Source: an uncultured Roseobacter sp. (GTDB lineage Bacteria > Pseudomonadota > Alphaproteobacteria > Rhodobacterales > Rhodobacteraceae). Taken from it: a stretch of 64,000 nucleotides of DNA. The DNA lies in contig NZ_CANLNE010000001.1 in the NCBI RefSeq assembly GCF_947492555.1, forward strand, positions 1,302,001 to 1,366,000. The letters are read 5' to 3'. The notes under the pieces are model-generated. The model did not search any database. It saw nothing but the letters and a program-made list of their open reading frames with translations, and was not told the DNA's origin. Below are positions 1-64,000 of this stretch, piece by piece (the first letter of the stretch is position 1; every line of letters begins with the position of its first letter). The translations under genes were made by a program, and so were the position numbers.

Positions 1-437
1 TCGCCAAACTGCAGCAATTGCCCGTTCTTGTCCGTAAAAGCCCAGCGAGCCGCGACGAGTTGATATGTACCAGTCTCATTGCCGTCACTGTCGCGCCAGA
101 ACTGCTGCCGCCACGCGCCCTTAATCTTGACGGGCAAGCGAATGTAATCTGGACCGGGATGCGGTCGCTGCACAGTCGCCGCAGCATGGCGTGCGCGATT
201 GTCTAGCCACTTCAAATGTGCTGATAGTGGCCCGGTATCCAAAGTACGACGACCGGAAAAGACAACGGATATCTCTGTTGTTTTTTTGAAGAATGCACGT
301 ATCAGGAGATCTTGCGCAGCGGTGCGGCTGACCTGCGGCAAAAGCTCAACCTCAATTGGCCCACCATAGGTTTTGAAGAGCGCCCGGTCTTCTTGTTCCG
401 GAGAGGGTTCGGGGGCATGTCGGCGCGAGAATGACAT
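1..437 (-). CDS. Hypothetical protein, 5' part (runs off the window)
   Basis: Reading the minus strand from an ATG at 437 gives 145 codons without a stop, continuing past base 1. The start is MSFSRRHAPEPSPEQEDRAL. The frame stays open upstream of this ATG too, so the true start could lie further up; I chose the ATG because the upstream residues look non-coding (Cys- and Arg-rich). The product has no signal peptide or membrane segment; it has an acidic N-terminal stretch and later a Trp-rich part (KGAWRQQFW, about residues 107-115). I do not recognise the family. It is divergent from rplS with about 410 bp between them. Confidence 0.65.
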   Translation of the reverse strand, partial: MSFSRRHAPEPSPEQEDRALFKTYGGPIEVELLPQVSRTAAQDLLIRAFFKKTTEISVVFSGRRTLDTGPLSAHLKWLDNRARHAAATVQRPHPGPDYIRLPVKIKGAWRQQFWRDSDGNETGTYQLVAARWAFTDKNGQLLQFG

Positions 438-850
438 TTGCAAATCTGTCCACAAACTAAGATGCAGGCCTGCCTCGCCCCCGAAAACACGCCTTTGGCA
501 TGAAGGTACAGTGCCATTTCTTAACAAAGCGTTGAAACAACGGGCCTGACACCGGAATACGACTTGGGACGCTTGATAAGGCTTGATCCGCAGTGGCTTC
601 CCCCCTATACCGCGCGAGTTCGGAATCGCTTTTGTGGTCCGGATCCGTTGTTGTTGAATTGGGGTGCTTCTTTCTGTCATCCACCACTACACAGCGGCTA
701 TCAAAAGAAACGACGTTTGAACTCTCCCGGCGGGCGCGAAACGCAGACCCGATGACGGACCGGAAGCTCTGAGACGCGCCAAATGTTACGCGACACACTG
801 CGTGCAAAACCTTCGTGGAGCAAACCACGAGCACTAGAGGAGACGATCAG
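438..850. other. Intergenic region between divergent unknown gene and rplS
   Basis: About 410 bp separate the minus-strand gene starting at 437 from rplS. Several overlapping open frames on both strands have no recognisable product and no good ribosome binding site. It presumably holds the rplS-rpmE promoter and leader: the sequence AGAGGAGACGATCAG directly precedes the rplS ATG and carries a strong Shine-Dalgarno. I see no tRNA, repeat or convincing hairpin. Confidence 0.4.
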
Positions 851-1234
851 ATGGATCTGATTGCAGAAATTGAAGCGGAGCAAATCGCCGCTCTTGGGAA
901 AGACATCCCTGACTTTCGCGCGGGCGACACCGTCCGCGTCGGGTTCAAAGTGACCGAAGGCACACGCACCCGTGTGCAAAACTACGAGGGTGTGTGCATC
1001 GCACGCAACAATGGCAAGGGGATTGCCGGGTCCTTCACAGTTCGCAAGATTTCCTTTGGCGAGGGTGTAGAACGGGTTTTCCCATTACATTCGACGAACA
1101 TCGATAGCATCACGGTCGTGCGCCGCGGCCGCGTGCGTCGCGCCAAACTTTACTATCTGCGCAGCCGTCGCGGCAAGTCCGCACGGATCACCGAGAATTC
1201 CAACTACAAGCCGCTCGCGGCAAAAGACGCGTAA
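851..1234 (+). CDS. rplS: 50S ribosomal protein L19 (bL19)
   Basis: A 127-residue protein matching bL19, a large-subunit protein at the 30S-50S interface. The family pattern is clear: [11 protein letters not shown] at the start, [20 protein letters not shown] in the core, [12 protein letters not shown], and the basic RRAKLYYLR stretch near the C-terminus. An in-frame ATG at 815 exists, but the start at 851 has AGAGGAG in front and matches the usual N-terminus. rpmE follows after 11 bp, so the two form an operon. In many relatives rplS follows trmD; here the nearest upstream gene is an unrelated divergent one. Confidence 0.97.
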
Positions 1235-1245
1235 GGAGCATTTCG

Positions 1246-1467
1246 ATGAAAGCAGATACACATCCCGAATATCACGTCATCGATGTCAAAATGACAGATG
1301 GTACCGTGGTGCAGATGAAATCCACTTGGGGCAAGGAAGGCGACCAGTTGTCGCTTGATATCGATCCCTCTGTGCATCCGGCATGGACTGGCGGCTCATC
1401 GCGCCTGATGGATACAGGTGGCCGCGTTTCCAAGTTCAAAAACAAATACGCAGGTCTGGGTTTTTAA
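1246..1467 (+). CDS. rpmE: 50S ribosomal protein L31 (bL31)
   Basis: A 73-residue bL31. It starts [20 protein letters not shown] and ends in the typical [13 protein letters not shown] motif. The zinc-binding CxxC pairs of C+ L31 proteins are absent, as in the alphaproteobacterial form. GTAAGGAGCATTTCG supplies the Shine-Dalgarno. It is co-transcribed with rplS (11 bp gap) and closed by the hairpin at 1488-1522. Confidence 0.95.
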
Positions 1468-1487
1468 ACCTTGAGCTCTTGTAAAGA

Positions 1488-1522
1488 CACAAAAGCCACG
1501 CTGTTACGGCGTGGCTTTTGTG
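1488..1522 (+). terminator. Terminator of rplS-rpmE
   Basis: A perfect 13-bp inverted repeat, CACAAAAGCCACG and CGTGGCTTTTGTG, with a 9-nt loop starts 20 bp after the rpmE stop. The stem begins and ends in A/T runs, so it can act in both directions and may also serve the convergent chemoreceptor gene. Confidence 0.85.
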
Positions 1523-1589
1523 CATTTAAGACAATTGCTCAACTCTCATCAAACGTAAGGGGCGGCCAGTTCAAGCCGAGCAATAGGGA

Positions 1590-3443
1590 TTAGAATTCCT
1601 CCCACCCGGATCTTTCCAAGTCTTCATCTTGCAGCGCAAGCGCGGCATTTCCATCAAATGTATGGGCCGTGGCCGACGAAGTGGCATTCAACACGGGCTG
1701 TTCGTTTCGTGGCGATGAAGAGAGGGCCGAACCCCGTTGTGTCACAGAAGGCTCACTTCCAATAGTGAAGCGCGCCATGGCCTGCTTGAGCCGTTCCGCC
1801 TGCTCTGCAAGCGACTGAGTTACAGCATTGGTTTCCTCAAACATAGCGGCATTTTGCTGCGTGACATCTTCCAGCTGCTGCATCGCTTCATTTGACTCGG
1901 AAATACTCATGGATTGTTCCGCCGCTGCCGCTGCAATGACCGAGACATATTCAGCAATCTCTTCCACGGCGCCATTGATGCTCCGTAAAGCAGTGCCCGC
2001 ATTGTTAACCAGTTCTACGCCGTTGGACACCTGCTGCCCACTCGCTTCGATCAGGCCACCGATCTCGCGCGCGGCTTCAGAAGATCTTTGGGCCAACTCC
2101 CTTACTTCTGAGGCCACTACCGAAAACCCGCGCCCCTTATCCCCTGCGCGGGCAGCTTCCACGCCAGCATTCAGCGCAAGTAGGTTCGTCTGAAAGGCAA
2201 TATCCTCGATCACCCCCACAATTTTTGCAATCTGCCCGGAAGAATCCTCGATCTCCGCCATTGCTGCCACCGCGTTCTCAACGATCTCATCCGAAGACCC
2301 TGCCTTTGATTGCGCTTTCAGCACCGCATCGTTTGCTTGCTGCGCACTTTTGGCGGCATTGCTGGAATTGGTCGCAATTTGAGTGATCGCTGCCGTGGTT
2401 TCTTCCAGAGTTGACGCTTGTGCCTCAGTTCGTTTTGCCAGTGTTTCAGCTGCGTCTTCGATGGAGTTCACATCTTCCACAATTGTGCCAGCGTTCTGAT
2501 CAACCAGCGCCATGGCATCATGCAGTTCAGACAACGCACTATTGAAGTCCTGGCGCAAATCCTCGTACTGGTCTGGTAACGGCTCGTTGATGGGCTTGGA
2601 CAGGTCCCCTGTTGATAGACTCTTCAATGCTTGCCGCAAGGTATCGACCACCCGCTTTTGCTCGGCCTCGACCTTCGCGCTTTTCCGGCGCTCGGCCTCT
2701 TCGGTCTCTCTGGCGTTGCGGTCTGCCTCGATCGCCTTTTCAGTCTCGGTTTCGGCTGCCTGACGCGCTTCCAATGCAGCTTTCTGAGCCTTCTCGGCAG
2801 TTTCCAGTGCCGCTTCGGTTTCTGTCTTCGCCGCTTCCGCCTTGGCCAGGGCCGCACGGGTCTCATCCGCCGACTTTTGCACTTCCCGGTTCTTTGCCAG
2901 GCTTTCCCGATAAGCCTTGTTACGCTGCTTCAGAGAGACCCAAAGCACCGCCGCCTCGACCACAACCACCGCACCGTGCAGAACCGTTCGTTGCAGGTTG
3001 GTCGCAATATCAACAGAGGGATAAACAAGAGCAGGCAAAGCCAATGACAAGCTGAGGTGATGAATCGCGATGGCCGCCGCCGCTGCCAAAATAACGACAG
3101 GTTCGGACATTATCATACAGACAGCAAGAACAGCGAAAAAGATCATGTGGCTGTCGATCTGCCAGGCGTGACCGGAGAGCCCGGCGGTGATGCAGATCGC
3201 CTGACCGACGAGCCCAACTGCAACAAGGACGCGTCCATGCACGTTTTGCATCCGCGCTCCTACAAACGCCAATATTGCAAAAAACGTGGCACTTGCACCG
3301 ATAAGAAGAATAGAATTCTGCGCCACCCAGGCCGCGAGGAGGGCAAACGGTACGAGCGCAGCCGCCCCCATTGCCACTTGAAATGCGGCCCTGTTTGCCG
3401 CGTCTTTCCAAGCATCATCCCGAAAGGTCTCTATTTCAGTCAT
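1590..3443 (-). CDS. Methyl-accepting chemotaxis protein
   Basis: A 617-residue chemoreceptor. The first 185 residues hold about six hydrophobic segments with only short loops and no large periplasmic sensor, so it probably senses a membrane-linked or internal signal. A long Ala/Glu/Lys heptad coiled coil follows (about 190-270), then a HAMP-like stretch ([10 protein letters not shown]) and the signalling domain with the conserved hairpin tip ([18 protein letters not shown]). The C-terminus is GWEEF, matching the xWxxF docking pentapeptide for CheR/CheB. Its start at 3443 overlaps the TGA of the upstream 102-residue gene (ATGA), suggesting translational coupling; an ATG at 3458 is possible but less likely. 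No che genes lie in this window. Confidence 0.9.
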
Positions 3444-3748
3444 GCCTCTACTCCACACAAAAAGGCTGCGCGCCTGCCATCAACAACAAACCAAGCCCCA
3501 TGCGCCAGAAGGGACGCGGCGAAATCATGTTCCTCCGAAAAGGCAAAAACGCCGAAGCGTGCCTCTATCGGACCGAGGACGCGCCCGCCGGAAGCGACAA
3601 TCATGTCGTGGCGCTCCGCCCAGCCTGGGCCAATGACCAATACAACCTCACCAGGCACAGGTTTGGCCGCCGCCAGGGCAAGAAGCGGGCCGGAGAAGAG
3701 CAATGAGATCAGCACAAGGCCGTAAGTGATCAAGGGCATCGGGACCAT
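3440..3748 (-). CDS. Small exported protein of unknown function
   Basis: About 102 residues. The N-terminus is hydrophobic ([20 protein letters not shown] followed by AAAKP) and reads as a signal peptide or single membrane anchor. The mature part ([20 protein letters not shown], then a probable second strand-rich segment) has no motif I recognise. It ends inside the start codon of the chemoreceptor gene, so the pair is probably one transcript, and a role tied to the receptor is possible but only inferred. Starts at 3772 (GTG), 3748 or 3739 are all possible. Confidence 0.7.
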
Positions 3749-3963
3749 TTCCAGTTCGTTGCTGGCTAGCACGTGAAGGTTTACAAGCTGCTAAAGCGTG
3801 ACTTCCCTGGTGCGCCGACATGTACCTGTAAAAACCCATCTGGGATTACCCGTCACACAATGCGTAAATCGCCTGCATCACACCTTCCCAAATTCATTAA
3901 CACTACATATAGTGCCGCCCAATACATGAGCCGCAGGAAGCGGCCGGGGCAAAGGATCGGGCA

Positions 3964-4773
3964 ATGGCGCATATTATCGTCGTCGGGAATGAAAAAGGCG
4001 GCGCGGGTAAGTCGACGGTGTCGATGCATGTGGCTACGGCCCTGGCCCGGATGGGCCACAAGGTCAGCGCCCTTGATCTGGACCTTCGGCAAAGAACCTT
4101 CGGGCGCTACACGGAAAACCGCAAAGCCTTTCTGGCCAAGGCTGGATTGAGCCTCGCCAGTCCGAATACGCATGAATTGCCCGAAATCTCACCCGAAAGC
4201 CTGAAACCCGGTGAGAACATTTATGATCACAGGCTATCAGCCGCGGTGGCCTCGCTGGAACCGGACAACGACTTCATCCTGATTGATTGCCCCGGCTCGC
4301 ATACGCGCCTCAGTCAGGTTGCGCACTCGCTGGCCGACACACTGATCACGCCGCTCAACGACAGTTTTGTGGATTTCGACTTGCTGGCGCGCACGGATTC
4401 CTCAGGCGACGAGATCCTCGGGCCATCTGTCTATTCGGAAATGGTCTGGAACGCGCGCCAGCTGCGCGCGCAGGCGGGCCTGACCCCCATCGATTGGATC
4501 GTCGTGCGCAACCGAATGGGGGCACAGCGCATGGTCAACAAGGAAAAGATGGAACGCGCCGTGAAAAACCTCAGCAAACGGATCGGGTTTCGCATTGCGC
4601 CGGGCTTCTCAGAACGCGTGGTTTTTCGCGAACTTTTCCCGCGCGGACTGACCTTGCTGGATCTCAAGGACATTGGTGTCAAACAGTTGAATATCTCGAA
4701 TGTTGCAGCCCGCCAGGAGTTGCGGGATCTGATGAAAGCGCTGAACCTGCCAAACGTCGCGGTGGATTTTTAG
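3964..4773 (+). CDS. mipZ: MipZ-type ParA family ATPase, division-site positioning
   Basis: A 269-residue P-loop ATPase of the MipZ group. The deviant Walker A motif is visible at the N-terminus (VVGNEKGGAGKSTVSMHVAT, residues 6-25), with the D-L-D-L-R-Q signature after it and the Walker B-like FILIDCPGSHT near residue 105. MipZ forms a bipolar gradient through ParB and the nucleoid and inhibits FtsZ polymerisation, placing the ring at mid-cell; it replaces MinCD in many alphaproteobacteria. The residues V-V-R-N-R-M-G near 180 are also typical. It is monocistronic: the next gene converges on it and overlaps its stop by 4 bp. The upstream gap (3773-3963) should hold its promoter. Confidence 0.93.
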   Translation: MAHIIVVGNEKGGAGKSTVSMHVATALARMGHKVSALDLDLRQRTFGRYTENRKAFLAKAGLSLASPNTHELPEISPESLKPGENIYDHRLSAAVASLEPDNDFILIDCPGSHTRLSQVAHSLADTLITPLNDSFVDFDLLARTDSSGDEILGPSVYSEMVWNARQLRAQAGLTPIDWIVVRNRMGAQRMVNKEKMERAVKNLSKRIGFRIAPGFSERVVFRELFPRGLTLLDLKDIGVKQLNISNVAARQELRDLMKALNLPNVAVDF

Positions 4774-5483
4774 GCCGTCGCCTCCGATTTTGCCAAGAAG
4801 GCCGTGGTCACGATATCGGCGCGGGCGCGGACAGCACTGAACCCCCAACCTTCGGGATGTTCATCTGATATCTTGTCTTCATAGACGGCACGCTTGACCT
4901 GTTCATATGCGGACAGCCCGTCCAGATCCTGTTTCAGCCGCATGCGAAGGGAGGCCGTGGTTTCATTTTCCTTCGGTTCAAAGGTCTTTCGAAGGGCGAC
5001 CACCTTCGGCCCAAATCTGTCTTTGAAACCGGCCTTTATCTGCGCCGGTGGCCAGTACCCCCCTTTGCCCTTCTGCAAGTCATCCATGAATAGTGATCCG
5101 AAAAATGTGGCGGCTGCGGTCGCCAAAGGAGAAGCAATGCTTTTGTAGTCCGGTTTTTCGGACCCCTCCGGCGGCGGTGGCATTTCCAAACCGGGAATAT
5201 GCGGCAAAACACCCGGAAGCTCGGACAGGGCCCAGCCCCCCAGATAACTGAAGGCCCCAATCAATGCGACCGGGGTCAGCATCTGGAACTGCCACATCTG
5301 AACGGCTTTTTTCGGATGTGTGGCCAGAAGTGCCATGGCACTAGCCCGCGCGGTAAAGCCCACAATGACAAAGGCCAAAAATACCAGAGTGACAAGCACT
5401 CCCGGGAAAGGCGTGTTCAGAAAATAGACCCCCAGCAAGGCGCCTATAAAAATCGGCAGGGCTTCCAGGAGTTTGTCCCGCAT
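4770..5483 (-). CDS. Hypothetical membrane protein
   Basis: A 237-residue protein with hydrophobic segments near residues 7-24, 28-48 and 68-90, then a soluble tail with a Pro-rich patch (MPPPPEGSEKPD, about 122-133) and a basic/acidic helical C-terminus. I do not recognise the family. It starts 9 bp after the 96-residue gene at 5493-5783, so the two are likely co-transcribed. Its 3' end overlaps the mipZ stop by 4 bp, convergently, with no terminator between them. Confidence 0.75.
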   Translation of the reverse strand: MRDKLLEALPIFIGALLGVYFLNTPFPGVLVTLVFLAFVIVGFTARASAMALLATHPKKAVQMWQFQMLTPVALIGAFSYLGGWALSELPGVLPHIPGLEMPPPPEGSEKPDYKSIASPLATAAATFFGSLFMDDLQKGKGGYWPPAQIKAGFKDRFGPKVVALRKTFEPKENETTASLRMRLKQDLDGLSAYEQVKRAVYEDKISDEHPEGWGFSAVRARADIVTTAFLAKSEATA

Positions 5484-5492
5484 AGAGTAACG

Positions 5493-5783
5493 TCACTTGA
5501 GCCGGATGTGGGGCGGATTGTGAGAGCAGGTGATGAACGTCACACCGTTGAGTTGAACCTCCCACTGTTCCGCCTGGGCTCCGTCCCCCTTGTCGCACAT
5601 GTCCGTACCCTGACGGTTTATCAGGCCCGGTAGAAGTTTCGCCAGGCTGGCTATCTGATCGACAACTGGTGCCGAGAGACGATCCCGCTGGATCATTTCG
5701 CCCAGTTTTTCGACTTGTTTGAGGAGCATCTCGCGGGTGCCCACGTCCAAGTGATCCAACCGCTCCGACTCTCTGTCTTTCAT
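5493..5783 (-). CDS. Small soluble protein of unknown function
   Basis: The open frame is longer, but the start at 5783 (MKDRESERLDHLDVGTREML) is preceded by GGGGAGGCATCG and avoids overlap with the MarR gene. This gives 96 residues, charged and helical in the first half (LKQVEKLGEMIQRDRL), with two cysteines near the middle and C-terminus (DMCDKGD, ITCSHNPPH). No membrane segment. Unknown family; probably in one transcript with the membrane protein downstream. Confidence 0.65.
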   Translation of the reverse strand: MKDRESERLDHLDVGTREMLLKQVEKLGEMIQRDRLSAPVVDQIASLAKLLPGLINRQGTDMCDKGDGAQAEQWEVQLNGVTFITCSHNPPHIRLK

Positions 5784-5835
5784 CGATGCCTCCCCATGAC
5801 GTTGCCGGAGGCTAGCACGATTCGCGAAAACCCAG

Positions 5836-6282
5836 TTAGTCCTTCGGGGGCAGTTCAGCCAATACACGTAGAGTCTGGCGCAATATCTCCGCCTGATCCC
5901 GGCCGATCTTGGCGACCAGCGCCGCATCATACTCCATCGCGATCTCGCGTAGTTCGGCATAGGCTTTGCGGCCCTGCGCCGTCAGATCCAAATGCTCCAC
6001 ACGCCGGTCTGCCGCGTCGCGGGTCCGTGCGAGAAAACGCCGCTCCGCAAGGCGGTGCACAGCGCGGCTGATCTTGGTCTTGTGCATCTTCGCAGAATGC
6101 CCAATCTCTCCCGCCGTCATGCGACCGTAAAGCCCAAGATGGAAAAGCACACGCCACTCAGTGCGCAGCATCCCATACCGGTCCTTGTACACCTGTTGAA
6201 ATTCGAGGCTGCTCATCTCTGCCGCCTGATTGAGCAGATAGGGCAGAAATTCCTGCAGATCAAAGCGGTCATTGTCTGGCAT
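5836..6282 (-). CDS. MarR family transcriptional regulator, probable hmg regulator
   Basis: A 148-residue MarR-type winged helix protein. Residues about 40-110 contain the wHTH ([20 protein letters not shown], then [20 protein letters not shown] as recognition helix, and the wing with [13 protein letters not shown]). It is transcribed away from hmgA with a 74-bp gap holding an inverted repeat, the usual arrangement for an autoregulated local repressor. In other bacteria the regulator next to hmgA (HmgR) answers to homogentisate but is an IclR-type protein in Pseudomonas, so the ligand here is inferred from position only. Confidence 0.88.
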
Positions 6283-6301
6283 GCCACTTGGCTTCCCTTG
6301 T

Positions 6302-6319
6302 TAGTTACAAAAACAACTA
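6302..6319. promoter_or_regulatory. Candidate MarR operator between marR and hmgA
   Basis: TAGTT and AACTA form an inverted repeat around the A-rich spacer ACAAAAAC, midway between the divergent starts (6282 and 6357). TAGTTG-type half-sites are typical of MarR operators. Binding would control both genes. Seen by eye, not tested. Confidence 0.5.
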
Positions 6320-6356
6320 TTACATCTGCGCCATTCTGCGGACAAGGGAGGTTTCC

Positions 6357-7718
6357 ATGAACCGGCACGTGACACCAGCAGGGATGACCCAGGCCGCCAG
6401 CGGCTCTGGCACGACCGACGGCTATATGCCCGGCTTCGGCAATGACTTTGAGACCGAAGCGTTGCCCGGCGCCCTGCCGCAGGGCATGAACTCACCACAG
6501 AAATGCAATTATGGCCTTTATGGCGAACAGCTGTCCGGCACGGCCTTTACCGCGCCCAGCCACCAGAATGAACGCACGTGGTGCTACCGCATTCGCCCGT
6601 CGGTGAAGCATTCGCACCGCTATGAAAAGATCGACCTGCCCCATTGGAAGTCCGCCCCGCATGTGGACCCGGACGTGGTGTCCCTGGGCCAATACCGCTG
6701 GGACCCGGTGCCGCATTCCGACACGCCGCTGACCTGGCTGACGGGCATGCGCACGATGACGACGGCGGGCGATGTGAACACGCAGGTGGGTATGGCGACG
6801 CATATCTATCTGGTCACGCAATCGATGGTGGATGCCTATTTCTACTCGGCAGACAGCGAACTGCTGGTGGTGCCGCAGGAAGGACGGCTGCGGTTCTGCA
6901 CCGAGCTTGGGGTGATCGACGTCGAGCCCAAGGAGATCGCGGTGATCCCGCGCGGGCTGGTCTACCGGGTGGAGGTTCTGGAAGGCCCCTGTCGCGGGTT
7001 CGTCTGCGAGAACTACGGTCAGAAGTTCGACTTGCCGGGGCGGGGACCCATCGGGGCCAACTGCATGGCAAACCGGCGCGACTTCAAGACACCGGTGGCG
7101 GCTTTTGAGGACCGGGAAGTGCCCAGCACCGTGACGATCAAATGGGCAGGCCAGTTTCATGAGACGCAAATCGGGCACAGCCCTCTCGACGTGGTCGCGT
7201 GGCATGGCAATTACGCACCCTGCAAATACGACCTGCGCAACTATTGCCCGGTGGGTGCAATCCTGTTTGATCACCCGGACCCGTCGATCTTTACCGTGCT
7301 GACCGCGCCTTCTGGCGTGGAAGGCACCGCCAACATCGACTTCGTGCTCTTTCGCGAACGCTGGATGGTGGCCGAAGATACGTTCCGCCCGCCGTGGTAT
7401 CACAAGAACATCATGTCGGAGCTGATGGGCAACATCTATGGCCAGTATGATGCCAAGCCCAAGGGGTTCGTGCCCGGCGGCATGTCCCTGCACAATATGA
7501 TGCTGCCCCATGGGCCGGACAAGAACGCCTTTGAAGGTGCCAGTAATGCGGACCTCACGGCGGAAAAGCTCGACAACACCATGTCCTTCATGTTCGAGAC
7601 CCGCTTTCCACAGCATCTGACCCGCTTTGCAGCTGAGGAGGCCCCGTTGCAGGACGACTACATCGATTGCTGGGAAAGCCTTGAGAAAAAGTTCGACGGC
7701 ACGCCCGGGAAGAAATAG
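6357..7718 (+). CDS. hmgA: Homogentisate 1,2-dioxygenase
   Basis: A 453-residue protein that opens the ring of homogentisate to 4-maleylacetoacetate with Fe(II) and O2, the central step of tyrosine and phenylalanine catabolism. Family landmarks: [19 protein letters not shown] near the start, NPxQ-like [25 protein letters not shown]-type [11 protein letters not shown], and the C-terminal [15 protein letters not shown]. The start at 6357 follows AGGGAGG; an upstream in-frame ATG at 6288 would overlap the operator. The length is normal. It is the first gene of hmgA - small ORF - fahA. Confidence 0.97.
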
Positions 7719-7727
7719 ACACGTTGC

Positions 7728-7844
7728 ATGAGCACCGCCCTTATTGACCTTCTCTTCTGGATCGGCGTTTTTGCCGCCCTGTTCTTCCTGTTCCGCTGGC
7801 TGCAAGCCCGCAAGAAACGCGACGCGCCCGGCAAGGATGACTAG
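7728..7844 (+). CDS. Small single-pass membrane protein (38 residues) between hmgA and fahA
   Basis: A 38-codon frame starts 9 bp after the hmgA stop, and its TAG abuts the fahA ATG directly. The product starts MSTALIDLLFWIGV, has one hydrophobic span (about residues 5-23), and ends in a charged tail (QARKKRDAPGKDD). The exact fit between two operon genes and the clean TM-plus-charged-tail pattern support it. The Shine-Dalgarno is weak, so translation may depend on read-in from hmgA. Function unknown. Confidence 0.6.
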   Translation: MSTALIDLLFWIGVFAALFFLFRWLQARKKRDAPGKDD

Positions 7845-9098
7845 ATGCCCCTGATGAAAAGCTGGGTGGCCAGCGCCAATGATCCGGGCTGCGACTTTCC
7901 CCTGAACAACCTGCCCTACGGCGTTTTCTCGAACGATCCGCAGGACGCGCGCTGCGGCGTGGCCATTGGCGATCAGGTGCTGGATCTGGCGGCGGTCGAG
8001 GCCGCGGGCCTGATCCGGCTGGCAGATGAGCCGGTCTTCGATCTGCCCTATTGGAACGATGTGATGGACCTGGGGCCCGACGCCTGGGCCGCCCTGCGCG
8101 CCCTGCTCACGGATTTCCTGCGCGAAGCGGCACCAGAGCAGGCACAGCTGGCACCGTTTCTGGTGCCGTTGTCCGAAGTACGCCTTCATTTGCCAATCGT
8201 CGTGTCCGAATTCACCGATTTCTACGCCGGTCGCCATCACGCAACCAATGTGGGCACGATGTTTCGCGGCGCCGAAAACGCGCTGCCTGCCAACTGGCTG
8301 CATATCCCCATCGGCTACAACGGGCGGGCCAGCACGGTTGTCGTCAGCGGCACCGAAATCCGCCGCCCATGGGGTCAGATCAAGGTGCCTGACGCCGATG
8401 TGCCAGCGTTTAAACCCACCCAAAAGCTCGATATCGAACTGGAACTGGGCGCCATCGTTGGCGTGTCCACGTCCATGGGGCAACCCATATCGGTGGCCGA
8501 AGCGGATCAGATGATCTTTGGCTACCTGTTGCTGAACGACTGGTCCGCCCGTGACATCCAGGCCTGGGAATACCAGCCGCTCGGCCCGTTTCAGGCCAAG
8601 GCTTTCGCCACGTCGGTCAGCCCGTGGATCGTCACCACGGAGGCCTTGCAGCCCTTCCGAACGTCAACGCCTGCGCGCGAGAAAGAGCTGCTGCCGCATC
8701 TGCAGGAGCCCGGACCGATGCTCTTTGACATTGATCTCGCCGTGTTGATTGAGCCGGAGGGCGGCGCACAGGAAGTGATCGCCCAGACCAACTACAACCA
8801 GATGTATTACTCCGCCGCGCAGCAATTGGCGCATCATGCCTCCTCCGGCTGTGCGATGAATTCAGGCGATCTGCTGGGCTCCGGCACCATTTCGGGTCCA
8901 GAAAAGAACCAACGCGGGTCCCTGCTTGAACTGAGCTGGGGCGGTGAAGAGCCGATTTCGCTCCAAGATGGCGGCACCCGGTGTTTTGTCGAAGACGGCG
9001 ACACGCTGACCCTGACCGGGCACGCGCAGGGGGACGGGTACCGCATCGGCTTTGGTGCCTGCGCGGGAAAGGTTCTGCCAGCACTGGACTGGACGTAA
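7845..9098 (+). CDS. fahA: Fumarylacetoacetase
   Basis: A 417-residue fumarylacetoacetate hydrolase that cleaves fumarylacetoacetate to fumarate and acetoacetate, the last step of homogentisate breakdown. It has the FAH N-terminal domain (SWVASANDPGCDFPLNNLPYG) and the metal-binding catalytic part (SEFTDFYAGRHHATNVGTMF, then KLDIELELGAIVG with the two acidic ligands, and LLNDWSARDIQAWEY). An alternative start is Met-4 at 7854. It directly follows the 38-codon frame. No zeta-class GST-type maleylacetoacetate isomerase gene lies beside it. Confidence 0.96.
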   Translation: MPLMKSWVASANDPGCDFPLNNLPYGVFSNDPQDARCGVAIGDQVLDLAAVEAAGLIRLADEPVFDLPYWNDVMDLGPDAWAALRALLTDFLREAAPEQAQLAPFLVPLSEVRLHLPIVVSEFTDFYAGRHHATNVGTMFRGAENALPANWLHIPIGYNGRASTVVVSGTEIRRPWGQIKVPDADVPAFKPTQKLDIELELGAIVGVSTSMGQPISVAEADQMIFGYLLLNDWSARDIQAWEYQPLGPFQAKAFATSVSPWIVTTEALQPFRTSTPAREKELLPHLQEPGPMLFDIDLAVLIEPEGGAQEVIAQTNYNQMYYSAAQQLAHHASSGCAMNSGDLLGSGTISGPEKNQRGSLLELSWGGEEPISLQDGGTRCFVEDGDTLTLTGHAQGDGYRIGFGACAGKVLPALDWT

Positions 9099-9137
9099 TC
9101 GCCCGAGGCCGCCACACTCAGAACGCAGGAGGCGCAT

Positions 9138-9653
9138 ATGCTGATCGCTTTTGAAAAGATGGCACAGAACAACGCCTGGGCGAATGCCACGCTCTATCGT
9201 GCGGCACAGGCTTTGTCAGAAGAGGACGCTGGTGCGGAAGCACCCGGGTTCTTCCCCTCACTTGCGCGGACGTTGAACCATATCTACGAGGTCGATCTCT
9301 ACTACATCGACGCTTTGGAAGAGGGAGGTCTGGGGCGTGAGGTCTACCAGCGAGACGACGAACCTTCGCTGGCATCGCTCGCCCGGCATCAGGCAACCGC
9401 GGATGCGCAGCTGATCGCTTTCTGTGAAAATCTGACAGAAGAAACGATGAAGGAGACGCGCCCGACCGACCGCCGGGACGGTGTGGTCGAGGAAATGGTG
9501 CGGGCGCTTTTGCTGCACCTCTTCCAGCATCAGATCCATCATCGCGGTCAGGCTCATGTACAGTTGCACGCGCTTGGCATCGCCCCGCCACAATTGGATG
9601 ACTTCCACCTCTCTTTCGAACGTGCGCCCTCGGCAAAGGTCTATTGGTCATGA
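9138..9653 (+). CDS. DinB family metal-binding protein
   Basis: A 171-residue four-helix protein of the DinB/YfiT superfamily. The three-histidine metal site is complete: His48 in TLNHIYEVD and the HxxxH pair His131/His135 in LFQHQIHHRGQAH. The superfamily includes thiol-dependent enzymes such as mycothiol-dependent maleylpyruvate isomerase, whose reaction resembles the maleylacetoacetate isomerisation that the neighbouring hmgA and fahA require. GCAGGAGG precedes the ATG, 39 bp after fahA. A role as the missing isomerase is my inference; many DinB proteins have no known function. Confidence 0.88.
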   Translation: MLIAFEKMAQNNAWANATLYRAAQALSEEDAGAEAPGFFPSLARTLNHIYEVDLYYIDALEEGGLGREVYQRDDEPSLASLARHQATADAQLIAFCENLTEETMKETRPTDRRDGVVEEMVRALLLHLFQHQIHHRGQAHVQLHALGIAPPQLDDFHLSFERAPSAKVYWS

Positions 9654-9865
9654 CCAAGTTCGGCCCGAACCGCAGGGAATTGATCTTTCGCCTCTGTGTG
9701 TCCATCGCAGGGCTTCTCTTACTGGGTGCGGCACTGGTCTATCGCGGCATGCCGCAGGGACCGGCGATGTTTGAAATCGTCGGCATCGCAGGTGCCTTCT
9801 TTGGCGGCACGTTGCTTTGGACACTGAAAAAACTGATCCGGAAAGAGTATTCGGACGCGCCCTAG
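9650..9865 (+). CDS. Small two-span membrane protein
   Basis: 71 residues from an ATG at 9650 that overlaps the dinB stop as ATGA; an ATG at 9644 is also in frame. Two hydrophobic segments (about 13-30 and 40-58) are followed by a charged tail (KKLIRKEYSDAP). It ends the homogentisate-side operon and overlaps the convergent ridA-like gene by 4 bp. Unknown function. Confidence 0.7.
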   Translation: MTKFGPNRRELIFRLCVSIAGLLLLGAALVYRGMPQGPAMFEIVGIAGAFFGGTLLWTLKKLIRKEYSDAP

Positions 9866-10254
9866 GTTTCAGACGCTGCCCAAACCTCTACCTCGACCAC
9901 AAATTCCGGGCGCGTGAACCCCGACACGATCACCAGCGTGGAGGTGGGCAGGACCGGCACATTGGCCAGAAACGCATCGCGTGCCGCCATGTACCCGGAC
10001 ATATGGGCCCGGTCGGTCACATAGGCACTCAGATGACAGACATTCCCCGCGCCCATATTGGCCTCTTGCAAGATCGACAGGATATTCGCGAAACAGATAT
10101 CCGCCTGCGCCTCCGCGCCTTCCGGAACAGATCCATCACGCGCAAGACCCAATTGACCCGAGGTCCGCACAAGGCGTGCTCCTGCGGGCAGTTCCACTCC
10201 ATGTGAATAGCGTGCAAACGGCGGCGCAATTTGGCTGGGAGAGAGTGATTTCAT
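9862..10254 (-). CDS. RidA/YjgF/UK114 family protein
   Basis: A 130-residue Rid-family protein, a trimeric fold that usually hydrolyses reactive imines. The core is visible (LVRTSGQLGLARDGSVPEGA, AQADICFANILSILQEANMG, VCHLSAYVTD, PTSTLVIVSG, EFVVEVEVWAA). The arginine that binds the substrate carboxylate in archetypal RidA (Arg105 in E. coli) is not clearly in place; the nearest Arg is shifted (FTRPEF). So this may be one of the other Rid subfamilies, several of which sit in catabolic clusters. It is convergent to the homogentisate-side operon. Confidence 0.85.
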   Translation of the reverse strand: MKSLSPSQIAPPFARYSHGVELPAGARLVRTSGQLGLARDGSVPEGAEAQADICFANILSILQEANMGAGNVCHLSAYVTDRAHMSGYMAARDAFLANVPVLPTSTLVIVSGFTRPEFVVEVEVWAASET

Positions 10255-10893
10255 GATCAGACTCCGGCGGCAGTGTCCGTATCACGATGACCCATATCGC
10301 GCGCCGGTTAAACCGCGAAATGGACGCAGAGTGTGCAACAATCGGCCTGTCTCTAGCGCCCTGTGTCTGCGGCTTCACCGAGGGAATCAGATGTCAGGCG
10401 CCGTGGATTCGAGACGTTTTTTAACCCGCTATCCCCAAAAACGCCGCAATGCCACCAACAATACCGAAAAAAATTACACCCTTTGAAATCGTTGAAGGCC
10501 ATGGAACAGCAACGCGCGCCTTGCCAAAGATCGCTCGGGGGCTGCCACAACTTGCCGTAACTGCTTGGCGCATTTGCGACATCAGCTGTCCAAAATTCGC
10601 CGCTTGTCGTCCAAGGCAGGCCTCCAGGCGGCCCTTTCATCGGACATCCGCTTTCGGTCCTCCATCGGACCGTGTTAAAAGCGCTTTGAGAAGCCTGCAG
10701 GAATTGCAGGGTTCAGGCAGTTCTGTGGCTATGGCCCCGGGGAGAAAGGGTTGACGGCACGTCGGCTACGTTTGACACTTCAGCCGTCCCCTCGAGGGGC
10801 ATCAAGAAAGCAGAACAACTGCATCACCGCGCCGGAGCAAATACCCGGCACAGCGCATTGACCAGGACGCGCAAAAAAACAGAGAGGAAGAAG
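10255..10893. other. 640-bp gap without a clear large gene
   Basis: The gap lies between a divergent ridA-like gene and the ABC solute-binding protein gene. It is less G+C-rich than its neighbours in part and contains short hairpins (CCTGCA/TGCAGG at about 10697-10713; CGGTCC/GGACCG at about 10654-10671) and a possible -35 element TTGACG near 10752. Frames of 60-101 codons here have no recognisable product. One 53-codon minus-strand frame with a hydrophobic C-terminus is listed separately. Part of the gap must be the promoter and leader of the transporter gene. Confidence 0.4.
10421..10582 (-). CDS. Candidate small membrane protein (53 residues)
   Basis: A minus-strand frame from ATG 10582 to TAA 10421 encodes MSQMRQAVTASCGSPRAIFG at the start and a Gly-rich hydrophobic C-terminus (GVIFFGIVGGIAAFLGIAG) ending at the stop codon. 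The abrupt hydrophobic end on a TAA is what a small tail-anchored peptide would look like. Against it, codon third positions are A/T-richer than in neighbouring genes and there is no strong Shine-Dalgarno (GGACAGCTG only). It may be a remnant or chance. Confidence 0.3.
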   Translation of the reverse strand: MSQMRQAVTASCGSPRAIFGKARVAVPWPSTISKGVIFFGIVGGIAAFLGIAG

Positions 10894-12558
10894 ATGACAT
10901 TTTTCACACGTACCGGCAAACCCTTGCCGAAGGCCGTGGTGGACTCCGCGGGGAAGGTCGGCACCGATCCGGTCACCCGCCGCGAGTTCCTGGCAACGGC
11001 CAGCGCTTTTGGCGCGACGGCCGCGACAGCCTATTCGATGATCGGCATGGCCGCGCCCGCCCGCGCCGCCGGCCACAAGGAAGGCGGCGTTGTCCGCATG
11101 CAACAGGAAGTCCGGGCACTCAAGGACCCGCGCACCTATGACTGGTCGCAGATCGCGAACTTCTCGCGCGGCTGGCTGGAATACCTCGTGATCTACGAGA
11201 ACGACGGTACCTTCACCCCCGCCCTGCTGGAGAGCTGGGAGATCAACGACAACGCCACCGAATACACCCTGAACGTCCGCAAAGGCGTGACGTGGAACAA
11301 CGGCGACGACTTCACCGCTGAAGACGTGGCGCGCAACATCACCGGCTGGTGTGACAAAGGTCTCGAAGGCAACTCCATGGCCGGTCGTTTTGGCGTGCTG
11401 ATCGACGAGGGCACAGGTCAGGCCATCGACGGAGCCATCACGGTTGTCGACAGCCACACGGTCAAACTGGCCCTGCCGCGCCCCGACATCTCGCTGATCC
11501 CCGGCATGGCGGATTACCCGGCGGCGATCACGCCCGCAGGCTTTGATCCGGAAAACATGATGGACAACCCCGTTGGCACCGGTCCCTACCTGCCCGAAAT
11601 GCTTGAGGTTGGCGTGAAAAGCGCGCTGGTCAAGAACACCGAGCATACATGGTGGGGCACGGAAGTCTTTGGCGGGCCTTACATCGACCGTCTGGAATAC
11701 ATCGATTACGGCACCGATCCGTCCGCCTTTGTTGCGGCGGCCGAAGCCGAAGAGATCGACGCGCTCTACTCGATTGAGGGCGACTTCATCGACATCTTCG
11801 CCACGCTGGACGGCTGGGTCGAGAACTCGATTGCCACGGCGGCGACCATCGTCATCCGTCCCAACCAGCTGGCAGAAGTAGACGGCGCCAAGCCGTACGC
11901 GGACAAACGGGTCCGTCAAGCGCTGTCGATGGCCGTCGACAATGCGGTTCTGCTGGAGCTGGGCTACGGCGGACGCGGCATCGAAGCGGAAAACCACCAC
12001 GTGGGTCCGATGCATCCCGACTACGCCGAACTGCCGCCGCGCAAGGTAGACCCAGCCGCCGCCAAGGCGCTGATGGACGAAGCGGGCATGGGCGATTTCG
12101 AGCACGAACTCTACTCGATCGACGATGCCTGGCGCAAAGACACGACCGATGCTGTCGCCGCCCAGCTGCGCGACGCGGGCATCAAGGTCAAGCGGACCAT
12201 CCTGCCCGGCTCCACCTTCTGGAATGACTGGGTGAAGTACCCGTTCTCCTCCACCAACTGGAACCACCGTCCGCTGGGGGTACAGATCTGGGCACTGGCT
12301 TACCGGTCCGGCGAGGCGTGGAACGAGTTCGGCTGGTCCAACGCGGAGTTCGACAAGATGCTGGATGTGGCGCTGGCCACGGCGGATGTGGACGAACGCC
12401 GCAAGCTGATGAAGGACATGCAAGCCCTGATCCAGGAAGAAGGCGTGACGATCCAGCCCTATTGGCGGTCACTCTATAACTTCACCAAAGAGGGCCTGGT
12501 GGGCGCGGAACACCATATCGCGTTCGAATACCATCCGGCGCGTATGGCCTGGACCTGA
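10894..12558 (+). CDS. ABC transporter solute-binding protein (peptide/nickel type, SBP_bac_5), Tat-exported
   Basis: A 554-residue periplasmic binding protein of the oligopeptide/dipeptide class. The N-terminus has a twin-arginine signal ([20 protein letters not shown], then AAPARAAG as the likely cleavage region). The body shows the family signatures LRKGVTW-like [19 protein letters not shown] and the late [29 protein letters not shown] precedes the ATG at 10894; an earlier in-frame start (10858) lacks support. No permease or ATPase gene follows: a strong terminator and an unrelated DUF2165 gene do. It is therefore a solitary binding protein whose transporter is elsewhere. Substrate unknown. 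Confidence 0.9.
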
Positions 12559-12573
12559 GCCATTTGAAATCCG

Positions 12574-12602
12574 AAGGGCCGCGTTCTGCGCGGCCCTTTT
12601 CT
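12574..12602 (+). terminator. Intrinsic terminator of the solitary binding-protein gene
   Basis: A perfect 10-bp G+C-rich stem (AAGGGCCGCG / CGCGGCCCTT) with a 5-nt loop and a TTTTCTT tail, 15 bp after the stop codon. It shows that the transcript ends here and that no transporter genes are co-transcribed downstream. Confidence 0.9.
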
Positions 12603-12634
12603 TGACCGTTTGATATCCGCCAAGAGGCACAAGG

Positions 12635-13123
12635 ATGGATACCGAGCTCTTGTTGGCACAGGCTGTGGCCACCGGCCTGATCGCCGCATGGCTGACCTTG
12701 GGGCTACGCGACAACCTGCTGCATCCGCAGGTCAATGAGACCTACACCGCAGAAGTCCTGTCCATGGCGCGGATGCGGAACGACTATCCTGATGAATTTG
12801 CGTCCGTTGCCCATCGCGCAATCACCGACCGCCCCGCACAGAAACTGGCCTTTCGGCTGGTGATCCTCGCTGAGGCGGCGGCATGTATTTTGCTATGGCT
12901 CGGCACCATTGGCCTGTTGATGGGGATTGTGGGCACGGCATTGCCGGAAACCGGGCGGATGCTGGCGCTTTTGGGCGCAACCGCCTTCACGACCGTCTGG
13001 GCGGGGTTTCTCATCATCGGCAATCACTTTTGCTATTGGTTCTGCCATGAGGGTGCGCAAAACACGCACTACCAGATGACGCTCTGGGGTTTGGCGACCA
13101 TGATCCTGATCTGTCAGGGCTGA
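12635..13123 (+). CDS. DUF2165 family membrane protein
   Basis: A 162-residue inner-membrane protein with four hydrophobic segments (about 5-25, 68-95, 105-128, 145-160). The second half carries the family pattern: IIGNHFCYWFCHEGAQNTHY followed by QMTLWGLATMI. Function of the family is unknown. The CACAAGG preceding the ATG is a plausible ribosome binding site. It stands between the terminator of the binding-protein gene and the convergent benzoate island. Confidence 0.82.
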   Translation: MDTELLLAQAVATGLIAAWLTLGLRDNLLHPQVNETYTAEVLSMARMRNDYPDEFASVAHRAITDRPAQKLAFRLVILAEAAACILLWLGTIGLLMGIVGTALPETGRMLALLGATAFTTVWAGFLIIGNHFCYWFCHEGAQNTHYQMTLWGLATMILICQG

Positions 13124-13129
13124 AGCTTT

Positions 13130-13765
13130 TTACGGAATGGCAAAGAGCGCATCGGCAAGTGCTGCGCAGTTTGTGCCGTCTGGCGCGACAGCCCTCAAGT
13201 GCCGGACCAGATCGAGCCTCTCGAAGGTGCGAGCATAGGACAACGCGCCGCCTGTCTTGGCAGGAAATCCAAGCGCGCTGATGCTCAGGTGATCAACGCG
13301 CGACGTCACATGCGACCCTCTGGTCGTCATGAGGTCGAGCGCGGCAAGGACAATCCCGGCGACGAGCCGTTGCAGAATCTGCTCGCCCCTTAACTCAACG
13401 CGCGTGACACCGGCAAACCACGCCTCTTCGCGCAGCAGATCTTCCACCAGCGGGTCGATCACCAGCCCACCCCCACCGGGATAGCGATACCAGCCGACAC
13501 CCACCTTGCGGCCCAGACGTCCCTCCGCAACCATACGCGGCAGTATTGGAGAGAACGTAGCCTCATGTGATCGGGACGCAGCATTCCGGCGCTGCAGTAC
13601 AGTATCCAGCCCAACCTCATCCTGCCCCTCGCAGACGCCTGTGGGAAACCCAAAATCGGTCATCGCAGCGTCTAGTTCCCAAGGGTTGGTGGCCTGCATC
13701 AAAAGCTGATCCGCCGCAGCATAGAGCCCATCTGTCAGCGCTTGGGCAATCTCTGCGTCTGTCAC
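13130..13765 (-). CDS. Stand-alone 3-hydroxyacyl-CoA dehydrogenase C-terminal-domain protein
   Basis: A 211-residue protein made of two 3HCDH C-terminal-type modules and no NAD-binding domain. The first module has NPWELDAAMTDFGFPTGVCE and RLGRKVGVGWYRYP; the second has RVDHLSISALGFPAKTGGAL followed by SYARTF, as in the tandem C-terminal half of FadB/FadJ. A full 3-hydroxyacyl-CoA dehydrogenase also needs an N-terminal Rossmann domain with GxGxxG, which is absent here and in the DNA upstream, where boxR sits. The gene overlaps boxR by 4 bp (ATGA) and is translated with it. The chemistry fits the box pathway's later beta-oxidation-like steps, but whether this half-enzyme is active, binds ligand, or pairs with another subunit is unknown. 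Confidence 0.75.
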   Translation of the reverse strand: MTDAEIAQALTDGLYAAADQLLMQATNPWELDAAMTDFGFPTGVCEGQDEVGLDTVLQRRNAASRSHEATFSPILPRMVAEGRLGRKVGVGWYRYPGGGGLVIDPLVEDLLREEAWFAGVTRVELRGEQILQRLVAGIVLAALDLMTTRGSHVTSRVDHLSISALGFPAKTGGALSYARTFERLDLVRHLRAVAPDGTNCAALADALFAIP

Positions 13766-14652
13766 TCTGCGGGTGCCTCGAGAAAGCCCTTGGCGGCAAT
13801 CACCTTTATCAGATCGTTGAGCGAACCTGATATGGTCCGGTTCGACGTATTGACCTGCGCTTCGGCCTTCTCATAGAGCGCGGTCCGCGCGCTAAGCAGC
13901 GATTTCAGCTGCTGCATGGCCGCCGGGTTGCCCTGCATCGGGCGCAAGTCGCCCTGCGCCCTCACACGTTGCATATGCTCTGCCGGGGAGGTGCGCAGCC
14001 AGACGGTGTGAAACCGTTCCAACACCTGTTGATAGGTCGCCTCTTCCGCCACCAGCCCGCCTGCCACGGCGAGGATCATCCGGTCGTGCTTTTCCACAGT
14101 GCGGGCAATCGCTTCGGCTTCCAGCGCGCGGTAACCGTCCTGCCCGTAGAACGCCATGACCTCGGAGAGCGGCATGCCCGTGTGCTCCTCGATGTCCCGG
14201 TTCAGCTCCACAAACGGCAGGCCAAGCGCCTTTCCCGCCAGACGGCCCAGGGTGGATTTCCCCGCCCCGCGCAATCCGATCAGACAAATGCGCCCGGCAC
14301 GCAAGGCCGCCGGGTTTTGCGGTGCCAAAAGACTGCGTATTTTCTGTCGCACCTCTTCGGGTGCTGCGCGGTAGAGATGCGCCACCCGATCAACATCCCT
14401 GTCCCAGGGCGCATTTTCCGACACCAGGTTTTCGACCCTGACCTCCAGCGCCGTCGCGATCCGGTGCAGCAGGGTGATAGAGATGTTGCCCTCCCCCGCT
14501 TCAAGCTGCGCAAGATAGCGCGGGGAGACCCCGGATTTTTCCGACAGGGCACGCCGTGGCAACCCCAGACCCTTACGCAGGTCACGCACACGGGCCGCCA
14601 GGCGCATTTTCAGTGCCTGGCTCGGGTCTGGTGTGACGGTTGTGTCGGTCAT
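13762..14652 (-). CDS. boxR: BoxR/BzdR-type regulator: XRE helix-turn-helix fused to shikimate-kinase-like domain
   Basis: A 296-residue fusion. Residues about 17-75 are an XRE-type HTH (VRDLRKGLGLPRRALSEKSG, VSPRYLAQLEAGEGNISITL); the C-terminal half from about residue 125 resembles shikimate kinase, with an intact P-loop (GLRGAGKSTLGR). This architecture defines BzdR/BoxR regulators, where the kinase-like domain binds benzoyl-CoA and releases DNA repression. The start at 14652 was chosen over an upstream frame start at 14706 because it gives the usual N-terminus. It lies directly after boxA, separated by 105 bp, so it may have its own promoter. Confidence 0.92.
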   Translation of the reverse strand: MTDTTVTPDPSQALKMRLAARVRDLRKGLGLPRRALSEKSGVSPRYLAQLEAGEGNISITLLHRIATALEVRVENLVSENAPWDRDVDRVAHLYRAAPEEVRQKIRSLLAPQNPAALRAGRICLIGLRGAGKSTLGRLAGKALGLPFVELNRDIEEHTGMPLSEVMAFYGQDGYRALEAEAIARTVEKHDRMILAVAGGLVAEEATYQQVLERFHTVWLRTSPAEHMQRVRAQGDLRPMQGNPAAMQQLKSLLSARTALYEKAEAQVNTSNRTISGSLNDLIKVIAAKGFLEAPAE

Positions 14653-14757
14653 ACGGCACCTGCGAAACTGAACAATAATGCAGGTTGTAGGGCGGATGGT
14701 GACCACCTCAAGCCGACACGACCTAAAAAATGGAAATATCTCGCATCAATCCGGACC

Positions 14758-15954
14758 TCAGTAGGTTTCGACGTGGTACCGGCCCTCGTCGCGCATCTGG
14801 TTGCGCAAAGCTGCCCAGTCCTTGCCGCTGCCTTGCGCAATGTCACTCAGCGCTTCTTCGACACCCTGCTCCATCGCCTTGAGACCGCAGATGTAGATAT
14901 GGCTGTCCTGCGATGACAGCAGGGCGGCGATGGCCTGCGATTGTTCACGCAGCTTGTCCTGAACGTATTGCTTGGGCTGATCAGGCGCTCGGCTGAAGGC
15001 AAACGCCTTGCGCATGAATTGATCCGGCACTTTCTTCAGCGGTCCGAAATAGGGCAGATCACGGGGGCTGCGAGCCCCAAAGACCAATGTCAGGCTGTCC
15101 CGGGTCTTGGGCATCTCGCGCTGACGTCGCATGGTGAACCCGCGAAACGGTGCGGAACCGGTGCCGGTGCAGATCATCAACAAATGCGCGTTCGGGTCAG
15201 AGGGCAGCAGGAACGTCGCACCAAAGGGCCCGGTGATCTGTACCTCGTCGCCTTTGGCCAAGTCACAGACGTAGTTGGAGCACAGACCCTTTTCCTCACG
15301 CTTGACGGTCAGCGAGATATTGTTGAACCCCGGGCGTTCCCCGTCGCGGGGGCTGGAGACGGAATAGAGCCGCGGTAGATGCGCCTTGCCCTCGGCATCT
15401 GTGCCGGGGGTGATGATGCCGATGCTCTGGCCTTCTAGAACGGGGAACGGCAGGCTGCTCAGATCAAGAATGATGTGGCGCACGTCCCCGTCACTCTCCG
15501 AGTCGGTCAGCCGGTAGTTGCCCTGCACGGTAGCGGTCGCCGGATTGCCAAGAGAATAGAGATTGATCGTCGGTTTGGAGGCGGACGCAGGTGCCTTGGC
15601 CTTGCCGCCTGCGCCTTTGTGGGCCTCGGCCAGCAGCGCCGCAATGGCATCGTCATGGGCCTCAATACCGTCATCCTGCACCTCTTCAGGCAGGGAGATA
15701 TCCTCCTGCTCCGGCAGTTCGTCAAAGTCGTATTGCTGTTCGAGGGAATAGGGCGTTTCCACCACGCGCCATTCATCGATGGAGCCGGTGGGGCAGACCG
15801 GAATGCAGTCCATGCAGAAATTGCAGGTATCCGGGTCGACGACGACATTGTTGTCGTCATGCTGGATCGCCCCGATGGGGCAGGTCATCTCGCAGGTATA
15901 GCAGCGGATGCAGATTTCAGGATCGATAAGATGCTGTTTTACGGGTGTGTTCAT
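14758..15954 (-). CDS. boxA: Benzoyl-CoA 2,3-epoxidase reductase component BoxA
   Basis: A 398-residue electron-transfer subunit that passes electrons from NADPH to BoxB. The N-terminus is a two-cluster ferredoxin (CIRCYTCEMTCP near residues 15-26 and CNFCMDCIPVCP near 45-56). After an acidic linker (about 75-130) comes a ferredoxin-NADP reductase fold: PRLYSVSSPRDGERPGFNNI for FAD and MICTGTGSAPFRGF for the nucleotide, ending in the aromatic-tailed YHVETY. Its ATG overlaps the TGA of the upstream 47-codon gene. Expression with boxB and boxC is implied by spacing and orientation. Confidence 0.96.
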   Translation of the reverse strand: MNTPVKQHLIDPEICIRCYTCEMTCPIGAIQHDDNNVVVDPDTCNFCMDCIPVCPTGSIDEWRVVETPYSLEQQYDFDELPEQEDISLPEEVQDDGIEAHDDAIAALLAEAHKGAGGKAKAPASASKPTINLYSLGNPATATVQGNYRLTDSESDGDVRHIILDLSSLPFPVLEGQSIGIITPGTDAEGKAHLPRLYSVSSPRDGERPGFNNISLTVKREEKGLCSNYVCDLAKGDEVQITGPFGATFLLPSDPNAHLLMICTGTGSAPFRGFTMRRQREMPKTRDSLTLVFGARSPRDLPYFGPLKKVPDQFMRKAFAFSRAPDQPKQYVQDKLREQSQAIAALLSSQDSHIYICGLKAMEQGVEEALSDIAQGSGKDWAALRNQMRDEGRYHVETY

Positions 15955-16094
15955 GGACTGGCGGTGGACCGGTGCAGAACCGTTTCGGGCAGGAAAGCAA
16001 GCTCAACGATATCGCGGCAAATGCCTTTGCAGTCGGTGCAGCCGATGCAATTGGGGCTGGGCGATGCAGGCATTTTAGCGGTTTGGGTCTGCAT
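15951..16094 (-). CDS. Small four-cysteine (ferredoxin-like motif) protein between boxB and boxA
   Basis: A 47-codon gene that starts with ATG at 16094 after TAAGGAGACCGGACCC and ends with a TGA that overlaps the boxA ATG (15951-15954). The product begins MQTQTAKMPASPSPN and then carries CIGCTDCKGIC (residues 16-26), the CxxCxxCxxxC spacing of a [4Fe-4S] ferredoxin half but without the usual following proline, and a short tail (RDIVELAFLP). Good ribosome binding site, exact coupling to boxA and the cysteine motif make it convincing. It could deliver electrons or iron-sulfur clusters to BoxA/BoxB, or stabilise the complex; this is inference. I do not recall a named gene at this site. Confidence 0.72.
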   Translation of the reverse strand: MQTQTAKMPASPSPNCIGCTDCKGICRDIVELAFLPETVLHRSTASP

Positions 16095-16182
16095 GGGTCC
16101 GGTCTCCTTAGAAAAAATCAAGGTCACTGGCGGTGACGCGGGCCAGTTTCACTGGCCCGTCTGGCGGGCGCTTTGATCTGGA

Positions 16183-17634
16183 TCAAGCCATATGAAGCTT
16201 CACATATTCGAAATCGCCGGGTTTGTTGTCGATCCCGACCTTGGGCGGCGCGATCCACGACGCGTATTGGCCCGGTTCATAGCAGGGTTTCATGAGCGAC
16301 TGGATAAAATCCCCGTCTGCCTTTGTGGGCAACCATTGGTCCTGCCGTTTTGCCCAATCGTCGGCGGAAATGATGTTGCCCTCCGGATCAACGGCCACGG
16401 TCGAGAACACGCCAATCTGGCGGTGGAAGCCTTCATGCGGCAGTTTGAATTCGAACTCGACCCCGGCTTTTGCAATCGCCTTGTTCCAGCGTCCGACGCC
16501 ACCTGCCGCATCGCGCACATAGTCATCGCGCAGCCGCATGTTGATCGCAGTCAGGGCGGGCACGTCTTCGGTCAGGATCTGGCCATCCTTGATCGAGGTA
16601 ACCGCGTAAGTGTCCTCCTGCAGCTTGTGGTCATCATCAATGCGCTGCTCCATGTAGCGCCCCTTGATCCCGGCATTGAACGCATTGGCCGCGTTGGTCG
16701 AAACCTCCTGCCCAAAGAGATCGAGGCTCAGGGTATAGTGCAGGTTCAGCTTCTTCTGGATCGTGGGCAGGTCGATCACGCCGAGGTCACGGATTTTATT
16801 GATATCATAGGGGTCGGTGATGCCATGTTTGTTCATGGCTTCCAGCGTGGCCTGAATGGTACGGCCCACGCCGGTCTCGCCGACAAACATGTGATGCGCC
16901 TCTTCGGTCAACATGAAGCGGCAGGTGCGGCTGAGCGGATCGAAGCCGGATTGCGCGAGGCTTTCAAGCTGCATCTTGCCGTCGCGGTCGGTGAAATAGG
17001 TAAACATGAAGAAGCTCAGCCAGTCAGGCGTTTCCTCGTTAAACGCCCCCAGCATCCGTGGTGCTTCCTCGGAGCCTGAAGAGCGCACAAGCAGATCATC
17101 CGCCTCTTCCCGCCCATCACGGCCAAAGTACTTCTGCAGCAGATAGACCATGGCCCAAAGGTGGCGACCCTCTTCCACGTTGACCTGAAAGAGGTTGCGC
17201 ATGTCGTAAAGCGAGGGTGCGGTGTGGCCGAGAAAGCGCTGTTGTTCGACAGAACCCGGCTCGGTGTCACCCTGAATCACGATCAGGCGCTTGAGCATGT
17301 TACGGTATTCGCCGGGGACCTCCTGCCATGCTGGGTCGCCCAAATGCTCCCCCATCGGGATGCGGCGATCCTCAACGGCGGGCGCCAGCAGAACCCCCCA
17401 GCGATACTCGGGCATTTTCACATAGTCGAACTTGGCCCATCCTTTAGGATCCACCGAAACAGCGGTGCGCAGATACACCATGCTCTCCTGAAAATTCTGC
17501 GGGATCAGGTCATTCCACCAGTTGATGTAGCCGGGATGCCATTTTTCCAGTGCCTTCAGCACCTTCTTGTCGGAACTCAGGCCCACGTTGTTGGGGATTT
17601 GGCTGTCGTAGCTGACATTGATGAGATCGAGCAT
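16183..17634 (-). CDS. boxB: Benzoyl-CoA 2,3-epoxidase oxygenase component BoxB
   Basis: A 483-residue di-iron oxygenase that inserts one oxygen atom of O2 into benzoyl-CoA to give 2,3-epoxybenzoyl-CoA. Carboxylate-bridged iron ligands lie in motifs like FQVNVEEGRHLWAMVYLLQK (about residue 150-165) and MLTEEAHHMFVGE (about 235). Length and N-terminus (MLDLINVSYDSQIPNNVGL) are typical of BoxB. It lies between boxC, 97 bp upstream, and the small four-Cys gene, 88 bp downstream. GGAGGAC-type sequence precedes the ATG. Confidence 0.97.
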   Translation of the reverse strand: MLDLINVSYDSQIPNNVGLSSDKKVLKALEKWHPGYINWWNDLIPQNFQESMVYLRTAVSVDPKGWAKFDYVKMPEYRWGVLLAPAVEDRRIPMGEHLGDPAWQEVPGEYRNMLKRLIVIQGDTEPGSVEQQRFLGHTAPSLYDMRNLFQVNVEEGRHLWAMVYLLQKYFGRDGREEADDLLVRSSGSEEAPRMLGAFNEETPDWLSFFMFTYFTDRDGKMQLESLAQSGFDPLSRTCRFMLTEEAHHMFVGETGVGRTIQATLEAMNKHGITDPYDINKIRDLGVIDLPTIQKKLNLHYTLSLDLFGQEVSTNAANAFNAGIKGRYMEQRIDDDHKLQEDTYAVTSIKDGQILTEDVPALTAINMRLRDDYVRDAAGGVGRWNKAIAKAGVEFEFKLPHEGFHRQIGVFSTVAVDPEGNIISADDWAKRQDQWLPTKADGDFIQSLMKPCYEPGQYASWIAPPKVGIDNKPGDFEYVKLHMA

Positions 17635-17652
17635 TCAGTCCTCCTGTCCGAT

Positions 17653-17727
17653 GGTGGCCCAAAGGCCCACCCTACCTGTCTGAAACGGGCCTAGCGGCCA
17701 GCAGGTAAGGTGGGCTTTCAGGCCATC
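17653..17727. repeat. Palindromic intergenic repeat between boxC and boxB
   Basis: The 97-bp boxC-boxB gap is filled by an imperfect inverted repeat: a left arm at 17653-17678 containing GGCCCACCCTACCTG and a right arm at 17702-17727 containing CAGGTAAGGTGGGC, with a 23-bp spacer. The left arm recurs almost exactly at 45641-45665, after hemN. So this is a dispersed, REP-like element able to fold into a strong hairpin in the box mRNA, where it could protect or attenuate the downstream boxBA message. Confidence 0.6.
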
Positions 17728-17731
17728 TTTG

Positions 17732-19390
17732 TCACACACGTTGCATATCGTAGACGCCCCGTACGCCAGTCCCGTAGCGCTGCAAGGCACCCTCTGGACC
17801 CACAGCGTTGGGGCGTTGAAAAATCCAGTTCTGCCAGGCGGTCAGACGCCCGAATATCCTTGTTTCCATGGTCTCAGGTCCGGCGAAGCGCAGGTTACCC
17901 TCCATCCCCGTCAGCGCATCGGGGGAGAAGCTGGCGCGCTCCTCTCTGAAGAGGCGGACCTCGTCTTCCCAGTCGATGTCATCATAAGCATAGGTCACAA
18001 GTCCGTGCGCCTCCGCCATCTGCGCGTCGAGCGGTACAAGCACATCCTGCTTGAGACCCTCCACCTGCTCCGGCGTTCCCAGGAATCGCGTCTCCAGACG
18101 GCTGAGACCATTGCCCATGGGATGCCAACCGAAGTTGGCCTCGGTCAGTGTCACCGCCCCAGTCGCCCGGTCATCATCGTCGAAATCATCTAGCATCATA
18201 TAGCTGCGGTCCACAGCCCAGAGCAGCTCTGCCAACACACCGGCGAAGCAGGACCCGTGCTCGACCAAAGCAACCAGACTGCGTGACGTCATGTCGATGC
18301 GCTTCAACACCCGTTTCCAGAAACACAGCACTTCATTGGCCAGCCAGTGATCTCGATGCGCCAAAAGCAACGCCTCATGGGCCACAACCCGCTGCGGGTC
18401 CCCTTGAGTCTGGAATTCGATCAGTCCGAGGTCATCCTCATTTGTGCGCAGATGCAGGATCGCGTCGTCCAGCTCGCGCGCGCATCGCAACATCCACGCA
18501 TCTGACCCCTGTTGCTGAAAGGCGTCCATATCGGCTGGCGCTGCCTCTTCAGGCCCAAGAATAGTGATCTCTGCCCGACGTCCGGCCCGGTCCAAGGCCA
18601 CCTTTACTGTCGAATAGACGATCTCTTCCGCACCAAACGTTCGGTTCAACGGCGTCAGAGCAATCCCATCCGCGCCATCATGATCCAGCTTTTGCGCGGC
18701 AAAGGCGCGGGCGCGTTCGGCCACAACCTCATCGAATTTGGAATTCGGGATGACCTCGTCCACAAGCCGCCACTCCAGCGCGCGCTTTCCTTTCACGCCT
18801 TCCTCCACGGAGCAGAAGACATCTGCGAGGTCCCGGCGCACCTTGCGCTTGTCAGTAACGCGGGTCAGCCCACCGGTGCCCGGCAGCACCGCCAATAGCG
18901 GCACTTCTGGCAGCGCCACGGAGGAGGTACTGTCATCGGTGAGCATGATATGGTTGCACGCCAATGCCAACTCATAGCCACCACCGGCACAGGCACCGCG
19001 TACGGCACAGATGTAGTTTTGTCCGCTGTCCTCCAACGCCGCCTCAAATGTATTGCGGGTTTCATTGGTGAACTTGCAGAAGTTCACCTTGTGCGCATGC
19101 GCGGCACCTCCCAGCATGCGGATGTTGGCGCCTGCACAAAAGACTTTGTCCTTGGCAGATCGCAGCACCACGACCCGGACCTCGGGGTGCTCGAACCGCA
19201 TGCGCTGCACCACGTCCGCAAGCTCAATATCCACACCAAGATCGTAGGAATTCAGCTTCAGTTGGTAGCCGTCGAACAAGCCACCGTCTTCATCCACATC
19301 CATAAAGAGATTGGCAACGGCACCATCATACTCGACCCTCCAATGCTTCATGGCAGCCGGATCGACCTGAAAATCAATGTACGTGCTCAC
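17732..19390 (-). CDS. boxC: 2,3-epoxybenzoyl-CoA dihydrolase BoxC
   Basis: A 552-residue enoyl-CoA hydratase-superfamily enzyme that opens the epoxide ring with two waters to give 3,4-dehydroadipyl-CoA semialdehyde and formate. The first crotonase domain shows the oxyanion-hole motif (KVFCAGANIRMLGG near residue 82-95) and RGACAGGGYELALACNH near 132-148; a second, divergent domain fills the C-terminal half. The double length is normal for BoxC. It is the first box-enzyme gene after the bclA-hydrolase-DUF309 set, and a repeat array lies just upstream of its start. Confidence 0.96.
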   Translation of the reverse strand: MSTYIDFQVDPAAMKHWRVEYDGAVANLFMDVDEDGGLFDGYQLKLNSYDLGVDIELADVVQRMRFEHPEVRVVVLRSAKDKVFCAGANIRMLGGAAHAHKVNFCKFTNETRNTFEAALEDSGQNYICAVRGACAGGGYELALACNHIMLTDDSTSSVALPEVPLLAVLPGTGGLTRVTDKRKVRRDLADVFCSVEEGVKGKRALEWRLVDEVIPNSKFDEVVAERARAFAAQKLDHDGADGIALTPLNRTFGAEEIVYSTVKVALDRAGRRAEITILGPEEAAPADMDAFQQQGSDAWMLRCARELDDAILHLRTNEDDLGLIEFQTQGDPQRVVAHEALLLAHRDHWLANEVLCFWKRVLKRIDMTSRSLVALVEHGSCFAGVLAELLWAVDRSYMMLDDFDDDDRATGAVTLTEANFGWHPMGNGLSRLETRFLGTPEQVEGLKQDVLVPLDAQMAEAHGLVTYAYDDIDWEDEVRLFREERASFSPDALTGMEGNLRFAGPETMETRIFGRLTAWQNWIFQRPNAVGPEGALQRYGTGVRGVYDMQRV

Positions 19391-19434
19391 GACTGGCCTT
19401 TCCTGGCTTTCGGTATGACATATGACTTGTTTGA

Positions 19435-19518
19435 ATTATAAAGCATATCTTCTGAATTAGAATGCATCCAAGTGCGAAATTTTTCGCCTAATTCATCCAT
19501 TTAGTGCTTTATAATGCA
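19435..19518. promoter_or_regulatory. Repeat array upstream of boxC, candidate BoxR operator
   Basis: Three direct copies of a TTAxAAxGCA element lie at 19436-19445 (TTATAAAGCA), 19457-19466 (TTAGAATGCA) and 19509-19518 (TTATAATGCA). The first two are 21 bp apart, two helical turns. An inverted copy, TGCTTTATAAT (19505-19515), is the exact reverse complement of ATTATAAAGCA (19435-19445). TGCA-containing repeats are the known target of BzdR. The array starts 45 bp before boxC and runs into the 3' end of the DUF309 gene. Confidence 0.5.
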
Positions 19519-19966
19519 TCAAAACAACAGAGTGCGTGGCTTGCAACTCGCTTTGGAGAAGATCGATTCTCAATCCAAGAACAGGCATATCATCGGGGCA
19601 GCGGGCCAGATGCGCCTGTACTATATCGCAAAGACGGTGCGCTGCCCGGTGGCGCCCCATAAGCAGCTTGAGACGCGCGTTGGCCAGTTGGATCAAGGCC
19701 TGGACCGCGTCCCTCTCAGCGCTGGGATCCGCCGTGCGCATCCACACAGCTTCCAACACCTCGTGACATTCCCAAAAGTACCCGGCACCGAGGTAGGCCA
19801 ACCCGGCCTGGAACGCTTGGGTTTGATGCAGGGCCGCCGGAGAGTTGACAGGATCAACAGTCGATTTGATGTCATCAAACCACCCTTCGGGATGACGGGG
19901 TGTCTTGCCTGGCACATAGACATGCGAGGGACGCAGCACCTCGGAGAGCTCAGGCCAGATGGACAT
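19493..19966 (-). CDS. DUF309 family protein
   Basis: 157 residues from an ATG at 19966 (MSIWPELSEVLRPSHVYVPG). The DUF309 signature is clear in the middle: LAYLGAGYFWECHEVLEAVW, followed by QALIQLANARLKLLMGRH. The family is all-helical, with a conserved WExHExLE-like motif, and has no established function. It overlaps the hydrolase gene upstream by 17 bp and so belongs to the ligase-hydrolase transcript. Its 3' end carries part of the boxC operator array. Confidence 0.8.
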   Translation of the reverse strand: MSIWPELSEVLRPSHVYVPGKTPRHPEGWFDDIKSTVDPVNSPAALHQTQAFQAGLAYLGAGYFWECHEVLEAVWMRTADPSAERDAVQALIQLANARLKLLMGRHRAAHRLCDIVQAHLARCPDDMPVLGLRIDLLQSELQATHSVVLMHYKALNG

Positions 19967-20771
19967 CTTCCTGCTCCAACCGCACCAGCCGTGCACAAAA
20001 CTCGGCGATGGCTGCGCGTGTTTCCTCCGGGCACTCCAGATGTGGGGCGTGGCCGCATTCGGACTGTATTTCGATTTCCAGCGGGGAGTAGATGCGGGCC
20101 TCGATCTCTTCAATCTGAGCCGTGGTGCCGTAGGGATCCTCCCCGCCCTGAACCGCCAGAACGGGGATACGCCAATGGTCTATTGCATCAGCGGCATTCC
20201 AATACGCGAACGCCGGGTCTGTCCACACGTCATGCCACCCCAAAAAGGCCCCATCTACATCATCATGGTACTTCGCCAGCCGCTGCTTCAAAGAACCCGA
20301 GGCGAATTCGATTCCCGCCGCGCGGATGGCGTCGAGACCGGCGTCTTCCACGAAAAAATGGGGCGCGATCAGGATCAACCCACGCACCCGCCTGTCGCTG
20401 ACCGACCCGGCATAGATGCTCGCAATCGTCGCGCCATCAGAATGGCCCAGCAGGATCACGTCCCCAAGGCCGGCGACATCCATCACCCGCCCAAGCACAT
20501 CCTCTGCTTCCTGCGTCATGTAATCTACAGAGCGTGGCAATGCGACGGGCGTTGACGTGCCGTAGCCCTGCCGCGAATAGACAAAAACGCCCAGGCCCGT
20601 TGCCTTGGCCAGTTGCGCGGGGAACTCCCGCCAGAGAGCGACGCACCCAAGCCCCTCATGCAACAAGACAAGGGTTGGTTTCTGGCCCGGCGGCAGACCA
20701 TAGCACGCGTATTCCAACTGCACGCCTGCAACGTTGAGAGGTGCGTCAGGTTCTGCTGTCCAGCGGATCAT
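19950..20771 (-). CDS. Alpha/beta hydrolase in the benzoate cluster
   Basis: 273 residues from an ATG at 20771 that overlaps the ligase stop (ATGA). The fold is standard: oxyanion-loop region LVLLHEGLGCVALWREFPAQ, nucleophile elbow LGHSDGATIA with Ser near residue 104, an acidic residue in AVQGGEDPYGT, and the catalytic His in ECGHAPHLE. Comparable hydrolases are often linked to box/benzoate clusters and may cleave stalled CoA thioesters or lactones; the substrate here is unknown. Translationally coupled to benzoate-CoA ligase upstream and the DUF309 gene downstream. Confidence 0.85.
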   Translation of the reverse strand: MIRWTAEPDAPLNVAGVQLEYACYGLPPGQKPTLVLLHEGLGCVALWREFPAQLAKATGLGVFVYSRQGYGTSTPVALPRSVDYMTQEAEDVLGRVMDVAGLGDVILLGHSDGATIASIYAGSVSDRRVRGLILIAPHFFVEDAGLDAIRAAGIEFASGSLKQRLAKYHDDVDGAFLGWHDVWTDPAFAYWNAADAIDHWRIPVLAVQGGEDPYGTTAQIEEIEARIYSPLEIEIQSECGHAPHLECPEETRAAIAEFCARLVRLEQEDVHLA

Positions 20772-22312
20772 TGCGCCGACGGCCCGCGCAGCTTGAAGCG
20801 CTGGATTTTCCCGGTGGCGGTCTTGGGCAGGTCGTCGACGACTTCGATCCAGCGGGGATATTTCCACTTCCCGATCCGCGATTTCACATGCGCGATAAGG
20901 TCCGCTTCCAGATCCGCATTGGCGCTCTTTTCCAGCACGATGAAAGCCTTTGGTTTTTCCAACCCTTCGGCATCCTGCGCAGCAACCACCGCAGCCTCCA
21001 GCACGGAAGGGTGGCTTGCCAGCGCCTGCTCCACCTCGAAGGGAGAGACCCAGATGCCGGAAACCTTGAACATGTCGTCAGTTCGACCGCAGTAGATATA
21101 GCGCCCGTCCGGGCGGCGCTCGTATTTGTCGCCGGTACGCGTCCAGACCCCTTCAAAGGTGGCACGAGACTTGCCGCGCTGGTTCCAATAGGCCGCCGCA
21201 GATGACGCACCATTGACCAGCATCTCACCGATTTCATTGTCAGCCACATCCTCGCCCGCGTCATCGACCAACCGCACCGCGTAGCCGGGCACCGGTGTCC
21301 CGGAGGTCCCATAGGCCAGGTCATCCGCCCGATTACTCAGGAAGATATGCAGCATTTCGGTCGATCCGACGCCGTCGAGAATATCAACGCCCGTGTGTCC
21401 CTGCCACCGTTTGCCCACATCCTCGGGCAGGGCCTCTCCGGCGGAGATACAGCGCCGCAGCGGTGCGCCCGGTGGCCCGGACTTGTCCATCTCCGCCACC
21501 ATGGCGGCATAGAGCGTGGGCACACCGCAAAACACGGTCGGGTTTTCGCTATTCAGCGTTGCGATCATATCGACAGGCGTGGGCCGTCCCGCAAAGAGCA
21601 CTGTCGTTGCGCCTGCGGCCAGCGGGAAGGTCATCGCATTGCCCAAACCGTAGGCAAAAAAGAGTTTTGCAGCCGAAAACACGGTATCGCTTTCGGTGAG
21701 GTTCAGAACATGCGCGCCATAGGTATCGGCGGTTGCCTGCATGCTGGCGTGTACGTGCTGCACCCCTTTCGGCTGGCCGGTGGAACCGGAAGAGTAGAGC
21801 CAGAAGGCGACATCATCCGCGGACACCGCCGTTGTGGGCAGAGCCTCGGCATCGGCGGTGAAATCATCAAAAGACTGCGCGGAGTCGGCAGCTTCATCGC
21901 CAATAATGACAACCGATCTGAGATAGGGGTTATCCGTCAGCACCGGCTTCACGGTCTCATAAAGCGGCGCTGAGACAAAGAGTGTCACCGCACGGCTGTC
22001 GCGCAGGATCGCATCGTAGATCGGCGCCGCGAGCAATGTATTGATCGGGATCGGCACGACGCCGCATTTCAGCGCGCCAAAGAAGATCTGGGGGAACTCG
22101 ACCGTATCAAGCACCAGCATCGCAACCCGCTCTTCGGCCCGCAGCCCCGCACGCATCATCGCACCTGCGACACGGCCCGTACCCTCGGCAAGCTGCTGGT
22201 AGGTCAGGCTGCGTCCGCCGCCCGCTTCGCGGTAGGCGCATTTGTTTGCGCGCCCCTCTGCCAGATGTCTGTCAACGAAATAGCTGGCCGCGTTCTCAGT
22301 GGTGCTGATCAC
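20768..22312 (-). CDS. bclA: Benzoate-CoA ligase
   Basis: A 514-residue AMP-forming acyl-CoA ligase that activates benzoate to benzoyl-CoA, the substrate of BoxAB. The AMP-binding P-loop is YSSGSTGQPKGVQHVH (about residues 171-186); the late motif GVWTRTGDKYERRPDGRYIY and the C-terminal lysine region PKTATGKIQRFKLR are intact. Benzoate-ligase features such as KLFFAYGLGNAMTFPLA are present. The start codon is GTG at 22312 after AGGGGAGAAACAC. It heads a transcript with the hydrolase and DUF309 genes, and TGCA repeats lie in its upstream region. Confidence 0.94.
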   Translation of the reverse strand: MISTTENAASYFVDRHLAEGRANKCAYREAGGGRSLTYQQLAEGTGRVAGAMMRAGLRAEERVAMLVLDTVEFPQIFFGALKCGVVPIPINTLLAAPIYDAILRDSRAVTLFVSAPLYETVKPVLTDNPYLRSVVIIGDEAADSAQSFDDFTADAEALPTTAVSADDVAFWLYSSGSTGQPKGVQHVHASMQATADTYGAHVLNLTESDTVFSAAKLFFAYGLGNAMTFPLAAGATTVLFAGRPTPVDMIATLNSENPTVFCGVPTLYAAMVAEMDKSGPPGAPLRRCISAGEALPEDVGKRWQGHTGVDILDGVGSTEMLHIFLSNRADDLAYGTSGTPVPGYAVRLVDDAGEDVADNEIGEMLVNGASSAAAYWNQRGKSRATFEGVWTRTGDKYERRPDGRYIYCGRTDDMFKVSGIWVSPFEVEQALASHPSVLEAAVVAAQDAEGLEKPKAFIVLEKSANADLEADLIAHVKSRIGKWKYPRWIEVVDDLPKTATGKIQRFKLRGPSAQ

Positions 22313-22353
22313 GTGTTTCTCCCCTGAAACGACTGGCGATTCCTGCTCTATAC

Positions 22354-22408
22354 TGCATGTGACGCAAATCGCTGCAAGACGGACAACCGGTTGATGCAGT
22401 TTAGTGCA
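22354..22408. promoter_or_regulatory. TGCA repeats upstream of benzoate-CoA ligase, candidate BoxR site
   Basis: TGCA occurs at 22354, 22373, 22395 and 22405 in the 114-bp gap between bclA and dctM. The last two form TGCAGTTTAGTGCA (22395-22408), that is TGCA-N6-TGCA. The part GCACTAAA on the minus strand recurs at the boxC array (19498-19508). The TGCA-repeat pattern is known from BzdR operators; assignment to BoxR is inference. Confidence 0.5.
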
Positions 22409-22426
22409 TATCCCCAGAGGCTCTGA

Positions 22427-23746
22427 TCAGGATGGCAGCAGGAAAAGCGTGATGGCCGGGAACATCACCAGAATGATCACCCGCAGGATGTCGGAGCCAA
22501 CAAAAAACATCACCGCCTTGTAGGTTTCAGTCATCGGCGTCTCCTTGTCCATCGCGTTGATGATGAAGAGGTTCATGCCAACAGGCGGTGTGATCAGCCC
22601 GACCTCCACCACGATCAGCACCAGAATACCGAACCAGATCGCCACATGTTCCGGCGACATGCCGAAATCCATGACCGAGATGACAGGGAAAAAGATCGGT
22701 ACGGTCAGCAGGATCATCGACAGGCTGTCCATCAGACAACCAAAGACCAGGTAGAAGACCAGAATGATCGAGAGCACGAACCACGGGCTATACCCTTGGT
22801 TCAGCACCCAATCCGCCATGAACTGCGGCACACCGGAAAGCGCGAGGAAGCTGTTGTAGAAACTGGCGCCCAATACGATGAAGAAGATCATCGCGGTGGT
22901 GCGGGCCGTGCCAAAGAGGCTGTCGCGGAACACGGACCAGTTCAGGCTGCCGGACAAAAGCGCCACCAACCCCGTGCCCGCAGCGCCGATGGCCGAACCC
23001 TCGGTCGGGGTAAACCAGCCCAGATAGATGCCGCCCACCACCACGCCAAAGATCACCAGCACCGGCCATGTGTTCGCCAGCGCCGCCCAGCGTTCGGACA
23101 TCGGTTGTGGCGGGCGGGTGCCTGCCGATTTCGGATAAAGCCGGACGTAGAGCGAAATAGTCAGCATATAGCCGACGGCTGCCAGAATGCCGGGGATGAA
23201 GGCGGCAAGGAAGAGTTTGGCGATGTTCTGCTCAGTGATGATGGCATAGATGACGAGGATCACTGAGGGCGGGATCAGGATGCCCAGCGTGCCCCCGGCG
23301 GCAAGCGTTGCGGTGGAAAACCCGCCGGAATAGCCGTAGCGACGCAGTTCTGGTAGCGCGACCTTGGACATGGTGGCAGCGGTGGCCAGCGACGATCCGC
23401 AGATCGCCCCGAACCCCGCGCAGGCCCCGACCGAAGCCATGGCGACGCCGCCCCGACGATGTCCGAGAAAGCTCTCGGCCGCCTTGAAGAGCGCGGAGGA
23501 CATGCCCGACAGGGTCGCGAATTGCCCCATCAGCAGGAACATCGGAATGATGGACAGCGAATAGCTGGAGAATTGCGAGTAAGTCTCGGACTTCAGCTTG
23601 TTGAGCAGCACGTTCGGGTTGCCCCCCATGGCGAAATACCACCCCGCAAATCCGCAGAGCAACATCGCCAGGCCGATGGGCGCGCGCAGAAACACCATGA
23701 TCAGTAGGATCGGGAAGGACCAGAAGCCAAGTTCAAGGTTCGTCAC
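22427..23746 (-). CDS. dctM: TRAP transporter large permease subunit (DctM type)
   Basis: A 439-residue, about twelve-span membrane protein that forms the Na+-coupled channel of a TRAP importer. Typical motifs: FLRAPIGLAMLLCGFAGWYF near the start, GACAGFGAICGSSLATAATM, and LAAGGTLGILIPPSVILVIY. It follows dctQ after 12 bp. With dctP and dctQ it lies directly upstream of benzoate-CoA ligase on the same strand, so an aromatic acid is the likely cargo, by context. Confidence 0.93.
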   Translation of the reverse strand: MTNLELGFWSFPILLIMVFLRAPIGLAMLLCGFAGWYFAMGGNPNVLLNKLKSETYSQFSSYSLSIIPMFLLMGQFATLSGMSSALFKAAESFLGHRRGGVAMASVGACAGFGAICGSSLATAATMSKVALPELRRYGYSGGFSTATLAAGGTLGILIPPSVILVIYAIITEQNIAKLFLAAFIPGILAAVGYMLTISLYVRLYPKSAGTRPPQPMSERWAALANTWPVLVIFGVVVGGIYLGWFTPTEGSAIGAAGTGLVALLSGSLNWSVFRDSLFGTARTTAMIFFIVLGASFYNSFLALSGVPQFMADWVLNQGYSPWFVLSIILVFYLVFGCLMDSLSMILLTVPIFFPVISVMDFGMSPEHVAIWFGILVLIVVEVGLITPPVGMNLFIINAMDKETPMTETYKAVMFFVGSDILRVIILVMFPAITLFLLPS

Positions 23747-23758
23747 GGGAGAAGGTCC

Positions 23759-24259
23759 TTACGCGGTCGGCAGCAGCATGCGGCCAGAGAGGCTCTCGCC
23801 GACACGCATGGCGGCACAATAGACAGCAACAATGCAGGTGACCACCGAGGCGGCGAAGCTGAAGGAATAAGCCCACCAGACCGGGAACTGCAGGAAAAAC
23901 GTCGTCTCGCCATTGCCGATGTAGCGCTGCATGCCTTCGTAAAGACGCCAACTGATCAGGATCAGGGCGGCGGTCAGCACGACCTCCCAAAAGGCGATGA
24001 TCGCGCGGTGCACGCGTCCCGGCAGCTGGGACGTGAAGATATCGACCGTGGCATGGGCCCCATGAAGCTGGCAGATCGGAAAGAAGGAGAAAATCGCGAA
24101 AGCGACACCCGCCTCAAGGATTTCATAGCTGCCGTTGACCTCGCCAATCCCCAGCTCGCGCCCGGCGGTCGACAGCGTGGTCAGAATAACGAGCCCCACC
24201 AGAACGAGGCCGCCGATAATGGCGGTAACGCGGGCGAGCGTTTGCACGGCCTGATGCAT
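23759..24259 (-). CDS. dctQ: TRAP transporter small permease subunit (DctQ type)
   Basis: A 166-residue membrane protein with four spans (about 13-33, 48-68, 90-110, 130-152). The DctQ pattern is visible in AFAIFSFFPICQLHGAHATV after the second span. It links the binding protein to DctM. It lies 71 bp downstream of dctP, across the hairpin at 24285-24316, and 12 bp upstream of dctM. Confidence 0.9.
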   Translation of the reverse strand: MHQAVQTLARVTAIIGGLVLVGLVILTTLSTAGRELGIGEVNGSYEILEAGVAFAIFSFFPICQLHGAHATVDIFTSQLPGRVHRAIIAFWEVVLTAALILISWRLYEGMQRYIGNGETTFFLQFPVWWAYSFSFAASVVTCIVAVYCAAMRVGESLSGRMLLPTA

Positions 24260-24275
24260 GAAAGGCTCCGGTCAG

Positions 24276-24316
24276 AAAACAAAAGACCCGCAGCACCTAG
24301 CGCAGTGCTGCGGGTC
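24276..24316 (-). terminator. Strong hairpin/terminator between dctP and dctQM
   Basis: On the minus strand a perfect 12-bp stem, GACCCGCAGCAC / GTGCTGCGGGTC, with an 8-nt loop is followed by TTTTGTTTT. It lies 14 bp after the dctP stop. Partial termination here would give excess binding protein over membrane subunits, as seen in several TRAP and ABC operons. Confidence 0.85.
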
Positions 24317-24330
24317 AAGGAATACCGAAT

Positions 24331-25371
24331 TTACTCGGTGTACTTGTCGATCAGCATGCGGGCCTCGTCGATCAGCGCCTGACCGTCGATGCCTTTCTCG
24401 TTCATGTCGGCAACCCATTCGTCATAGATCGGCTGCGCGACGGCTTTCCACTCGGCTGTCTCTTCTTCGTTCAGCGTCACGATGTTATTGCCGCGATCTG
24501 CTGCCGCCTGACGGGCGGGCCCATCGCTGTCTGCTTGCGTCCCACCGGCAAAAACCGAGAACTCCAGACCGGAATTGTCGTCGATCACCTTCTTGAGATC
24601 GTCCGGCAGGCCCTCGTAGCGGTCCTTGTTCATCGCCAGCACGAAGGTCAGCACATAGAGCGCGTTGCCGGTGAATTCCGTGTGATTGTCCACCAGTTCC
24701 GGGATTTTCAGCGCGGCGGTGACTTCCCACGGGATGGTCGTGCCATCGATCACGCCCTTGGAGAGACCCTCAGGCACGGCTGGCACCGGCATGCCCACCG
24801 GGGTTGCGCCGACTTTTTCCAGCAGCGCATTGGCCAGACGGGAGCCGCCACGGATTTTCAGCCCGTCCATATCGGAGGGTTTGCGCACTTCCTTGTTGGC
24901 GTGGATCAACCCCGGGCCGTGCACCCATGTGCCGAGGATGTGCACATCCTTGAACTCGGTGTCCTTCATGTGTTTCTCGAACATCTCCCAATAGGCACGG
25001 GAGGCCGCGCGGGCGTTCGTCATCATGAAGGGCAGCTCAAAGACTTCGGTCGACGGGTAGCGACCCGGCGTATAGCCAACCACGGTCCAGACGATATCTG
25101 CCACACCGTCAATCGCCTGATCCATCAGTTCCGGGGGCTTACCGCCCAGCTGCATCGACGGATACCGCTCCACCTTGATGCGACCGCCGCTGTCTTCCTC
25201 GACACTATCGGCCCAGACATCAAGCACCAGCTTGGGCACATTGGCCTGTGGCGGCAGGAACTGGTGCAGGCGCAGGGTGACGTCCTGGGCCGCCGCAGGC
25301 GCCGCCCCGAAGCCCACGGCCAGCGCTGCGGCAGCCGCCATGTTGAGAAATGATTTGCGTGAGATCGTCAT
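24331..25371 (-). CDS. dctP: TRAP transporter solute-binding protein (DctP type)
   Basis: A 346-residue periplasmic binding protein. Residues 1-28 are a Sec signal peptide (LNMAAAAALAVGFGAAPAAAQ). The mature protein shows the DctP fold: LRLHQFLPPQANVP, FELPFMMTNARAASR, and MDGLKIRGGSRLAN with the arginine that clamps the substrate carboxylate in this family. Position next to benzoate-CoA ligase and a hydroxybenzoate-type hydroxylase suggests an aromatic carboxylate as ligand. GGAGGAACTAGA precedes the ATG. Confidence 0.93.
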   Translation of the reverse strand: MTISRKSFLNMAAAAALAVGFGAAPAAAQDVTLRLHQFLPPQANVPKLVLDVWADSVEEDSGGRIKVERYPSMQLGGKPPELMDQAIDGVADIVWTVVGYTPGRYPSTEVFELPFMMTNARAASRAYWEMFEKHMKDTEFKDVHILGTWVHGPGLIHANKEVRKPSDMDGLKIRGGSRLANALLEKVGATPVGMPVPAVPEGLSKGVIDGTTIPWEVTAALKIPELVDNHTEFTGNALYVLTFVLAMNKDRYEGLPDDLKKVIDDNSGLEFSVFAGGTQADSDGPARQAAADRGNNIVTLNEEETAEWKAVAQPIYDEWVADMNEKGIDGQALIDEARMLIDKYTE

Positions 25372-25507
25372 TCTAGTTCCTCCCTAAACCCGGTCGGGCC
25401 TTGCGTTTTGCGGCCTCTGACTCGTCTTCCCTGCTAAATTGCTATTGCAGATCACCGGGGATGTCACCCGTGTTTGTAACTATCCCGCTGGCAGTATAGG
25501 GCGATGG

Positions 25508-26719
25508 TCAAGGCCCTCTGGTCTCGGGGGAGACGGCACCTTCGAGACCGGTAGAGCCATAGAGCCAGGCCACCTGATCAAACCATTCCTCGGCGCCGCG
25601 CGCGGCCATTACCGCATTGCGCAGGGCCGCGTGGGCCCCTGACGGGTGATAGACATGGGTGCCGATCTCGCGGGATTGCAATTGTACACGCGCGGTGCGC
25701 AACCGGCGCCGGTCCTGATACCGGATCAAGGCCGCCGCGACATCCTCTGCGCCACCCAGTTCATCCGCAAGGCACACCGCATCCTCCAGCGCCATGCAGG
25801 CGCCTTGCGCAAAATACTGCAACATCGGATGCGCCGCGTCTCCCAAAAGCGCGACACGTCCCTCTGTCCACCCCATGACCGGGTCGCGGTCACAGAGCAC
25901 CCAAAGTTTCCAATCCGATCCTTTGTCGATGATCTGCTGCGCCCGCGGGTGGATATGCTCAAAACCCCTGCGCACCTCCGCGTGGCGCACCGGTTTGCCC
26001 GCCACCGGGTCCGGCGCGTCGTTGTGGCAGGTCACCACGAGGTTGAACAGTTTCCCACCGGACAGCGGGTAGTGCACGATATGGCATTTCGGTCCGGCCC
26101 AGAGGGTCGCGTCGTTCCACCGCAGGTCTTCGGGCATCTCTGCCACCGGGATCACGGACCGGTAGGTTGTATGGCCGGACACCAGCGGCGCGCCGTCCCC
26201 GATCAGTTGCCCCCGCACGCGCGACCACAGACCATCCGCGCCGATCAGCGCGCGCCCGGTGATGCGCGTTTCATCCGCCAGCGTTACGGTTACTGCATCG
26301 GTATCATGATCATACCGAGCCACCGCCGCCTGCGTCCGCAGGTCGATCAGCGGGTGATCCCTGCAGGCCTTGAGCAGGACGCCGTGCAGATCGCCCCGGT
26401 GCACAACCGCATAGGGGTTGCCGAAACGGGCGCGAAAACCGGCATCCAGCGGGATGTGGGTGATCCGGTCACCGGTCAGCGCGTCCATCAGCCGAAGGTT
26501 GTCGATATAGACCGCCATTCCGCGCGCCGCATCGCCAACGCCCAGAGCGTCGAAGGCGTGAAAGGCATTGGGGCCCAGTTGAATGCCCGCGCCGATCTCG
26601 CCCAGTTCAGCCGCCTTTTCCAGCACCAGAGAAGACAGCCCTTTTTGCGCCAGGCCCAGGGCTGCCGCCAGCCCGCCAATGCCGCCGCCCGCGATCAGTA
26701 TCCGGTCTTTCTCGGTCAT
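25508..26719 (-). CDS. FAD-dependent aromatic hydroxylase, 3-hydroxybenzoate 6-hydroxylase-like
   Basis: A 403-residue single-component flavoprotein monooxygenase. FAD motifs are intact: ILIAGGGIGGLAAALGLAQK (residues 7-26), the DG motif in RALIGADGLWSRVR, and GDAAHPMLQYFAQGACMALE near residue 300. The last motif, with Tyr-Phe-Ala-Gln-Gly-Ala, is typical of 3-hydroxybenzoate 6-hydroxylases and salicylate hydroxylases. NAD(P)H-dependent hydroxylation of a hydroxybenzoate to gentisate or catechol is likely, but the exact substrate cannot be read from sequence. No gentisate or catechol dioxygenase lies nearby. It is 136 bp upstream of dctP on the same strand. Confidence 0.85.
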   Translation of the reverse strand: MTEKDRILIAGGGIGGLAAALGLAQKGLSSLVLEKAAELGEIGAGIQLGPNAFHAFDALGVGDAARGMAVYIDNLRLMDALTGDRITHIPLDAGFRARFGNPYAVVHRGDLHGVLLKACRDHPLIDLRTQAAVARYDHDTDAVTVTLADETRITGRALIGADGLWSRVRGQLIGDGAPLVSGHTTYRSVIPVAEMPEDLRWNDATLWAGPKCHIVHYPLSGGKLFNLVVTCHNDAPDPVAGKPVRHAEVRRGFEHIHPRAQQIIDKGSDWKLWVLCDRDPVMGWTEGRVALLGDAAHPMLQYFAQGACMALEDAVCLADELGGAEDVAAALIRYQDRRRLRTARVQLQSREIGTHVYHPSGAHAALRNAVMAARGAEEWFDQVAWLYGSTGLEGAVSPETRGP

Positions 26720-26793
26720 GACCCCCTCTTTCAGGCGGCAACTGTTGCGCGCGCCATGCGCGGGGTCAATGGGCAGAAACGGTGGGGGGATGC

Positions 26794-26870
<77 letters not shown>

Positions 26871-26923
26871 ATCGGGCCGTGGACTATGACAGCCCCGCAG
26901 CCCCGTCAAGCCAGAAAGCGCGA

Positions 26924-27958
26924 TTATCCTGCCCGAACCGTGTCGATCATGCGCTGCACGTTGTCCGGATCCGCGTCCGGCGTGATCCCGTGCCCCAGAT
27001 TGAAGATATGCGGGCCCTTGGAAAAGGCTTTTACGATGGCGCGTGTGTCGTCCACCAGCGCCTGACCGCCGGTGACCATATGGCTGCTGGCAAGGTTGCC
27101 CTGCACACAGCCATCGACCTGCACGTGTTGCGCCGCCCATGCCGCGCTGACCGAGTTATCCAGCGCCACGCAATCCACACCGGTCGCTTTGGCAAAGCCG
27201 ATGTAGTTATCCCCCGCCTCGCGCGGGAAACCGATGACGGGAATATGCGGATAGCGTGCTTTCAAGGCGGCAGTGATTTCGCGTGCGGGTTCGAGTGCGT
27301 ATTTCTGGAACGCCTCGCCCTTGAGCGACCCCGCCCAGCTGTCAAATATCTTCACAACTTCGGCGCCCGCCTCGATCTGTGCGGCCAGATAGTCGATTGT
27401 CCCGGCCGTGATCCGCGCCAGCAGCGCCTCGAAGAGGGCGTTGTTTTCCTGCCGCAAGGCGTGGGCAGGCGCCTGATCCGGCGTCCCTTGGCCCGCGATC
27501 ATATAGGTTGCCACCGTCCAGGGCGCGCCTGCAAAACCGATCAGCGTCGTCTCGGCGGGCAGTTCGCGTCGCAGGATGCGCACCGTTTCATAGATCGGGT
27601 TCAGGGTCTCGTGAATATCCTCGACCGGTCCCAGCTTGTCGAAATCCGCCTGTGTCTGCACGGTGGACAGGCGCGGACCCTCACCCGTGACGAACCACAG
27701 ATCGGCCCCCAAGGCCTGTGGCAACAGCAGGATATCGGCAAAGAGGATGGCCGCGTCGAACCCGTAACGGCGGATCGGTTGCAGGGTCACTTCGGCGGCC
27801 AGATCAGGGTTGTAGCAGAGCGACAGGAAGTCACCGGCCTGCGCCCGCGTCGCCTTGTACTCCGGCAGGTAGCGCCCGGCCTGACGCATCATCCAGATCG
27901 GGGGTATCGGAAGCGTTTCGCCTGCAAGCGCGCGCAGAATGGTTTTTGTCGGGGCCAT
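26924..27958 (-). CDS. hemE: Uroporphyrinogen decarboxylase
   Basis: A 344-residue enzyme that removes four acetate carboxyls from uroporphyrinogen III to give coproporphyrinogen III. Signature motifs: [20 protein letters not shown] near the N-terminus with the two active-site arginines, and [18 protein letters not shown] mid-protein. The ATG at 27958 has TTGAGGACTTCC in front; a TTG four codons earlier is less likely. It is divergent from hemC with a shared 103-bp control region. Confidence 0.96.
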
Positions 27959-28061
27959 GGAAGTCCTCAATTTGCAACTTCCCGTTGGTCGGGGGCAGCG
28001 GCGCTGTTGTCAAGACACAGACGGGTTGTCAGGATAATTTGACGCGCATAAAGATGGGCGC

Positions 28062-29012
28062 ATGACAGTGACCCTCCCCACCCCCGACGCACCGCTTAGA
28101 ATTGGCACACGCGGCTCACCCCTGGCGCTTGCGCAGGCCCATGAGACACGAAACCGGCTGGCGCAAGCCTTTGATTTGAAAGAGAAATTCTTCAGTATTG
28201 TCGTTATCAAGGTCACTGGCGATGCCATCCAAGATCGTGCGCTGAAGGATATTGGCGGCAAGGGGCTTTTCACCCGCGAGATCGAAGAGGATCTGCTGTC
28301 AGGGAAAATTGACATCGCGGTGCATTCTACCAAGGACATGCCGACGTTGCAGCCGGACGGGTTGATCCTTGATACCTTCCTGCCGCGCGAGGACGTGCGC
28401 GATGCCTTCGTCTCGCCCAAGCTGTCCAGCATCGCCGAACTGGCCTCCGGCGCGGTTGTCGGCACCTCCAGCCTGCGCCGCAAGGCACAGCTGCTGCACC
28501 GTCGTCCCGATCTGAAAGTGGTGGAATTTCGCGGTAACGTTCAGACCCGGTTGAAAAAGCTCGCCGATGGTGTGGCGGAATGCACCTTTCTGGCCGCCGC
28601 AGGGTTGAGCCGGTTGGGCATGGACGACGTGCCCGCCACACCGGTTGAACCAGATGATATGCTGCCCGCGATTGCGCAGGGTGCCATCGGGATCGAACGC
28701 CGCATGGATGACGCCAATACCGCCGAAATGCTGATGGCGATCCATGATGTTGAAACCGGCCAGCGCCTTGCCGCGGAACGCAGCCTGCTGTTGACCCTGG
28801 ATGGTTCCTGCGAGACGCCGATTGCCGGGCTGGCCGAGCTGAACGGATGCAGCCTGCGCCTGCGCGGTCAGGTGCTGCGGCCCGATGGGTCGCAAGCTCT
28901 GGACGGGGAACGCGAGGGATCCATCGAAGAGGCCGCCGCCATGGGCAAGGACCTGGGCGAGGAATTGCTGTCACGGGCCGGGCCCGGTTTCTTCGACTGG
29001 CACACGAGCTGA
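28062..29012 (+). CDS. hemC: Hydroxymethylbilane synthase (porphobilinogen deaminase)
   Basis: A 316-residue enzyme that polymerises four porphobilinogens into hydroxymethylbilane. It has RIGTRGSPLALAQAHETRNR at the start, FTREIEEDLLSGKIDIAVHS, SSLRRKAQLLHRRPDLKVVE with substrate-binding arginines, and the dipyrromethane-cofactor cysteine in LDGSCETPIAG (about residue 250). It ends 15 bp before the convergent hemF. Divergent from hemE, so three haem genes lie together. Confidence 0.96.
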   Translation: MTVTLPTPDAPLRIGTRGSPLALAQAHETRNRLAQAFDLKEKFFSIVVIKVTGDAIQDRALKDIGGKGLFTREIEEDLLSGKIDIAVHSTKDMPTLQPDGLILDTFLPREDVRDAFVSPKLSSIAELASGAVVGTSSLRRKAQLLHRRPDLKVVEFRGNVQTRLKKLADGVAECTFLAAAGLSRLGMDDVPATPVEPDDMLPAIAQGAIGIERRMDDANTAEMLMAIHDVETGQRLAAERSLLLTLDGSCETPIAGLAELNGCSLRLRGQVLRPDGSQALDGEREGSIEEAAAMGKDLGEELLSRAGPGFFDWHTS

Positions 29013-29027
29013 GCGCGGGGCCGTCGC

Positions 29028-29921
29028 TTAAATCCACTTGGCCAGAGGCGGCAGGCTCATCAGCACCGCATTTGCATCATGCCCGGTCTCCAGCCCGAAC
29101 TTGGTGCCGCGGTCATACACGAGGTTGTATTCGGCATAGAGGCCGCGGTGCACAAGCTGCGCCTCCTTGTCCTGCTCTGACCACTCATGCACACGACGTT
29201 TGCGCACCAGCGGCACATAGGCAGGCAGAAACGCCCGCCCGATGTCCTGCGTCAGGCTGAAATCCGCCTCCCAATCGCCGGTGCAATGATCATCCATGAA
29301 AATCCCACCAACGCCCCGCGCCCGGTTGCGGTGCGGGATATAGAAATACTCATCCGCCCATTCCTTGAGGCGCGGATAAAGCGCCGTCCCATGCGGATCG
29401 AGATGTTCCTGCTGGGTCGCGTGGAAATGCGCCGTGTCCTCGTCGTATTCAAGGCAGGGGTTGAGGTCCGATCCGCCACCGAACCACCACGCATGCGGCG
29501 TCCAGAACATACGCGTGTTCATGTGCACGGCGGGCGCGTGCGGGTTCTGCATATGCGCCACGAGGGAGATGCCCGACGCCCAGAAGCGCGGGTCCTCTCT
29601 CATGCCCGGAATACCCTTGCGCGCGGCCATCGCCATCTGCGCCCGTTCGCCCAGCGTGCCATAGACGGTGGAGATGTTCACCCCCACCTTTTCAAACACG
29701 CGACCGCCGCGCATCACCGACATCAGGCCGCCGCCCGCGTCCGATCCATCCTCACTGGTGCGCTGTGTTTCCGAGACCTCGAAAGCGCCTGCTGCCGCAT
29801 CCGACATCGGCCCGTCGGCGTGGTCCTGCTCCAACGCTTCGAAAGCTGCAACGATTTCGTCCCGCAGGCTGCGAAACCACGCTGAGGCGCGGGATTTTTC
29901 GGTATCGAAGCTGTCGGTCAT
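29028..29921 (-). CDS. hemF: Oxygen-dependent coproporphyrinogen III oxidase
   Basis: A 297-residue aerobic coproporphyrinogen oxidase, converting coproporphyrinogen III to protoporphyrinogen IX with O2. Family motifs: GGGLMSVMRGGRVFEKVGVN, HMNTRMFWTPHAWWFGGGSD, RGVGGIFMDDH, and YAEYNLVYDRGTKFGLETG near the C-terminus. The window also has hemN, the oxygen-independent enzyme for the same step, next to fnrL, so the cell can switch between them. Confidence 0.97.
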   Translation of the reverse strand: MTDSFDTEKSRASAWFRSLRDEIVAAFEALEQDHADGPMSDAAAGAFEVSETQRTSEDGSDAGGGLMSVMRGGRVFEKVGVNISTVYGTLGERAQMAMAARKGIPGMREDPRFWASGISLVAHMQNPHAPAVHMNTRMFWTPHAWWFGGGSDLNPCLEYDEDTAHFHATQQEHLDPHGTALYPRLKEWADEYFYIPHRNRARGVGGIFMDDHCTGDWEADFSLTQDIGRAFLPAYVPLVRKRRVHEWSEQDKEAQLVHRGLYAEYNLVYDRGTKFGLETGHDANAVLMSLPPLAKWI

Positions 29922-29994
29922 GAGCGGTCCAGTATGTCACGTTTGTCTGACATCATACCTAGACCGGAAGCCCCACGGCGAAAAGTGCGAAATC

Positions 29995-30795
29995 CTAATG
30001 CGCTGGCGCCGCGACGGCGTCGAGCAGGCTGCGCCCCCCGTCCACTGTAATCACCTCACCGGTCATGAAGCCGGAGCTTTCCGCCGCCAGAAACTGCACC
30101 GCCTCGGCCAGCTCCGAAGGCCCGGCGATGCGGCCCAGAGGGGTGTGATCGCGAATGTCTTCCCGCCAATCACTGTTCTCCACCACAGATGATTTCAGCG
30201 ACGCGCTCATCACCGACCCAAAGGCGATGGCGTTCACGCGAATGCGCTCCGGTGCCAGGGCAAGCGCCATGGAGCGGGTCATCTGTTCAAGAGCGGCAGA
30301 GGCGATGGAATAACCCATCAGTTCCGGCCGGGTATTGCGTGCCGCGATGGAGCTGAGATTGATGATGGAGCCCAGCTGCCCCTCCGGCTGGTCCGCGCCC
30401 TGCTTGATCATGCGCTTGGCCACCTGCTGGGTAAGGTGCAGGGAAGTCATCAGGTTCTGTTCCAGCAGCACCGCAACGGATGTGTCTTCGACATTCAGCG
30501 CATCGGTGGGCATGACCTGCCGCGACGCGTTCACGAGGATATCAACCCGCTCGAAGGCGTCGATTGTGGCCGACACCAGGTTGGCGATGGTCAGCCGCTG
30601 GCGCAGATCGCCAGCGAAATAGCGCAGGGTACCCTCTTCGGCCTGATCCCCCCATTCATTCGTCAGCTTCTTCTCGTCCATATCGGCGCACATCACGTTT
30701 GCCCCGCGATCCGCGAACTGACGGGCGATGGCGAGGCCGATGCCGTTTGCCGCGCCGGTCACGATTGCGGTCTTGCCGTTGATGGAAAAGGACAT
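29995..30795 (-). CDS. Short-chain dehydrogenase/reductase family protein lacking the catalytic lysine
   Basis: A 266-residue SDR. The cofactor motif TGAANGIG (residues 14-21) and the acidic residue after strand 2 (CADMDEKK) point to NAD. The catalytic serine is in IINLSSIAARN and the tyrosine in GYSIASAALEQ, but the YxxxK lysine is replaced by serine (codon TCT at 30298-30300). The C-terminus is normal (TGEVITVDGGRSLLD). Without that lysine classic oxidoreduction should be impaired, so it may bind NAD or a ligand, or use another mechanism. It is upstream of hemF on the same strand, with a 73-bp gap. Confidence 0.88.
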   Translation of the reverse strand: MSFSINGKTAIVTGAANGIGLAIARQFADRGANVMCADMDEKKLTNEWGDQAEEGTLRYFAGDLRQRLTIANLVSATIDAFERVDILVNASRQVMPTDALNVEDTSVAVLLEQNLMTSLHLTQQVAKRMIKQGADQPEGQLGSIINLSSIAARNTRPELMGYSIASAALEQMTRSMALALAPERIRVNAIAFGSVMSASLKSSVVENSDWREDIRDHTPLGRIAGPSELAEAVQFLAAESSGFMTGEVITVDGGRSLLDAVAAPAH

Positions 30796-30833
30796 GGGGG
30801 CTCCCCTGTTGCTCAGGTCCAGTCTAGACCGAT

Positions 30834-31826
30834 TCAGCCGCGCTTGCGAAGCGGTCGGCTGGCGTGGAACAATTTGAAGCGCCGATCCCCGGCAACTTCG
30901 CTGGTTTTTGCAAAGAGCGACTGCAGCGTCGCCTCATAGGGCAGATGCCGGTTCGCGACAATCCAAAGCTGTCCTTGCGCATGCAAAGCCTGTGCGGCGG
31001 TGCGCAGAAACGCCTGTCCAAGGGTGGGGTCAGCGCTGCGCGTGGCGTGGAACGGCGGGTTCATCACCACCGTATCCAGCCGTTCCTCCGGGCGCCATGT
31101 CATCGCGTTGGCCCAGTGAAACTGTGCCCGCGGGTCCGTGACATTGTGGCGCGCGCAGTCCAGCGCCATATGCCCGGCCTCGACCAGGTGAAGCTCTTCG
31201 ACATCGGGCCGCGTCAGGATATGCGCCGACAAAAACCCCCAGCCCGCGCCCAGATCGGCCACGCGCTTGCCCAAGCTGTCCGGCAGCGTGTCGACCAGCA
31301 GTGCAGACGCCGGATCGATCCCATCCGCCGAGAAGACGCCTGGTGCCGTCCAAAAGCCACCCTCGGTCAGGGCCGGACCGGCGGCCCAGTCCTCAAACGT
31401 ATCAGCGTCGGGATCGGTGACCCAGAACAGCTTGCCATGCGCTTTTGACAGCGGCCCTTCGATCTTCGCCCGCTTTCTGACGTCCCGCAGCATGCTGTCC
31501 ACGCCATCAGTTTTCTGACCGTCTATGATCAGCGGCCCCTGCGTCCGGCGCGCAGCCTCGGCGATCAGCGCCCGCGCCTCTGATTTGGCGCGTGGCAGGG
31601 CGACGACGGCAGCGGCGTACTGCCCTTCTGCAGCAACAACGCAGTCATACCCGCGGTCACACCAGTGATCAAAGTCCGGCCTGAACCCGGTGATAATCTG
31701 TGCGCGCTCTTTCGGAAGGCCGGGCAGCATTGCGTCGGGTTTGGGTTGAAAGACAGCGATGCGCCCCTCGGACGGCCACACCAAACCACCCCCATCAAGG
31801 GCCAGCGACAGACGGGCGTCAATCAC
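30834..31826 (-). CDS. Class I methyltransferase, RsmC-like (16S rRNA m2G)
   Basis: 330 residues from a GTG at 31826, four bases after the clpS stop; the open frame extends upstream through clpS but that is not coding. The C-terminal half is the SAM-dependent domain: KRVADLGAGWGFLSAHIL as motif I and DTVVMNPPFHATRSADPTLG, whose NPPF is the guanine N2-methyltransferase signature. The N-terminal half is the degenerate duplicate domain usual in RsmC. It probably methylates G1207 of 16S rRNA; RlmG is an alternative. Coupled to clpS. Confidence 0.85.
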   Translation of the reverse strand: MIDARLSLALDGGGLVWPSEGRIAVFQPKPDAMLPGLPKERAQIITGFRPDFDHWCDRGYDCVVAAEGQYAAAVVALPRAKSEARALIAEAARRTQGPLIIDGQKTDGVDSMLRDVRKRAKIEGPLSKAHGKLFWVTDPDADTFEDWAAGPALTEGGFWTAPGVFSADGIDPASALLVDTLPDSLGKRVADLGAGWGFLSAHILTRPDVEELHLVEAGHMALDCARHNVTDPRAQFHWANAMTWRPEERLDTVVMNPPFHATRSADPTLGQAFLRTAAQALHAQGQLWIVANRHLPYEATLQSLFAKTSEVAGDRRFKLFHASRPLRKRG

Positions 31827-31830
31827 GCGC

Positions 31831-32172
31831 CTAGTCTTCTTTTTCCATGGTACATTGCAGCGGATGCTGGTGCCGCCTGGCAAAATCCATCACCTGCGCC
31901 ACCTTGGTCTCCGCGATCTCGTGGCTGAATACGCCGACGACGGCCACGCCCTTTTTATGCACCGTCAGCATGATCTCGAACGCCTGCGCGTGGTTCAGGC
32001 CAAAGAAGCGCTCCAGCACATGCACCACGAATTCCATCGGCGTGAAATCGTCATTGAGCAACAGGACCTTATACAGCGGCGGGCGCTTGGTCTTGGGCTT
32101 GGTCGCCGTCAGGATCGATGTATCGCCATCATCCTCGGGGCGGTCTGCCATCATGAATGCGTCGCGGTGCAT
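31831..32172 (-). CDS. clpS: ATP-dependent Clp protease adaptor ClpS
   Basis: 113 residues from an ATG at 32172 preceded by TCAGGAGCAGAA; two further Met codons (32154, 32151) could also serve. ClpS docks N-degron substrates on ClpA. The core is unmistakable: [40 protein letters not shown]. The N-terminal extension of about 35 residues is flexible and charged, as expected. No clpA in the window; the RsmC-like gene follows. Confidence 0.94.
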
Positions 32173-32260
32173 TTCTGCTCCTGATCTGCTTTTGGGTCGC
32201 GGTGAGTCGTTGAGCGCTCTATATAACCTGTCTGAACATTTAGAAAAGGGGTCGGCCCAT

Positions 32261-32968
32261 ATGGCGCAGGTGCTCAGCACAATCGGGTTTGATGCCGATG
32301 ACACCCTTTGGCACAACGAACGCTTTTTCCAGCTGACCCAGACGCATTTTGCGGAGCTGCTGGCCGATTTCACCGATAAACCAACCCTGATGCAACGCTT
32401 GCTGGCAGCGGAGAAGCGCAATCTGGGACATTACGGGTTCGGCGTGAAGGGCTTTACCCTATCCATGATCGAAACGGCCATCGAGGTGACATCGGGCAGG
32501 GTTTCGGCAGCGGTCATCGCGGAGATAATGGACGCTGGACGCGAGATGCTGCGCCATCCCGTAGATCTCCTGCCGCACGCACGCGAGGCGGTGGAAATGG
32601 CGCGGCAGACGCACCGGATCGTGCTGATCACCAAGGGTGACCTGCTGGACCAGGAACGCAAGCTGGCTCAATCAGGGCTGGGCGATCTGTTTCACGCGAT
32701 CGAGATCGTCTCAGACAAAACCCGGGACACCTATCGCGGGATTTTCGCCCGCCATGGAACGGGAGCGGATCACGCTCTCATGGTCGGCAATTCCATGCGC
32801 TCGGATGTTCTTCCGATGATCGACGCAGGGGGTTGGGGTGTCTTCGTACACCACGGCCATGAATGGGATTTCGAGCGGGCGGAGGCGCCGTCGGAAGATG
32901 CCCGGTACCATGCCCTTCAGGACCTTGGCGAGCTCTCGGATCTGATCGCGAAAATCGAGTCTCCCTGA
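32261..32968 (+). CDS. HAD-superfamily hydrolase
   Basis: 235 residues from an ATG at 32261; the longer open frame in front overlaps clpS antisense. HAD motif I is [12 protein letters not shown] (residues 9-20) with the nucleophile Asp, motif II is [11 protein letters not shown], and motif IV lies in [20 protein letters not shown]. The DxDxTxW form with Trp resembles the YjjG/pyrimidine-nucleotidase branch; substrate unknown. It is divergent from clpS and followed by a strong hairpin. Confidence 0.85.
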
Positions 32969-33026
32969 CGTCGCATTTTCACATCCGATTCTACGCTGGG
33001 TCATGCCTCATTCTCGCCACAATAGC

Positions 33027-33060
33027 TCTGGTTGGTGCACGCCCGCGCGCACCAACCAGA
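33027..33060 (+). terminator. Strong hairpin after the HAD gene
   Basis: A perfect 12-bp inverted repeat (TCTGGTTGGTGC / GCACCAACCAGA) with a 10-nt loop, 58 bp after the HAD stop. There is no T-run, so it could be a factor-dependent terminator or an mRNA-stabilising stem. Confidence 0.5.
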
Positions 33061-33201
33061 TGTGGATCATGCTTCACTGAAAGTTAACGCAAATACCTTA
33101 AATCAAAGGCTTTATAGAAATCGAAAGCTGTGTTAGCCTCTCACACATAAAACAGCCAGTCGAACAAATCGGCGGCGTGAGGCAGAAAAAGGCAGGTTAT
33201 C

Positions 33202-34668
33202 ATGAAGGTTCGGCGCGCGATGCCGGCCCGTTACGGGCTATTTTTACTCGCAGCTCTGTGGTTGTTGGTGGTTCTCCCCCTCAGCGCGGCATCTGCTCCC
33301 TATGCAGCATATGTGATGGACGCGAGGTCTGGCAAAGTCCTGCACTCGCGCAACGCGGACACCCGGCTTCACCCGGCATCGCTGACCAAGATGATGACGC
33401 TCTACATCGCGTTTCAGGCAGTCGAGCGGGGCGAAATTTCCCTCGACACCAAAGTCAAGATTTCGCGCTTTGCTGCATCGGAACCCCCCTCCAAGCTGGG
33501 GTTGAAATCTGGGCAGCGCATTGCCTTTCGCTACCTGATCCGCGCCGCTGCCGTGAAATCCGCCAATGATGCCGCCACTGCCATCGGCGAGGCGCTTGAG
33601 GGGTCGGAGGCCGCATTCGCGCGCCGGATGAACCGCACCGCCAAGGCGTTGGGCATGACCCGCACGACCTTCAAAAACGCCCACGGGCTGACCGAATCCG
33701 GCCACTTGTCGACAGCGCGGGATATGTCGATCCTTGGGCGCCACGTGCTCTACGATTATCCGGAATACTATAATCTCTTCTCGCGCCGCTCCACCAATGC
33801 CGGTGTGCGCGAAGTGGCGAACACAAACCGTCGCCTGCTGGGCGCCTACCGCGGTGCTGACGGCATCAAAACCGGCTATACACGCGCGGCAGGGTTCAAT
33901 CTTGTGGCTTCAGCAGAGCGAGGCCGTGAACGCATCATCGCCACCGTCTTCGGCGGCACGTCCACCAGTGCTCGGAATGCACGCGTGGCAGAGCTGCTTG
34001 ATATGGGCTTCAAGCGGGCGCCGACGCGTGTCGCCCTTCAAAAGCCAAAGAAGCCAGCTTACGTGCCCGGTGGCGCAGGAAAAACCGTCCGCGTCAGCGG
34101 TATCACCCGCACCAGCCTGCGTCCGCGCCTGCGCGCCGGCACTCAGTTGGCCGCCGCGGCAGTTGCCACACCGGCGGCACCGCCCCCTGCAGCAGCGCAG
34201 GCCAGCGCCAGTGGTGTGCTTTCCTCTGACATTCAAATGGCACTTGTCGCGGCACAGGAGGTGCCAGTGGACGCGGAAACCGCGCCTGTTCAGACAATCG
34301 TCGCGTCGAATAGCAGCCTTGCCGCAGCTACCCTGCGCCCGGCCATGCGCCCCGGCAGTACCGTGCTTGCTCTGGCGACCGAAACACCGCCAGAGAACGA
34401 AGTCGTAACGCGGCTCTCCACATCCGGCGGACATCAATGGGGCGTGAATGTGGGGCGCTACAACAGCCGCTACAACGCGGAACGCGCGCTTGTCACCACT
34501 GCGCTTGCGGAAATGACCACGCTCGAAGGCACGCTGCGCAAGGTGGTAAAGAAGCCAACGGGCTTTGACGCAAACTTCCTCGGAATGACGCGTGACAGTG
34601 CAGACCTCGCCTGTCGTCGCCTTACCGCCCGCAATATCAGTTGCTTGATGGTCGGCCCCGCTTCTTGA
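33202..34668 (+). CDS. Serine-type D-Ala-D-Ala carboxypeptidase with SPOR domain
   Basis: A 488-residue periplasmic penicillin-binding protein of the DacA/PBP5-type (peptidase S11). An N-terminal signal (LFLLAALWLLVVLPLSAASA) is followed by the catalytic motifs SxxK in ASLTKMMTLY, SxN in VKSANDAA and KTG in DGIKTGYTRAAG. A long Ala/Pro/Thr linker (about 270-395) leads to a C-terminal SPOR domain (GHQWGVNVGRYNSRYNAERA to the end), which binds denuded glycan at the septum. It trims pentapeptide stems, probably at division. The 230-bp upstream gap holds its promoter; the Shine-Dalgarno is AGGTTATC. Confidence 0.93.
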   Translation: MKVRRAMPARYGLFLLAALWLLVVLPLSAASAPYAAYVMDARSGKVLHSRNADTRLHPASLTKMMTLYIAFQAVERGEISLDTKVKISRFAASEPPSKLGLKSGQRIAFRYLIRAAAVKSANDAATAIGEALEGSEAAFARRMNRTAKALGMTRTTFKNAHGLTESGHLSTARDMSILGRHVLYDYPEYYNLFSRRSTNAGVREVANTNRRLLGAYRGADGIKTGYTRAAGFNLVASAERGRERIIATVFGGTSTSARNARVAELLDMGFKRAPTRVALQKPKKPAYVPGGAGKTVRVSGITRTSLRPRLRAGTQLAAAAVATPAAPPPAAAQASASGVLSSDIQMALVAAQEVPVDAETAPVQTIVASNSSLAAATLRPAMRPGSTVLALATETPPENEVVTRLSTSGGHQWGVNVGRYNSRYNAERALVTTALAEMTTLEGTLRKVVKKPTGFDANFLGMTRDSADLACRRLTARNISCLMVGPAS

Positions 34669-34678
34669 GGGGCCGCTC

Positions 34679-34837
34679 CTATTCTTTGGGGTGATCGTCC
34701 CATTTGTCACTGAGAATGCGCCGACTGTCGCCTTCTGGATCGTCGTACTGACGGGACTTCAAGGTGTAGAGAAATCCGACCAGACCCAGACCGCCCAGGA
34801 TCAGTGAGATAGGGATCAGATAGGCCAGAACGTTCAT
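34679..34837 (-). CDS. ccoS: cbb3 oxidase maturation protein CcoS
   Basis: A 52-codon gene, MNVLAYLIPISLILGGLGLV at the start, one membrane span and an acidic tail (YDDPEGDSRRILSDKWDDHP). This is the CcoS/FixS pattern; CcoS is needed to insert cofactors into the cbb3 catalytic subunit. Its ATG overlaps the ccoI stop (ATGA), as is usual for ccoIS. It closes the ccoGHIS set. Confidence 0.9.
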   Translation of the reverse strand: MNVLAYLIPISLILGGLGLVGFLYTLKSRQYDDPEGDSRRILSDKWDDHPKE

Positions 34838-37023
34838 CCACGCCCCCTGACCCGCAGCGCGTTCAAGGACACAGTGATCGACGAGGTCGACATGGCCAGC
34901 GCCGCAATCAGGGGTGTGGCAAGACCCGCAACGGCCAGCGGCACAGCCACGATGTTATAGAGCGTGGCAATCTGAAAGTTCTCACGGATGCGCCGCGTGG
35001 CCTGCCGGGCAACCGCCAAAGCATCCGCAATCGGTTCCAGGTCCTGCCCAAGCAGCACCATGTCCGACGCCGCACGCGCAGCATCCAGCGCTTGCGCCGG
35101 ACTGATCGATACATGGGCTGTTGCCAAAGCGGCAGTGTCGTTCAGGCCGTCACCAACCATCAGCACATACCGCCCCTCATCCCTCAGCTTTCCAACGAAA
35201 CGCGCCTTGGCATCCGGTAACATGGCCGCATGCCAGTCTTCGATCTCTAGCCCGGCCGCAAAGCTGGCCACGGCAGGGGCACGGTCGCCAGACAACAGGA
35301 TCACATCAACGCCCTGAGCCCGCAGGCCCGCGATGGCCTCAGCCGCCCCTTGCCGCGGGGCGTCCGTGAAGGTCAAAAGCACGGGCGTTCCATCGCCCAT
35401 ATCCAGTGCGGCGCAAATGCTGTCATCGGGAGGTGTCACCCCGATCCAGTCGGGGCGCCCCAGCCGCACTGCCTGATTGTCCAGCAGCGCCTGAGTCCCG
35501 AAGCCCGGTTTTTCAACAATCTCTGTCACATCGGCCGGCGCTTGATTTTCAGTGCGTGCCATCCCGGCAATCGCACGCGAAAGCGGATGTGCAGATCCCT
35601 CGGCAAGCGCAAATGCCACAGATTTCTGCGCATTTGTAAGCTGTCCCCAGTTTATGATCTTCGGCTTGCCAGTGGTCAGGGTGCCGGTCTTGTCGAACAC
35701 CACGGTATCCGCCTCGGCCAGACGTTCCAGGGCCGTTGCATTCTTGATCAACAGCCCCTTGCCGAACAACCTGCCCGATGCAGCCGTTGTGACTGCCGGA
35801 ACCGCAAGACCGAGCGCGCAAGGACAGGTGATGATCAAGACGGCAGCGGCGATGTTCAGCGAAACGCGCATGTCACCGGACCAGATCAACCAGCCCAAAA
35901 AGGCCAGGGCAGACAGGATGTGCACCCCGGGCGCGTAGAGTTTCGCCGCCCGATCCGCCAAGGAGGTGTACCGCGACCGACCACTTTCCGCGACGGCCAC
36001 CAAGGCGGCCATCCGGTGCAACGATGTCTCCTGCCCCACAGCGGTCGCCTGCAGGGTCAGCGGACCGGTCAGGTTCACTTCCCCCGCGCTGATCGGGTCG
36101 CCGACACCACGCACTTCCGGCAGGGTTTCACCGGTGAGCATGGCGCGGTCAATCTCCGACTGGCCGTCGATGATGAGACCGTCCACGGGGGCGCGGGCGC
36201 CCGGGCGGATCAGAACATGATCGTCAATGCGCAAATCGGCAACGGGCACCTCCACAGGTCCGTCCGCCGCCATACGCAGGGCCCGCGGCACCTCCAACGC
36301 CGTCAGCTCTTCGGCGGCGGAACGGGCAGCGGAACGGGCGCGCGCATCGAGCCAGCGCCCGGCCAGCAGGAAAAACGTCAGCGTCAGGGCTGCGTCAAAG
36401 TAGGCATGGTGGCCGGAAAGCCATGTTTCCCAAAGCGAGGTCACCAGCGCCAGCACGATGGCCAGACTGATGGGCACATCCATACTCAGCCGTCCCGCGC
36501 GCAGGGCACTCCAGGCGTTGCGAAAAAAGGGCTGCGCCGAAAACGATATGGCGGGCAAGGCAATTGCGGCGGAAATCCAATGAAAGAGATCGCGTGTGGC
36601 GTCGGCGGCCCCCGACCAGACGGCGACAGACAGCAGCATAACATTCATGGATGCAAACCCGGCGACAGCCAGGCGCATCAACAGATCTTTGCTGGCATTG
36701 CGGGTTGCGGTGTCGTTCAGCGCGCCGGGGTCAAGCTCGTGTGCTTCGAACCCTTCCTTTTCCAGAACCGTGACGAGCTCTGCCGCCTTCACCTTCGGCT
36801 CTGCGTCGATCAGTGCACGTTTGAGGGTCAGGTTCACCCGCGCTGATTTAATCCCGGGATGGGCATCCAGCGCCGCCTCCACCCGCGCGATACAGGCCTG
36901 ACAGTGGATCGTGGGCAAAGACAGCATCAGTCGCGCATCCCCAAGCGGCGCCGCAACAGGCTCTGGCGGTCCGGCCAGACACCCCGGACAGGCGGCCGGG
37001 CTATTTGTGCTTAGCGCGCTCAC
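34834..37023 (-). CDS. ccoI: Copper-transporting P1B-type ATPase CcoI (FixI)
   Basis: A 729-residue heavy-metal ATPase that exports copper for assembly of the CuB centre of cbb3 oxidase. An N-terminal CPGC motif and a metal-binding HMA domain (LPTIHCQACIARVEAALDAH) precede the membrane region. The CPC motif (ITCPCALGLAVP), the phosphorylation motif DKTGTLTTGKP, the SAHPLSRAI histidine and the hinge GDGLNDTAAL are all intact. ccoH ends inside its start. Confidence 0.96.
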   Translation of the reverse strand: MSALSTNSPAACPGCLAGPPEPVAAPLGDARLMLSLPTIHCQACIARVEAALDAHPGIKSARVNLTLKRALIDAEPKVKAAELVTVLEKEGFEAHELDPGALNDTATRNASKDLLMRLAVAGFASMNVMLLSVAVWSGAADATRDLFHWISAAIALPAISFSAQPFFRNAWSALRAGRLSMDVPISLAIVLALVTSLWETWLSGHHAYFDAALTLTFFLLAGRWLDARARSAARSAAEELTALEVPRALRMAADGPVEVPVADLRIDDHVLIRPGARAPVDGLIIDGQSEIDRAMLTGETLPEVRGVGDPISAGEVNLTGPLTLQATAVGQETSLHRMAALVAVAESGRSRYTSLADRAAKLYAPGVHILSALAFLGWLIWSGDMRVSLNIAAAVLIITCPCALGLAVPAVTTAASGRLFGKGLLIKNATALERLAEADTVVFDKTGTLTTGKPKIINWGQLTNAQKSVAFALAEGSAHPLSRAIAGMARTENQAPADVTEIVEKPGFGTQALLDNQAVRLGRPDWIGVTPPDDSICAALDMGDGTPVLLTFTDAPRQGAAEAIAGLRAQGVDVILLSGDRAPAVASFAAGLEIEDWHAAMLPDAKARFVGKLRDEGRYVLMVGDGLNDTAALATAHVSISPAQALDAARAASDMVLLGQDLEPIADALAVARQATRRIRENFQIATLYNIVAVPLAVAGLATPLIAALAMSTSSITVSLNALRVRGRG

Positions 37024-37493
37024 TCCGCGCCTTTGGGAATATGCAGGATCACCCGCTGCTGAAAGACGGTGCCGTCTTCGGCCAACGCCTTCATGCGCAG
37101 GTTCCAGTTCCCCGGCGCAAGCTGTGCCGGTGCCACATAGCGGCTACCGTCGAACACAAACGCCGGTGTCTGGTCATCCCGCACATGGGTGGCGCGCCCC
37201 AATGTGGCCTCTAGGGACGCCACCTCGACCGGCGCGCCCTGAGCGTCGGTAATCGAAAGGACAACCTCGTCGCCACGCGCCTGCGCCAGCACGGACCAGC
37301 CCAGGGCTGTCTGGGCCGTGCGGTTTTCATCGAACATCTGGCTGGCGACGTAGGAGTTTTTCACCTCCAGCCCGGGAAAGGTACTGATCGCACTATAGGC
37401 GAGCAGCAGGTTGACGCTGATGATTATGGAAAACCCGATGACAAAAATCATTGCAACATGGCGCCCGGTCAAAGGTCTGGATGTCGTGCTCAT
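37020..37493 (-). CDS. ccoH: cbb3 oxidase assembly protein CcoH (FixH)
   Basis: A 157-residue single-span protein (GRHVAMIFVIGFSIIISVNL, about 8-27) with a periplasmic domain of the FixH family (FPGLEVKNSYVASQMFDENR). It is involved in cbb3 maturation with CcoI and CcoG. Start and stop overlap ccoG and ccoI by 4 bp. Confidence 0.93.
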   Translation of the reverse strand: MSTTSRPLTGRHVAMIFVIGFSIIISVNLLLAYSAISTFPGLEVKNSYVASQMFDENRTAQTALGWSVLAQARGDEVVLSITDAQGAPVEVASLEATLGRATHVRDDQTPAFVFDGSRYVAPAQLAPGNWNLRMKALAEDGTVFQQRVILHIPKGAE

Positions 37494-38944
37494 TGGGCCT
37501 CTCCTTTGCCGCTGAAGCTGCTGTCCTTGTAGGCGCGGTCACCGTTGCTGAGATCTTCCACCCAGAACCGCAGATCCGTCCGGGCCGCCTCTGCCGGGTC
37601 TGATCCGGGCGGCGCGATCACGTAGACCCGCTGCAGCAGTGAGGTATCCGTGGGCACGGTCACCGAGGCGTAAGGCGTGCCTTCCAGCTGAACACGTAGC
37701 GCCGGATTGCCTTTGACAAAGACCCGGAACAGGCGCTCCTCGTTGTTCTTGTTGCGCAAGCGGATGTCATAGGTATTGCGGATTGATCCATCCGACAGGG
37801 TGACAAAGGTCGGGTTACGGATGGGGGCAACCGTCATCTCGATATCTGCCCGAATGAAAAGCGCCACGATCAGGGCAAGGCCAACGCCACCCCAAAGGGC
37901 AGTGTAAAGCAGCGTGCGAGGTCGGAACACGTGCCGCCAGATCGCACGCGGCGCGTGGCCTTCGCGTTCGCGGGTTTCGTCCGCCAATGCGATGTAGTCG
38001 ATCAGACCCCGCGGTTTGCCGATACGTTCCATGACATCATCGCAGGCATCGATGCACAGTGCACAGGTAATGCACTCCAGCTGCTGCCCGTCACGGATGT
38101 CGATCCCCATCGGGCAGACGTTCACGCAGGCCATGCAGTCGATACAGTCGCCCATGGGCTCGGTCTTGGCTTCCTGACTGTGTTTGCGCGGCTCTCCCCG
38201 CCAGTCGCGATAAGCAACGGTCAGCGTGTCTTCGTCCATCATCGCGGCCTGAATACGCGGCCAGGGGCAGGCATAGATGCAAATCTGCTCCCGCATGAAC
38301 CCGCCAAAGACAAAGGTTGTGGCCGTCAGAAAGGCGACAGTGATGTAAGCTACGGCATGGGCCTGCCCGGTAAAGAGCTCGACAAACAGGGTTGGCGCGT
38401 CGGCGAAGTAGAAGACCCAGGCACCCCCGGTGGCCACGGCAATGAGCAGCCAAAGCACCCATTTGGTCACGCGCAACCGTATCTTACGGACGTCCATTTT
38501 CTGCTGGCGGTGCAGGCGCAGGCGCGCGTTGCGGTCGCCTTCGACCCAGCGTTCGACCAGAATGAAAAGGTCGGTCCAGACCGTCTGAGGGCAGGCATAG
38601 CCGCACCAGACGCGTCCCAGCGCGGAGGTGAAGAGAAAGAGGCCCAGCCCGGCCATGATCAGCAGCCCAGCCACGAAATAGAACTCATGGCTCCAGATCT
38701 CGATCCAGAAGAAATAAAACCGGCGGTTGGCCAGATCGAGCAGCACCGCCTGATCGGGCAGGCTCGGGCCCCTGTCCCACCTGATCCACGGGACAAGGTA
38801 GTAGATGCCAAGGGTGACCGCGAGGATCACCCATTTGAGGTTTCTGAACCGGCCGGAAACGCGGCGCGGGAAGATGGGTTCGCGGGCGGCGTAGAGGCTG
38901 GGAGGTTGCGCTTGATCTGTCACGACGGTCCTTGCGGGTTTCAT
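37490..38944 (-). CDS. ccoG: cbb3 oxidase accessory protein CcoG (RdxA/FixG), iron-sulfur membrane protein
   Basis: A 484-residue membrane protein with about five spans and two ferredoxin-type sites: CIDCMACVNVCPMGIDI (near 255-271) and CITCALCIDACDD (near 282-294), plus the WCGYACPQTVW motif around residue 110. CcoG reduces Cu(II) for delivery to the oxidase and its C-terminal domain is Ig-like. The gene is 67 bp downstream of ccoP and couples to ccoH. Confidence 0.95.
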   Translation of the reverse strand: MKPARTVVTDQAQPPSLYAAREPIFPRRVSGRFRNLKWVILAVTLGIYYLVPWIRWDRGPSLPDQAVLLDLANRRFYFFWIEIWSHEFYFVAGLLIMAGLGLFLFTSALGRVWCGYACPQTVWTDLFILVERWVEGDRNARLRLHRQQKMDVRKIRLRVTKWVLWLLIAVATGGAWVFYFADAPTLFVELFTGQAHAVAYITVAFLTATTFVFGGFMREQICIYACPWPRIQAAMMDEDTLTVAYRDWRGEPRKHSQEAKTEPMGDCIDCMACVNVCPMGIDIRDGQQLECITCALCIDACDDVMERIGKPRGLIDYIALADETREREGHAPRAIWRHVFRPRTLLYTALWGGVGLALIVALFIRADIEMTVAPIRNPTFVTLSDGSIRNTYDIRLRNKNNEERLFRVFVKGNPALRVQLEGTPYASVTVPTDTSLLQRVYVIAPPGSDPAEAARTDLRFWVEDLSNGDRAYKDSSFSGKGEAQ

Positions 38945-39011
38945 CAGGTGCAGTCAGGGCCGGAGCGTATTTGTGACACCATACCACAAACCCGGCCCTG
39001 TCCGGCGGGGA

Positions 39012-39875
39012 TTATTCGCCCCCGCCAAGTTGGTGGACGTAGAGTGCCACCGCCCTGATCTGTGCCTCGGTCAAACGCTGTGTCCAAGGTGGCATGACGC
39101 CATAGCGGCTATAGGTCACAGTCTCGGTCAGCGCGGCCTCATCCCCTCCGTAAAGCCAGATCGCATCGGCCAGATTCGGGGCACCCAATTCGCGGTCTCC
39201 AAGCCCGTTCTCGCCATGGCAAGAGCTGCAGTTATCGGCAAAAACCTCCGCGCCGGGCCCGGCCAGTCCCGCATCGGCATCGCCGCCCGAAAGCTGCATG
39301 ACGTAGTGCACGACCTGCGAAATTTCCTCTGGCTCCAGTATCTCACCGAAAGCCGGCATTTCGGAATACCGCGCATCCGGGTCTTCTTCGTTGCGGATAC
39401 CGTGGGCAATAGTGGCGTGAATGGCTTCGATATCGCCCCCCCAGAGCCAGTCATCGTCGAGCAGGTTCGGGTAGCCGACAAAACCGGCCGCACCCGATCC
39501 GTGACACTGCGCGCACCAGGTACGGAAAACCGCAGCCCCGGACGACACCGCATAGCTGTTCAGCGTGGTATCTGCCGAAATCTCGGTCAGTTCCGCCGAC
39601 GCCAGCTGGGCGTTGATCCCGGCGTTGGCTTCTTCGACGGCACTGATTTCGGCGGCCACTTCAGCCCGGGTAGAATAGCCCAGCAGACCGGCGGTGGCAG
39701 AGGACACCAGCGGCCACGCGGGATAGGCGATGGTGTAGATCACGCCCCAGACGATGGTGGCGTAGAAGGTCCACAGCCACCAGCGTGGCATCGGGTTGTC
39801 AAATTCCTCGATCCCGTCCCAGCTGTGGCCGGTGGTATTCGGATCACCCTCTTGTTTTGGGGGAACTTTGCTCAT
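39012..39875 (-). CDS. ccoP: cbb3-type cytochrome c oxidase subunit III (CcoP, dihaem)
   Basis: A 287-residue dihaem c-type subunit. The N-terminus holds a membrane span ([20 protein letters not shown], about 31-50). Two haem sites follow: CAQCHG near 137 and CSSCHG near 225, each with downstream axial Met (MPAFGE; VMPPWTQ). It takes electrons from cytochrome c or CcoO. Overlaps ccoQ by 4 bp. Confidence 0.96.
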
Positions 39876-40057
39876 TTCTGTGCCTCCTTATCCGGGGCGG
39901 GTCGTTCGTCATTTCGGAAAATCATGGTCGCGGCGTCACGGTGGGTCTTGCTGGACCCGGGCCGGATGACCCAGAACCAGATGCCAACGAAGACGCAGAA
40001 CAGCAGCAACAGCATCCAGCTGTCCGCGAACTCACGTAAGAGACTGTAGGTTTCCAT
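39872..40057 (-). CDS. ccoQ: cbb3-type oxidase subunit CcoQ
   Basis: 61 residues: [20 protein letters not shown] at the start, one span and a charged tail ([14 protein letters not shown]). This is the CcoQ/FixQ pattern, a small subunit that stabilises the oxidase. Located between ccoO and ccoP. Confidence 0.93.
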
Positions 40058-40068
40058 CGGTCTCTCCT

Positions 40069-40794
40069 TTAGCGGCTTGCGTCTGGGGTGAAGGTCGAGA
40101 AATCGACCAGCGTGCCCAGCATCTGCAGGTAAGCGATCAGCGCGTCGGCCTCGGAAATCCCCGGCTGGCCGTCGAAGTTACGCACCTGCGCGCCCGGATA
40201 GCGTTCCAGCATGTCGTCATAGTCGCTGTCGGGATCGGCCTGCGCCCGGAAATCTGCTGCAGCCGACTGGATCATCTCGTCGGTGTAGGGCACGCCGACA
40301 AAGGCATGAGTCTCCAGCAGGTCCTGTACATGCTCGGCGTCCAGCAGCGTGCGCTCCAGAAAGCCGTACTTTGGCATGATCGACTCCGGCACCACGGACT
40401 GCGGGTCGCGCAGGTGATCGATATGCCAGTCGTCGGAGTACCGTCCGCCCACCCGGGCCAGATCCGGACCGGTGCGTTTGGACCCCCACTGGTGCGGGTG
40501 GTCATACATGCTCTCTGCGGCAAGCGAGTAGTGGCCATAGCGCTCCACCTCGTCACGCATCGGGCGGATCATCTGGCTGTGGCAGACATAGCAGCCTTCG
40601 CGCACGTAGATATCCCGACCGGTCAGTTCCAGGGGCGAATAGGGCCGCATGCCTTCGACTTTCTCGATGGTATTTTCGAGATAGAAGAGCGGTACGATCT
40701 GCACGATCCCACCGATGGTCACCACCAGAAAGCTGAGGATCAGCAAAAGGGTGGCATTGGTTTCGATGAGCTTGTGTTTTGAAAGGATCGACAT
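40069..40794 (-). CDS. ccoO: cbb3-type cytochrome c oxidase subunit II (CcoO, monohaem)
   Basis: A 241-residue membrane-anchored cytochrome c. One N-terminal span ([20 protein letters not shown]), then the haem site [13 protein letters not shown] near residue 70, and the family motif [20 protein letters not shown]. It lies 11 bp after ccoN. Confidence 0.96.
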
Positions 40795-40805
40795 TTCACC
40801 CCTCC

Positions 40806-42419
40806 TTATTCAGCGGGGACAGCTGTACCGAGCGACGCCTTGGCAGGGGCCGCGCGGACAGTCATCCACAGATTGTAGCACATGATGATGGCACCGGAGA
40901 GGAACAGAACCCCGCCCAGACCGCGCACCACATACATGGGGAACTTGGCGCTCACGGTGTCGGCAAAGCTGTTCACGAGGAAGCCGTTGGCATCCACTTC
41001 GCGCCACATCAGGCCCTCCATGATGCCGGTCACCCACATGGACGCCGCGTAGAGCACGATGCCGATGGTGGCGAGCCAGAAGTGCCAGCTGACCAGTGAC
41101 AGCGAATAGAGCCGCTCGCGTTTCCACAGCACGGGCACCAGGTAGTAGAGCGCGCCGAAGGTGATCAGACCATTCCAGCCGAGCGCACCGGAATGCACGT
41201 GGCCAATGGTCCAGTCGGTGTAGTGTGACAGGGAGTTGACCGAGCGGATCGACATCATCGGCCCCTCGAAGGTGGACATGCCGTAGAAGGCGAGGCTGGT
41301 GACCATCATCCGCAGCACCGGGTCGGTGCGCAGCTTGTCCCAGGCACCCTGCAGCGTCATCAGACCGTTGATCATGCCGCCCCAGCTGGGCATCCACAGG
41401 ATGATCGAGAAGACCATGCCGAGTGTCGACGCCCAATCCGGCAGCGCGGTGTAGTGCAAGTGGTGCGGACCCGCCCAGATATAGAGGAAGATCAGCGCCC
41501 AGAAGTGAATGATCGACAGCTTGTAAGAGAATACCGGACGTTCCGCCTGCTTCGGCACGAAGTAGTACATCATGCCCAGGAACCCGGCGGTCAGGAAAAA
41601 GCCCACCGCGTTGTGGCCATACCACCACTGCACCATCGCATCCTGCACGCCCGAGAAGACCTGCACTGATTTCGAACCCCAGATGGACACGGGAATGGAG
41701 ATGTTGTTGACGATATGCAGCATCGCCACGGTCACGATGAAGGCCAGGAAGAACCAGTTGGCCACATAGATATGCGGCTCCTTGCGCTTGATGATCGTGC
41801 CGAGATAGACGGCGAGATAAGCGACCCAGACAATGGTCAGCCAGATATCGACGTACCATTCGGGCTCGGCGTATTCCTTGGACTGCGTACCGCCCAACAG
41901 ATATCCAGTCGCCGCCAGAACGATGAAGAGCTGATAGCCCCAGAACACGAACCAGCCCAGATTACCGCCCCAAAGCCGCGCGGCCGAGGTCCGCTGCACC
42001 ACGAAGAATGAGGTTGCAATCAAGGCGTTGCCCCCAAACGCAAAAATCACCGCCGAGGTGTGCAGTGGGCGTAACCTGCCAAAATTCGCGTAGCCTTCGG
42101 CCCAGGCGAAATTCAGTTGTGGAAATGCCAGCTGAAAGGCGATCACCACGCCCACCAGAAACCCGACGACACCCCAGAACGCGGTGGCGATGACGCCCGC
42201 GCGCACGACGCTGTCGAAATACTCATTTGTCGGGGTTGGTGCGGCAGGCTCATCCGTTGCGCGCAGCGTTGTCAGGAACAACCCTGCGGCGACGATCATG
42301 AAGATCACCATGTGGACCTGATAGGCAAGATCGCGGGCATAGCTTGCCGCGATCATTGTGAACAGCGTGGCGAGCGCCAGGACCACCAGCTTCACGTAGT
42401 TTAGTGTTCCGGTATTCAT
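40806..42419 (-). CDS. ccoN: cbb3-type cytochrome c oxidase catalytic subunit I (CcoN)
   Basis: 537 residues from an ATG at 42419 ([20 protein letters not shown]), after GGAAGGGAACCCGGAGC; an upstream start at 42449 gives an atypical N-terminus. It is a 12-span haem-copper oxidase subunit with the low-spin haem His in [20 protein letters not shown], active-site histidines in [20 protein letters not shown] and [13 protein letters not shown], and [15 protein letters not shown]. It reduces O2 at high affinity. First gene of ccoNOQP; FNR-type boxes lie 90-130 bp upstream. Confidence 0.97.
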
Positions 42420-42506
42420 TGCTCCGGGTTCCCTTCCGGTTAGCCCCACGCATGCGTGGGAACGTTCTTGGTGATGCGGGTGTCGCGCGAAGTGTTTCCG
42501 CGCGCC

Positions 42507-42520
42507 TTGATCTGCATCAA
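42507..42520. promoter_or_regulatory. FNR/FnrL box between ccoN and usp
   Basis: TTGATCTGCATCAA matches the FNR consensus TTGAT-N4-ATCAA at every conserved base. It lies 88 bp upstream of the ccoN start and 94 bp upstream of the divergent usp start, so FnrL could activate either or both under low oxygen. Confidence 0.85.
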
Positions 42521-42538
42521 CTCCCCAAAGGATTTACC

Positions 42539-42552
42539 CTGACAAAGATCAA
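42539..42552. promoter_or_regulatory. Second, weaker FNR-like site
   Basis: CTGACAAAGATCAA keeps one perfect half-site (ATCAA) and three of five bases in the other. It is 32 bp (three helical turns) from the strong box and nearer to the usp start. Confidence 0.45.
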
Positions 42553-42613
42553 GGAGATAGGGAAAATGCGCGGCTAGGTTGAAAGAGAAGACCCTCTTGA
42601 AAGGACCCTGGCG

Positions 42614-43450
42614 ATGTCGTTCAAAACCATTTTCACCGCAATGACCTCCTTTGACGCGCAAAAGGCCGCACTTGCACAGGCTGCGGCCATGACAGAAGCG
42701 CAGGACGCGCATCTTGATGTCATGTGTCTCGGTATGGACCGATCACGCAGCAACTACTACGAAGTTGGCGCAAATGCCTTCATCGTGCAAACGGCCCTAG
42801 AAGAGGCGCATAAGAAAGGCGCCAAAGTCCGCAAGGAAGCCGACACCTGGCTGGAAACGAGCAAGCTGCGCTGGAACACAACAATAGCGGTCGCAACACT
42901 GGCGGATGCCGGTCGCCCCTTGTCACAGGCCGCCCGGTTTGCCGACCTCTGCGTCGTTTCTTTGCCTTACCGCGATACCAGCAGCAGCGAGGAAAGCCTG
43001 ATCCTAGAGGCGATGATGTTTGACGCAGCCTGCCCTACGCTGGTCATGCCCGATGTGGACCCGGTTGCCGTGCCCTCCCGCATCGTGATCGGCTGGAATG
43101 AGAGCGCCGAGGCGCTGCGGGCCATACGGTCTGCCATGCCGTTTCTGATCGCGGCGACGGAAGTTCATATCGCGATCATCGACCCGCCGGAACATGCGGC
43201 GGACCGGTCCGACCCTGGCGGCGCGCTGGCCGTTATGCTGTCCCGTCACGGCGTAAACTGCGACATCCAGGTGATGTCACGCAGCGGTGCCCGTGTAAGC
43301 GAACGCTTGCAGCGCCACGTCACGGAAACGGATTCGGACATGCTGGTCATGGGCGGCTACGGACACTCCCGTTTCCGCGAGGCTATCCTTGGCGGTGCCA
43401 CACGGGAAATGCTGGAGCATGCAAAAGTGCCCGTGTTCATGGCGCACTAG
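42614..43450 (+). CDS. Universal stress protein, tandem UspA domains
   Basis: A 278-residue protein with two UspA-like folds. The second domain carries the nucleotide-loop pattern (LVMGGYGHSRFREAILGGAT) and ends VPVFMAH, typical of UspA. The first lacks a clear loop. It lies divergently from ccoN behind the FNR boxes and converges on fnrL; such a usp gene is often found in this block in relatives. Probably induced at low oxygen. Confidence 0.9.
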   Translation: MSFKTIFTAMTSFDAQKAALAQAAAMTEAQDAHLDVMCLGMDRSRSNYYEVGANAFIVQTALEEAHKKGAKVRKEADTWLETSKLRWNTTIAVATLADAGRPLSQAARFADLCVVSLPYRDTSSSEESLILEAMMFDAACPTLVMPDVDPVAVPSRIVIGWNESAEALRAIRSAMPFLIAATEVHIAIIDPPEHAADRSDPGGALAVMLSRHGVNCDIQVMSRSGARVSERLQRHVTETDSDMLVMGGYGHSRFREAILGGATREMLEHAKVPVFMAH

Positions 43451-43468
43451 GACCAGTGCAATGGCGGA

Positions 43469-44212
43469 TCAGGTCAGATACCCGCCATCGCTGTCATCCC
43501 CTGCTTCGGTCAGCAGCCGGTCCATATCCGGTATGCTGATCTTCCGCTTGCCGCTGAGCGAGATGATCCCGTCGCGTTTGAGCGCAGAGATCTGGCGGCT
43601 GACGGTCTCCAGCGTAAGCCCGAGGTAGTCAGCCATCGCTTCGCGTGTCAGGGGAAGATCAAAGACCAGTTCCTTGCCGGGCGGTGCCGACCCGAGCAGC
43701 GCATCCCGCCGCGCGATGATCGACAGCAGGCTGGCGATTTTTTCCCGCGCGGTCTTGCGGCCCAGAACCAGCATCCATTCCCGCGCCGCATCCAACTCGT
43801 CCAGGGTCATTTCCAGCAGGCGATGCGCCACATGGGGTGTGGTATCGATCATCTTTTCAAACGGTTTACGCCTGAAGCAACACATCGTCAGATCGGTTGT
43901 CGCGGTGACCGTGTAGGCCGCCACACCGCGCCCCGGACGCCCCACGAAATCCGACGGCAGCAGCAGGCCTACCATCTGCGTGCGCCCATCCTCCATCGTC
44001 TGGGTCAGGGTCGCCACGCCAGACACCACGGAAGCCACGAAATCCATATGGTCGCCAGCCCACATCACCGGCTGCCCGGCGCTGAAGCTGCGGTAGTATT
44101 TGATGTCCTCCAGCAGCTCCAGCTCTTCGCTGTCGCATTTGGCACAGACCGCACGATGCCGGATCGGGCAGTCGGTACAATTCTTGAAGGCAGGGGCAAC
44201 CACCTGCTGCAT
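43469..44212 (-). CDS. fnrL: Crp/Fnr family oxygen regulator FnrL
   Basis: A 247-residue FNR homologue. The N-terminal cysteines CTDCPIRHRAVCAKC (residues 12-26) and a later Cys pair in LTMCCFRRKPF supply ligands for an oxygen-labile [4Fe-4S] cluster. A cyclic-nucleotide-type beta barrel is followed by the HTH (LPLTREAMADYLGLTLETVS) with the E-x-x-S-R recognition helix of FNR. It activates low-oxygen genes such as ccoN and hemN; an FNR box 18 bp upstream of its start suggests autoregulation. Divergent from hemN. Confidence 0.95.
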   Translation of the reverse strand: MQQVVAPAFKNCTDCPIRHRAVCAKCDSEELELLEDIKYYRSFSAGQPVMWAGDHMDFVASVVSGVATLTQTMEDGRTQMVGLLLPSDFVGRPGRGVAAYTVTATTDLTMCCFRRKPFEKMIDTTPHVAHRLLEMTLDELDAAREWMLVLGRKTAREKIASLLSIIARRDALLGSAPPGKELVFDLPLTREAMADYLGLTLETVSRQISALKRDGIISLSGKRKISIPDMDRLLTEAGDDSDGGYLT

Positions 44213-44229
44213 TTTGAAAGCTCCATTTT

Positions 44230-44243
44230 TTGATCTGTGTCAA
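44230..44243. promoter_or_regulatory. FNR/FnrL box between fnrL and hemN
   Basis: TTGATCTGTGTCAA differs from TTGAT-N4-ATCAA in one base. It is 35 bp upstream of the hemN start and 18 bp upstream of fnrL, suiting control of hemN and repression or autocontrol of fnrL. Confidence 0.8.
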
Positions 44244-44277
44244 GGAACGACGACACGGCGCACTTTATTGGAACAGT

Positions 44278-45633
44278 ATGCACATGACATCCAAATTAGC
44301 CAAGCTGGGGCTTTTTGACGCGATGGTTCCGCGTTATACGAGCTACCCAACCGCGCCCCAGTTCAAGCCCACGACCGGCAGTGGGCATATGCAGGAGTGG
44401 GTGCAGGCGGTGCCGCCGGGCAGTCAGATTTCGCTCTATCTGCACATTCCGTTTTGCCGCAGGCTGTGCTGGTTCTGTGCCTGCCGGACGCAAGGCACGC
44501 AGACGCTGTCGCCGGTGGCAAGCTATCTGGACACGCTGATACAGGAAATCACCATGCTCGGCCGCTGGCTGCCGGAGGGTATCACGCTGAGCCGTATGCA
44601 TTGGGGCGGCGGCACACCAACGCTGCTCTCCCCCGAGATGATCGGCGAGTTGTCCGGTGCAGTTGCAGATATTGCCCCCTTGGCGCGCACTGCAGAGTTT
44701 TCCGTCGAGATCGATCCCAATGAAATAGATGCCGCGCGCGTCGATGCGCTGGCCAGGGCGGGGATGACCCGTGCCTCCATCGGCGTGCAGGATTTCGATC
44801 CGGAGGTGCAAAGCACGATCGGCCGCATTCAGGGATTCGAGATCACCCGCGACGCGGCGGAAATGCTGCGCGGGGCCAGCATCACCTCTCTCAATGCCGA
44901 CATCCTCTTTGGGCTGCCGCATCAGGATGAGGCACGCATTGCCGATTCCGTGCAGAAACTGCTGACGTTGAATCCAGACCGTGTCGCCCTTTACGGCTAT
45001 GCGCATGTGCCTTGGATGGCACGGCGGCAATCAATGATCCCCAGCGACGCCCTGCCCGCGCCGGAAAAGCGGCTGAAACTCTTTGATACCGCACGGCGCT
45101 TGTTTGACTGGGACGGGTACACTCAGATCGGGATCGATCACTTTGCAGCGCCGCACGACACGCTCGCCATTGCGGCGCGCTCCGGGCGGCTGCGGCGAAA
45201 CTTCCAGGGCTATACGGACGACCCGGCGGATGTGCTGATCGGGCTCGGGGCCTCCGCGATTTCGCGTTTTCCACAAGGATACGCGCAGAACGCCCCGGCT
45301 ACGTCCGCCTATGCAAAGGCGATCCAGCAAGGGCATTTCTCCACCACGCGCGGGCATGCGTTCGCGGGTGACGATCTGCTGCGGGCGCGGATCATCGAGG
45401 CGCTGATGTGCGATTTCGAAGTAAGCCTGATCGACATCACCACCCGCTTCCCGGGGTCAGGCGCACGCGTCACCGCCTTGCTGCGCGAGGCAGCAGAGCG
45501 TTTTGACGACATGGTGCAGATCAGTGAGACCGGCCTGCGTATTCGCCCCGAAGGGAAACCGCTGACCCGGATCATTGCCCGGCATTTCGATGCCTATGAC
45601 ATGTCGGGCGCGGGGCACGCGTCGGCCATCTGA
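44278..45633 (+). CDS. hemN: Oxygen-independent coproporphyrinogen III dehydrogenase
   Basis: A radical-SAM enzyme of about 451 residues that decarboxylates coproporphyrinogen III without oxygen. The cluster motif CxxxCxxC is in HIPFCRRLCWFCACRT, and PRYTSYPTAPQFKPTTGSG precedes it; MHWGGGTPTLLSPEMIGEL is the SAM glycine-rich motif. Starts at 44278 and 44284 are both possible; the longer open frame begins inside the FNR box and is unlikely. Hem N is divergent from fnrL and under its likely control. Confidence 0.95.
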   Translation: MHMTSKLAKLGLFDAMVPRYTSYPTAPQFKPTTGSGHMQEWVQAVPPGSQISLYLHIPFCRRLCWFCACRTQGTQTLSPVASYLDTLIQEITMLGRWLPEGITLSRMHWGGGTPTLLSPEMIGELSGAVADIAPLARTAEFSVEIDPNEIDAARVDALARAGMTRASIGVQDFDPEVQSTIGRIQGFEITRDAAEMLRGASITSLNADILFGLPHQDEARIADSVQKLLTLNPDRVALYGYAHVPWMARRQSMIPSDALPAPEKRLKLFDTARRLFDWDGYTQIGIDHFAAPHDTLAIAARSGRLRRNFQGYTDDPADVLIGLGASAISRFPQGYAQNAPATSAYAKAIQQGHFSTTRGHAFAGDDLLRARIIEALMCDFEVSLIDITTRFPGSGARVTALLREAAERFDDMVQISETGLRIRPEGKPLTRIIARHFDAYDMSGAGHASAI

Positions 45634-45640
45634 GAATAGC

Positions 45641-45665
45641 GGTGGCCCAAGGCCCACCCTACCTG
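45641..45665. repeat. Second copy of the dispersed palindromic repeat
   Basis: A 25-bp sequence containing GGCCCACCCTACCTG matches the left arm of the repeat at 17653-17678 with only one A fewer. It lies between the convergent hemN and yejF genes. Internal GGTGG/CCACC pairing would form a small hairpin. Confidence 0.6.
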
Positions 45666-45691
45666 CTGCCTCGCGGTGGTCCTTCCGCAGC

Positions 45692-47272
45692 TTAGGTCGT
45701 CGCTTGCAGCAGCGTTTGTGTGTAGCTGTGTTGCGGTCGGTCGAAGACTGCGTCGACATCGCCAGTCTCGATGACATCGCCACGCTTCATCACCATGACC
45801 TGATGCGACATGGCCCGCACGACCTTCAGATCATGCGAGATGAATATATAGGCCAGCCCGTATTTTGCCTGAAGATCGCGCAGCAGATCCACGATCTGGA
45901 CCTGCACCGTCATATCCAGCGCCGAGGTCGGCTCATCCAGCACCAGCAGCCGGGGCCGCAGCACCATGGCGCGGGCAATGGCAATCCGCTGGCGTTGCCC
46001 GCCGGAGAACTCATGCGGGTAGCGGTCCATGGTTGCGGGATCGAGACCAACCTCCACCATGACCTCGCGCACCAGATCGCGCGGATCACGGTCCGCATCG
46101 ACCTTGTGAATGCCCAGCCCTTCGGAGATGATCTGCGCGCAGGTCATACGGGGCGAGAGCGACCCGTAGGGGTCCTGAAATACGATCTGCATGTCCTTGC
46201 GCAGCCCGCGCAGTTCCCGTGTCGACCACTTGCGCACGTCCTGCCCCATGAAGACGATCTGCCCTTCGGAGGCGATGAGCCGCATCACCGCCAGCGCCAG
46301 CGTTGTCTTGCCAGACCCGCTTTCGCCCACGATGCCGATGGTTTCGCCCGCCCGCACCGACAGGCTCGCGTCGTTCACGGCCTTCACATGGCCCACCGTG
46401 CGGCGCAGCAGACCCGCGTGGATCGGGAACCAGATTTTCAGATTGTCGGTTTTTGCGACAACCTCGGCGGTCTCCGGCACGGGCGCAGGGGTGCCCGATG
46501 GCTCAGCACTCAGAAGCTTGATGGTGTAGGGGTGCTGCGGCGCATCAAAGATCTCACGCGCGGGCCCTGTTTCCACGATTTCGCCGTGCTGCATGACGCA
46601 GACCCGGTCCGCGATCCGCCGCACGATGCCGAGGTCATGGGTGATGAACAAAAGCCCCATGCCCAGCCGGTCCTTGAGCTCTTTGAGCAGGTCGAGAATC
46701 TGCGCCTGGATGGTGACATCGAGCGCCGTGGTCGGCTCGTCCGCGATCAGCACGTCCGGCTCATTGGCCAGCGCCATGGCGATCATCACGCGCTGCCGCT
46801 GCCCGCCCGAGAGTTGATGCGGATAGCTGCCGATCCGGCTTTCAGCGTCCTGAATGCCGACCTGGTCCAGCAGTTCGAGAATACGGGCCCGGGCAGCGGC
46901 ACCGGCCAGCCCCTGATGCAGGGCGAGGCTCTCTGCCAGTTGCTTTTCAATGGTGTGCAGCGGGTTGAGCGACGTCATCGGCTCTTGAAAGATGAAGCTG
47001 ATGTCATTGCCGCGCACCTTGCGCAGTTGCGCCTCACTGGCACCGATCATCTGCTGGCCTTCATAGGTGACAGATCCGGAGACCTCTGCGCTGTCGCCCA
47101 GCAAGGATACGGTTGAGAGCGCCGAGACGGATTTGCCTGAGCCGGATTCACCCACCAGCGCAACGGTCTCCCCACGTTCCACCGAGAAGCTCACACCCTT
47201 CACGGCTTCGGTGACCTGTCCGTCCTGCCGGAACCCGACCCGCAGGTCTTTCACCTCCAGAAGTGCACTCAT
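45692..47272 (-). CDS. yejF: Oligopeptide/microcin C-type ABC transporter ATP-binding protein (YejF-like, two ATPase domains)
   Basis: A 526-residue protein with two complete ABC ATPases. Walker A motifs are [10 protein letters not shown] (about residue 36) and [10 protein letters not shown] (about 314); signature motifs are [12 protein letters not shown] and [12 protein letters not shown]; each has its Walker B. The domain order and length fit YejF, which powers a peptide importer with YejABE. Overlaps yejE by 4 bp. Confidence 0.93.
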
Positions 47273-48375
47273 GAAAAGGTCTTTCTGGGGTCAAAGGCAT
47301 CACGGATGCCTTCGAAGATGAAAACAAGAAGCGAGAGCATGATGGCGAAGGTGAAGAAAGCCGTGAAGGCCAGCCAGGGCGCTTGCAGGTTCTGTTTCGC
47401 CTGCAGGGTGAGCTCACCCAGCGAGGGCGCCGAAGACGGCAGGCCAAAGCCCAGAAAATCAAGGATCGCCAGTGTCGAGATCGTCCCGGTGATGATGAAG
47501 GGCAGCATTGTCAGCATCGCGACCATGGCGTTAGGCAGCATGTGGCGGAACATGATCGTGACGTTCGACACCCCCAAGGCGCGCGCGGCCCGGACGTATT
47601 CCAGATTGCGGGCGCGCAGGAATTCGGCGCGCACAACGCCCACCAGCGATGTCCAGCTGAAGAGCACCAGCAGGATGACCAGCAGCCAGAAACTTCGGCC
47701 CAGAATGGCGAACATGATGATGATCACATAGAGCGAGGGGGTAGACGACCAGATTTCAATGATGCGCTGAAAGATGAGATCGGTCTTGCCGCCGAAAAAC
47801 CCCTGGACCGCGCCTGCGAATATCCCGATCAGGCTCGCGGCACCGGTGACAATCAGCGTGAACAGGATCGACAGGCGAAACCCGTGGATGACCCGCGCCA
47901 GCACATCGCGCTTGGTGCCATCGGTGCCCAGCAGGTTTTCCCCATTGGGCGGCAGCGGCGCTGCACCCGGTCTGTCGACCGCGGTGTTGAAGGAATAGGG
48001 GATCAGCGGCCAGATGGCCCAGCCCTTTTCGATGCTCTCGCCATCGACGACGCCGTCCTGCGCGTCCTCGAAGTACCCTTCGGGATCATCGAAACACAGA
48101 TCAAGACCGCCGGTTTCAATCAGGCATTTCACCTCTGGATCGCGATAGACCGCCTCGGTCTGGAAATCGCCACCAAACTCTGTTTCGGGGTAGAAATTCC
48201 AGATCGGCGTATAGTAGCTCCCGCGATACTGCACGAGGATGGGTTTGTCATAGGCCACGAATTCGGCCATCAGCGAGATGCCAAAAAGCAGCGCGAAAAT
48301 CCACAGCGACCAATAGGCCCGCTTGTTCCGCTTGAAATTGCGCCAGCGGCGTTGGTTGAGGGGGGACAGAGCCAT
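47269..48375 (-). CDS. yejE: Peptide ABC transporter permease (YejE-like)
   Basis: A 368-residue permease with an N-terminal span, a large periplasmic insertion (about 60-140, acidic) and five further spans. The EAA loop is AARALGVSNVTIMFRHMLPN. The periplasmic insertion and RRWRNFKRNKRAYWSLWIF start are typical of YejE. It overlaps yejB by 1 bp and yejF by 4 bp. Confidence 0.92.
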   Translation of the reverse strand: MALSPLNQRRWRNFKRNKRAYWSLWIFALLFGISLMAEFVAYDKPILVQYRGSYYTPIWNFYPETEFGGDFQTEAVYRDPEVKCLIETGGLDLCFDDPEGYFEDAQDGVVDGESIEKGWAIWPLIPYSFNTAVDRPGAAPLPPNGENLLGTDGTKRDVLARVIHGFRLSILFTLIVTGAASLIGIFAGAVQGFFGGKTDLIFQRIIEIWSSTPSLYVIIIMFAILGRSFWLLVILLVLFSWTSLVGVVRAEFLRARNLEYVRAARALGVSNVTIMFRHMLPNAMVAMLTMLPFIITGTISTLAILDFLGFGLPSSAPSLGELTLQAKQNLQAPWLAFTAFFTFAIMLSLLVFIFEGIRDAFDPRKTFS

Positions 48376-49469
48376 CAGCCTTCCCTCCGCTCAAAATCGA
48401 TCCGCGGATCGACCAACACATACATCAGGTCCGACAGGATGCCCACGATCAGGCCGATCAGCCCAAAGATGAAAAGCGTGCCGAAGACCACCGGGTAATC
48501 GCGCGCCACCGCCGCCTCGAAGCCGAGGCGGCCAAGGCCATCGAGGCTGAAAATCGTCTCGATGATCAGCGAGCCACCAAAGAACACGCCGATGAAGACC
48601 GCCGGGAAGCCCGCAATCACGATCAGCATGGCGTTGCGGAACACGTGGCCATAAAGCACGCGGCGTTCGGCCAGCCCCTTGGCGCGGGCGGTGATCACGT
48701 ATTGCTTTTTGATCTCGTCGAGAAAGCTGTTCTTGGTCAGCAGCGTCAGCGTGGCAAAGGCCGAGATGGTCGAGGCCAGCACGGGCAGCGTGATGTGCCA
48801 GAAGTAATCCGCCACCTTGCCCAGCGGGCTGAGTTGATCAAAGTTATCCGACGTCAGGCCCCGCAGCGGGAAGATCTGCCAGTAGGACCCCCCGGCAAAG
48901 AGCACCAGCAGCAGGATGGCGAAGAGAAATCCCGGGATCGCATAGGCCGCGATGATGGCACCGGAGGTCCATGTGTCAAAGCTGGTGCCATCCTTGACCG
49001 CCTTGCGAATGCCCAGCGGGATCGACACCAGATAGGCAATCAGCGTGGACCAGAGGCCCAGCGTGATCGAGACCGGCAGCTTTTCCTTGATCAGATCAAT
49101 GACCGAAATGGATCGGAAATAGCTCTCTCCGAAATCGAACCGGGCGTAGTTCCAAAGCATGTTCAGAAACCGTTCCACCGGAGGTTTGTCGAACCCGAAC
49201 TCTTTTTCCAGTTCTGCAATGAACTCTGGCGGCAATCCCCGCGCACCAATGTACTCACTCTCGTTTGTGGTGGTGCTAAGTTCATCCGCCCCGGCGTCGT
49301 TGTTGGTCCCGGCAAAGCCGCCAAAGACATCGCCACCGCCCTGTGCACGGGCAATCGCCTGCTCCACCGGCCCCCCGGGGACAAACTGCACCAATGCAAA
49401 ATTGATCAGCATGATCCCGAGCAGCGTCGGAATGATCAGCAGCAATCGTCGGACAATATAGGCGCCCAT
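48375..49469 (-). CDS. yejB: Peptide ABC transporter permease (YejB-like)
   Basis: A 364-residue permease of the OppB type starting [20 protein letters not shown], with a periplasmic insertion ([20 protein letters not shown] region) before the second span and the EAA loop [20 protein letters not shown]. Six spans. 7 bp downstream of yejA. Confidence 0.92.
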
Positions 49470-49476
49470 ACAGCGG

Positions 49477-51408
49477 TTACCTCAGCGCCCCGGCATCACG
49501 CAAGGCATCCGCCTTGTCCTGATTATACCACCAGAAATCGAGCTGCCCCAACGCGTAAGGCGGAATATTCTCGGGATGCTCATACTGATCGTAATATGCC
49601 ACCCAGTGATCGGGATTATACCACAGGGGGATCATGAAGAATTCATGTCTCAACGCACGATCCAGCGCCATGACCGCGGCCTTTTCCTCTTCGCGGGTCA
49701 CCACCTGCAAGGATCTGTCAATGATGGCATCGACCAGAGGGCTGGCCAAGCCGGCAGGGTTGAAAAGCGAAAACTCGGCGGCTTCGGATCCATAGAATTG
49801 GGGCAGACCCGTTCCCGTCCCCAAAAACGCAGCGTATTGATCAAAAACCAGATCATAATCACGGTCTCGTTCGCGAGAGGTATATTGCGCGGGGTCCACG
49901 ATTTCGAGCGTTATGTCGATACCAAGCTTTCGAACATTGGCGACGAAATTCTCCATCACCGCTTTGCCCGTAGCCGAAGACGACCCGCTGAGCAGAAAAT
50001 TCAGCTTCAGGGGCTTGCCCGATGCGTCAGCACGTGTGCCGTTGTCACCGATGGTATAGCCCGCCTCATCCAGCAACTGCATGGCCCGACGTGCATTGCG
50101 CCTGTCGAAGACCCGGGAGGCATTCGACGTATGGGGCTGGCGCACGTCCTCGGTCAGCATCTCCGGTGGGACAAGATCGCCCAGTGACTGCAACAGCTCC
50201 AGTTCCAGCCCTTCCGGTTTCCCTTTTGCCTCGATGGGCGTTCCTTGTGAAAACGACGAGCGCTGCGAAAAAAGACCGTATTGAAGGCTCTCGTTGGTCC
50301 ATTCGAAGTTGAACGCCAACGCAATCGCCTCCCGTACACGCCTGTCTTTCAAGACGTCTTTTCCAAGGTTGAAGACAATCCCTGTTGGCACCGGAGGCGA
50401 CCCATCAGGCAACGGCTTTTTGACGACATGGCCCTGATCGACCTTTGGAAAATCGTATCCGGTGGCCCATTTGCGGCTGTCGCCTTCCGAGCGGAACGTA
50501 TATTCGCCCGCCTTGAACCCTTCGAACGCCGCTGTGTCGTCGCCGAAAATTTCCAGCCGGATGCGATCAAAATTGTTGCGGCCAACGTTGATCGGCAAAT
50601 CCTTTCCCCAGTAGTCCGGGTTGCGCTTGAGAACGATCCGTCTCGTCAGATCGACGCTTTCGATCACGTAAGGACCGGAGCCGGGCGGTGTCTCGATCCA
50701 GGTTTCATCCAACCTATTGCCGGTCTCATCAAACCATTTCTTTTGCCACACAGTGGTATTGCCGACCTGCTCAATCAGGCTCCGGCGCGAAATACCATCG
50801 GCGAAGTAGAACTTGACGGTATGGTCGTCGATCGCCTCGACTTTCGGGATGCGTTTTTTCACCGCCTCACGAAAAGATCTGAGGCCCTGATCCAGGATCA
50901 GATTGTGGCTGAAAACGACATCATGCGCAGTGACGGGTGTTCCATCCGAAAACCGCGCCTCGGGGCGCATGCGGAAAATAACCCATTCGCGGCCCTTGGG
51001 GTACTCCACACTCTCGCACAAGAGGCAGTAATATTCGCTGTAAACATCCGCGGGCAGCGACACCTGACTTGGCGCTGACCCCAGCAGGCTCTCATAATGG
51101 AAAACCGAAAAGAGATGCGCCCGGCCCTTGCCGTTGTAAGGGTTCATCGAATCGAGTGTTCCCACAAAAGACAGTGAGATTTCGCCGCCCTTGGGCGCGT
51201 CAGGATTCACATAGTTGAAGTGATTGAAGTCCTTTGGATAGGTCAGCTCTCCGTAAAAGGAATAGCCATGGCTGACGATGGTTTCTTCCTCGGCGCGCAG
51301 GCTGCTGGTCCAGAAAAGCGCCAGCGTCAGGATCAGTAGGCCGATACTGAAATCGAGGGCGCGCGCCACCGCCGTACGTGTCTTCGCCTGAGCCTGTGGG
51401 GGTTTCAT
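49477..51408 (-). CDS. yejA: Peptide ABC transporter solute-binding protein (YejA-like)
   Basis: A 643-residue periplasmic binding protein (SBP_bac_5 class). The ATG at 51408 ([20 protein letters not shown]) is preceded by GGAGGATATGCCAG, and a signal peptide follows ([20 protein letters not shown]). Mature motifs include [20 protein letters not shown] and [19 protein letters not shown]. Length and gene order yejABEF fit importers of microcin C-like or cell-wall and defence peptides. Cargo is inferred. Confidence 0.92.
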
Positions 51409-51540
51409 CTGGCATATCCTCCGGTCTTGCGCCGTCTGTGTCGGCATCTGCGTCGTTAACCATGTAAGCTAACGGGACACCGCGCCAAGTTACAAGTTGC
51501 GAAAATGTGATCCGCAGTGCTCTGCCACCCTGAAACAACA

Positions 51541-51580
51541 AAAAAGCCGCCTGTTTCTGAACAAGCGGCTTTTTTGGTTA
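51541..51580. terminator. Terminator of the cytochrome c gene
   Basis: AAAAAAGCCGC and GCGGCTTTTTT pair across a 14-nt region that can extend the stem (CTGTT/AACAA). On the minus strand it ends in TTTTTTGTTG, just after the cytochrome c stop at 51595 and 130 bp before yejA, separating the two transcripts. Confidence 0.85.
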
Positions 51581-51594
51581 ATTAGTCGTTAAGA

Positions 51595-52098
51595 TCAGTT
51601 GTCGAGGCTGTCGAGATAGGCAATCAGATCAGCCCGCTCTTCCACTTTCCGCAAACCGGCAAAGCTCATCGACGTGCCCGGCGCATAGGAGGAAGGCTTT
51701 TCCAGGAAGCCGTTGAGATTTTCCGCTGTCCAGGCCCCGTCCATAGAAGCCAATGTATCGGAGTAGTTGAAGCCGCCCACTGCGCCCTTGTCACGTCCGA
51801 CAACGCCGTAGAGATGCGGGCCTGTGCCATTCTCGCCATCGGCCAGTTTGTGACAGGCCGAGCATTTGCGGAACACCTTGGCGCCGTCTTCAGGATCAGC
51901 TGCTGCGAGAACCGTTGCGAAGTCGACCTCCTCGACCTCCGCCACTTCTTCACCGCCTTCGACCTCGATCACGTAGGATGCCTCGCCATGGCTTTCCACA
52001 TGGTACAATTCTTCCGCAGCCCACTTACCTAGCAGAAACACGAGCAGCGCGCCGCAGATGCCACCGGCTGCTTTGGTGAAGGTCATTGTGTCGAACAT
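51595..52098 (-). CDS. Membrane-anchored cytochrome c (CycM / cytochrome cy type)
   Basis: A 167-residue class I cytochrome c. Residues about 10-28 form an uncleaved N-terminal anchor ([20 protein letters not shown]), followed by an acidic linker ([16 protein letters not shown]), a haem site CSACHK near 80 and an axial Met in [11 protein letters not shown]. This design is that of cytochrome cy/CycM, which carries electrons from the bc1 complex to cytochrome oxidases without diffusing. It would serve the cbb3 oxidase in this window among others. Confidence 0.9.
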
Positions 52099-52217
52099 AC
52101 TCAGCGATCCGTTTCTATGGGTTTGGGCGGTATCTATTGCTTCACCTTACCGGTGGCAAGGTGTACTTACCGCGACCAATCGACCTCGCATAGAAGAAAA
52201 GAACCAAGGATCGCTTA

Positions 52218-53063
52218 ATGAGCACAGCATCGTCCGCCCGTATCGCCTTTCAGGGAGAGCTGGGGGCCTATAGCCACGAGGCCTGCCGCAGCGCCCGCCC
52301 CGACATGACACCGGTGCCCTGCGCGACGTTCGAAGATGCGGTAGATGCCGTGCGCTCAGGGGACGCCGAACTGGCGATGCTGCCGGTTGAGAACTCGACC
52401 TACGGACGCGTCGCCGACATTCATTCCCTGCTGCCCAAGTCCGGGCTGCACATCATCGAGGAAGCCTTTGTGCGCGTGCACATCAACCTGCTGGCCGTAC
52501 CGGGAACACCTATCGGGGAGATCAAGTCGGCAATGAGCCACACCGTTTTGTTGGGGCAGTGCAAGGAATTCCTCGCCCAGCACGGTATCTCGCGGGTAAC
52601 CGGCGCCGATACCGCAGGCTCTGCCAAAGAGGTCGCCACCGCCGGAGACCCCGCAATGGCCGCGCTTGCCAGCGAACTGGCGGCAGAGATCTATGGCCTT
52701 GATCTCCTGGCGCGTCACATCGAGGATGAGGGCAACAACACAACCCGTTTCCTGCTGATGTCTCCCGAGGCGGACCATAAACGCCGCGGCGCTCATGGCA
52801 TGATCACCAGCTTCGTTTTTGAGGTACGCAACATTCCTGCCGCGCTCTACAAGGCCATGGGCGGCTTTGCGACCAACGGAATCAACATGACCAAGCTGGA
52901 AAGCTATATGGTCGGCGGGTCCTTCACCGCCACGCAATTTTATGCCGATATCGAAGGGCACCCCGAGGATCCCGGCGTGCGGCGTGCGCTGGAAGAGTTG
53001 GATTACTTCACCAATATGATCGAGATTCTGGGTGTGTATCCGGCTGACCCTGGACGCAACTAG
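52218..53063 (+). CDS. pheA: Prephenate dehydratase
   Basis: A 281-residue monofunctional prephenate dehydratase (prephenate to phenylpyruvate, phenylalanine synthesis). The catalytic TRF motif is in DEGNNTTRFLLMS (about 175) and the N-terminus is IAFQGELGAYSHEACRSA. A C-terminal ACT domain (SFVFEVRNIPAALYKAMGGF, ESYMVGGSFTATQFYADIEG) should give phenylalanine feedback. No chorismate mutase domain. AAGGATCGCTTA precedes the ATG. Divergent from the cytochrome c gene. Confidence 0.95.
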   Translation: MSTASSARIAFQGELGAYSHEACRSARPDMTPVPCATFEDAVDAVRSGDAELAMLPVENSTYGRVADIHSLLPKSGLHIIEEAFVRVHINLLAVPGTPIGEIKSAMSHTVLLGQCKEFLAQHGISRVTGADTAGSAKEVATAGDPAMAALASELAAEIYGLDLLARHIEDEGNNTTRFLLMSPEADHKRRGAHGMITSFVFEVRNIPAALYKAMGGFATNGINMTKLESYMVGGSFTATQFYADIEGHPEDPGVRRALEELDYFTNMIEILGVYPADPGRN

Positions 53064-53077
53064 ATGCAGCGCGGAAA

Positions 53078-54004
53078 CTAGCTCAACGCCTGTACATCCC
53101 GCCGCATCTTGCCGATCAATGTCCAGTCGCGTGATCCATCCAGTACCGCCCGAGCCGACGCACTAACCTGCGCGCCCAGATTGTCGAACCACATCAACAA
53201 CGCTTCGCCGACGGCGAGTTTCTCGTTGATTTCGGAGATCTCGACCAAGGTTCCATCAGCGCCCAGATCGGTTAACTGAATGTCACAGGTCCCACGATTG
53301 AATGTCCGGTTGCGATCACTGGTGTCGGCGTGAAAATCATAGTGGAACCGCCGGAACGGGCTGCACTCCTTCACCTCAATCTGCAATTCAAGCACAGCGC
53401 TGCCGCCCAGGCCGATTTTCTGCACAAAATGCCCGGGCTCGCCCGGTTTGGGATCAAAGGCGCGCAGTGTTTTTGTGTAATATGCCCCTAAATCGTTCGG
53501 GTTTGGCACCAGCCGCGCCCAGACCTCTTCCGGTCTTTGGCGTGTTTTGAACTTCGAATTGAGACGCACGGCAAAGCCAAGGCCGGATTTCTGCCACCAC
53601 TGCCCGTAAATGATGTGGTGCAAGAGTGCGAAGAAAAAGAATACGGAACACGATAAAATCCAGTCCGGCAACCCATCCGTCACCCGGGAAAAGGATGATC
53701 GCTGCAGCACTGCCATGGCGAAAAAGACAAGCGCGCCAATTTCCATCACCACACGGAAACTGGGAAAAAGTGACACGCCGATGAACCCCAGCAGCCCGAT
53801 GATCAACATAAAGAGAGAGGTGATCAGCAAGTCTATGGCCAGTGTCGCGCCATCATCCACCGCGTTGAACTGCAAAAACCCCGCGAGCCCGAAGAACAGT
53901 GTACCAACGAGAACACGGCGATAATGGAGGCGGATTAGTGTCATCATGATAGCCAGAAAGCAGCGAAAGATGGTAAAGTCGCGACCGGCTTTGGGCAAAT
54001 CCAT
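53078..54004 (-). CDS. Membrane protein with C-terminal SRPBCC-like domain
   Basis: A 308-residue protein with four hydrophobic segments in the first 150 residues (RVLVGTLFFGLAGFLQF, IDLLITSLFMLIIGLLGFIG, VMEIGALVFFAMAVLQ, ILSCSVFFFFALLHHIIYG) and a soluble half (FKTRQRPEEVWARLVPNPND to the end) that resembles a START/SRPBCC ligand-binding fold: a strand-rich part and a final long helix. It follows the SRPBCC gene at 54016-54483 after 11 bp, so the pair is probably one operon. Function unknown. Confidence 0.7.
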   Translation of the reverse strand: MDLPKAGRDFTIFRCFLAIMMTLIRLHYRRVLVGTLFFGLAGFLQFNAVDDGATLAIDLLITSLFMLIIGLLGFIGVSLFPSFRVVMEIGALVFFAMAVLQRSSFSRVTDGLPDWILSCSVFFFFALLHHIIYGQWWQKSGLGFAVRLNSKFKTRQRPEEVWARLVPNPNDLGAYYTKTLRAFDPKPGEPGHFVQKIGLGGSAVLELQIEVKECSPFRRFHYDFHADTSDRNRTFNRGTCDIQLTDLGADGTLVEISEINEKLAVGEALLMWFDNLGAQVSASARAVLDGSRDWTLIGKMRRDVQALS

Positions 54005-54015
54005 GGTTAAGCCGG

Positions 54016-54483
54016 TCAGGCGCTGTTGCGATACTGCTCTTCCATCTGGCCAATATAGCTTGCAATACGCTCTTTGTACTTCCTGGTAAGTGAAGATTTT
54101 GTCAGCCTGAGAGGCTGCAGCAGCAGCCGTGCCGAAAGGGTAAGCGGGCGCATTTCGAGGCTGACCATGATACGGGTCCGGCGCGTTGAAAGCGCGATGA
54201 GCTCAAACCGCGTGTCTCCGTGCAACCCCGGAGATGTGAGATCCAGAACCATATGATGCGGCGGCTCATAGACCTCGACCTCCAGCTTGAGCTCTCTGGT
54301 GCGGCCGCGCACTTGAAAGCGGGCAAGCCATTTCATCCCGACGCCCACAGTCGTCAGGTCGTCGATGCGCTGAACATCCGCACCCCGCCGCATAGCCGCA
54401 CGCTCAAAGTGCTCGAAACGCGTCAGCATCGCGAACACGGCGTCAATCGGGGCTTCCATGACCTCTTGCGTCGAAAACTTCAT
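54016..54483 (-). CDS. SRPBCC (START-like) family protein
   Basis: A 155-residue protein starting MKFSTQEVMEAPIDAVFAML, the usual first strand and helix of an SRPBCC fold, then GVGMKWLARFQVRGRTRELK and a final amphipathic helix (TRKYKERIASYIGQMEEQYR). No catalytic motif. Co-directional with the membrane-SRPBCC gene; ligand unknown. Confidence 0.82.
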   Translation of the reverse strand: MKFSTQEVMEAPIDAVFAMLTRFEHFERAAMRRGADVQRIDDLTTVGVGMKWLARFQVRGRTRELKLEVEVYEPPHHMVLDLTSPGLHGDTRFELIALSTRRTRIMVSLEMRPLTLSARLLLQPLRLTKSSLTRKYKERIASYIGQMEEQYRNSA

Positions 54484-54518
54484 AAGGCGCCTGTATCAGC
54501 CTGTCCGTTGATATCTGG

Positions 54519-55487
54519 TCAATCCAACCTGTCCGCAAGCCAGTTTTCCAGCAAAAAATGCGCAATCGCACCTTTGCGAGCGGGCAGGATGCGTGGATGA
54601 TCCCCTGAAAAAACCTGCATCATTTCTTCTCGGCTGACCCATAGCGCGTCTTCGATTTCGACGGGATCGATCATGATCTCCTCGCTGGTTGCCTCGCCAG
54701 CGCAGCCGAACATCAAAGACGCCGGAAAGGGCCAGGGCTGGCTGGCCAGATAGCTGACAGGCCCGACGGACACCCCTGTTTCCTCAAAAACCTCGCGCCG
54801 AACGGCGGCTTCCAGCGTCTCCCCCGGCTCAACAAACCCAGCGAGCAGGGAGTACATCCCGTCAGGCCATCCCGGTGACCGCCCCATCAACACGCTGTTT
54901 CCCAGCGTAATCAGCATGATCACGACGGGGTCAGTGCGCGGGAAATGGGTCCCGGCGCATTCTGGGCATTTGCGCTGCCACCCCGCCAGATTGATCTCCG
55001 ATTGCACGCCGCACCTTGAACAGAACTTATGCGTCTCGTGCCAGCCAAAGACGGCCTTCCCGGTCGTCGCAAGTTCCGCATCACGGGGGGTGAGCCAGGT
55101 CATGATGCGCCGTAGTTCCAAAAATGCCATTGTGTCAGGCAAGGCGGGGTGCTGCTGCTCTGTCGGGTCGAGAAACCCGCCGAGTGCGGATGCATCCAGA
55201 TCCTCCGGCACCCAGTCGGACAGGTCATAGGCAAAGCGGAAAGCGCCATCTTCACGACCCAGCAGAATGTGCTCATGCGAGGCCGATGCCAGAACCGGAT
55301 GATCCAGCAGCAGGCGCACGAGTTCGGACGGTCTCTGCGTTGTGATCAGCGGCTTGCCCCGCCAGAACAGGATTGCCCGACTGTCCGGGTGATTGCGGGC
55401 AGATTGCAAGGCAGCTGCATCCTCACGCACCTCGCCCGCCCGGTCCAGCGAGGACCCGCCAAAGGTCACCGTTTCCGCGTGTTTCAT
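54519..55487 (-). CDS. nudC: NAD(+) diphosphatase / NADH pyrophosphatase NudC
   Basis: 322 residues from an ATG at 55487. The zinc ribbon (CSRCGVQ with CPECAGTHFPRTDP) and the Nudix box (GFVEPGETLEAAVRREVFEE, then TGV) identify NudC, which hydrolyses NAD(H) and can remove NAD caps from RNA. The SQPWPFPASLMFG motif after the Nudix box is specific to the family. It is 35 bp upstream of the SRPBCC gene. Confidence 0.95.
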   Translation of the reverse strand: MKHAETVTFGGSSLDRAGEVREDAAALQSARNHPDSRAILFWRGKPLITTQRPSELVRLLLDHPVLASASHEHILLGREDGAFRFAYDLSDWVPEDLDASALGGFLDPTEQQHPALPDTMAFLELRRIMTWLTPRDAELATTGKAVFGWHETHKFCSRCGVQSEINLAGWQRKCPECAGTHFPRTDPVVIMLITLGNSVLMGRSPGWPDGMYSLLAGFVEPGETLEAAVRREVFEETGVSVGPVSYLASQPWPFPASLMFGCAGEATSEEIMIDPVEIEDALWVSREEMMQVFSGDHPRILPARKGAIAHFLLENWLADRLD

Positions 55488-55633
55488 ACCCTGTCCCTGT
55501 CGTTTCTTGAACGACTGGCACGCAGTCTGTGGTCTTGCAAGACCAAACCTTTGTTTGAAGCACGACAAGCCTTGCCAACCATTGCGCGATCTGATGGATA
55601 TTAATTCGTGTTCAAGTTGACAAACTCCCGATC

Positions 55634-57511
55634 ATGATTGCTGCTGACCCATTGCCAGACCAAGCCACCTGTTCCGCCCCCACAGAGGTCAGGATGCGCC
55701 TGCTCGCAACCAGCGATTTGCATATGCAGTTGATTGCCTATGACTACGTAAGAGACTGCCATACGGGGGCGGAGAGTCTGTCACGGCTGGCAACGCTGAT
55801 CCAAAAGGCAAGGGAAGAGGCCGCCGAAACGGGCGCGATCTGCCTGCTGATGGATAATGGTGACACGCTGCAAGGCACGCCGATGGGCGTGCACCTCGCC
55901 CAGCATCACGTAACGCCACACCCGATGGTCACTGCCATGAATGCCCTGGGATACGATGCTGTAGGTATTGGCAATCATGACTTCGACCACGGAACAAATC
56001 ATCTTGCGCGCTGCATCAAGGAGTTTGACGCCCCTGTCGTTTGTTCCAATCTTACTTCTGACCGGCTGCCATCGTTACTGCCTTACGCATTGCTTGACCG
56101 TCAGACGGCTTTGGCATCCGGTGATGTAACGACCTTGCGCATTGGCGTCGTCTCTGCCTTGCCGCAACAAACGGCGACGTGGAACCGACACCATCTTGAT
56201 GACTCCGCCCGGGTGACACCGCCGCTTTCCGCTCTAGCGAGAACCGTTCAACAGGCAAAATCCGAAGGCGCTGATCTGGTTGTTGCGCTTGCACATATGG
56301 GCATCGCGCAATTCGATGAAGGTGACGATGCTCAGAATCAAGTCGCAGAAGTGGCTGCGCTGGCAGGTGTTGATGCGGTGATCGCGGGCCATACTCACTT
56401 GCGGTTTCCCGGTCCGGACCACGAAGACGTTGAAGGTATCGACTGTGAGGCGGGTCGGATTGCGGGAAAGCCAGTTGTCATGCCCGGCAGCGGTGCGTGC
56501 TGTCTGGGCGTGATTGATCTGTCTCTGAGACCGGACAAAGCCGGGACCAGCTGGCGGGTGAACAACTCCACGGTTGTACTGAGAGGGCTAACACCAGATG
56601 TCGGTGAGGACACCATAATCGCTGACTTCGCACAGGAGGCACATCAGGCTACGCGCACGAATCTGGCACGCCCTGTTGCGCACCTCGGCGCCCCGATGCA
56701 CAGCTACTTTGCCCTTGCTTCTCCAAGCCCGATCACCGCGCTCATGGCCGAAGCTAAAAGACACGCAATCTCAAGGGCCGTTGCAGACACCGACCTGGCG
56801 GCCCTGCCCTTGCTGGCCGCTACGGCAACACCGGCGACCGGCGGGTTTGAAGGGCCCGGTAACTTTATCGCCTTGCCCGCGGGCCAGCTTGAGCGGCGAC
56901 ATGTGGCCGGCCTCATCCCCTATGCGAATCAAGTCTGGGCGGTCAAAGCCAGCGGCGCCCGAATTGCCGGATGGCTGGAACGCTCCTCCTTGTTGTTCAA
57001 CATCCTGCAGCGAGACACGCCGGATCAGATGCTGATCGACCCGCAGGTGCCAGGGTTTCGTTTCGACGCGCTTTATGGATTAGAGTACAAGATCGACCTC
57101 ACGCAGCCCGCACGGTTTGACGTGGCGGGGCGCCCGGTTGAAGGCGCAGCAGGGCGGGTCTCGGACATCACATGGCAGGGACAACCTGTTCGTCCGGATC
57201 AGGAATTCCTCGTCGCCGTAACCGATCACCGCGCTGGCGGCGGAGGAACGTTCCGACCCTTTGATGACGATGACATTATGGTGCGGGAAGATGCACCCCT
57301 TGATCGGGCCTTGATCACCTATCTTGAGGCCCCGGACTGTCAAGCCGTGCGATCCGCCACGCCTTGGCGGTTTGCACACTCGTCGGGTTTGAGCGCAATA
57401 TTGAACACTGCACCGGATGCGCTGAACCACCTGTCTGACATCGCGCAACTGCGCCCGGAACCCTGTGGATACACGCAGGATGGCTTTGTACGCCTGCGGC
57501 TGCATCTCTAG
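55634..57511 (+). CDS. 5'-nucleotidase / 2',3'-cyclic phosphodiesterase family protein (CpdB-like), no signal peptide
   Basis: A 625-residue calcineurin-type phosphoesterase joined to a 5'-nucleotidase C-terminal domain. Metal motifs: LLATSDLHMQ (near 23-32), LLMDNGDTLQG, GIGNHDFDHG, and AGHTHLRFPG. The C-terminal domain includes GNFIALPAGQLERRHVAGLI and YGLEYKIDLTQPARF, as in CpdB. Family members are normally exported, but this one starts MIAADPLPDQATCSAPTEVR with no hydrophobic leader, so it looks cytoplasmic. Ends 40 bp before the SRP RNA. Confidence 0.88.
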   Translation: MIAADPLPDQATCSAPTEVRMRLLATSDLHMQLIAYDYVRDCHTGAESLSRLATLIQKAREEAAETGAICLLMDNGDTLQGTPMGVHLAQHHVTPHPMVTAMNALGYDAVGIGNHDFDHGTNHLARCIKEFDAPVVCSNLTSDRLPSLLPYALLDRQTALASGDVTTLRIGVVSALPQQTATWNRHHLDDSARVTPPLSALARTVQQAKSEGADLVVALAHMGIAQFDEGDDAQNQVAEVAALAGVDAVIAGHTHLRFPGPDHEDVEGIDCEAGRIAGKPVVMPGSGACCLGVIDLSLRPDKAGTSWRVNNSTVVLRGLTPDVGEDTIIADFAQEAHQATRTNLARPVAHLGAPMHSYFALASPSPITALMAEAKRHAISRAVADTDLAALPLLAATATPATGGFEGPGNFIALPAGQLERRHVAGLIPYANQVWAVKASGARIAGWLERSSLLFNILQRDTPDQMLIDPQVPGFRFDALYGLEYKIDLTQPARFDVAGRPVEGAAGRVSDITWQGQPVRPDQEFLVAVTDHRAGGGGTFRPFDDDDIMVREDAPLDRALITYLEAPDCQAVRSATPWRFAHSSGLSAILNTAPDALNHLSDIAQLRPEPCGYTQDGFVRLRLHL

Positions 57512-57553
57512 ATCACACCCTTGCGTCCCGTGCACCGCTTGCCTATATGCAAG

Positions 57554-57651
57554 CCTGAGAGGTTGGCGCGGGCGAGCGCCTCGCCAACCCGGTCAGATCC
57601 GGAAGGAAGCAGCCGTAACGAGCCCCGCTTGGGTCGTTGTCCAGCCTCTCA
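57554..57651 (+). ncRNA. ffs: Signal recognition particle RNA (small bacterial type, 4.5S)
   Basis: The conserved apical SRP element GGTCAGATCCGGAAGGAAGC (57591-57610, followed by AGCC) binds Ffh. Flanking sequences pair as a long hairpin: GAGAGG at 57557-57562 with CCTCTC at 57645-57650, and further GG/CC-rich helices between. Length about 98 nt fits the small bacterial class. In many genomes ffs is next to dnaX-ybaB-recR; here TetR and hydrolase genes intervene. Ends are approximate. Confidence 0.93.
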
Positions 57652-57715
57652 CCGACCCCTGCATGCGGCTCGGCGGTAGCACGTTATCCGATTGCGCTGT
57701 GGGTCGGGACACGTG

Positions 57716-58594
57716 TCAAATCTCCACCGACGGACCAACCAGCAGCGTATTCCACAAAGCCTCGTTCTTCCTCGCAAAGGCCGAGATGTGACCCACCCGT
57801 TTCAGGCCAAAAGCCTTTGGGTCGAGCGTTTCGATCTGCGCGTATTCACCATAGGTTTTTGCCAGCCGTTCGGTGCAAACTATCGGACACACTTCGTCAT
57901 CACTGAAAGAAATCAGACGCACCGGTGCGCCGGATCGTGACCAATCGGGCGTCGGAAGGCCGTCGCGCAGGGGGCCATCATCCGCGCACGACGTTGTGCA
58001 CCAGCGGCGCCACTCCTTGTAAGCGGCACCGGGCATATCAGCACCCAGGCCTAGTTTGCGGCCCGGCAAATAGCCGCACAAGCGCGTCGCGACCGACGGA
58101 AGGCCGTACCAGAAATAGAGAGCGAAGGCCCTGTAAGGCCACGGATGATCGCCATGATGCACAAAACCCGACGCCACACCAATCACACGATCGATGCCGC
58201 TGATATCTTCTTGCATGGGCAGCAGCATTGTGCCCAGCGAATGCCCCATGACCCAAAGCGGCACATCCGGCACCGCACGGCGTAGATGCGCGCGGGCGGC
58301 GGCGTTGTCGCGCAAGCCCCAGTCCGACATGGTGGCCCGGCAGTGTCGCATCGGCCCGGCAGTTGAACGCCCCATGCCCCGGTAATCGTAGGTCAGGACC
58401 GCGATGCCATGCTCCAGCGCTGCCCACTGCGCAAAGGCACGGTAGTAGGTCTGTGGCACACCGGTTGCGCCGTTGAGCACAAGAGCGGCGCGCGCCGCGA
58501 ACGGCGGCAGAAAGAGCGTGCCTCCCAATTCGGCACCGTCCGCCGTTTTGATGAGGCGGCGACGCACATTGGCGGCTTCCACGATTTTCAGCAT
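57716..58594 (-). CDS. Alpha/beta hydrolase, TetR-linked
   Basis: 292 residues from an ATG at 58594 preceded by CAGGAGGTCAGC. Fold markers: LVLNGATGVPQTYYRAFAQW, the TYDYRGMGRS loop, the nucleophile elbow GHSLGTMLLP (Ser near residue 119) and a late catalytic His in KRVGHISAF. It resembles serine-aminopeptidase-like hydrolases; substrate unknown. Divergent from the TetR gene with two operators between them, so probably repressed by it. Confidence 0.87.
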   Translation of the reverse strand: MLKIVEAANVRRRLIKTADGAELGGTLFLPPFAARAALVLNGATGVPQTYYRAFAQWAALEHGIAVLTYDYRGMGRSTAGPMRHCRATMSDWGLRDNAAARAHLRRAVPDVPLWVMGHSLGTMLLPMQEDISGIDRVIGVASGFVHHGDHPWPYRAFALYFWYGLPSVATRLCGYLPGRKLGLGADMPGAAYKEWRRWCTTSCADDGPLRDGLPTPDWSRSGAPVRLISFSDDEVCPIVCTERLAKTYGEYAQIETLDPKAFGLKRVGHISAFARKNEALWNTLLVGPSVEI

Positions 58595-58618
58595 GCTGAC
58601 CTCCTGAGCATCCAACCA

Positions 58619-58636
58619 ATAGACCAATTGGTCTAT
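58619..58636. promoter_or_regulatory. TetR operator 1 (perfect palindrome)
   Basis: ATAGACCAATTGGTCTAT, an 18-bp perfect palindrome in the gap between the divergent hydrolase (start 58594) and TetR (start 58681) genes. Its core GACC-N4-GGTC recurs in the second site 26 bp away. Confidence 0.8.
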
Positions 58637-58644
58637 TCCTATGA

Positions 58645-58662
58645 CTGGACCATTTGGTCTAG
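58645..58662. promoter_or_regulatory. TetR operator 2 (near-perfect palindrome)
   Basis: CTGGACCATTTGGTCTAG, matching operator 1 in its GACCA...TGGTC core. Centre-to-centre distance is 26 bp, about 2.5 helical turns, so two dimers could lie on opposite faces of the DNA. It is 19 bp from the TetR start. Confidence 0.75.
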
Positions 58663-58680
58663 CTCTGTCAAGCTGCCTGT

Positions 58681-59271
58681 ATGGATACAAGTGCCCTTCC
58701 GACCAAAGACAGGCTGATCCGCGCGGCGGCGCAGCTCTTCCGTTCCCGCGGATATCATGGCGTTGGTCTCAACGATTTGCTCGCCGAAGCGACGGCGCCC
58801 AAAGGGTCGCTCTACCATCATTTTCCAAACGGTAAGGCGGATCTCGCACTGGCGGCGGCGACGTGGGCATCGGATGAGATGCTGCGCGTGATCGCAGCGA
58901 GTTTCGCCGGGGCAAAGACCTTTGAGGACGGTGCGACCACGCTGTGTTTCAAGCTGGCCAAACTCTTTGACCTCACGGGGCAACAAGATGGCTGCCCCGT
59001 CGGGTCAACCCTCTTTGAAGGTCTCGGCAATGCGGAATTCCTTCGCCACGCGGAGCGTTGCTACGAAGGCTGGATCGAGGAGGTTCAGGATCACGCCAAC
59101 CGATTCGGCCTGCAGGAGGCGGACGCCCGACGGCGCGCGGAACATGTGTTCTTGCTGATCCAGGGCGGCTGGCAGCTCGCCCGTGCCCGCAAAAGCTCAG
59201 AGGTGCTGCGCGGCCTGCCAGAGTTGTTCGCCTATGCGCCGCAGAGGGCATCCACCACCGGCAAGAATTAG
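58681..59271 (+). CDS. TetR/AcrR family transcriptional regulator
   Basis: A 196-residue TetR-type repressor. The HTH is at residues about 8-55 (DRLIRAAAQLFRSRGYHGVG, LNDLLAEATAPKGSLYHHFP). The ligand domain has LTGQQDGCPVGSTLFEGLG, similar to the TetR subgroup with a conserved GCP motif (YxaF/LmrA type). Divergent from a hydrolase; two palindromes in the gap indicate control of both. Ends 79 bp before dnaX. Confidence 0.92.
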   Translation: MDTSALPTKDRLIRAAAQLFRSRGYHGVGLNDLLAEATAPKGSLYHHFPNGKADLALAAATWASDEMLRVIAASFAGAKTFEDGATTLCFKLAKLFDLTGQQDGCPVGSTLFEGLGNAEFLRHAERCYEGWIEEVQDHANRFGLQEADARRRAEHVFLLIQGGWQLARARKSSEVLRGLPELFAYAPQRASTTGKN

Positions 59272-59350
59272 AGCAAATCCGGCCAGCGCTGCTGGACGCC
59301 ACCGGGCGGAGCCTCTAGTTTGCCTGCACCCCGGTTCCGGAAGGCAGAGC

Positions 59351-61114
59351 ATGCAAGACGACACATCCAACTACCAGGTGCTGGCGCGCAAGTACCGCCC
59401 CGAGACCTTTGCCGATCTGGTGGGTCAGGACGCCATGGTCCGCACGCTGGAAAACGCCTTTGAGGCGGACCGGATAGCACAAGCCTTCATCATGACCGGC
59501 ATTCGCGGGACGGGGAAAACCACCACTGCCCGTATCATCGCCAAGGGCATGAACTGCATTGGCCCGGATGGCAGTGGCGGCCCAACGACAGAGCCTTGCG
59601 GCACCTGCGAACATTGCACGGCCATCATGGAAGGCCGCCATGTGGACGTGCTGGAGATGGACGCCGCGTCCAACACCGGGGTGGCGAATATCCGTGAGAT
59701 CATCGATTCGGTGCACTATCGCGCGGCCTCTGCCCGCTACAAGGTCTACATCATCGACGAAGTGCACATGCTGTCGACCGGCGCTTTCAACGCGCTGTTG
59801 AAGACGCTCGAAGAACCGCCCGCGCATGTGAAGTTCATCTTTGCCACCACGGAAATCCGCAAGGTGCCGGTCACGGTCCTGTCGCGCTGCCAGCGGTTCG
59901 ATTTGCGGCGGATCGAACCCGAGGTGATGATCGCGCTGATGCGCAAGATTGCCGGTGCCGAGGGCGCGGAGATTGCCGATGATGCGCTGGCCCTGATCGC
60001 GCGCGCGGCGGAAGGGTCTGCCCGGGACGCGACATCGCTGCTGGACCAGGCCATCAGCCATGGTGCCGGAGAGACCACAGCCCTGCAGGTGCGGGCCATG
60101 CTGGGGCTGGCGGATCGCGGGCGGGTGCTTGATCTGTTCGACATGATCCTGAAGGGCGACGCGGCGGGGGCCTTGACGGAACTCTCGGCGCAATATGCCG
60201 AAGGGGCGGACCCCATGGCCGTGCTGCGGGATCTGGCGGAGATTACCCACTGGGTGTCGGTGGTGAAAATCACGCCCGAGGCCGCTGAAGACCCGACCGT
60301 GTCGCCGGATGAACGCAGCCGTGGACTTGCAATGGCTGACGCCTTGCCGATGCGGGTTCTGACCCGGCTGTGGCAAATGCTGCTGAAGGCGCTGGATGAG
60401 GTTGCCAGCGCACCCAATGCGATGATGGCGGCGGAAATGGCGATCATCCGGCTGACGCATGTGGCCGATCTGCCCAGCCCCGAAGAATTGGTGCGCAAGC
60501 TGCAAGGGACCACGCCACCCCCGGCGCCGGGCGGATCCTCGGGTGGGTCACAGCCTGTGCAGAACACAGGCGCGCGTGCCGCGGGCGGAGGGGCCTCGGC
60601 TGTCGCCTCGGCCCGGACATCCGCCAATGGCGGCGCAGGACCGGCAACGGCTCAGGCACTGGACGTTGATGCGGCCTTGGCACGGTTCCCGAGTTTCGAT
60701 CACGTGGTCGAGTTGATCCGGGCCAATCGGGACGGCAAGCTGTTGGCCGATGTGGAGACCGATGTTCGGCTGGCCTCTTATCAGCCCGGGCGCATCGAAT
60801 TCGAGCCCACAGCACGGGCCCCCCGCGATCTGGCGCAAAGGCTGGGGCATCGGCTGCAGATGTGGACTGGCAACCGCTGGGCCGTGACGGTCGTGAACGA
60901 AGGCGGCGGCAAGACCATCGACGAGGTGCGCAACGCGGAGCGATACGCGTTGGAAGCCGAGGCGAAAACGCATCCCCTGATGCAGGCCGTGCTCGCCCAG
61001 TTCCCGAAGGCACAGATCAAGGACATCCGCACCGCGGATCAGATCGCCGCCGAAGCCGTTCAGGAGGCCCTGCCCGAAGTAGAAGACGAATGGGATCCCT
61101 TCGAGGATGACTAG
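59351..61114 (+). CDS. dnaX: DNA polymerase III subunit gamma/tau
   Basis: 587 residues from an ATG at 59351 (MQDDTSNYQVLARKYRPETF). It is the clamp-loader AAA+ ATPase: Walker A GIRGTGKTTTARIIAKGMNC, zinc module CGTCEHC, Walker B IIDEVHMLS, SRC motif VLSRCQRFD. An Ala/Gly/Pro-rich linker (about 385-435) leads to a tau-type C-terminal domain. I found no obvious slippery site, so I would not assume a gamma form. The next gene overlaps its stop by 8 bp. Confidence 0.95.
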   Translation: MQDDTSNYQVLARKYRPETFADLVGQDAMVRTLENAFEADRIAQAFIMTGIRGTGKTTTARIIAKGMNCIGPDGSGGPTTEPCGTCEHCTAIMEGRHVDVLEMDAASNTGVANIREIIDSVHYRAASARYKVYIIDEVHMLSTGAFNALLKTLEEPPAHVKFIFATTEIRKVPVTVLSRCQRFDLRRIEPEVMIALMRKIAGAEGAEIADDALALIARAAEGSARDATSLLDQAISHGAGETTALQVRAMLGLADRGRVLDLFDMILKGDAAGALTELSAQYAEGADPMAVLRDLAEITHWVSVVKITPEAAEDPTVSPDERSRGLAMADALPMRVLTRLWQMLLKALDEVASAPNAMMAAEMAIIRLTHVADLPSPEELVRKLQGTTPPPAPGGSSGGSQPVQNTGARAAGGGASAVASARTSANGGAGPATAQALDVDAALARFPSFDHVVELIRANRDGKLLADVETDVRLASYQPGRIEFEPTARAPRDLAQRLGHRLQMWTGNRWAVTVVNEGGGKTIDEVRNAERYALEAEAKTHPLMQAVLAQFPKAQIKDIRTADQIAAEAVQEALPEVEDEWDPFEDD

Positions 61115-61505
61115 TCCCCGGGCGCTGATCCCGCCCCGGATGGCGTCGCTTGAGCAGGATTGGCAGATGTCGCCGGGCATTGTCTCCAACGGTCACGTCT
61201 TCCTGACCGGATTCAATGGCTGCCCGCTCGACGGACCGCCCTCTCCGGATCCCGAAACGCAGATCACCACGGCCTTCGATGCGGTCGAGATGGTTTTGGC
61301 CGAGGCGGGCCTCGGCTTTGCCGATGTCATCGAGATGACGTCGTATCATGTTGGCCTCGCCGATCACCTGACGCTTTTCAGGAAACTGCGCGGGGCGCGG
61401 GTCAGCCGCCCCTATCCGGCCTGGACGGCAATAGAGGTTGCGGGCTTTGCGACGCCCGGCGTGATTGTCGAGCTTAAGGTGGTCGCCCGGCTCAAAAGTG
61501 ACTAA
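61107..61505 (+). CDS. RidA-family protein between dnaX and ybaB
   Basis: A 132-residue Rid-fold protein (IVSNGHVFLTGFNGCPLDGP, ITTAFDAVEMVLAEAGLGFA, YPAWTAIEVAGFATPGVIVE). The arginine of archetypal RidA is not visible at the expected place, so enamine deaminase activity is doubtful. It overlaps dnaX by 8 bp and interrupts the usual dnaX-ybaB-recR order. Function unknown. Confidence 0.82.
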   Translation: MTSPRALIPPRMASLEQDWQMSPGIVSNGHVFLTGFNGCPLDGPPSPDPETQITTAFDAVEMVLAEAGLGFADVIEMTSYHVGLADHLTLFRKLRGARVSRPYPAWTAIEVAGFATPGVIVELKVVARLKSD

Positions 61506-61556
61506 GTAACAAGGCAGCACTGCCTCATGCGGATTTGAAACAAGAAGGAACAGAGC

Positions 61557-61901
61557 ATGTTCAAAGGACTTGGCGGCCTCGGCGATATGGCCGGGATGAT
61601 GAAGAAAGCGCAGGAAATGCAGGGCAAGATGGCCCAGCTGCAAGAAGATATGCATGGTATCATGGTCGAGGGGTCTTCTGGCGCGGGTCTCGTGAAGGCG
61701 ACGTGCACGGCCAAGGGTGAGTTGAAAACGCTCGATATCGACCCGTCGATCTTCAACGGCGATGATAAGGAAGTTGTCGAGGATCTGATCCTCGCGGCGA
61801 TCAAGGACGCGCAGACAAAGGCGAGTGAACGGGCGCAGGAAGAGATGTCGAAGCTGACCGAAGGCCTGGGCCTGCCAGCCGACATGAAGCTGCCGTTTTA
61901 A
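61557..61901 (+). CDS. YbaB/EbfC family nucleoid-associated protein
   Basis: 114 residues: MFKGLGGLGDMAGMMKKAQE at the start, then a coiled first helix (MQGKMAQLQEDM) and the strand region LVKATCTAKGELKTLDIDPS. YbaB proteins bind DNA as tweezers-like dimers. Located between dnaX and recR as in most bacteria. Confidence 0.95.
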   Translation: MFKGLGGLGDMAGMMKKAQEMQGKMAQLQEDMHGIMVEGSSGAGLVKATCTAKGELKTLDIDPSIFNGDDKEVVEDLILAAIKDAQTKASERAQEEMSKLTEGLGLPADMKLPF

Positions 61902-61982
61902 CACGGGTTTGCAGGCACGAAGCGGAAGAATGTGCCCGAAGGGCATCTTGCAGGCACCTCCGGTCCTGACCGAGCACAAGAC

Positions 61983-62576
61983 ATGAGCAGCACCAAAGAC
62001 ATCGACGCCCTGATCGAACTGATGGCCAAACTGCCCGGCCTTGGCCCGCGGTCTGCGCGGCGCGCGGTGCTGCACCTGATCCGCAAGCGCAGCTTGCTGC
62101 TGACGCCCTTGGCGGATGTGATGCAGACCGTCGCCGCCACCGCGCGCGAATGCCTGAACTGCGGCAACGTCGGTACTCTCGATGTCTGCGACATTTGCAC
62201 CTCTGAAAAACGCGCCAATGGCGAGCTCTGCGTTGTCGAGGATGTCTCGGATCTCTGGGCGATGGAACGCTCGGGTGTCTTCAAGGGGCGGTATCACGTG
62301 CTCGGCGGGACGCTTTCGGCACTAGACGCGATTGGCCCAAGTGAATTGCGCATCCCCCGTCTGATCGACCGGGTGACCAGCGAACATATCACCGAAGTCA
62401 TTCTTGCCCTGAATGCCACGATTGATGGGCAGACCACCGCCCATTACATCGCTGATCAGCTTGACGGGCAGGTAACGCTCACCTCACTGGCACAGGGTGT
62501 ACCGATTGGGGGCGAGCTTGATTATCTCGACGACGGGACAATTACCGCGGCGATGCGCGCGCGCAAAGCGATCTGA
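61983..62576 (+). CDS. recR: Recombination mediator RecR
   Basis: 197 residues from an ATG at 61983. It has the HhH region [20 protein letters not shown], the zinc finger [16 protein letters not shown] and a Toprim domain ([36 protein letters not shown]). RecR works with RecFO in gap repair. An upstream in-frame start (61932) is unlikely. It closes the dnaX-ridA-ybaB-recR run. Confidence 0.96.
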
Positions 62577-63176
62577 TCAAGCGACTTGCTCAAAGCGACA
62601 GCGGGCGCAGAGTGGATAGTTCTCAACAAATTCGGTAACGGCTGCTTTCATCAGGCCATAACTCTCGCCATAGAAGAACAGACCGGTTTCGGTATTGCCA
62701 TCCCAATGACCCCGAAAAGCGCCGATGCCCTCCATAAGCGCCTCGCAGGTTTCGATCACTTCATTCACGTCAGAGGTCGCATAGACGTCATCCGGCAATT
62801 CCGTACCGTTAAGATAAATCCCCATGCCTTCGGCTTTTCCAATCGGCATGTCTTCAAGCCCATCAACCTTCAGCAACGATCCCTTTGGCGCGCCAAGGCT
62901 TTCCAACGCATTGCGTAGAAATGCCAATGTCTGTGGCGATGTATCCTGTGTCAGGATTTCCAGATCGCAATACTGGATGCCCGCGTGATCTGCCAGAAGC
63001 ATGGTGCCCCCGCCGGTCACCTCACCCAATCCGGCTTCCTGCAGGATTTCGGCCATTGGCGCTTCGTAATATTCGTAGCGATCAACTGGCTGCACCTGTG
63101 CGTTCAGTTGCGCCACTACAAATACGCCCTCCGGGGTCGCTTCATTCTTGCGAAAAGGGTTCCAGAAATTGCCCAT
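62577..63176 (-). CDS. Conserved-looking hypothetical protein
   Basis: A 199-residue soluble protein, MGNFWNPFRKNEATPEGVFV at the start, acidic overall, with a CxxC near the C-terminus (YPLCARCRFEQ). A DUF-type fold of alternating strands and helices seems likely (DLEILTQDTSPQTLAFLRNA), but I do not recognise the family. It converges on recR with no gap and no terminator. Confidence 0.7.
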   Translation of the reverse strand: MGNFWNPFRKNEATPEGVFVVAQLNAQVQPVDRYEYYEAPMAEILQEAGLGEVTGGGTMLLADHAGIQYCDLEILTQDTSPQTLAFLRNALESLGAPKGSLLKVDGLEDMPIGKAEGMGIYLNGTELPDDVYATSDVNEVIETCEALMEGIGAFRGHWDGNTETGLFFYGESYGLMKAAVTEFVENYPLCARCRFEQVA

Positions 63177-63711
63177 TTGACCACCTTCATTGCCGGCTCG
63201 ACTTGCTCACCGCTTAAGAGTGAACTGTGATGAAGGAAAAAAGATGTAAGAAAAATGGCAAATCGTGGACGTGGTCTGTTCCGAACAAAAAGACGATTCC
63301 TCTCGTGCAGAGCGGTTGGCAAGGGATCGGTACTCTCACCGATGGGCAACGACGCTAAACAAGACGGGTGTAAACACACCCGGCACCCTCAAGTTAATGT
63401 CAGAGTTTCAGAGCTGTCAGCAACGGACTGCACCGGTTCCACGTTGCTTGCGTAGAGCGCGGCAGACGCTGTCATCATCGGTCATCAATCTACACATCAA
63501 AACAGCCCAAGGCGTTCGTCAGCAGGCTGCGTCCGTTGCGGATGTCCAGACCGGTCACTACCGCAGGCAGACCTGTACCGGCGTCCGTTAAATGTCGCCA
63601 CTGATTACCTGAAATGGCTTTATTCGTATGTCTGCGGCCATGCATGATGGGGCAAAAGGAAAGCCCCGGCATCTCGCGACACCGGGGCACATGTTTGCAC
63701 TGCGTATCTGA
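63177..63711. other. 535-bp gap without a clear gene
   Basis: The gap lies between two minus-strand genes. It has overlapping open frames of 66-108 codons on both strands, none recognisable and none with a good start. A short hairpin CGGGTGT/ACACCCG lies at 63365-63382. A minus-strand frame ending at 63490 has coding-like codon use near its end (DAGTGLPAVVTGLDIRNGRS), which may be a gene remnant. The promoter for the gene at 63176 is expected at its left edge and the terminator at 63663-63688 at its right edge. Confidence 0.4.
63663..63688 (-). terminator. Terminator of the gene at the window end
   Basis: GCCCCGG and CCGGGGC form a 7-bp G+C stem with a 12-nt loop; on the minus strand it is followed by TTTCCTTTT. 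It lies about 23 bp after the stop of the partial gene at 63712. Confidence 0.7.
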
Positions 63712-64000
63712 TCAGGTACGCGGATCGTCTTCTTCAGCGTCTTCGTCCGACGTGCCTTCCGGCAGGTTGAAGAAGCTATCCGCGTCTGCGAAATCTTCTT
63801 TCTCTTCCACATCCGGTTGCTCTTCGCTGTCACCTGCAAGGGTGAAGGTTTCCAGCCCTTCGATGGCCGTCGGAATTTTTGGTTCCGCATCCATGCCCAG
63901 GCTCTGTTCGGTGCTGACCAGCTTGCGACGCTCGTCATCGCTCATTACCGGGGCGTCGGCTGCCTTTTTGGCAGCGGCCTTCTGCACGGCGGCATCCAGT
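63712..64000 (-). CDS. Acidic C-terminal part of an unknown protein (5' end outside window)
   Basis: The minus-strand frame is open from base 64000 to the TGA at 63712, 96 codons. A GTG at 63987 is possible as a start, but the in-frame residues before it (LDAA) read on naturally, so I treat the gene as truncated by the window edge. The visible part has an Ala/Lys segment (QKAAAKKAADAP), then a long acidic tail (EEQPDVEEKEDFADADSFF to EDAEEDDPRT). Such tails are common in disordered C-termini; family not recognised. Confidence 0.55.
   Translation of the reverse strand, partial: LDAAVQKAAAKKAADAPVMSDDERRKLVSTEQSLGMDAEPKIPTAIEGLETFTLAGDSEEQPDVEEKEDFADADSFFNLPEGTSDEDAEEDDPRT

Follow-up and report, generated by a model that had tools for sequence, protein, structure and literature searches.

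A conserved four-cysteine small gene follows boxB in Rhodobacterales and probably encodes a cluster-binding accessory of the benzoyl-CoA epoxidase

A small four-cysteine gene located directly downstream of boxB belongs to a real, conserved family and was found only in Rhodobacterales within the samples searched. Its product is probably an accessory of BoxB that binds a cluster. The most likely reading, which we hold tentatively, is that the protein would bind a [4Fe-4S] cluster through its CxxCxxCxGxC motif and serve as an auxiliary iron-sulfur partner of BoxB. No Pfam or NCBIfam family covers the gene in model searches, and such a small protein is absent from the titles and abstract openings of the papers listed in literature searches on the Box pathway and small di-iron partners.

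The window, i.e. the whole 64,000-nucleotide stretch of DNA from an uncultured Roseobacter sp. that was analysed, carries the gene on the minus strand at 16094-15951, between boxB and boxA (47 codons; coordinates from the reading-frame check, stop included). The initial annotation had described a 47-codon frame at 15951..16094 in this gap without giving its strand, and had noted a strong Shine-Dalgarno sequence before it and an ATGA shared with boxA at its end; all of these are present. The Shine-Dalgarno sequence is AAGGAG at 16109-16104 on the minus strand, spaced 9 nt from the ATG. The stop codon TGA (15953-15951) and the boxA ATG (15954-15952) share an ATGA at 15951..15954 on the same strand. 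The 47-amino acid product, MQTQTAKMPASPSPNCIGCTDCKGICRDIVELAFLPETVLHRSTASP, has one CxxCxxCxxxC motif, CIGCTDCKGIC (residues 16-26), encoded at 16017..16049 on the minus strand. boxC, boxB and boxA lie on one strand with the small gene, and each scores above its NCBIfam cut-off. boxB, encoding the di-iron benzoyl-CoA 2,3-epoxidase subunit, is found at 16183..17634 (TIGR03225, E 2.7e-271, 900 bits vs a cut-off of 499) and boxA, encoding the reductase with a two-motif ferredoxin domain, at 14758..15954 (TIGR03224, E 2.5e-163, 544 bits vs a cut-off of 459; also Fer4 and NAD_binding_1). boxC, encoding the 2,3-epoxybenzoyl-CoA dihydrolase, is at 17732..19390 (TIGR03222, E 1.1e-278), and further upstream on the minus strand is a gene of the benzoate-CoA ligase family at 20768..22312 (TIGR02262, E 7e-219). 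boxA is followed by a gene with helix-turn-helix and shikimate-kinase domains (13762-14706). A DUF309 gene is found at 19493-20113, upstream of boxC on the same minus strand, and by eye a 157-amino acid frame ahead of boxB at L038 resembles it. A stop/start overlap recurs in named loci: a script detects it between the small gene and boxA in 21 of 27, and the count is 23 when L206 and L208, where an ATGA was recognized by eye, are included; in the remaining four the stop and start are 1 to 330 nt apart. The small gene is confirmed as genuine, conserved and translationally coupled to boxA.

The window protein was searched against 295 genomes of the family Rhodobacteraceae (the family sample), and clear matches were assembled into alignment A1, from which a profile was made. 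A1 comprises 28 of the 30 frames of L003-L032, omitting L007 and L023, which have no clear ATG start, and its members are 47-67 amino acids long; alignment A3 holds 47 of the 56 available members. Strong profile matches, with E no higher than 1.8e-8, occur in 47 of the 295 genomes; the hits that come next, at 1.8e-4 and 2.4e-4, were not counted. In two genomes, G009 and G143, a frameshift interrupts the copy, and that of G009 is one of the copies in the boxB slot described below. The four cysteines, the glycine before the fourth cysteine and proline 36 are invariant in all 68 distinct sequences, a set selected by the profile, which favours invariance, and both cysteine codons are used at each of the four positions. 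The Ka/Ks comparison proposed with the initial annotation agreed with conservation: pooled dN/dS is 0.56 in frame (0.43 in the core), compared with 1.14 and 1.53 for the two out-of-frame readings, calculated from 59 of 2278 pairs (pS < 0.5, pN < 0.35), which are not independent. This shows purifying selection confined to the frame of the small gene.

The occurrence of the gene is linked to boxB. boxB scores above its cut-off in 62 genomes of the family sample, and looking beside it for the frame in other Rhodobacteraceae, also suggested in the initial annotation, was rewarded: 41 of the 62 have the small gene in the same slot, every copy directly downstream of boxB and on the same strand, at a distance of 35-213 nt by profile coordinates. 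The association (41 genomes with both, 21 with boxB only, 6 with the small gene only, 227 with neither) gives a Fisher p of 4e-28, a statistic that ignores relatedness. Among the 21 boxB genomes without a profile match in the family sample, G139 and G240 carry a variant form, G017 has a different four-cysteine frame, and the contig of G102 stops at boxB. The frame in G017 (L100) is a distinct short one in the boxB-boxA gap, with the motif CARCGGCEKGC and no strong match to the profile.

Outside the order, the gene was not encountered. A survey of named genomes anchored on boxB covered 80 loci; the 48 from Rhodobacterales comprise 30 with the gene, 3 with the variant and 15 with neither, and the gene is present in none of the remaining 32 (29 from other orders, 3 without assigned order). 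In a class sample of 289 genomes, boxB scores above cut-off in 54, of which 52 are outside the family, and the profile search found the small gene in none of these 52; besides the window genome, the profile matches in this sample just two sites, weakly (E 5e-4 and 8e-4) and in frames of more than 400 codons. A frame scan of 30 of the 54 boxB loci, with motifs followed by proline excluded, detected no such four-cysteine frame at the 28 loci outside the family. Plasmid records gave 11 with a distant boxB (Mycetohabitans, Nonomuraea, Embleya) and were uninformative. The small gene is thus found only in Rhodobacterales within the samples searched, and the earlier suggestion of a general new component of the Box pathway does not hold against the 52 genomes from other families and the 32 named loci outside the order. 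In Rhodobacterales with an adjacent boxA, the boxB-boxA gap measures 194-552 nt in the 27 loci that have the gene and 2-97 nt in the 13 that lack it. Long gaps without a match to the family exist in Hyphomicrobiales (L195, 352 nt; L227, 228 nt; L224, 195 nt; L197, 189 nt), so gap length is informative only within Rhodobacterales. On a BoxB tree of 58 of the 81 BoxB rows, the presence/absence label changes 14-15 times, with at least 5 changes forced by well supported branches, including differences among Sulfitobacter. Repeated loss is the simplest reading of this patchy presence, and gain is equally compatible with the tree. The patchiness on the tree marks the gene as accessory and dispensable.

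The initial annotation had placed the small gene, as a tiny iron-sulfur protein or cluster donor, in a pathway that moves electrons from NADPH through BoxA to the BoxB di-iron centre. Several genomes tie it to boxB more than to boxA. In G080 and G213, boxA is on a separate contig (beside boxC in G080) and the small gene remains with boxB. L184 and G213 are probably one genome and were counted once, and G220 (75% complete), with only a fragment of boxA, was left out of the split-cluster count. L175 has boxB and the small gene in a genome without boxA above cut-off. These boxA-less and split-cluster genomes, together with pairs of boxB and a flavodoxin gene that have no small gene between them, show that the small gene goes with boxB; it is untied to BoxA and not strictly needed. 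Many clusters with both boxA and boxB have no small gene, which removes the notion of a required BoxA-to-BoxB link, and an obligate relay is hard to reconcile with its patchy distribution. An obligate shuttle also loses ground, since 21 of 62 boxB genomes gave no match and some genomes have no boxA; the genomes without boxA weaken a role as maturation factor for BoxA clusters as well. The small gene is also present in 6 genomes of the family sample that have no boxA, boxB or boxC above cut-off. Open copies of this kind are those of L033 (G266), L034 (G106), L121 (G193), L035 (G217) and L122 (G239), which may be relics of lost box clusters or have another role. In G106 and G193 the small gene follows a gene for the TRAP transporter component DctM and in G266 a DUF309 gene; DctM-type and DUF309-type genes both occur near the box genes of the window too.

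A flavodoxin gene takes the boxA slot in nine clusters (L168, L172, L181, L200, L202, L211, L104 (G056), L114 (G139) and L119 (G240)). The flavodoxin genes of L168, L200 and L211 were scored, with Flavodoxin_1 at E 7e-25 for L168, and the others were recognized by eye. boxA above cut-off is found in none of the eight flavodoxin-type genomes searched (all nine except L211). In these nine clusters flavodoxin appears to stand in for BoxA as the electron donor. The Tateyamaria clusters L168, L172 and L181 and those of G139 and G240, all from genomes in which the search gave no boxA above cut-off, have the order boxB, a frame with CxxxCxxCxGxC, flavodoxin gene; in L200, L202, L211 and G056 the flavodoxin gene follows boxB directly, with no small gene. 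The CxxxCxxCxGxC variant is homologous to the family (hhalign probability 94%, E 1.3e-7). Mapped onto the BoxB tree, the flavodoxin state changes 5 times, at least 3 of them on supported branches. In the five clusters with the variant, BoxB is expected to be the metalloprotein of the pair, and we infer that the role of the small protein cannot be confined to the BoxA clusters.

Positions in BoxB were compared with both features. Column 459 shows the strongest association with the small gene: Ser occupies it in 24 of the 34 rows that have the gene and in 4 of the 30 that lack it, where Gly is frequent. Across 5 independent pairs it agrees with the presence of the gene in a mean of 3.5 and disagrees in 0.06. 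The column had been selected as the top-ranking one of all, and five pairs are too few for significance; as a possible contact with the small protein it is a lead, not a result. Positions 437, 331, 385, 115 and 112, considered as gene-dependent, do not track the gene in most independent pairs. Residues 377-389 (window BoxB numbering) distinguish flavodoxin-type from other clusters: R389 and L380 are each found in 9 of 9 flavodoxin-type rows vs 2 of 65 others, and R381 in 8 of 9 vs 1 of 65, the 65 including L175 from a genome without boxA above cut-off. Positions 389 and 380 track the electron donor in a mean of 2.7 and 2.75 of 3 independent pairs, respectively. The electron donor may dock at this segment.

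The half-ferredoxin spacing pointed out in the initial annotation is present, and nearly all of the matches that it attracts, which are weak, involve [4Fe-4S] ferredoxin motifs. Against Pfam, the window protein has no notable match (best E 0.23) and no match to Fer4 up to E 1. Its four weak NCBIfam matches are all iron-sulfur proteins, and the BoxA model TIGR03224 is not among them. The best Fer4 E-value among 28 members is 0.0019, none of 10 members scored against the Pfam cut-offs reaches one (best 18.5 bits vs 27), and the NCBIfam matches of members are nearly all iron-sulfur proteins by name. The same is true, weakly, of the best 60 of 83 matches of the profile in the PDB. The best of these is PsaC at E 4.7e-5, a value combined from separate matches to its two motifs, each of which alone gives only E 0.12-0.22. 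AlphaFold models, for products of 47 and 57 residues, are helical and contain no beta strands, at low confidence (mean pLDDT 66-69, pTM 0.30-0.33).

The small protein resembles the 2[4Fe-4S] ferredoxins of the PsaC/Fer4 type in having a CxxCxxCxxxC motif of the CIGCT/CVGCT kind. It has only one such motif, whereas these ferredoxins have two CxxCxxCxxxCP motifs per chain and a beta-alpha-beta fold; the low-confidence models of the small protein show no strands. Unlike them, most of the family has no proline after the fourth cysteine: proline is not among the five commonest residues at this position, and in the window product, which reads CRDIVELAFLPETVL after the motif, the fourth cysteine is followed by R. 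Another parallel is found in half-ferredoxins, or semidoxins. Passages of a 2025 report on designed half-ferredoxins (PMC12648291) describe semidoxins of ~30 amino acids that keep a CP-x-x-AI sequence and bind a [4Fe-4S] cluster as dimer or monomer, with PD1 of Thermoanaerobacter as a natural example; short ferredoxins are there said to occur nearly only in anaerobes, and natural half-ferredoxins to be rare and to date confined to thermophilic anaerobes. Measured against that description, the small protein shares a free-standing single motif of the [4Fe-4S] type and is mostly below 60 amino acids, but at 47-67 amino acids in A1 it exceeds the strict size of ~30, mostly has no CP and is encoded next to an oxygen-using epoxidase. 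The ferredoxin domain of BoxA (TIGR03224) shares the operon and CxxCxxCxxxC motifs with it; BoxA, however, has two motifs fused to a reductase, and the small protein is a chain of its own whose gene goes with boxB. According to passages of PMC4498308, BoxA carries two [4Fe-4S] clusters, and minor amounts of it suffice for BoxB activity. BoxA with 7 rather than 8 cysteines in residues 1-62 is found at L107, L109, L116, L205, L210 and L222, the missing one belonging to the second cluster motif. These 6 rows (L109 and L210 being alike) are all from clusters without the small gene, and none of the 28 rows with the gene is of this kind.

The reading we prefer, an iron-sulfur partner of BoxB, could operate as follows. 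The small protein would be made together with BoxB and BoxA and would dock on BoxB, where it may donate single electrons to the di-iron centre or re-reduce the centre after an unproductive oxidation. NADPH-BoxA, or flavodoxin where boxA is missing, would stay the main electron donor. The constant place after boxB, the invariant residues, the iron-sulfur matches and the clusters without boxA speak for this reading; counting against it are the boxB genomes that lack the gene, the copies in genomes with no box genes above cut-off, the minor amounts of BoxA that suffice for BoxB activity and the helical, low-confidence models. One more specific possibility, which we consider doubtful, is a natural free-standing half-ferredoxin with a known gene partner in oxygen-using bacteria, two copies of which would assemble around [4Fe-4S] clusters in the way proposed for the ancestor of ferredoxins and pass electrons to a di-iron oxygenase.

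Small assembly proteins serve other di-iron monooxygenases. A possible but less probable alternative is that the small protein assembles, delivers iron to or protects the di-iron site of BoxB, and would be needed in the cell and not in the assay. The model for such a role is PaaD of the PaaABCE system, which passages of PMC4498308 describe as a small, SufT-like protein of ~170 amino acids with DUF59, indispensable in vivo and not in vitro. PaaD, too, is an accessory protein encoded beside a related di-iron epoxidase, in the phenylacetyl-CoA epoxidase operon, and a factor of this kind would fit a gene that is accessory, patchy and stays with boxB under either electron donor. The small protein differs from PaaD in size and in having no DUF59 match, which for the window protein holds up to E 1 in Pfam; no other assembly family in Pfam matches either, and the motif is like half a ferredoxin and unlike an iron chaperone. 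From sequence, iron delivery and electron entry or re-reduction would be indistinguishable.

It is rather unlikely that the four cysteines bind zinc or form thiol-disulfides in a structural or redox-sensing adaptor of BoxB, with no iron-sulfur cluster. Such an adaptor would agree with the few invariant residues besides the cysteines (one Gly, one Pro), with a fold predicted, at low confidence, to be helical, with the weak, single-motif similarity to ferredoxins and with the general lack of the proline found after the fourth cysteine in half-ferredoxins, as passages of PMC12648291 have it. The spacing CxxCxxCxxxC is nevertheless that of the ferredoxin motif, and iron-sulfur proteins by name make up the best 60 of 83 PDB matches and nearly all NCBIfam matches. 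Less likely still is an upstream open reading frame that sets boxA translation as a coupling or sensing leader and makes a peptide of little use. The frequent overlap with the boxA start (21 of 27 named loci by script, and 23 counting those read by eye) and a gene that is short and evolves fast are features expected of such a leader, but conservation at the protein level reaches past the cysteines, the gene is with boxB even where boxA is elsewhere, and a homologue precedes a flavodoxin gene instead of boxA. A chance open frame, which shortness and the lack of a family model might suggest, is ruled out by the conserved slot, motif, Shine-Dalgarno sequence and boxA overlap, by the association with boxB and by selection in one frame only.

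In conclusion, a known aerobic pathway for benzoate has at its core a conserved small gene for which neither Pfam nor NCBIfam has a model. If its product binds a cluster, a di-iron epoxidase would gain a new iron-sulfur accessory. The protein would also join the few ferredoxin-like proteins that are free-standing and have a single motif, its gene partner being known, and the half-ferredoxin stage of ferredoxin evolution would become testable in a real pathway. Ready comparisons are at hand in the absences among close relatives, as in Sulfitobacter, and in the donor switches of Tateyamaria with flavodoxin.
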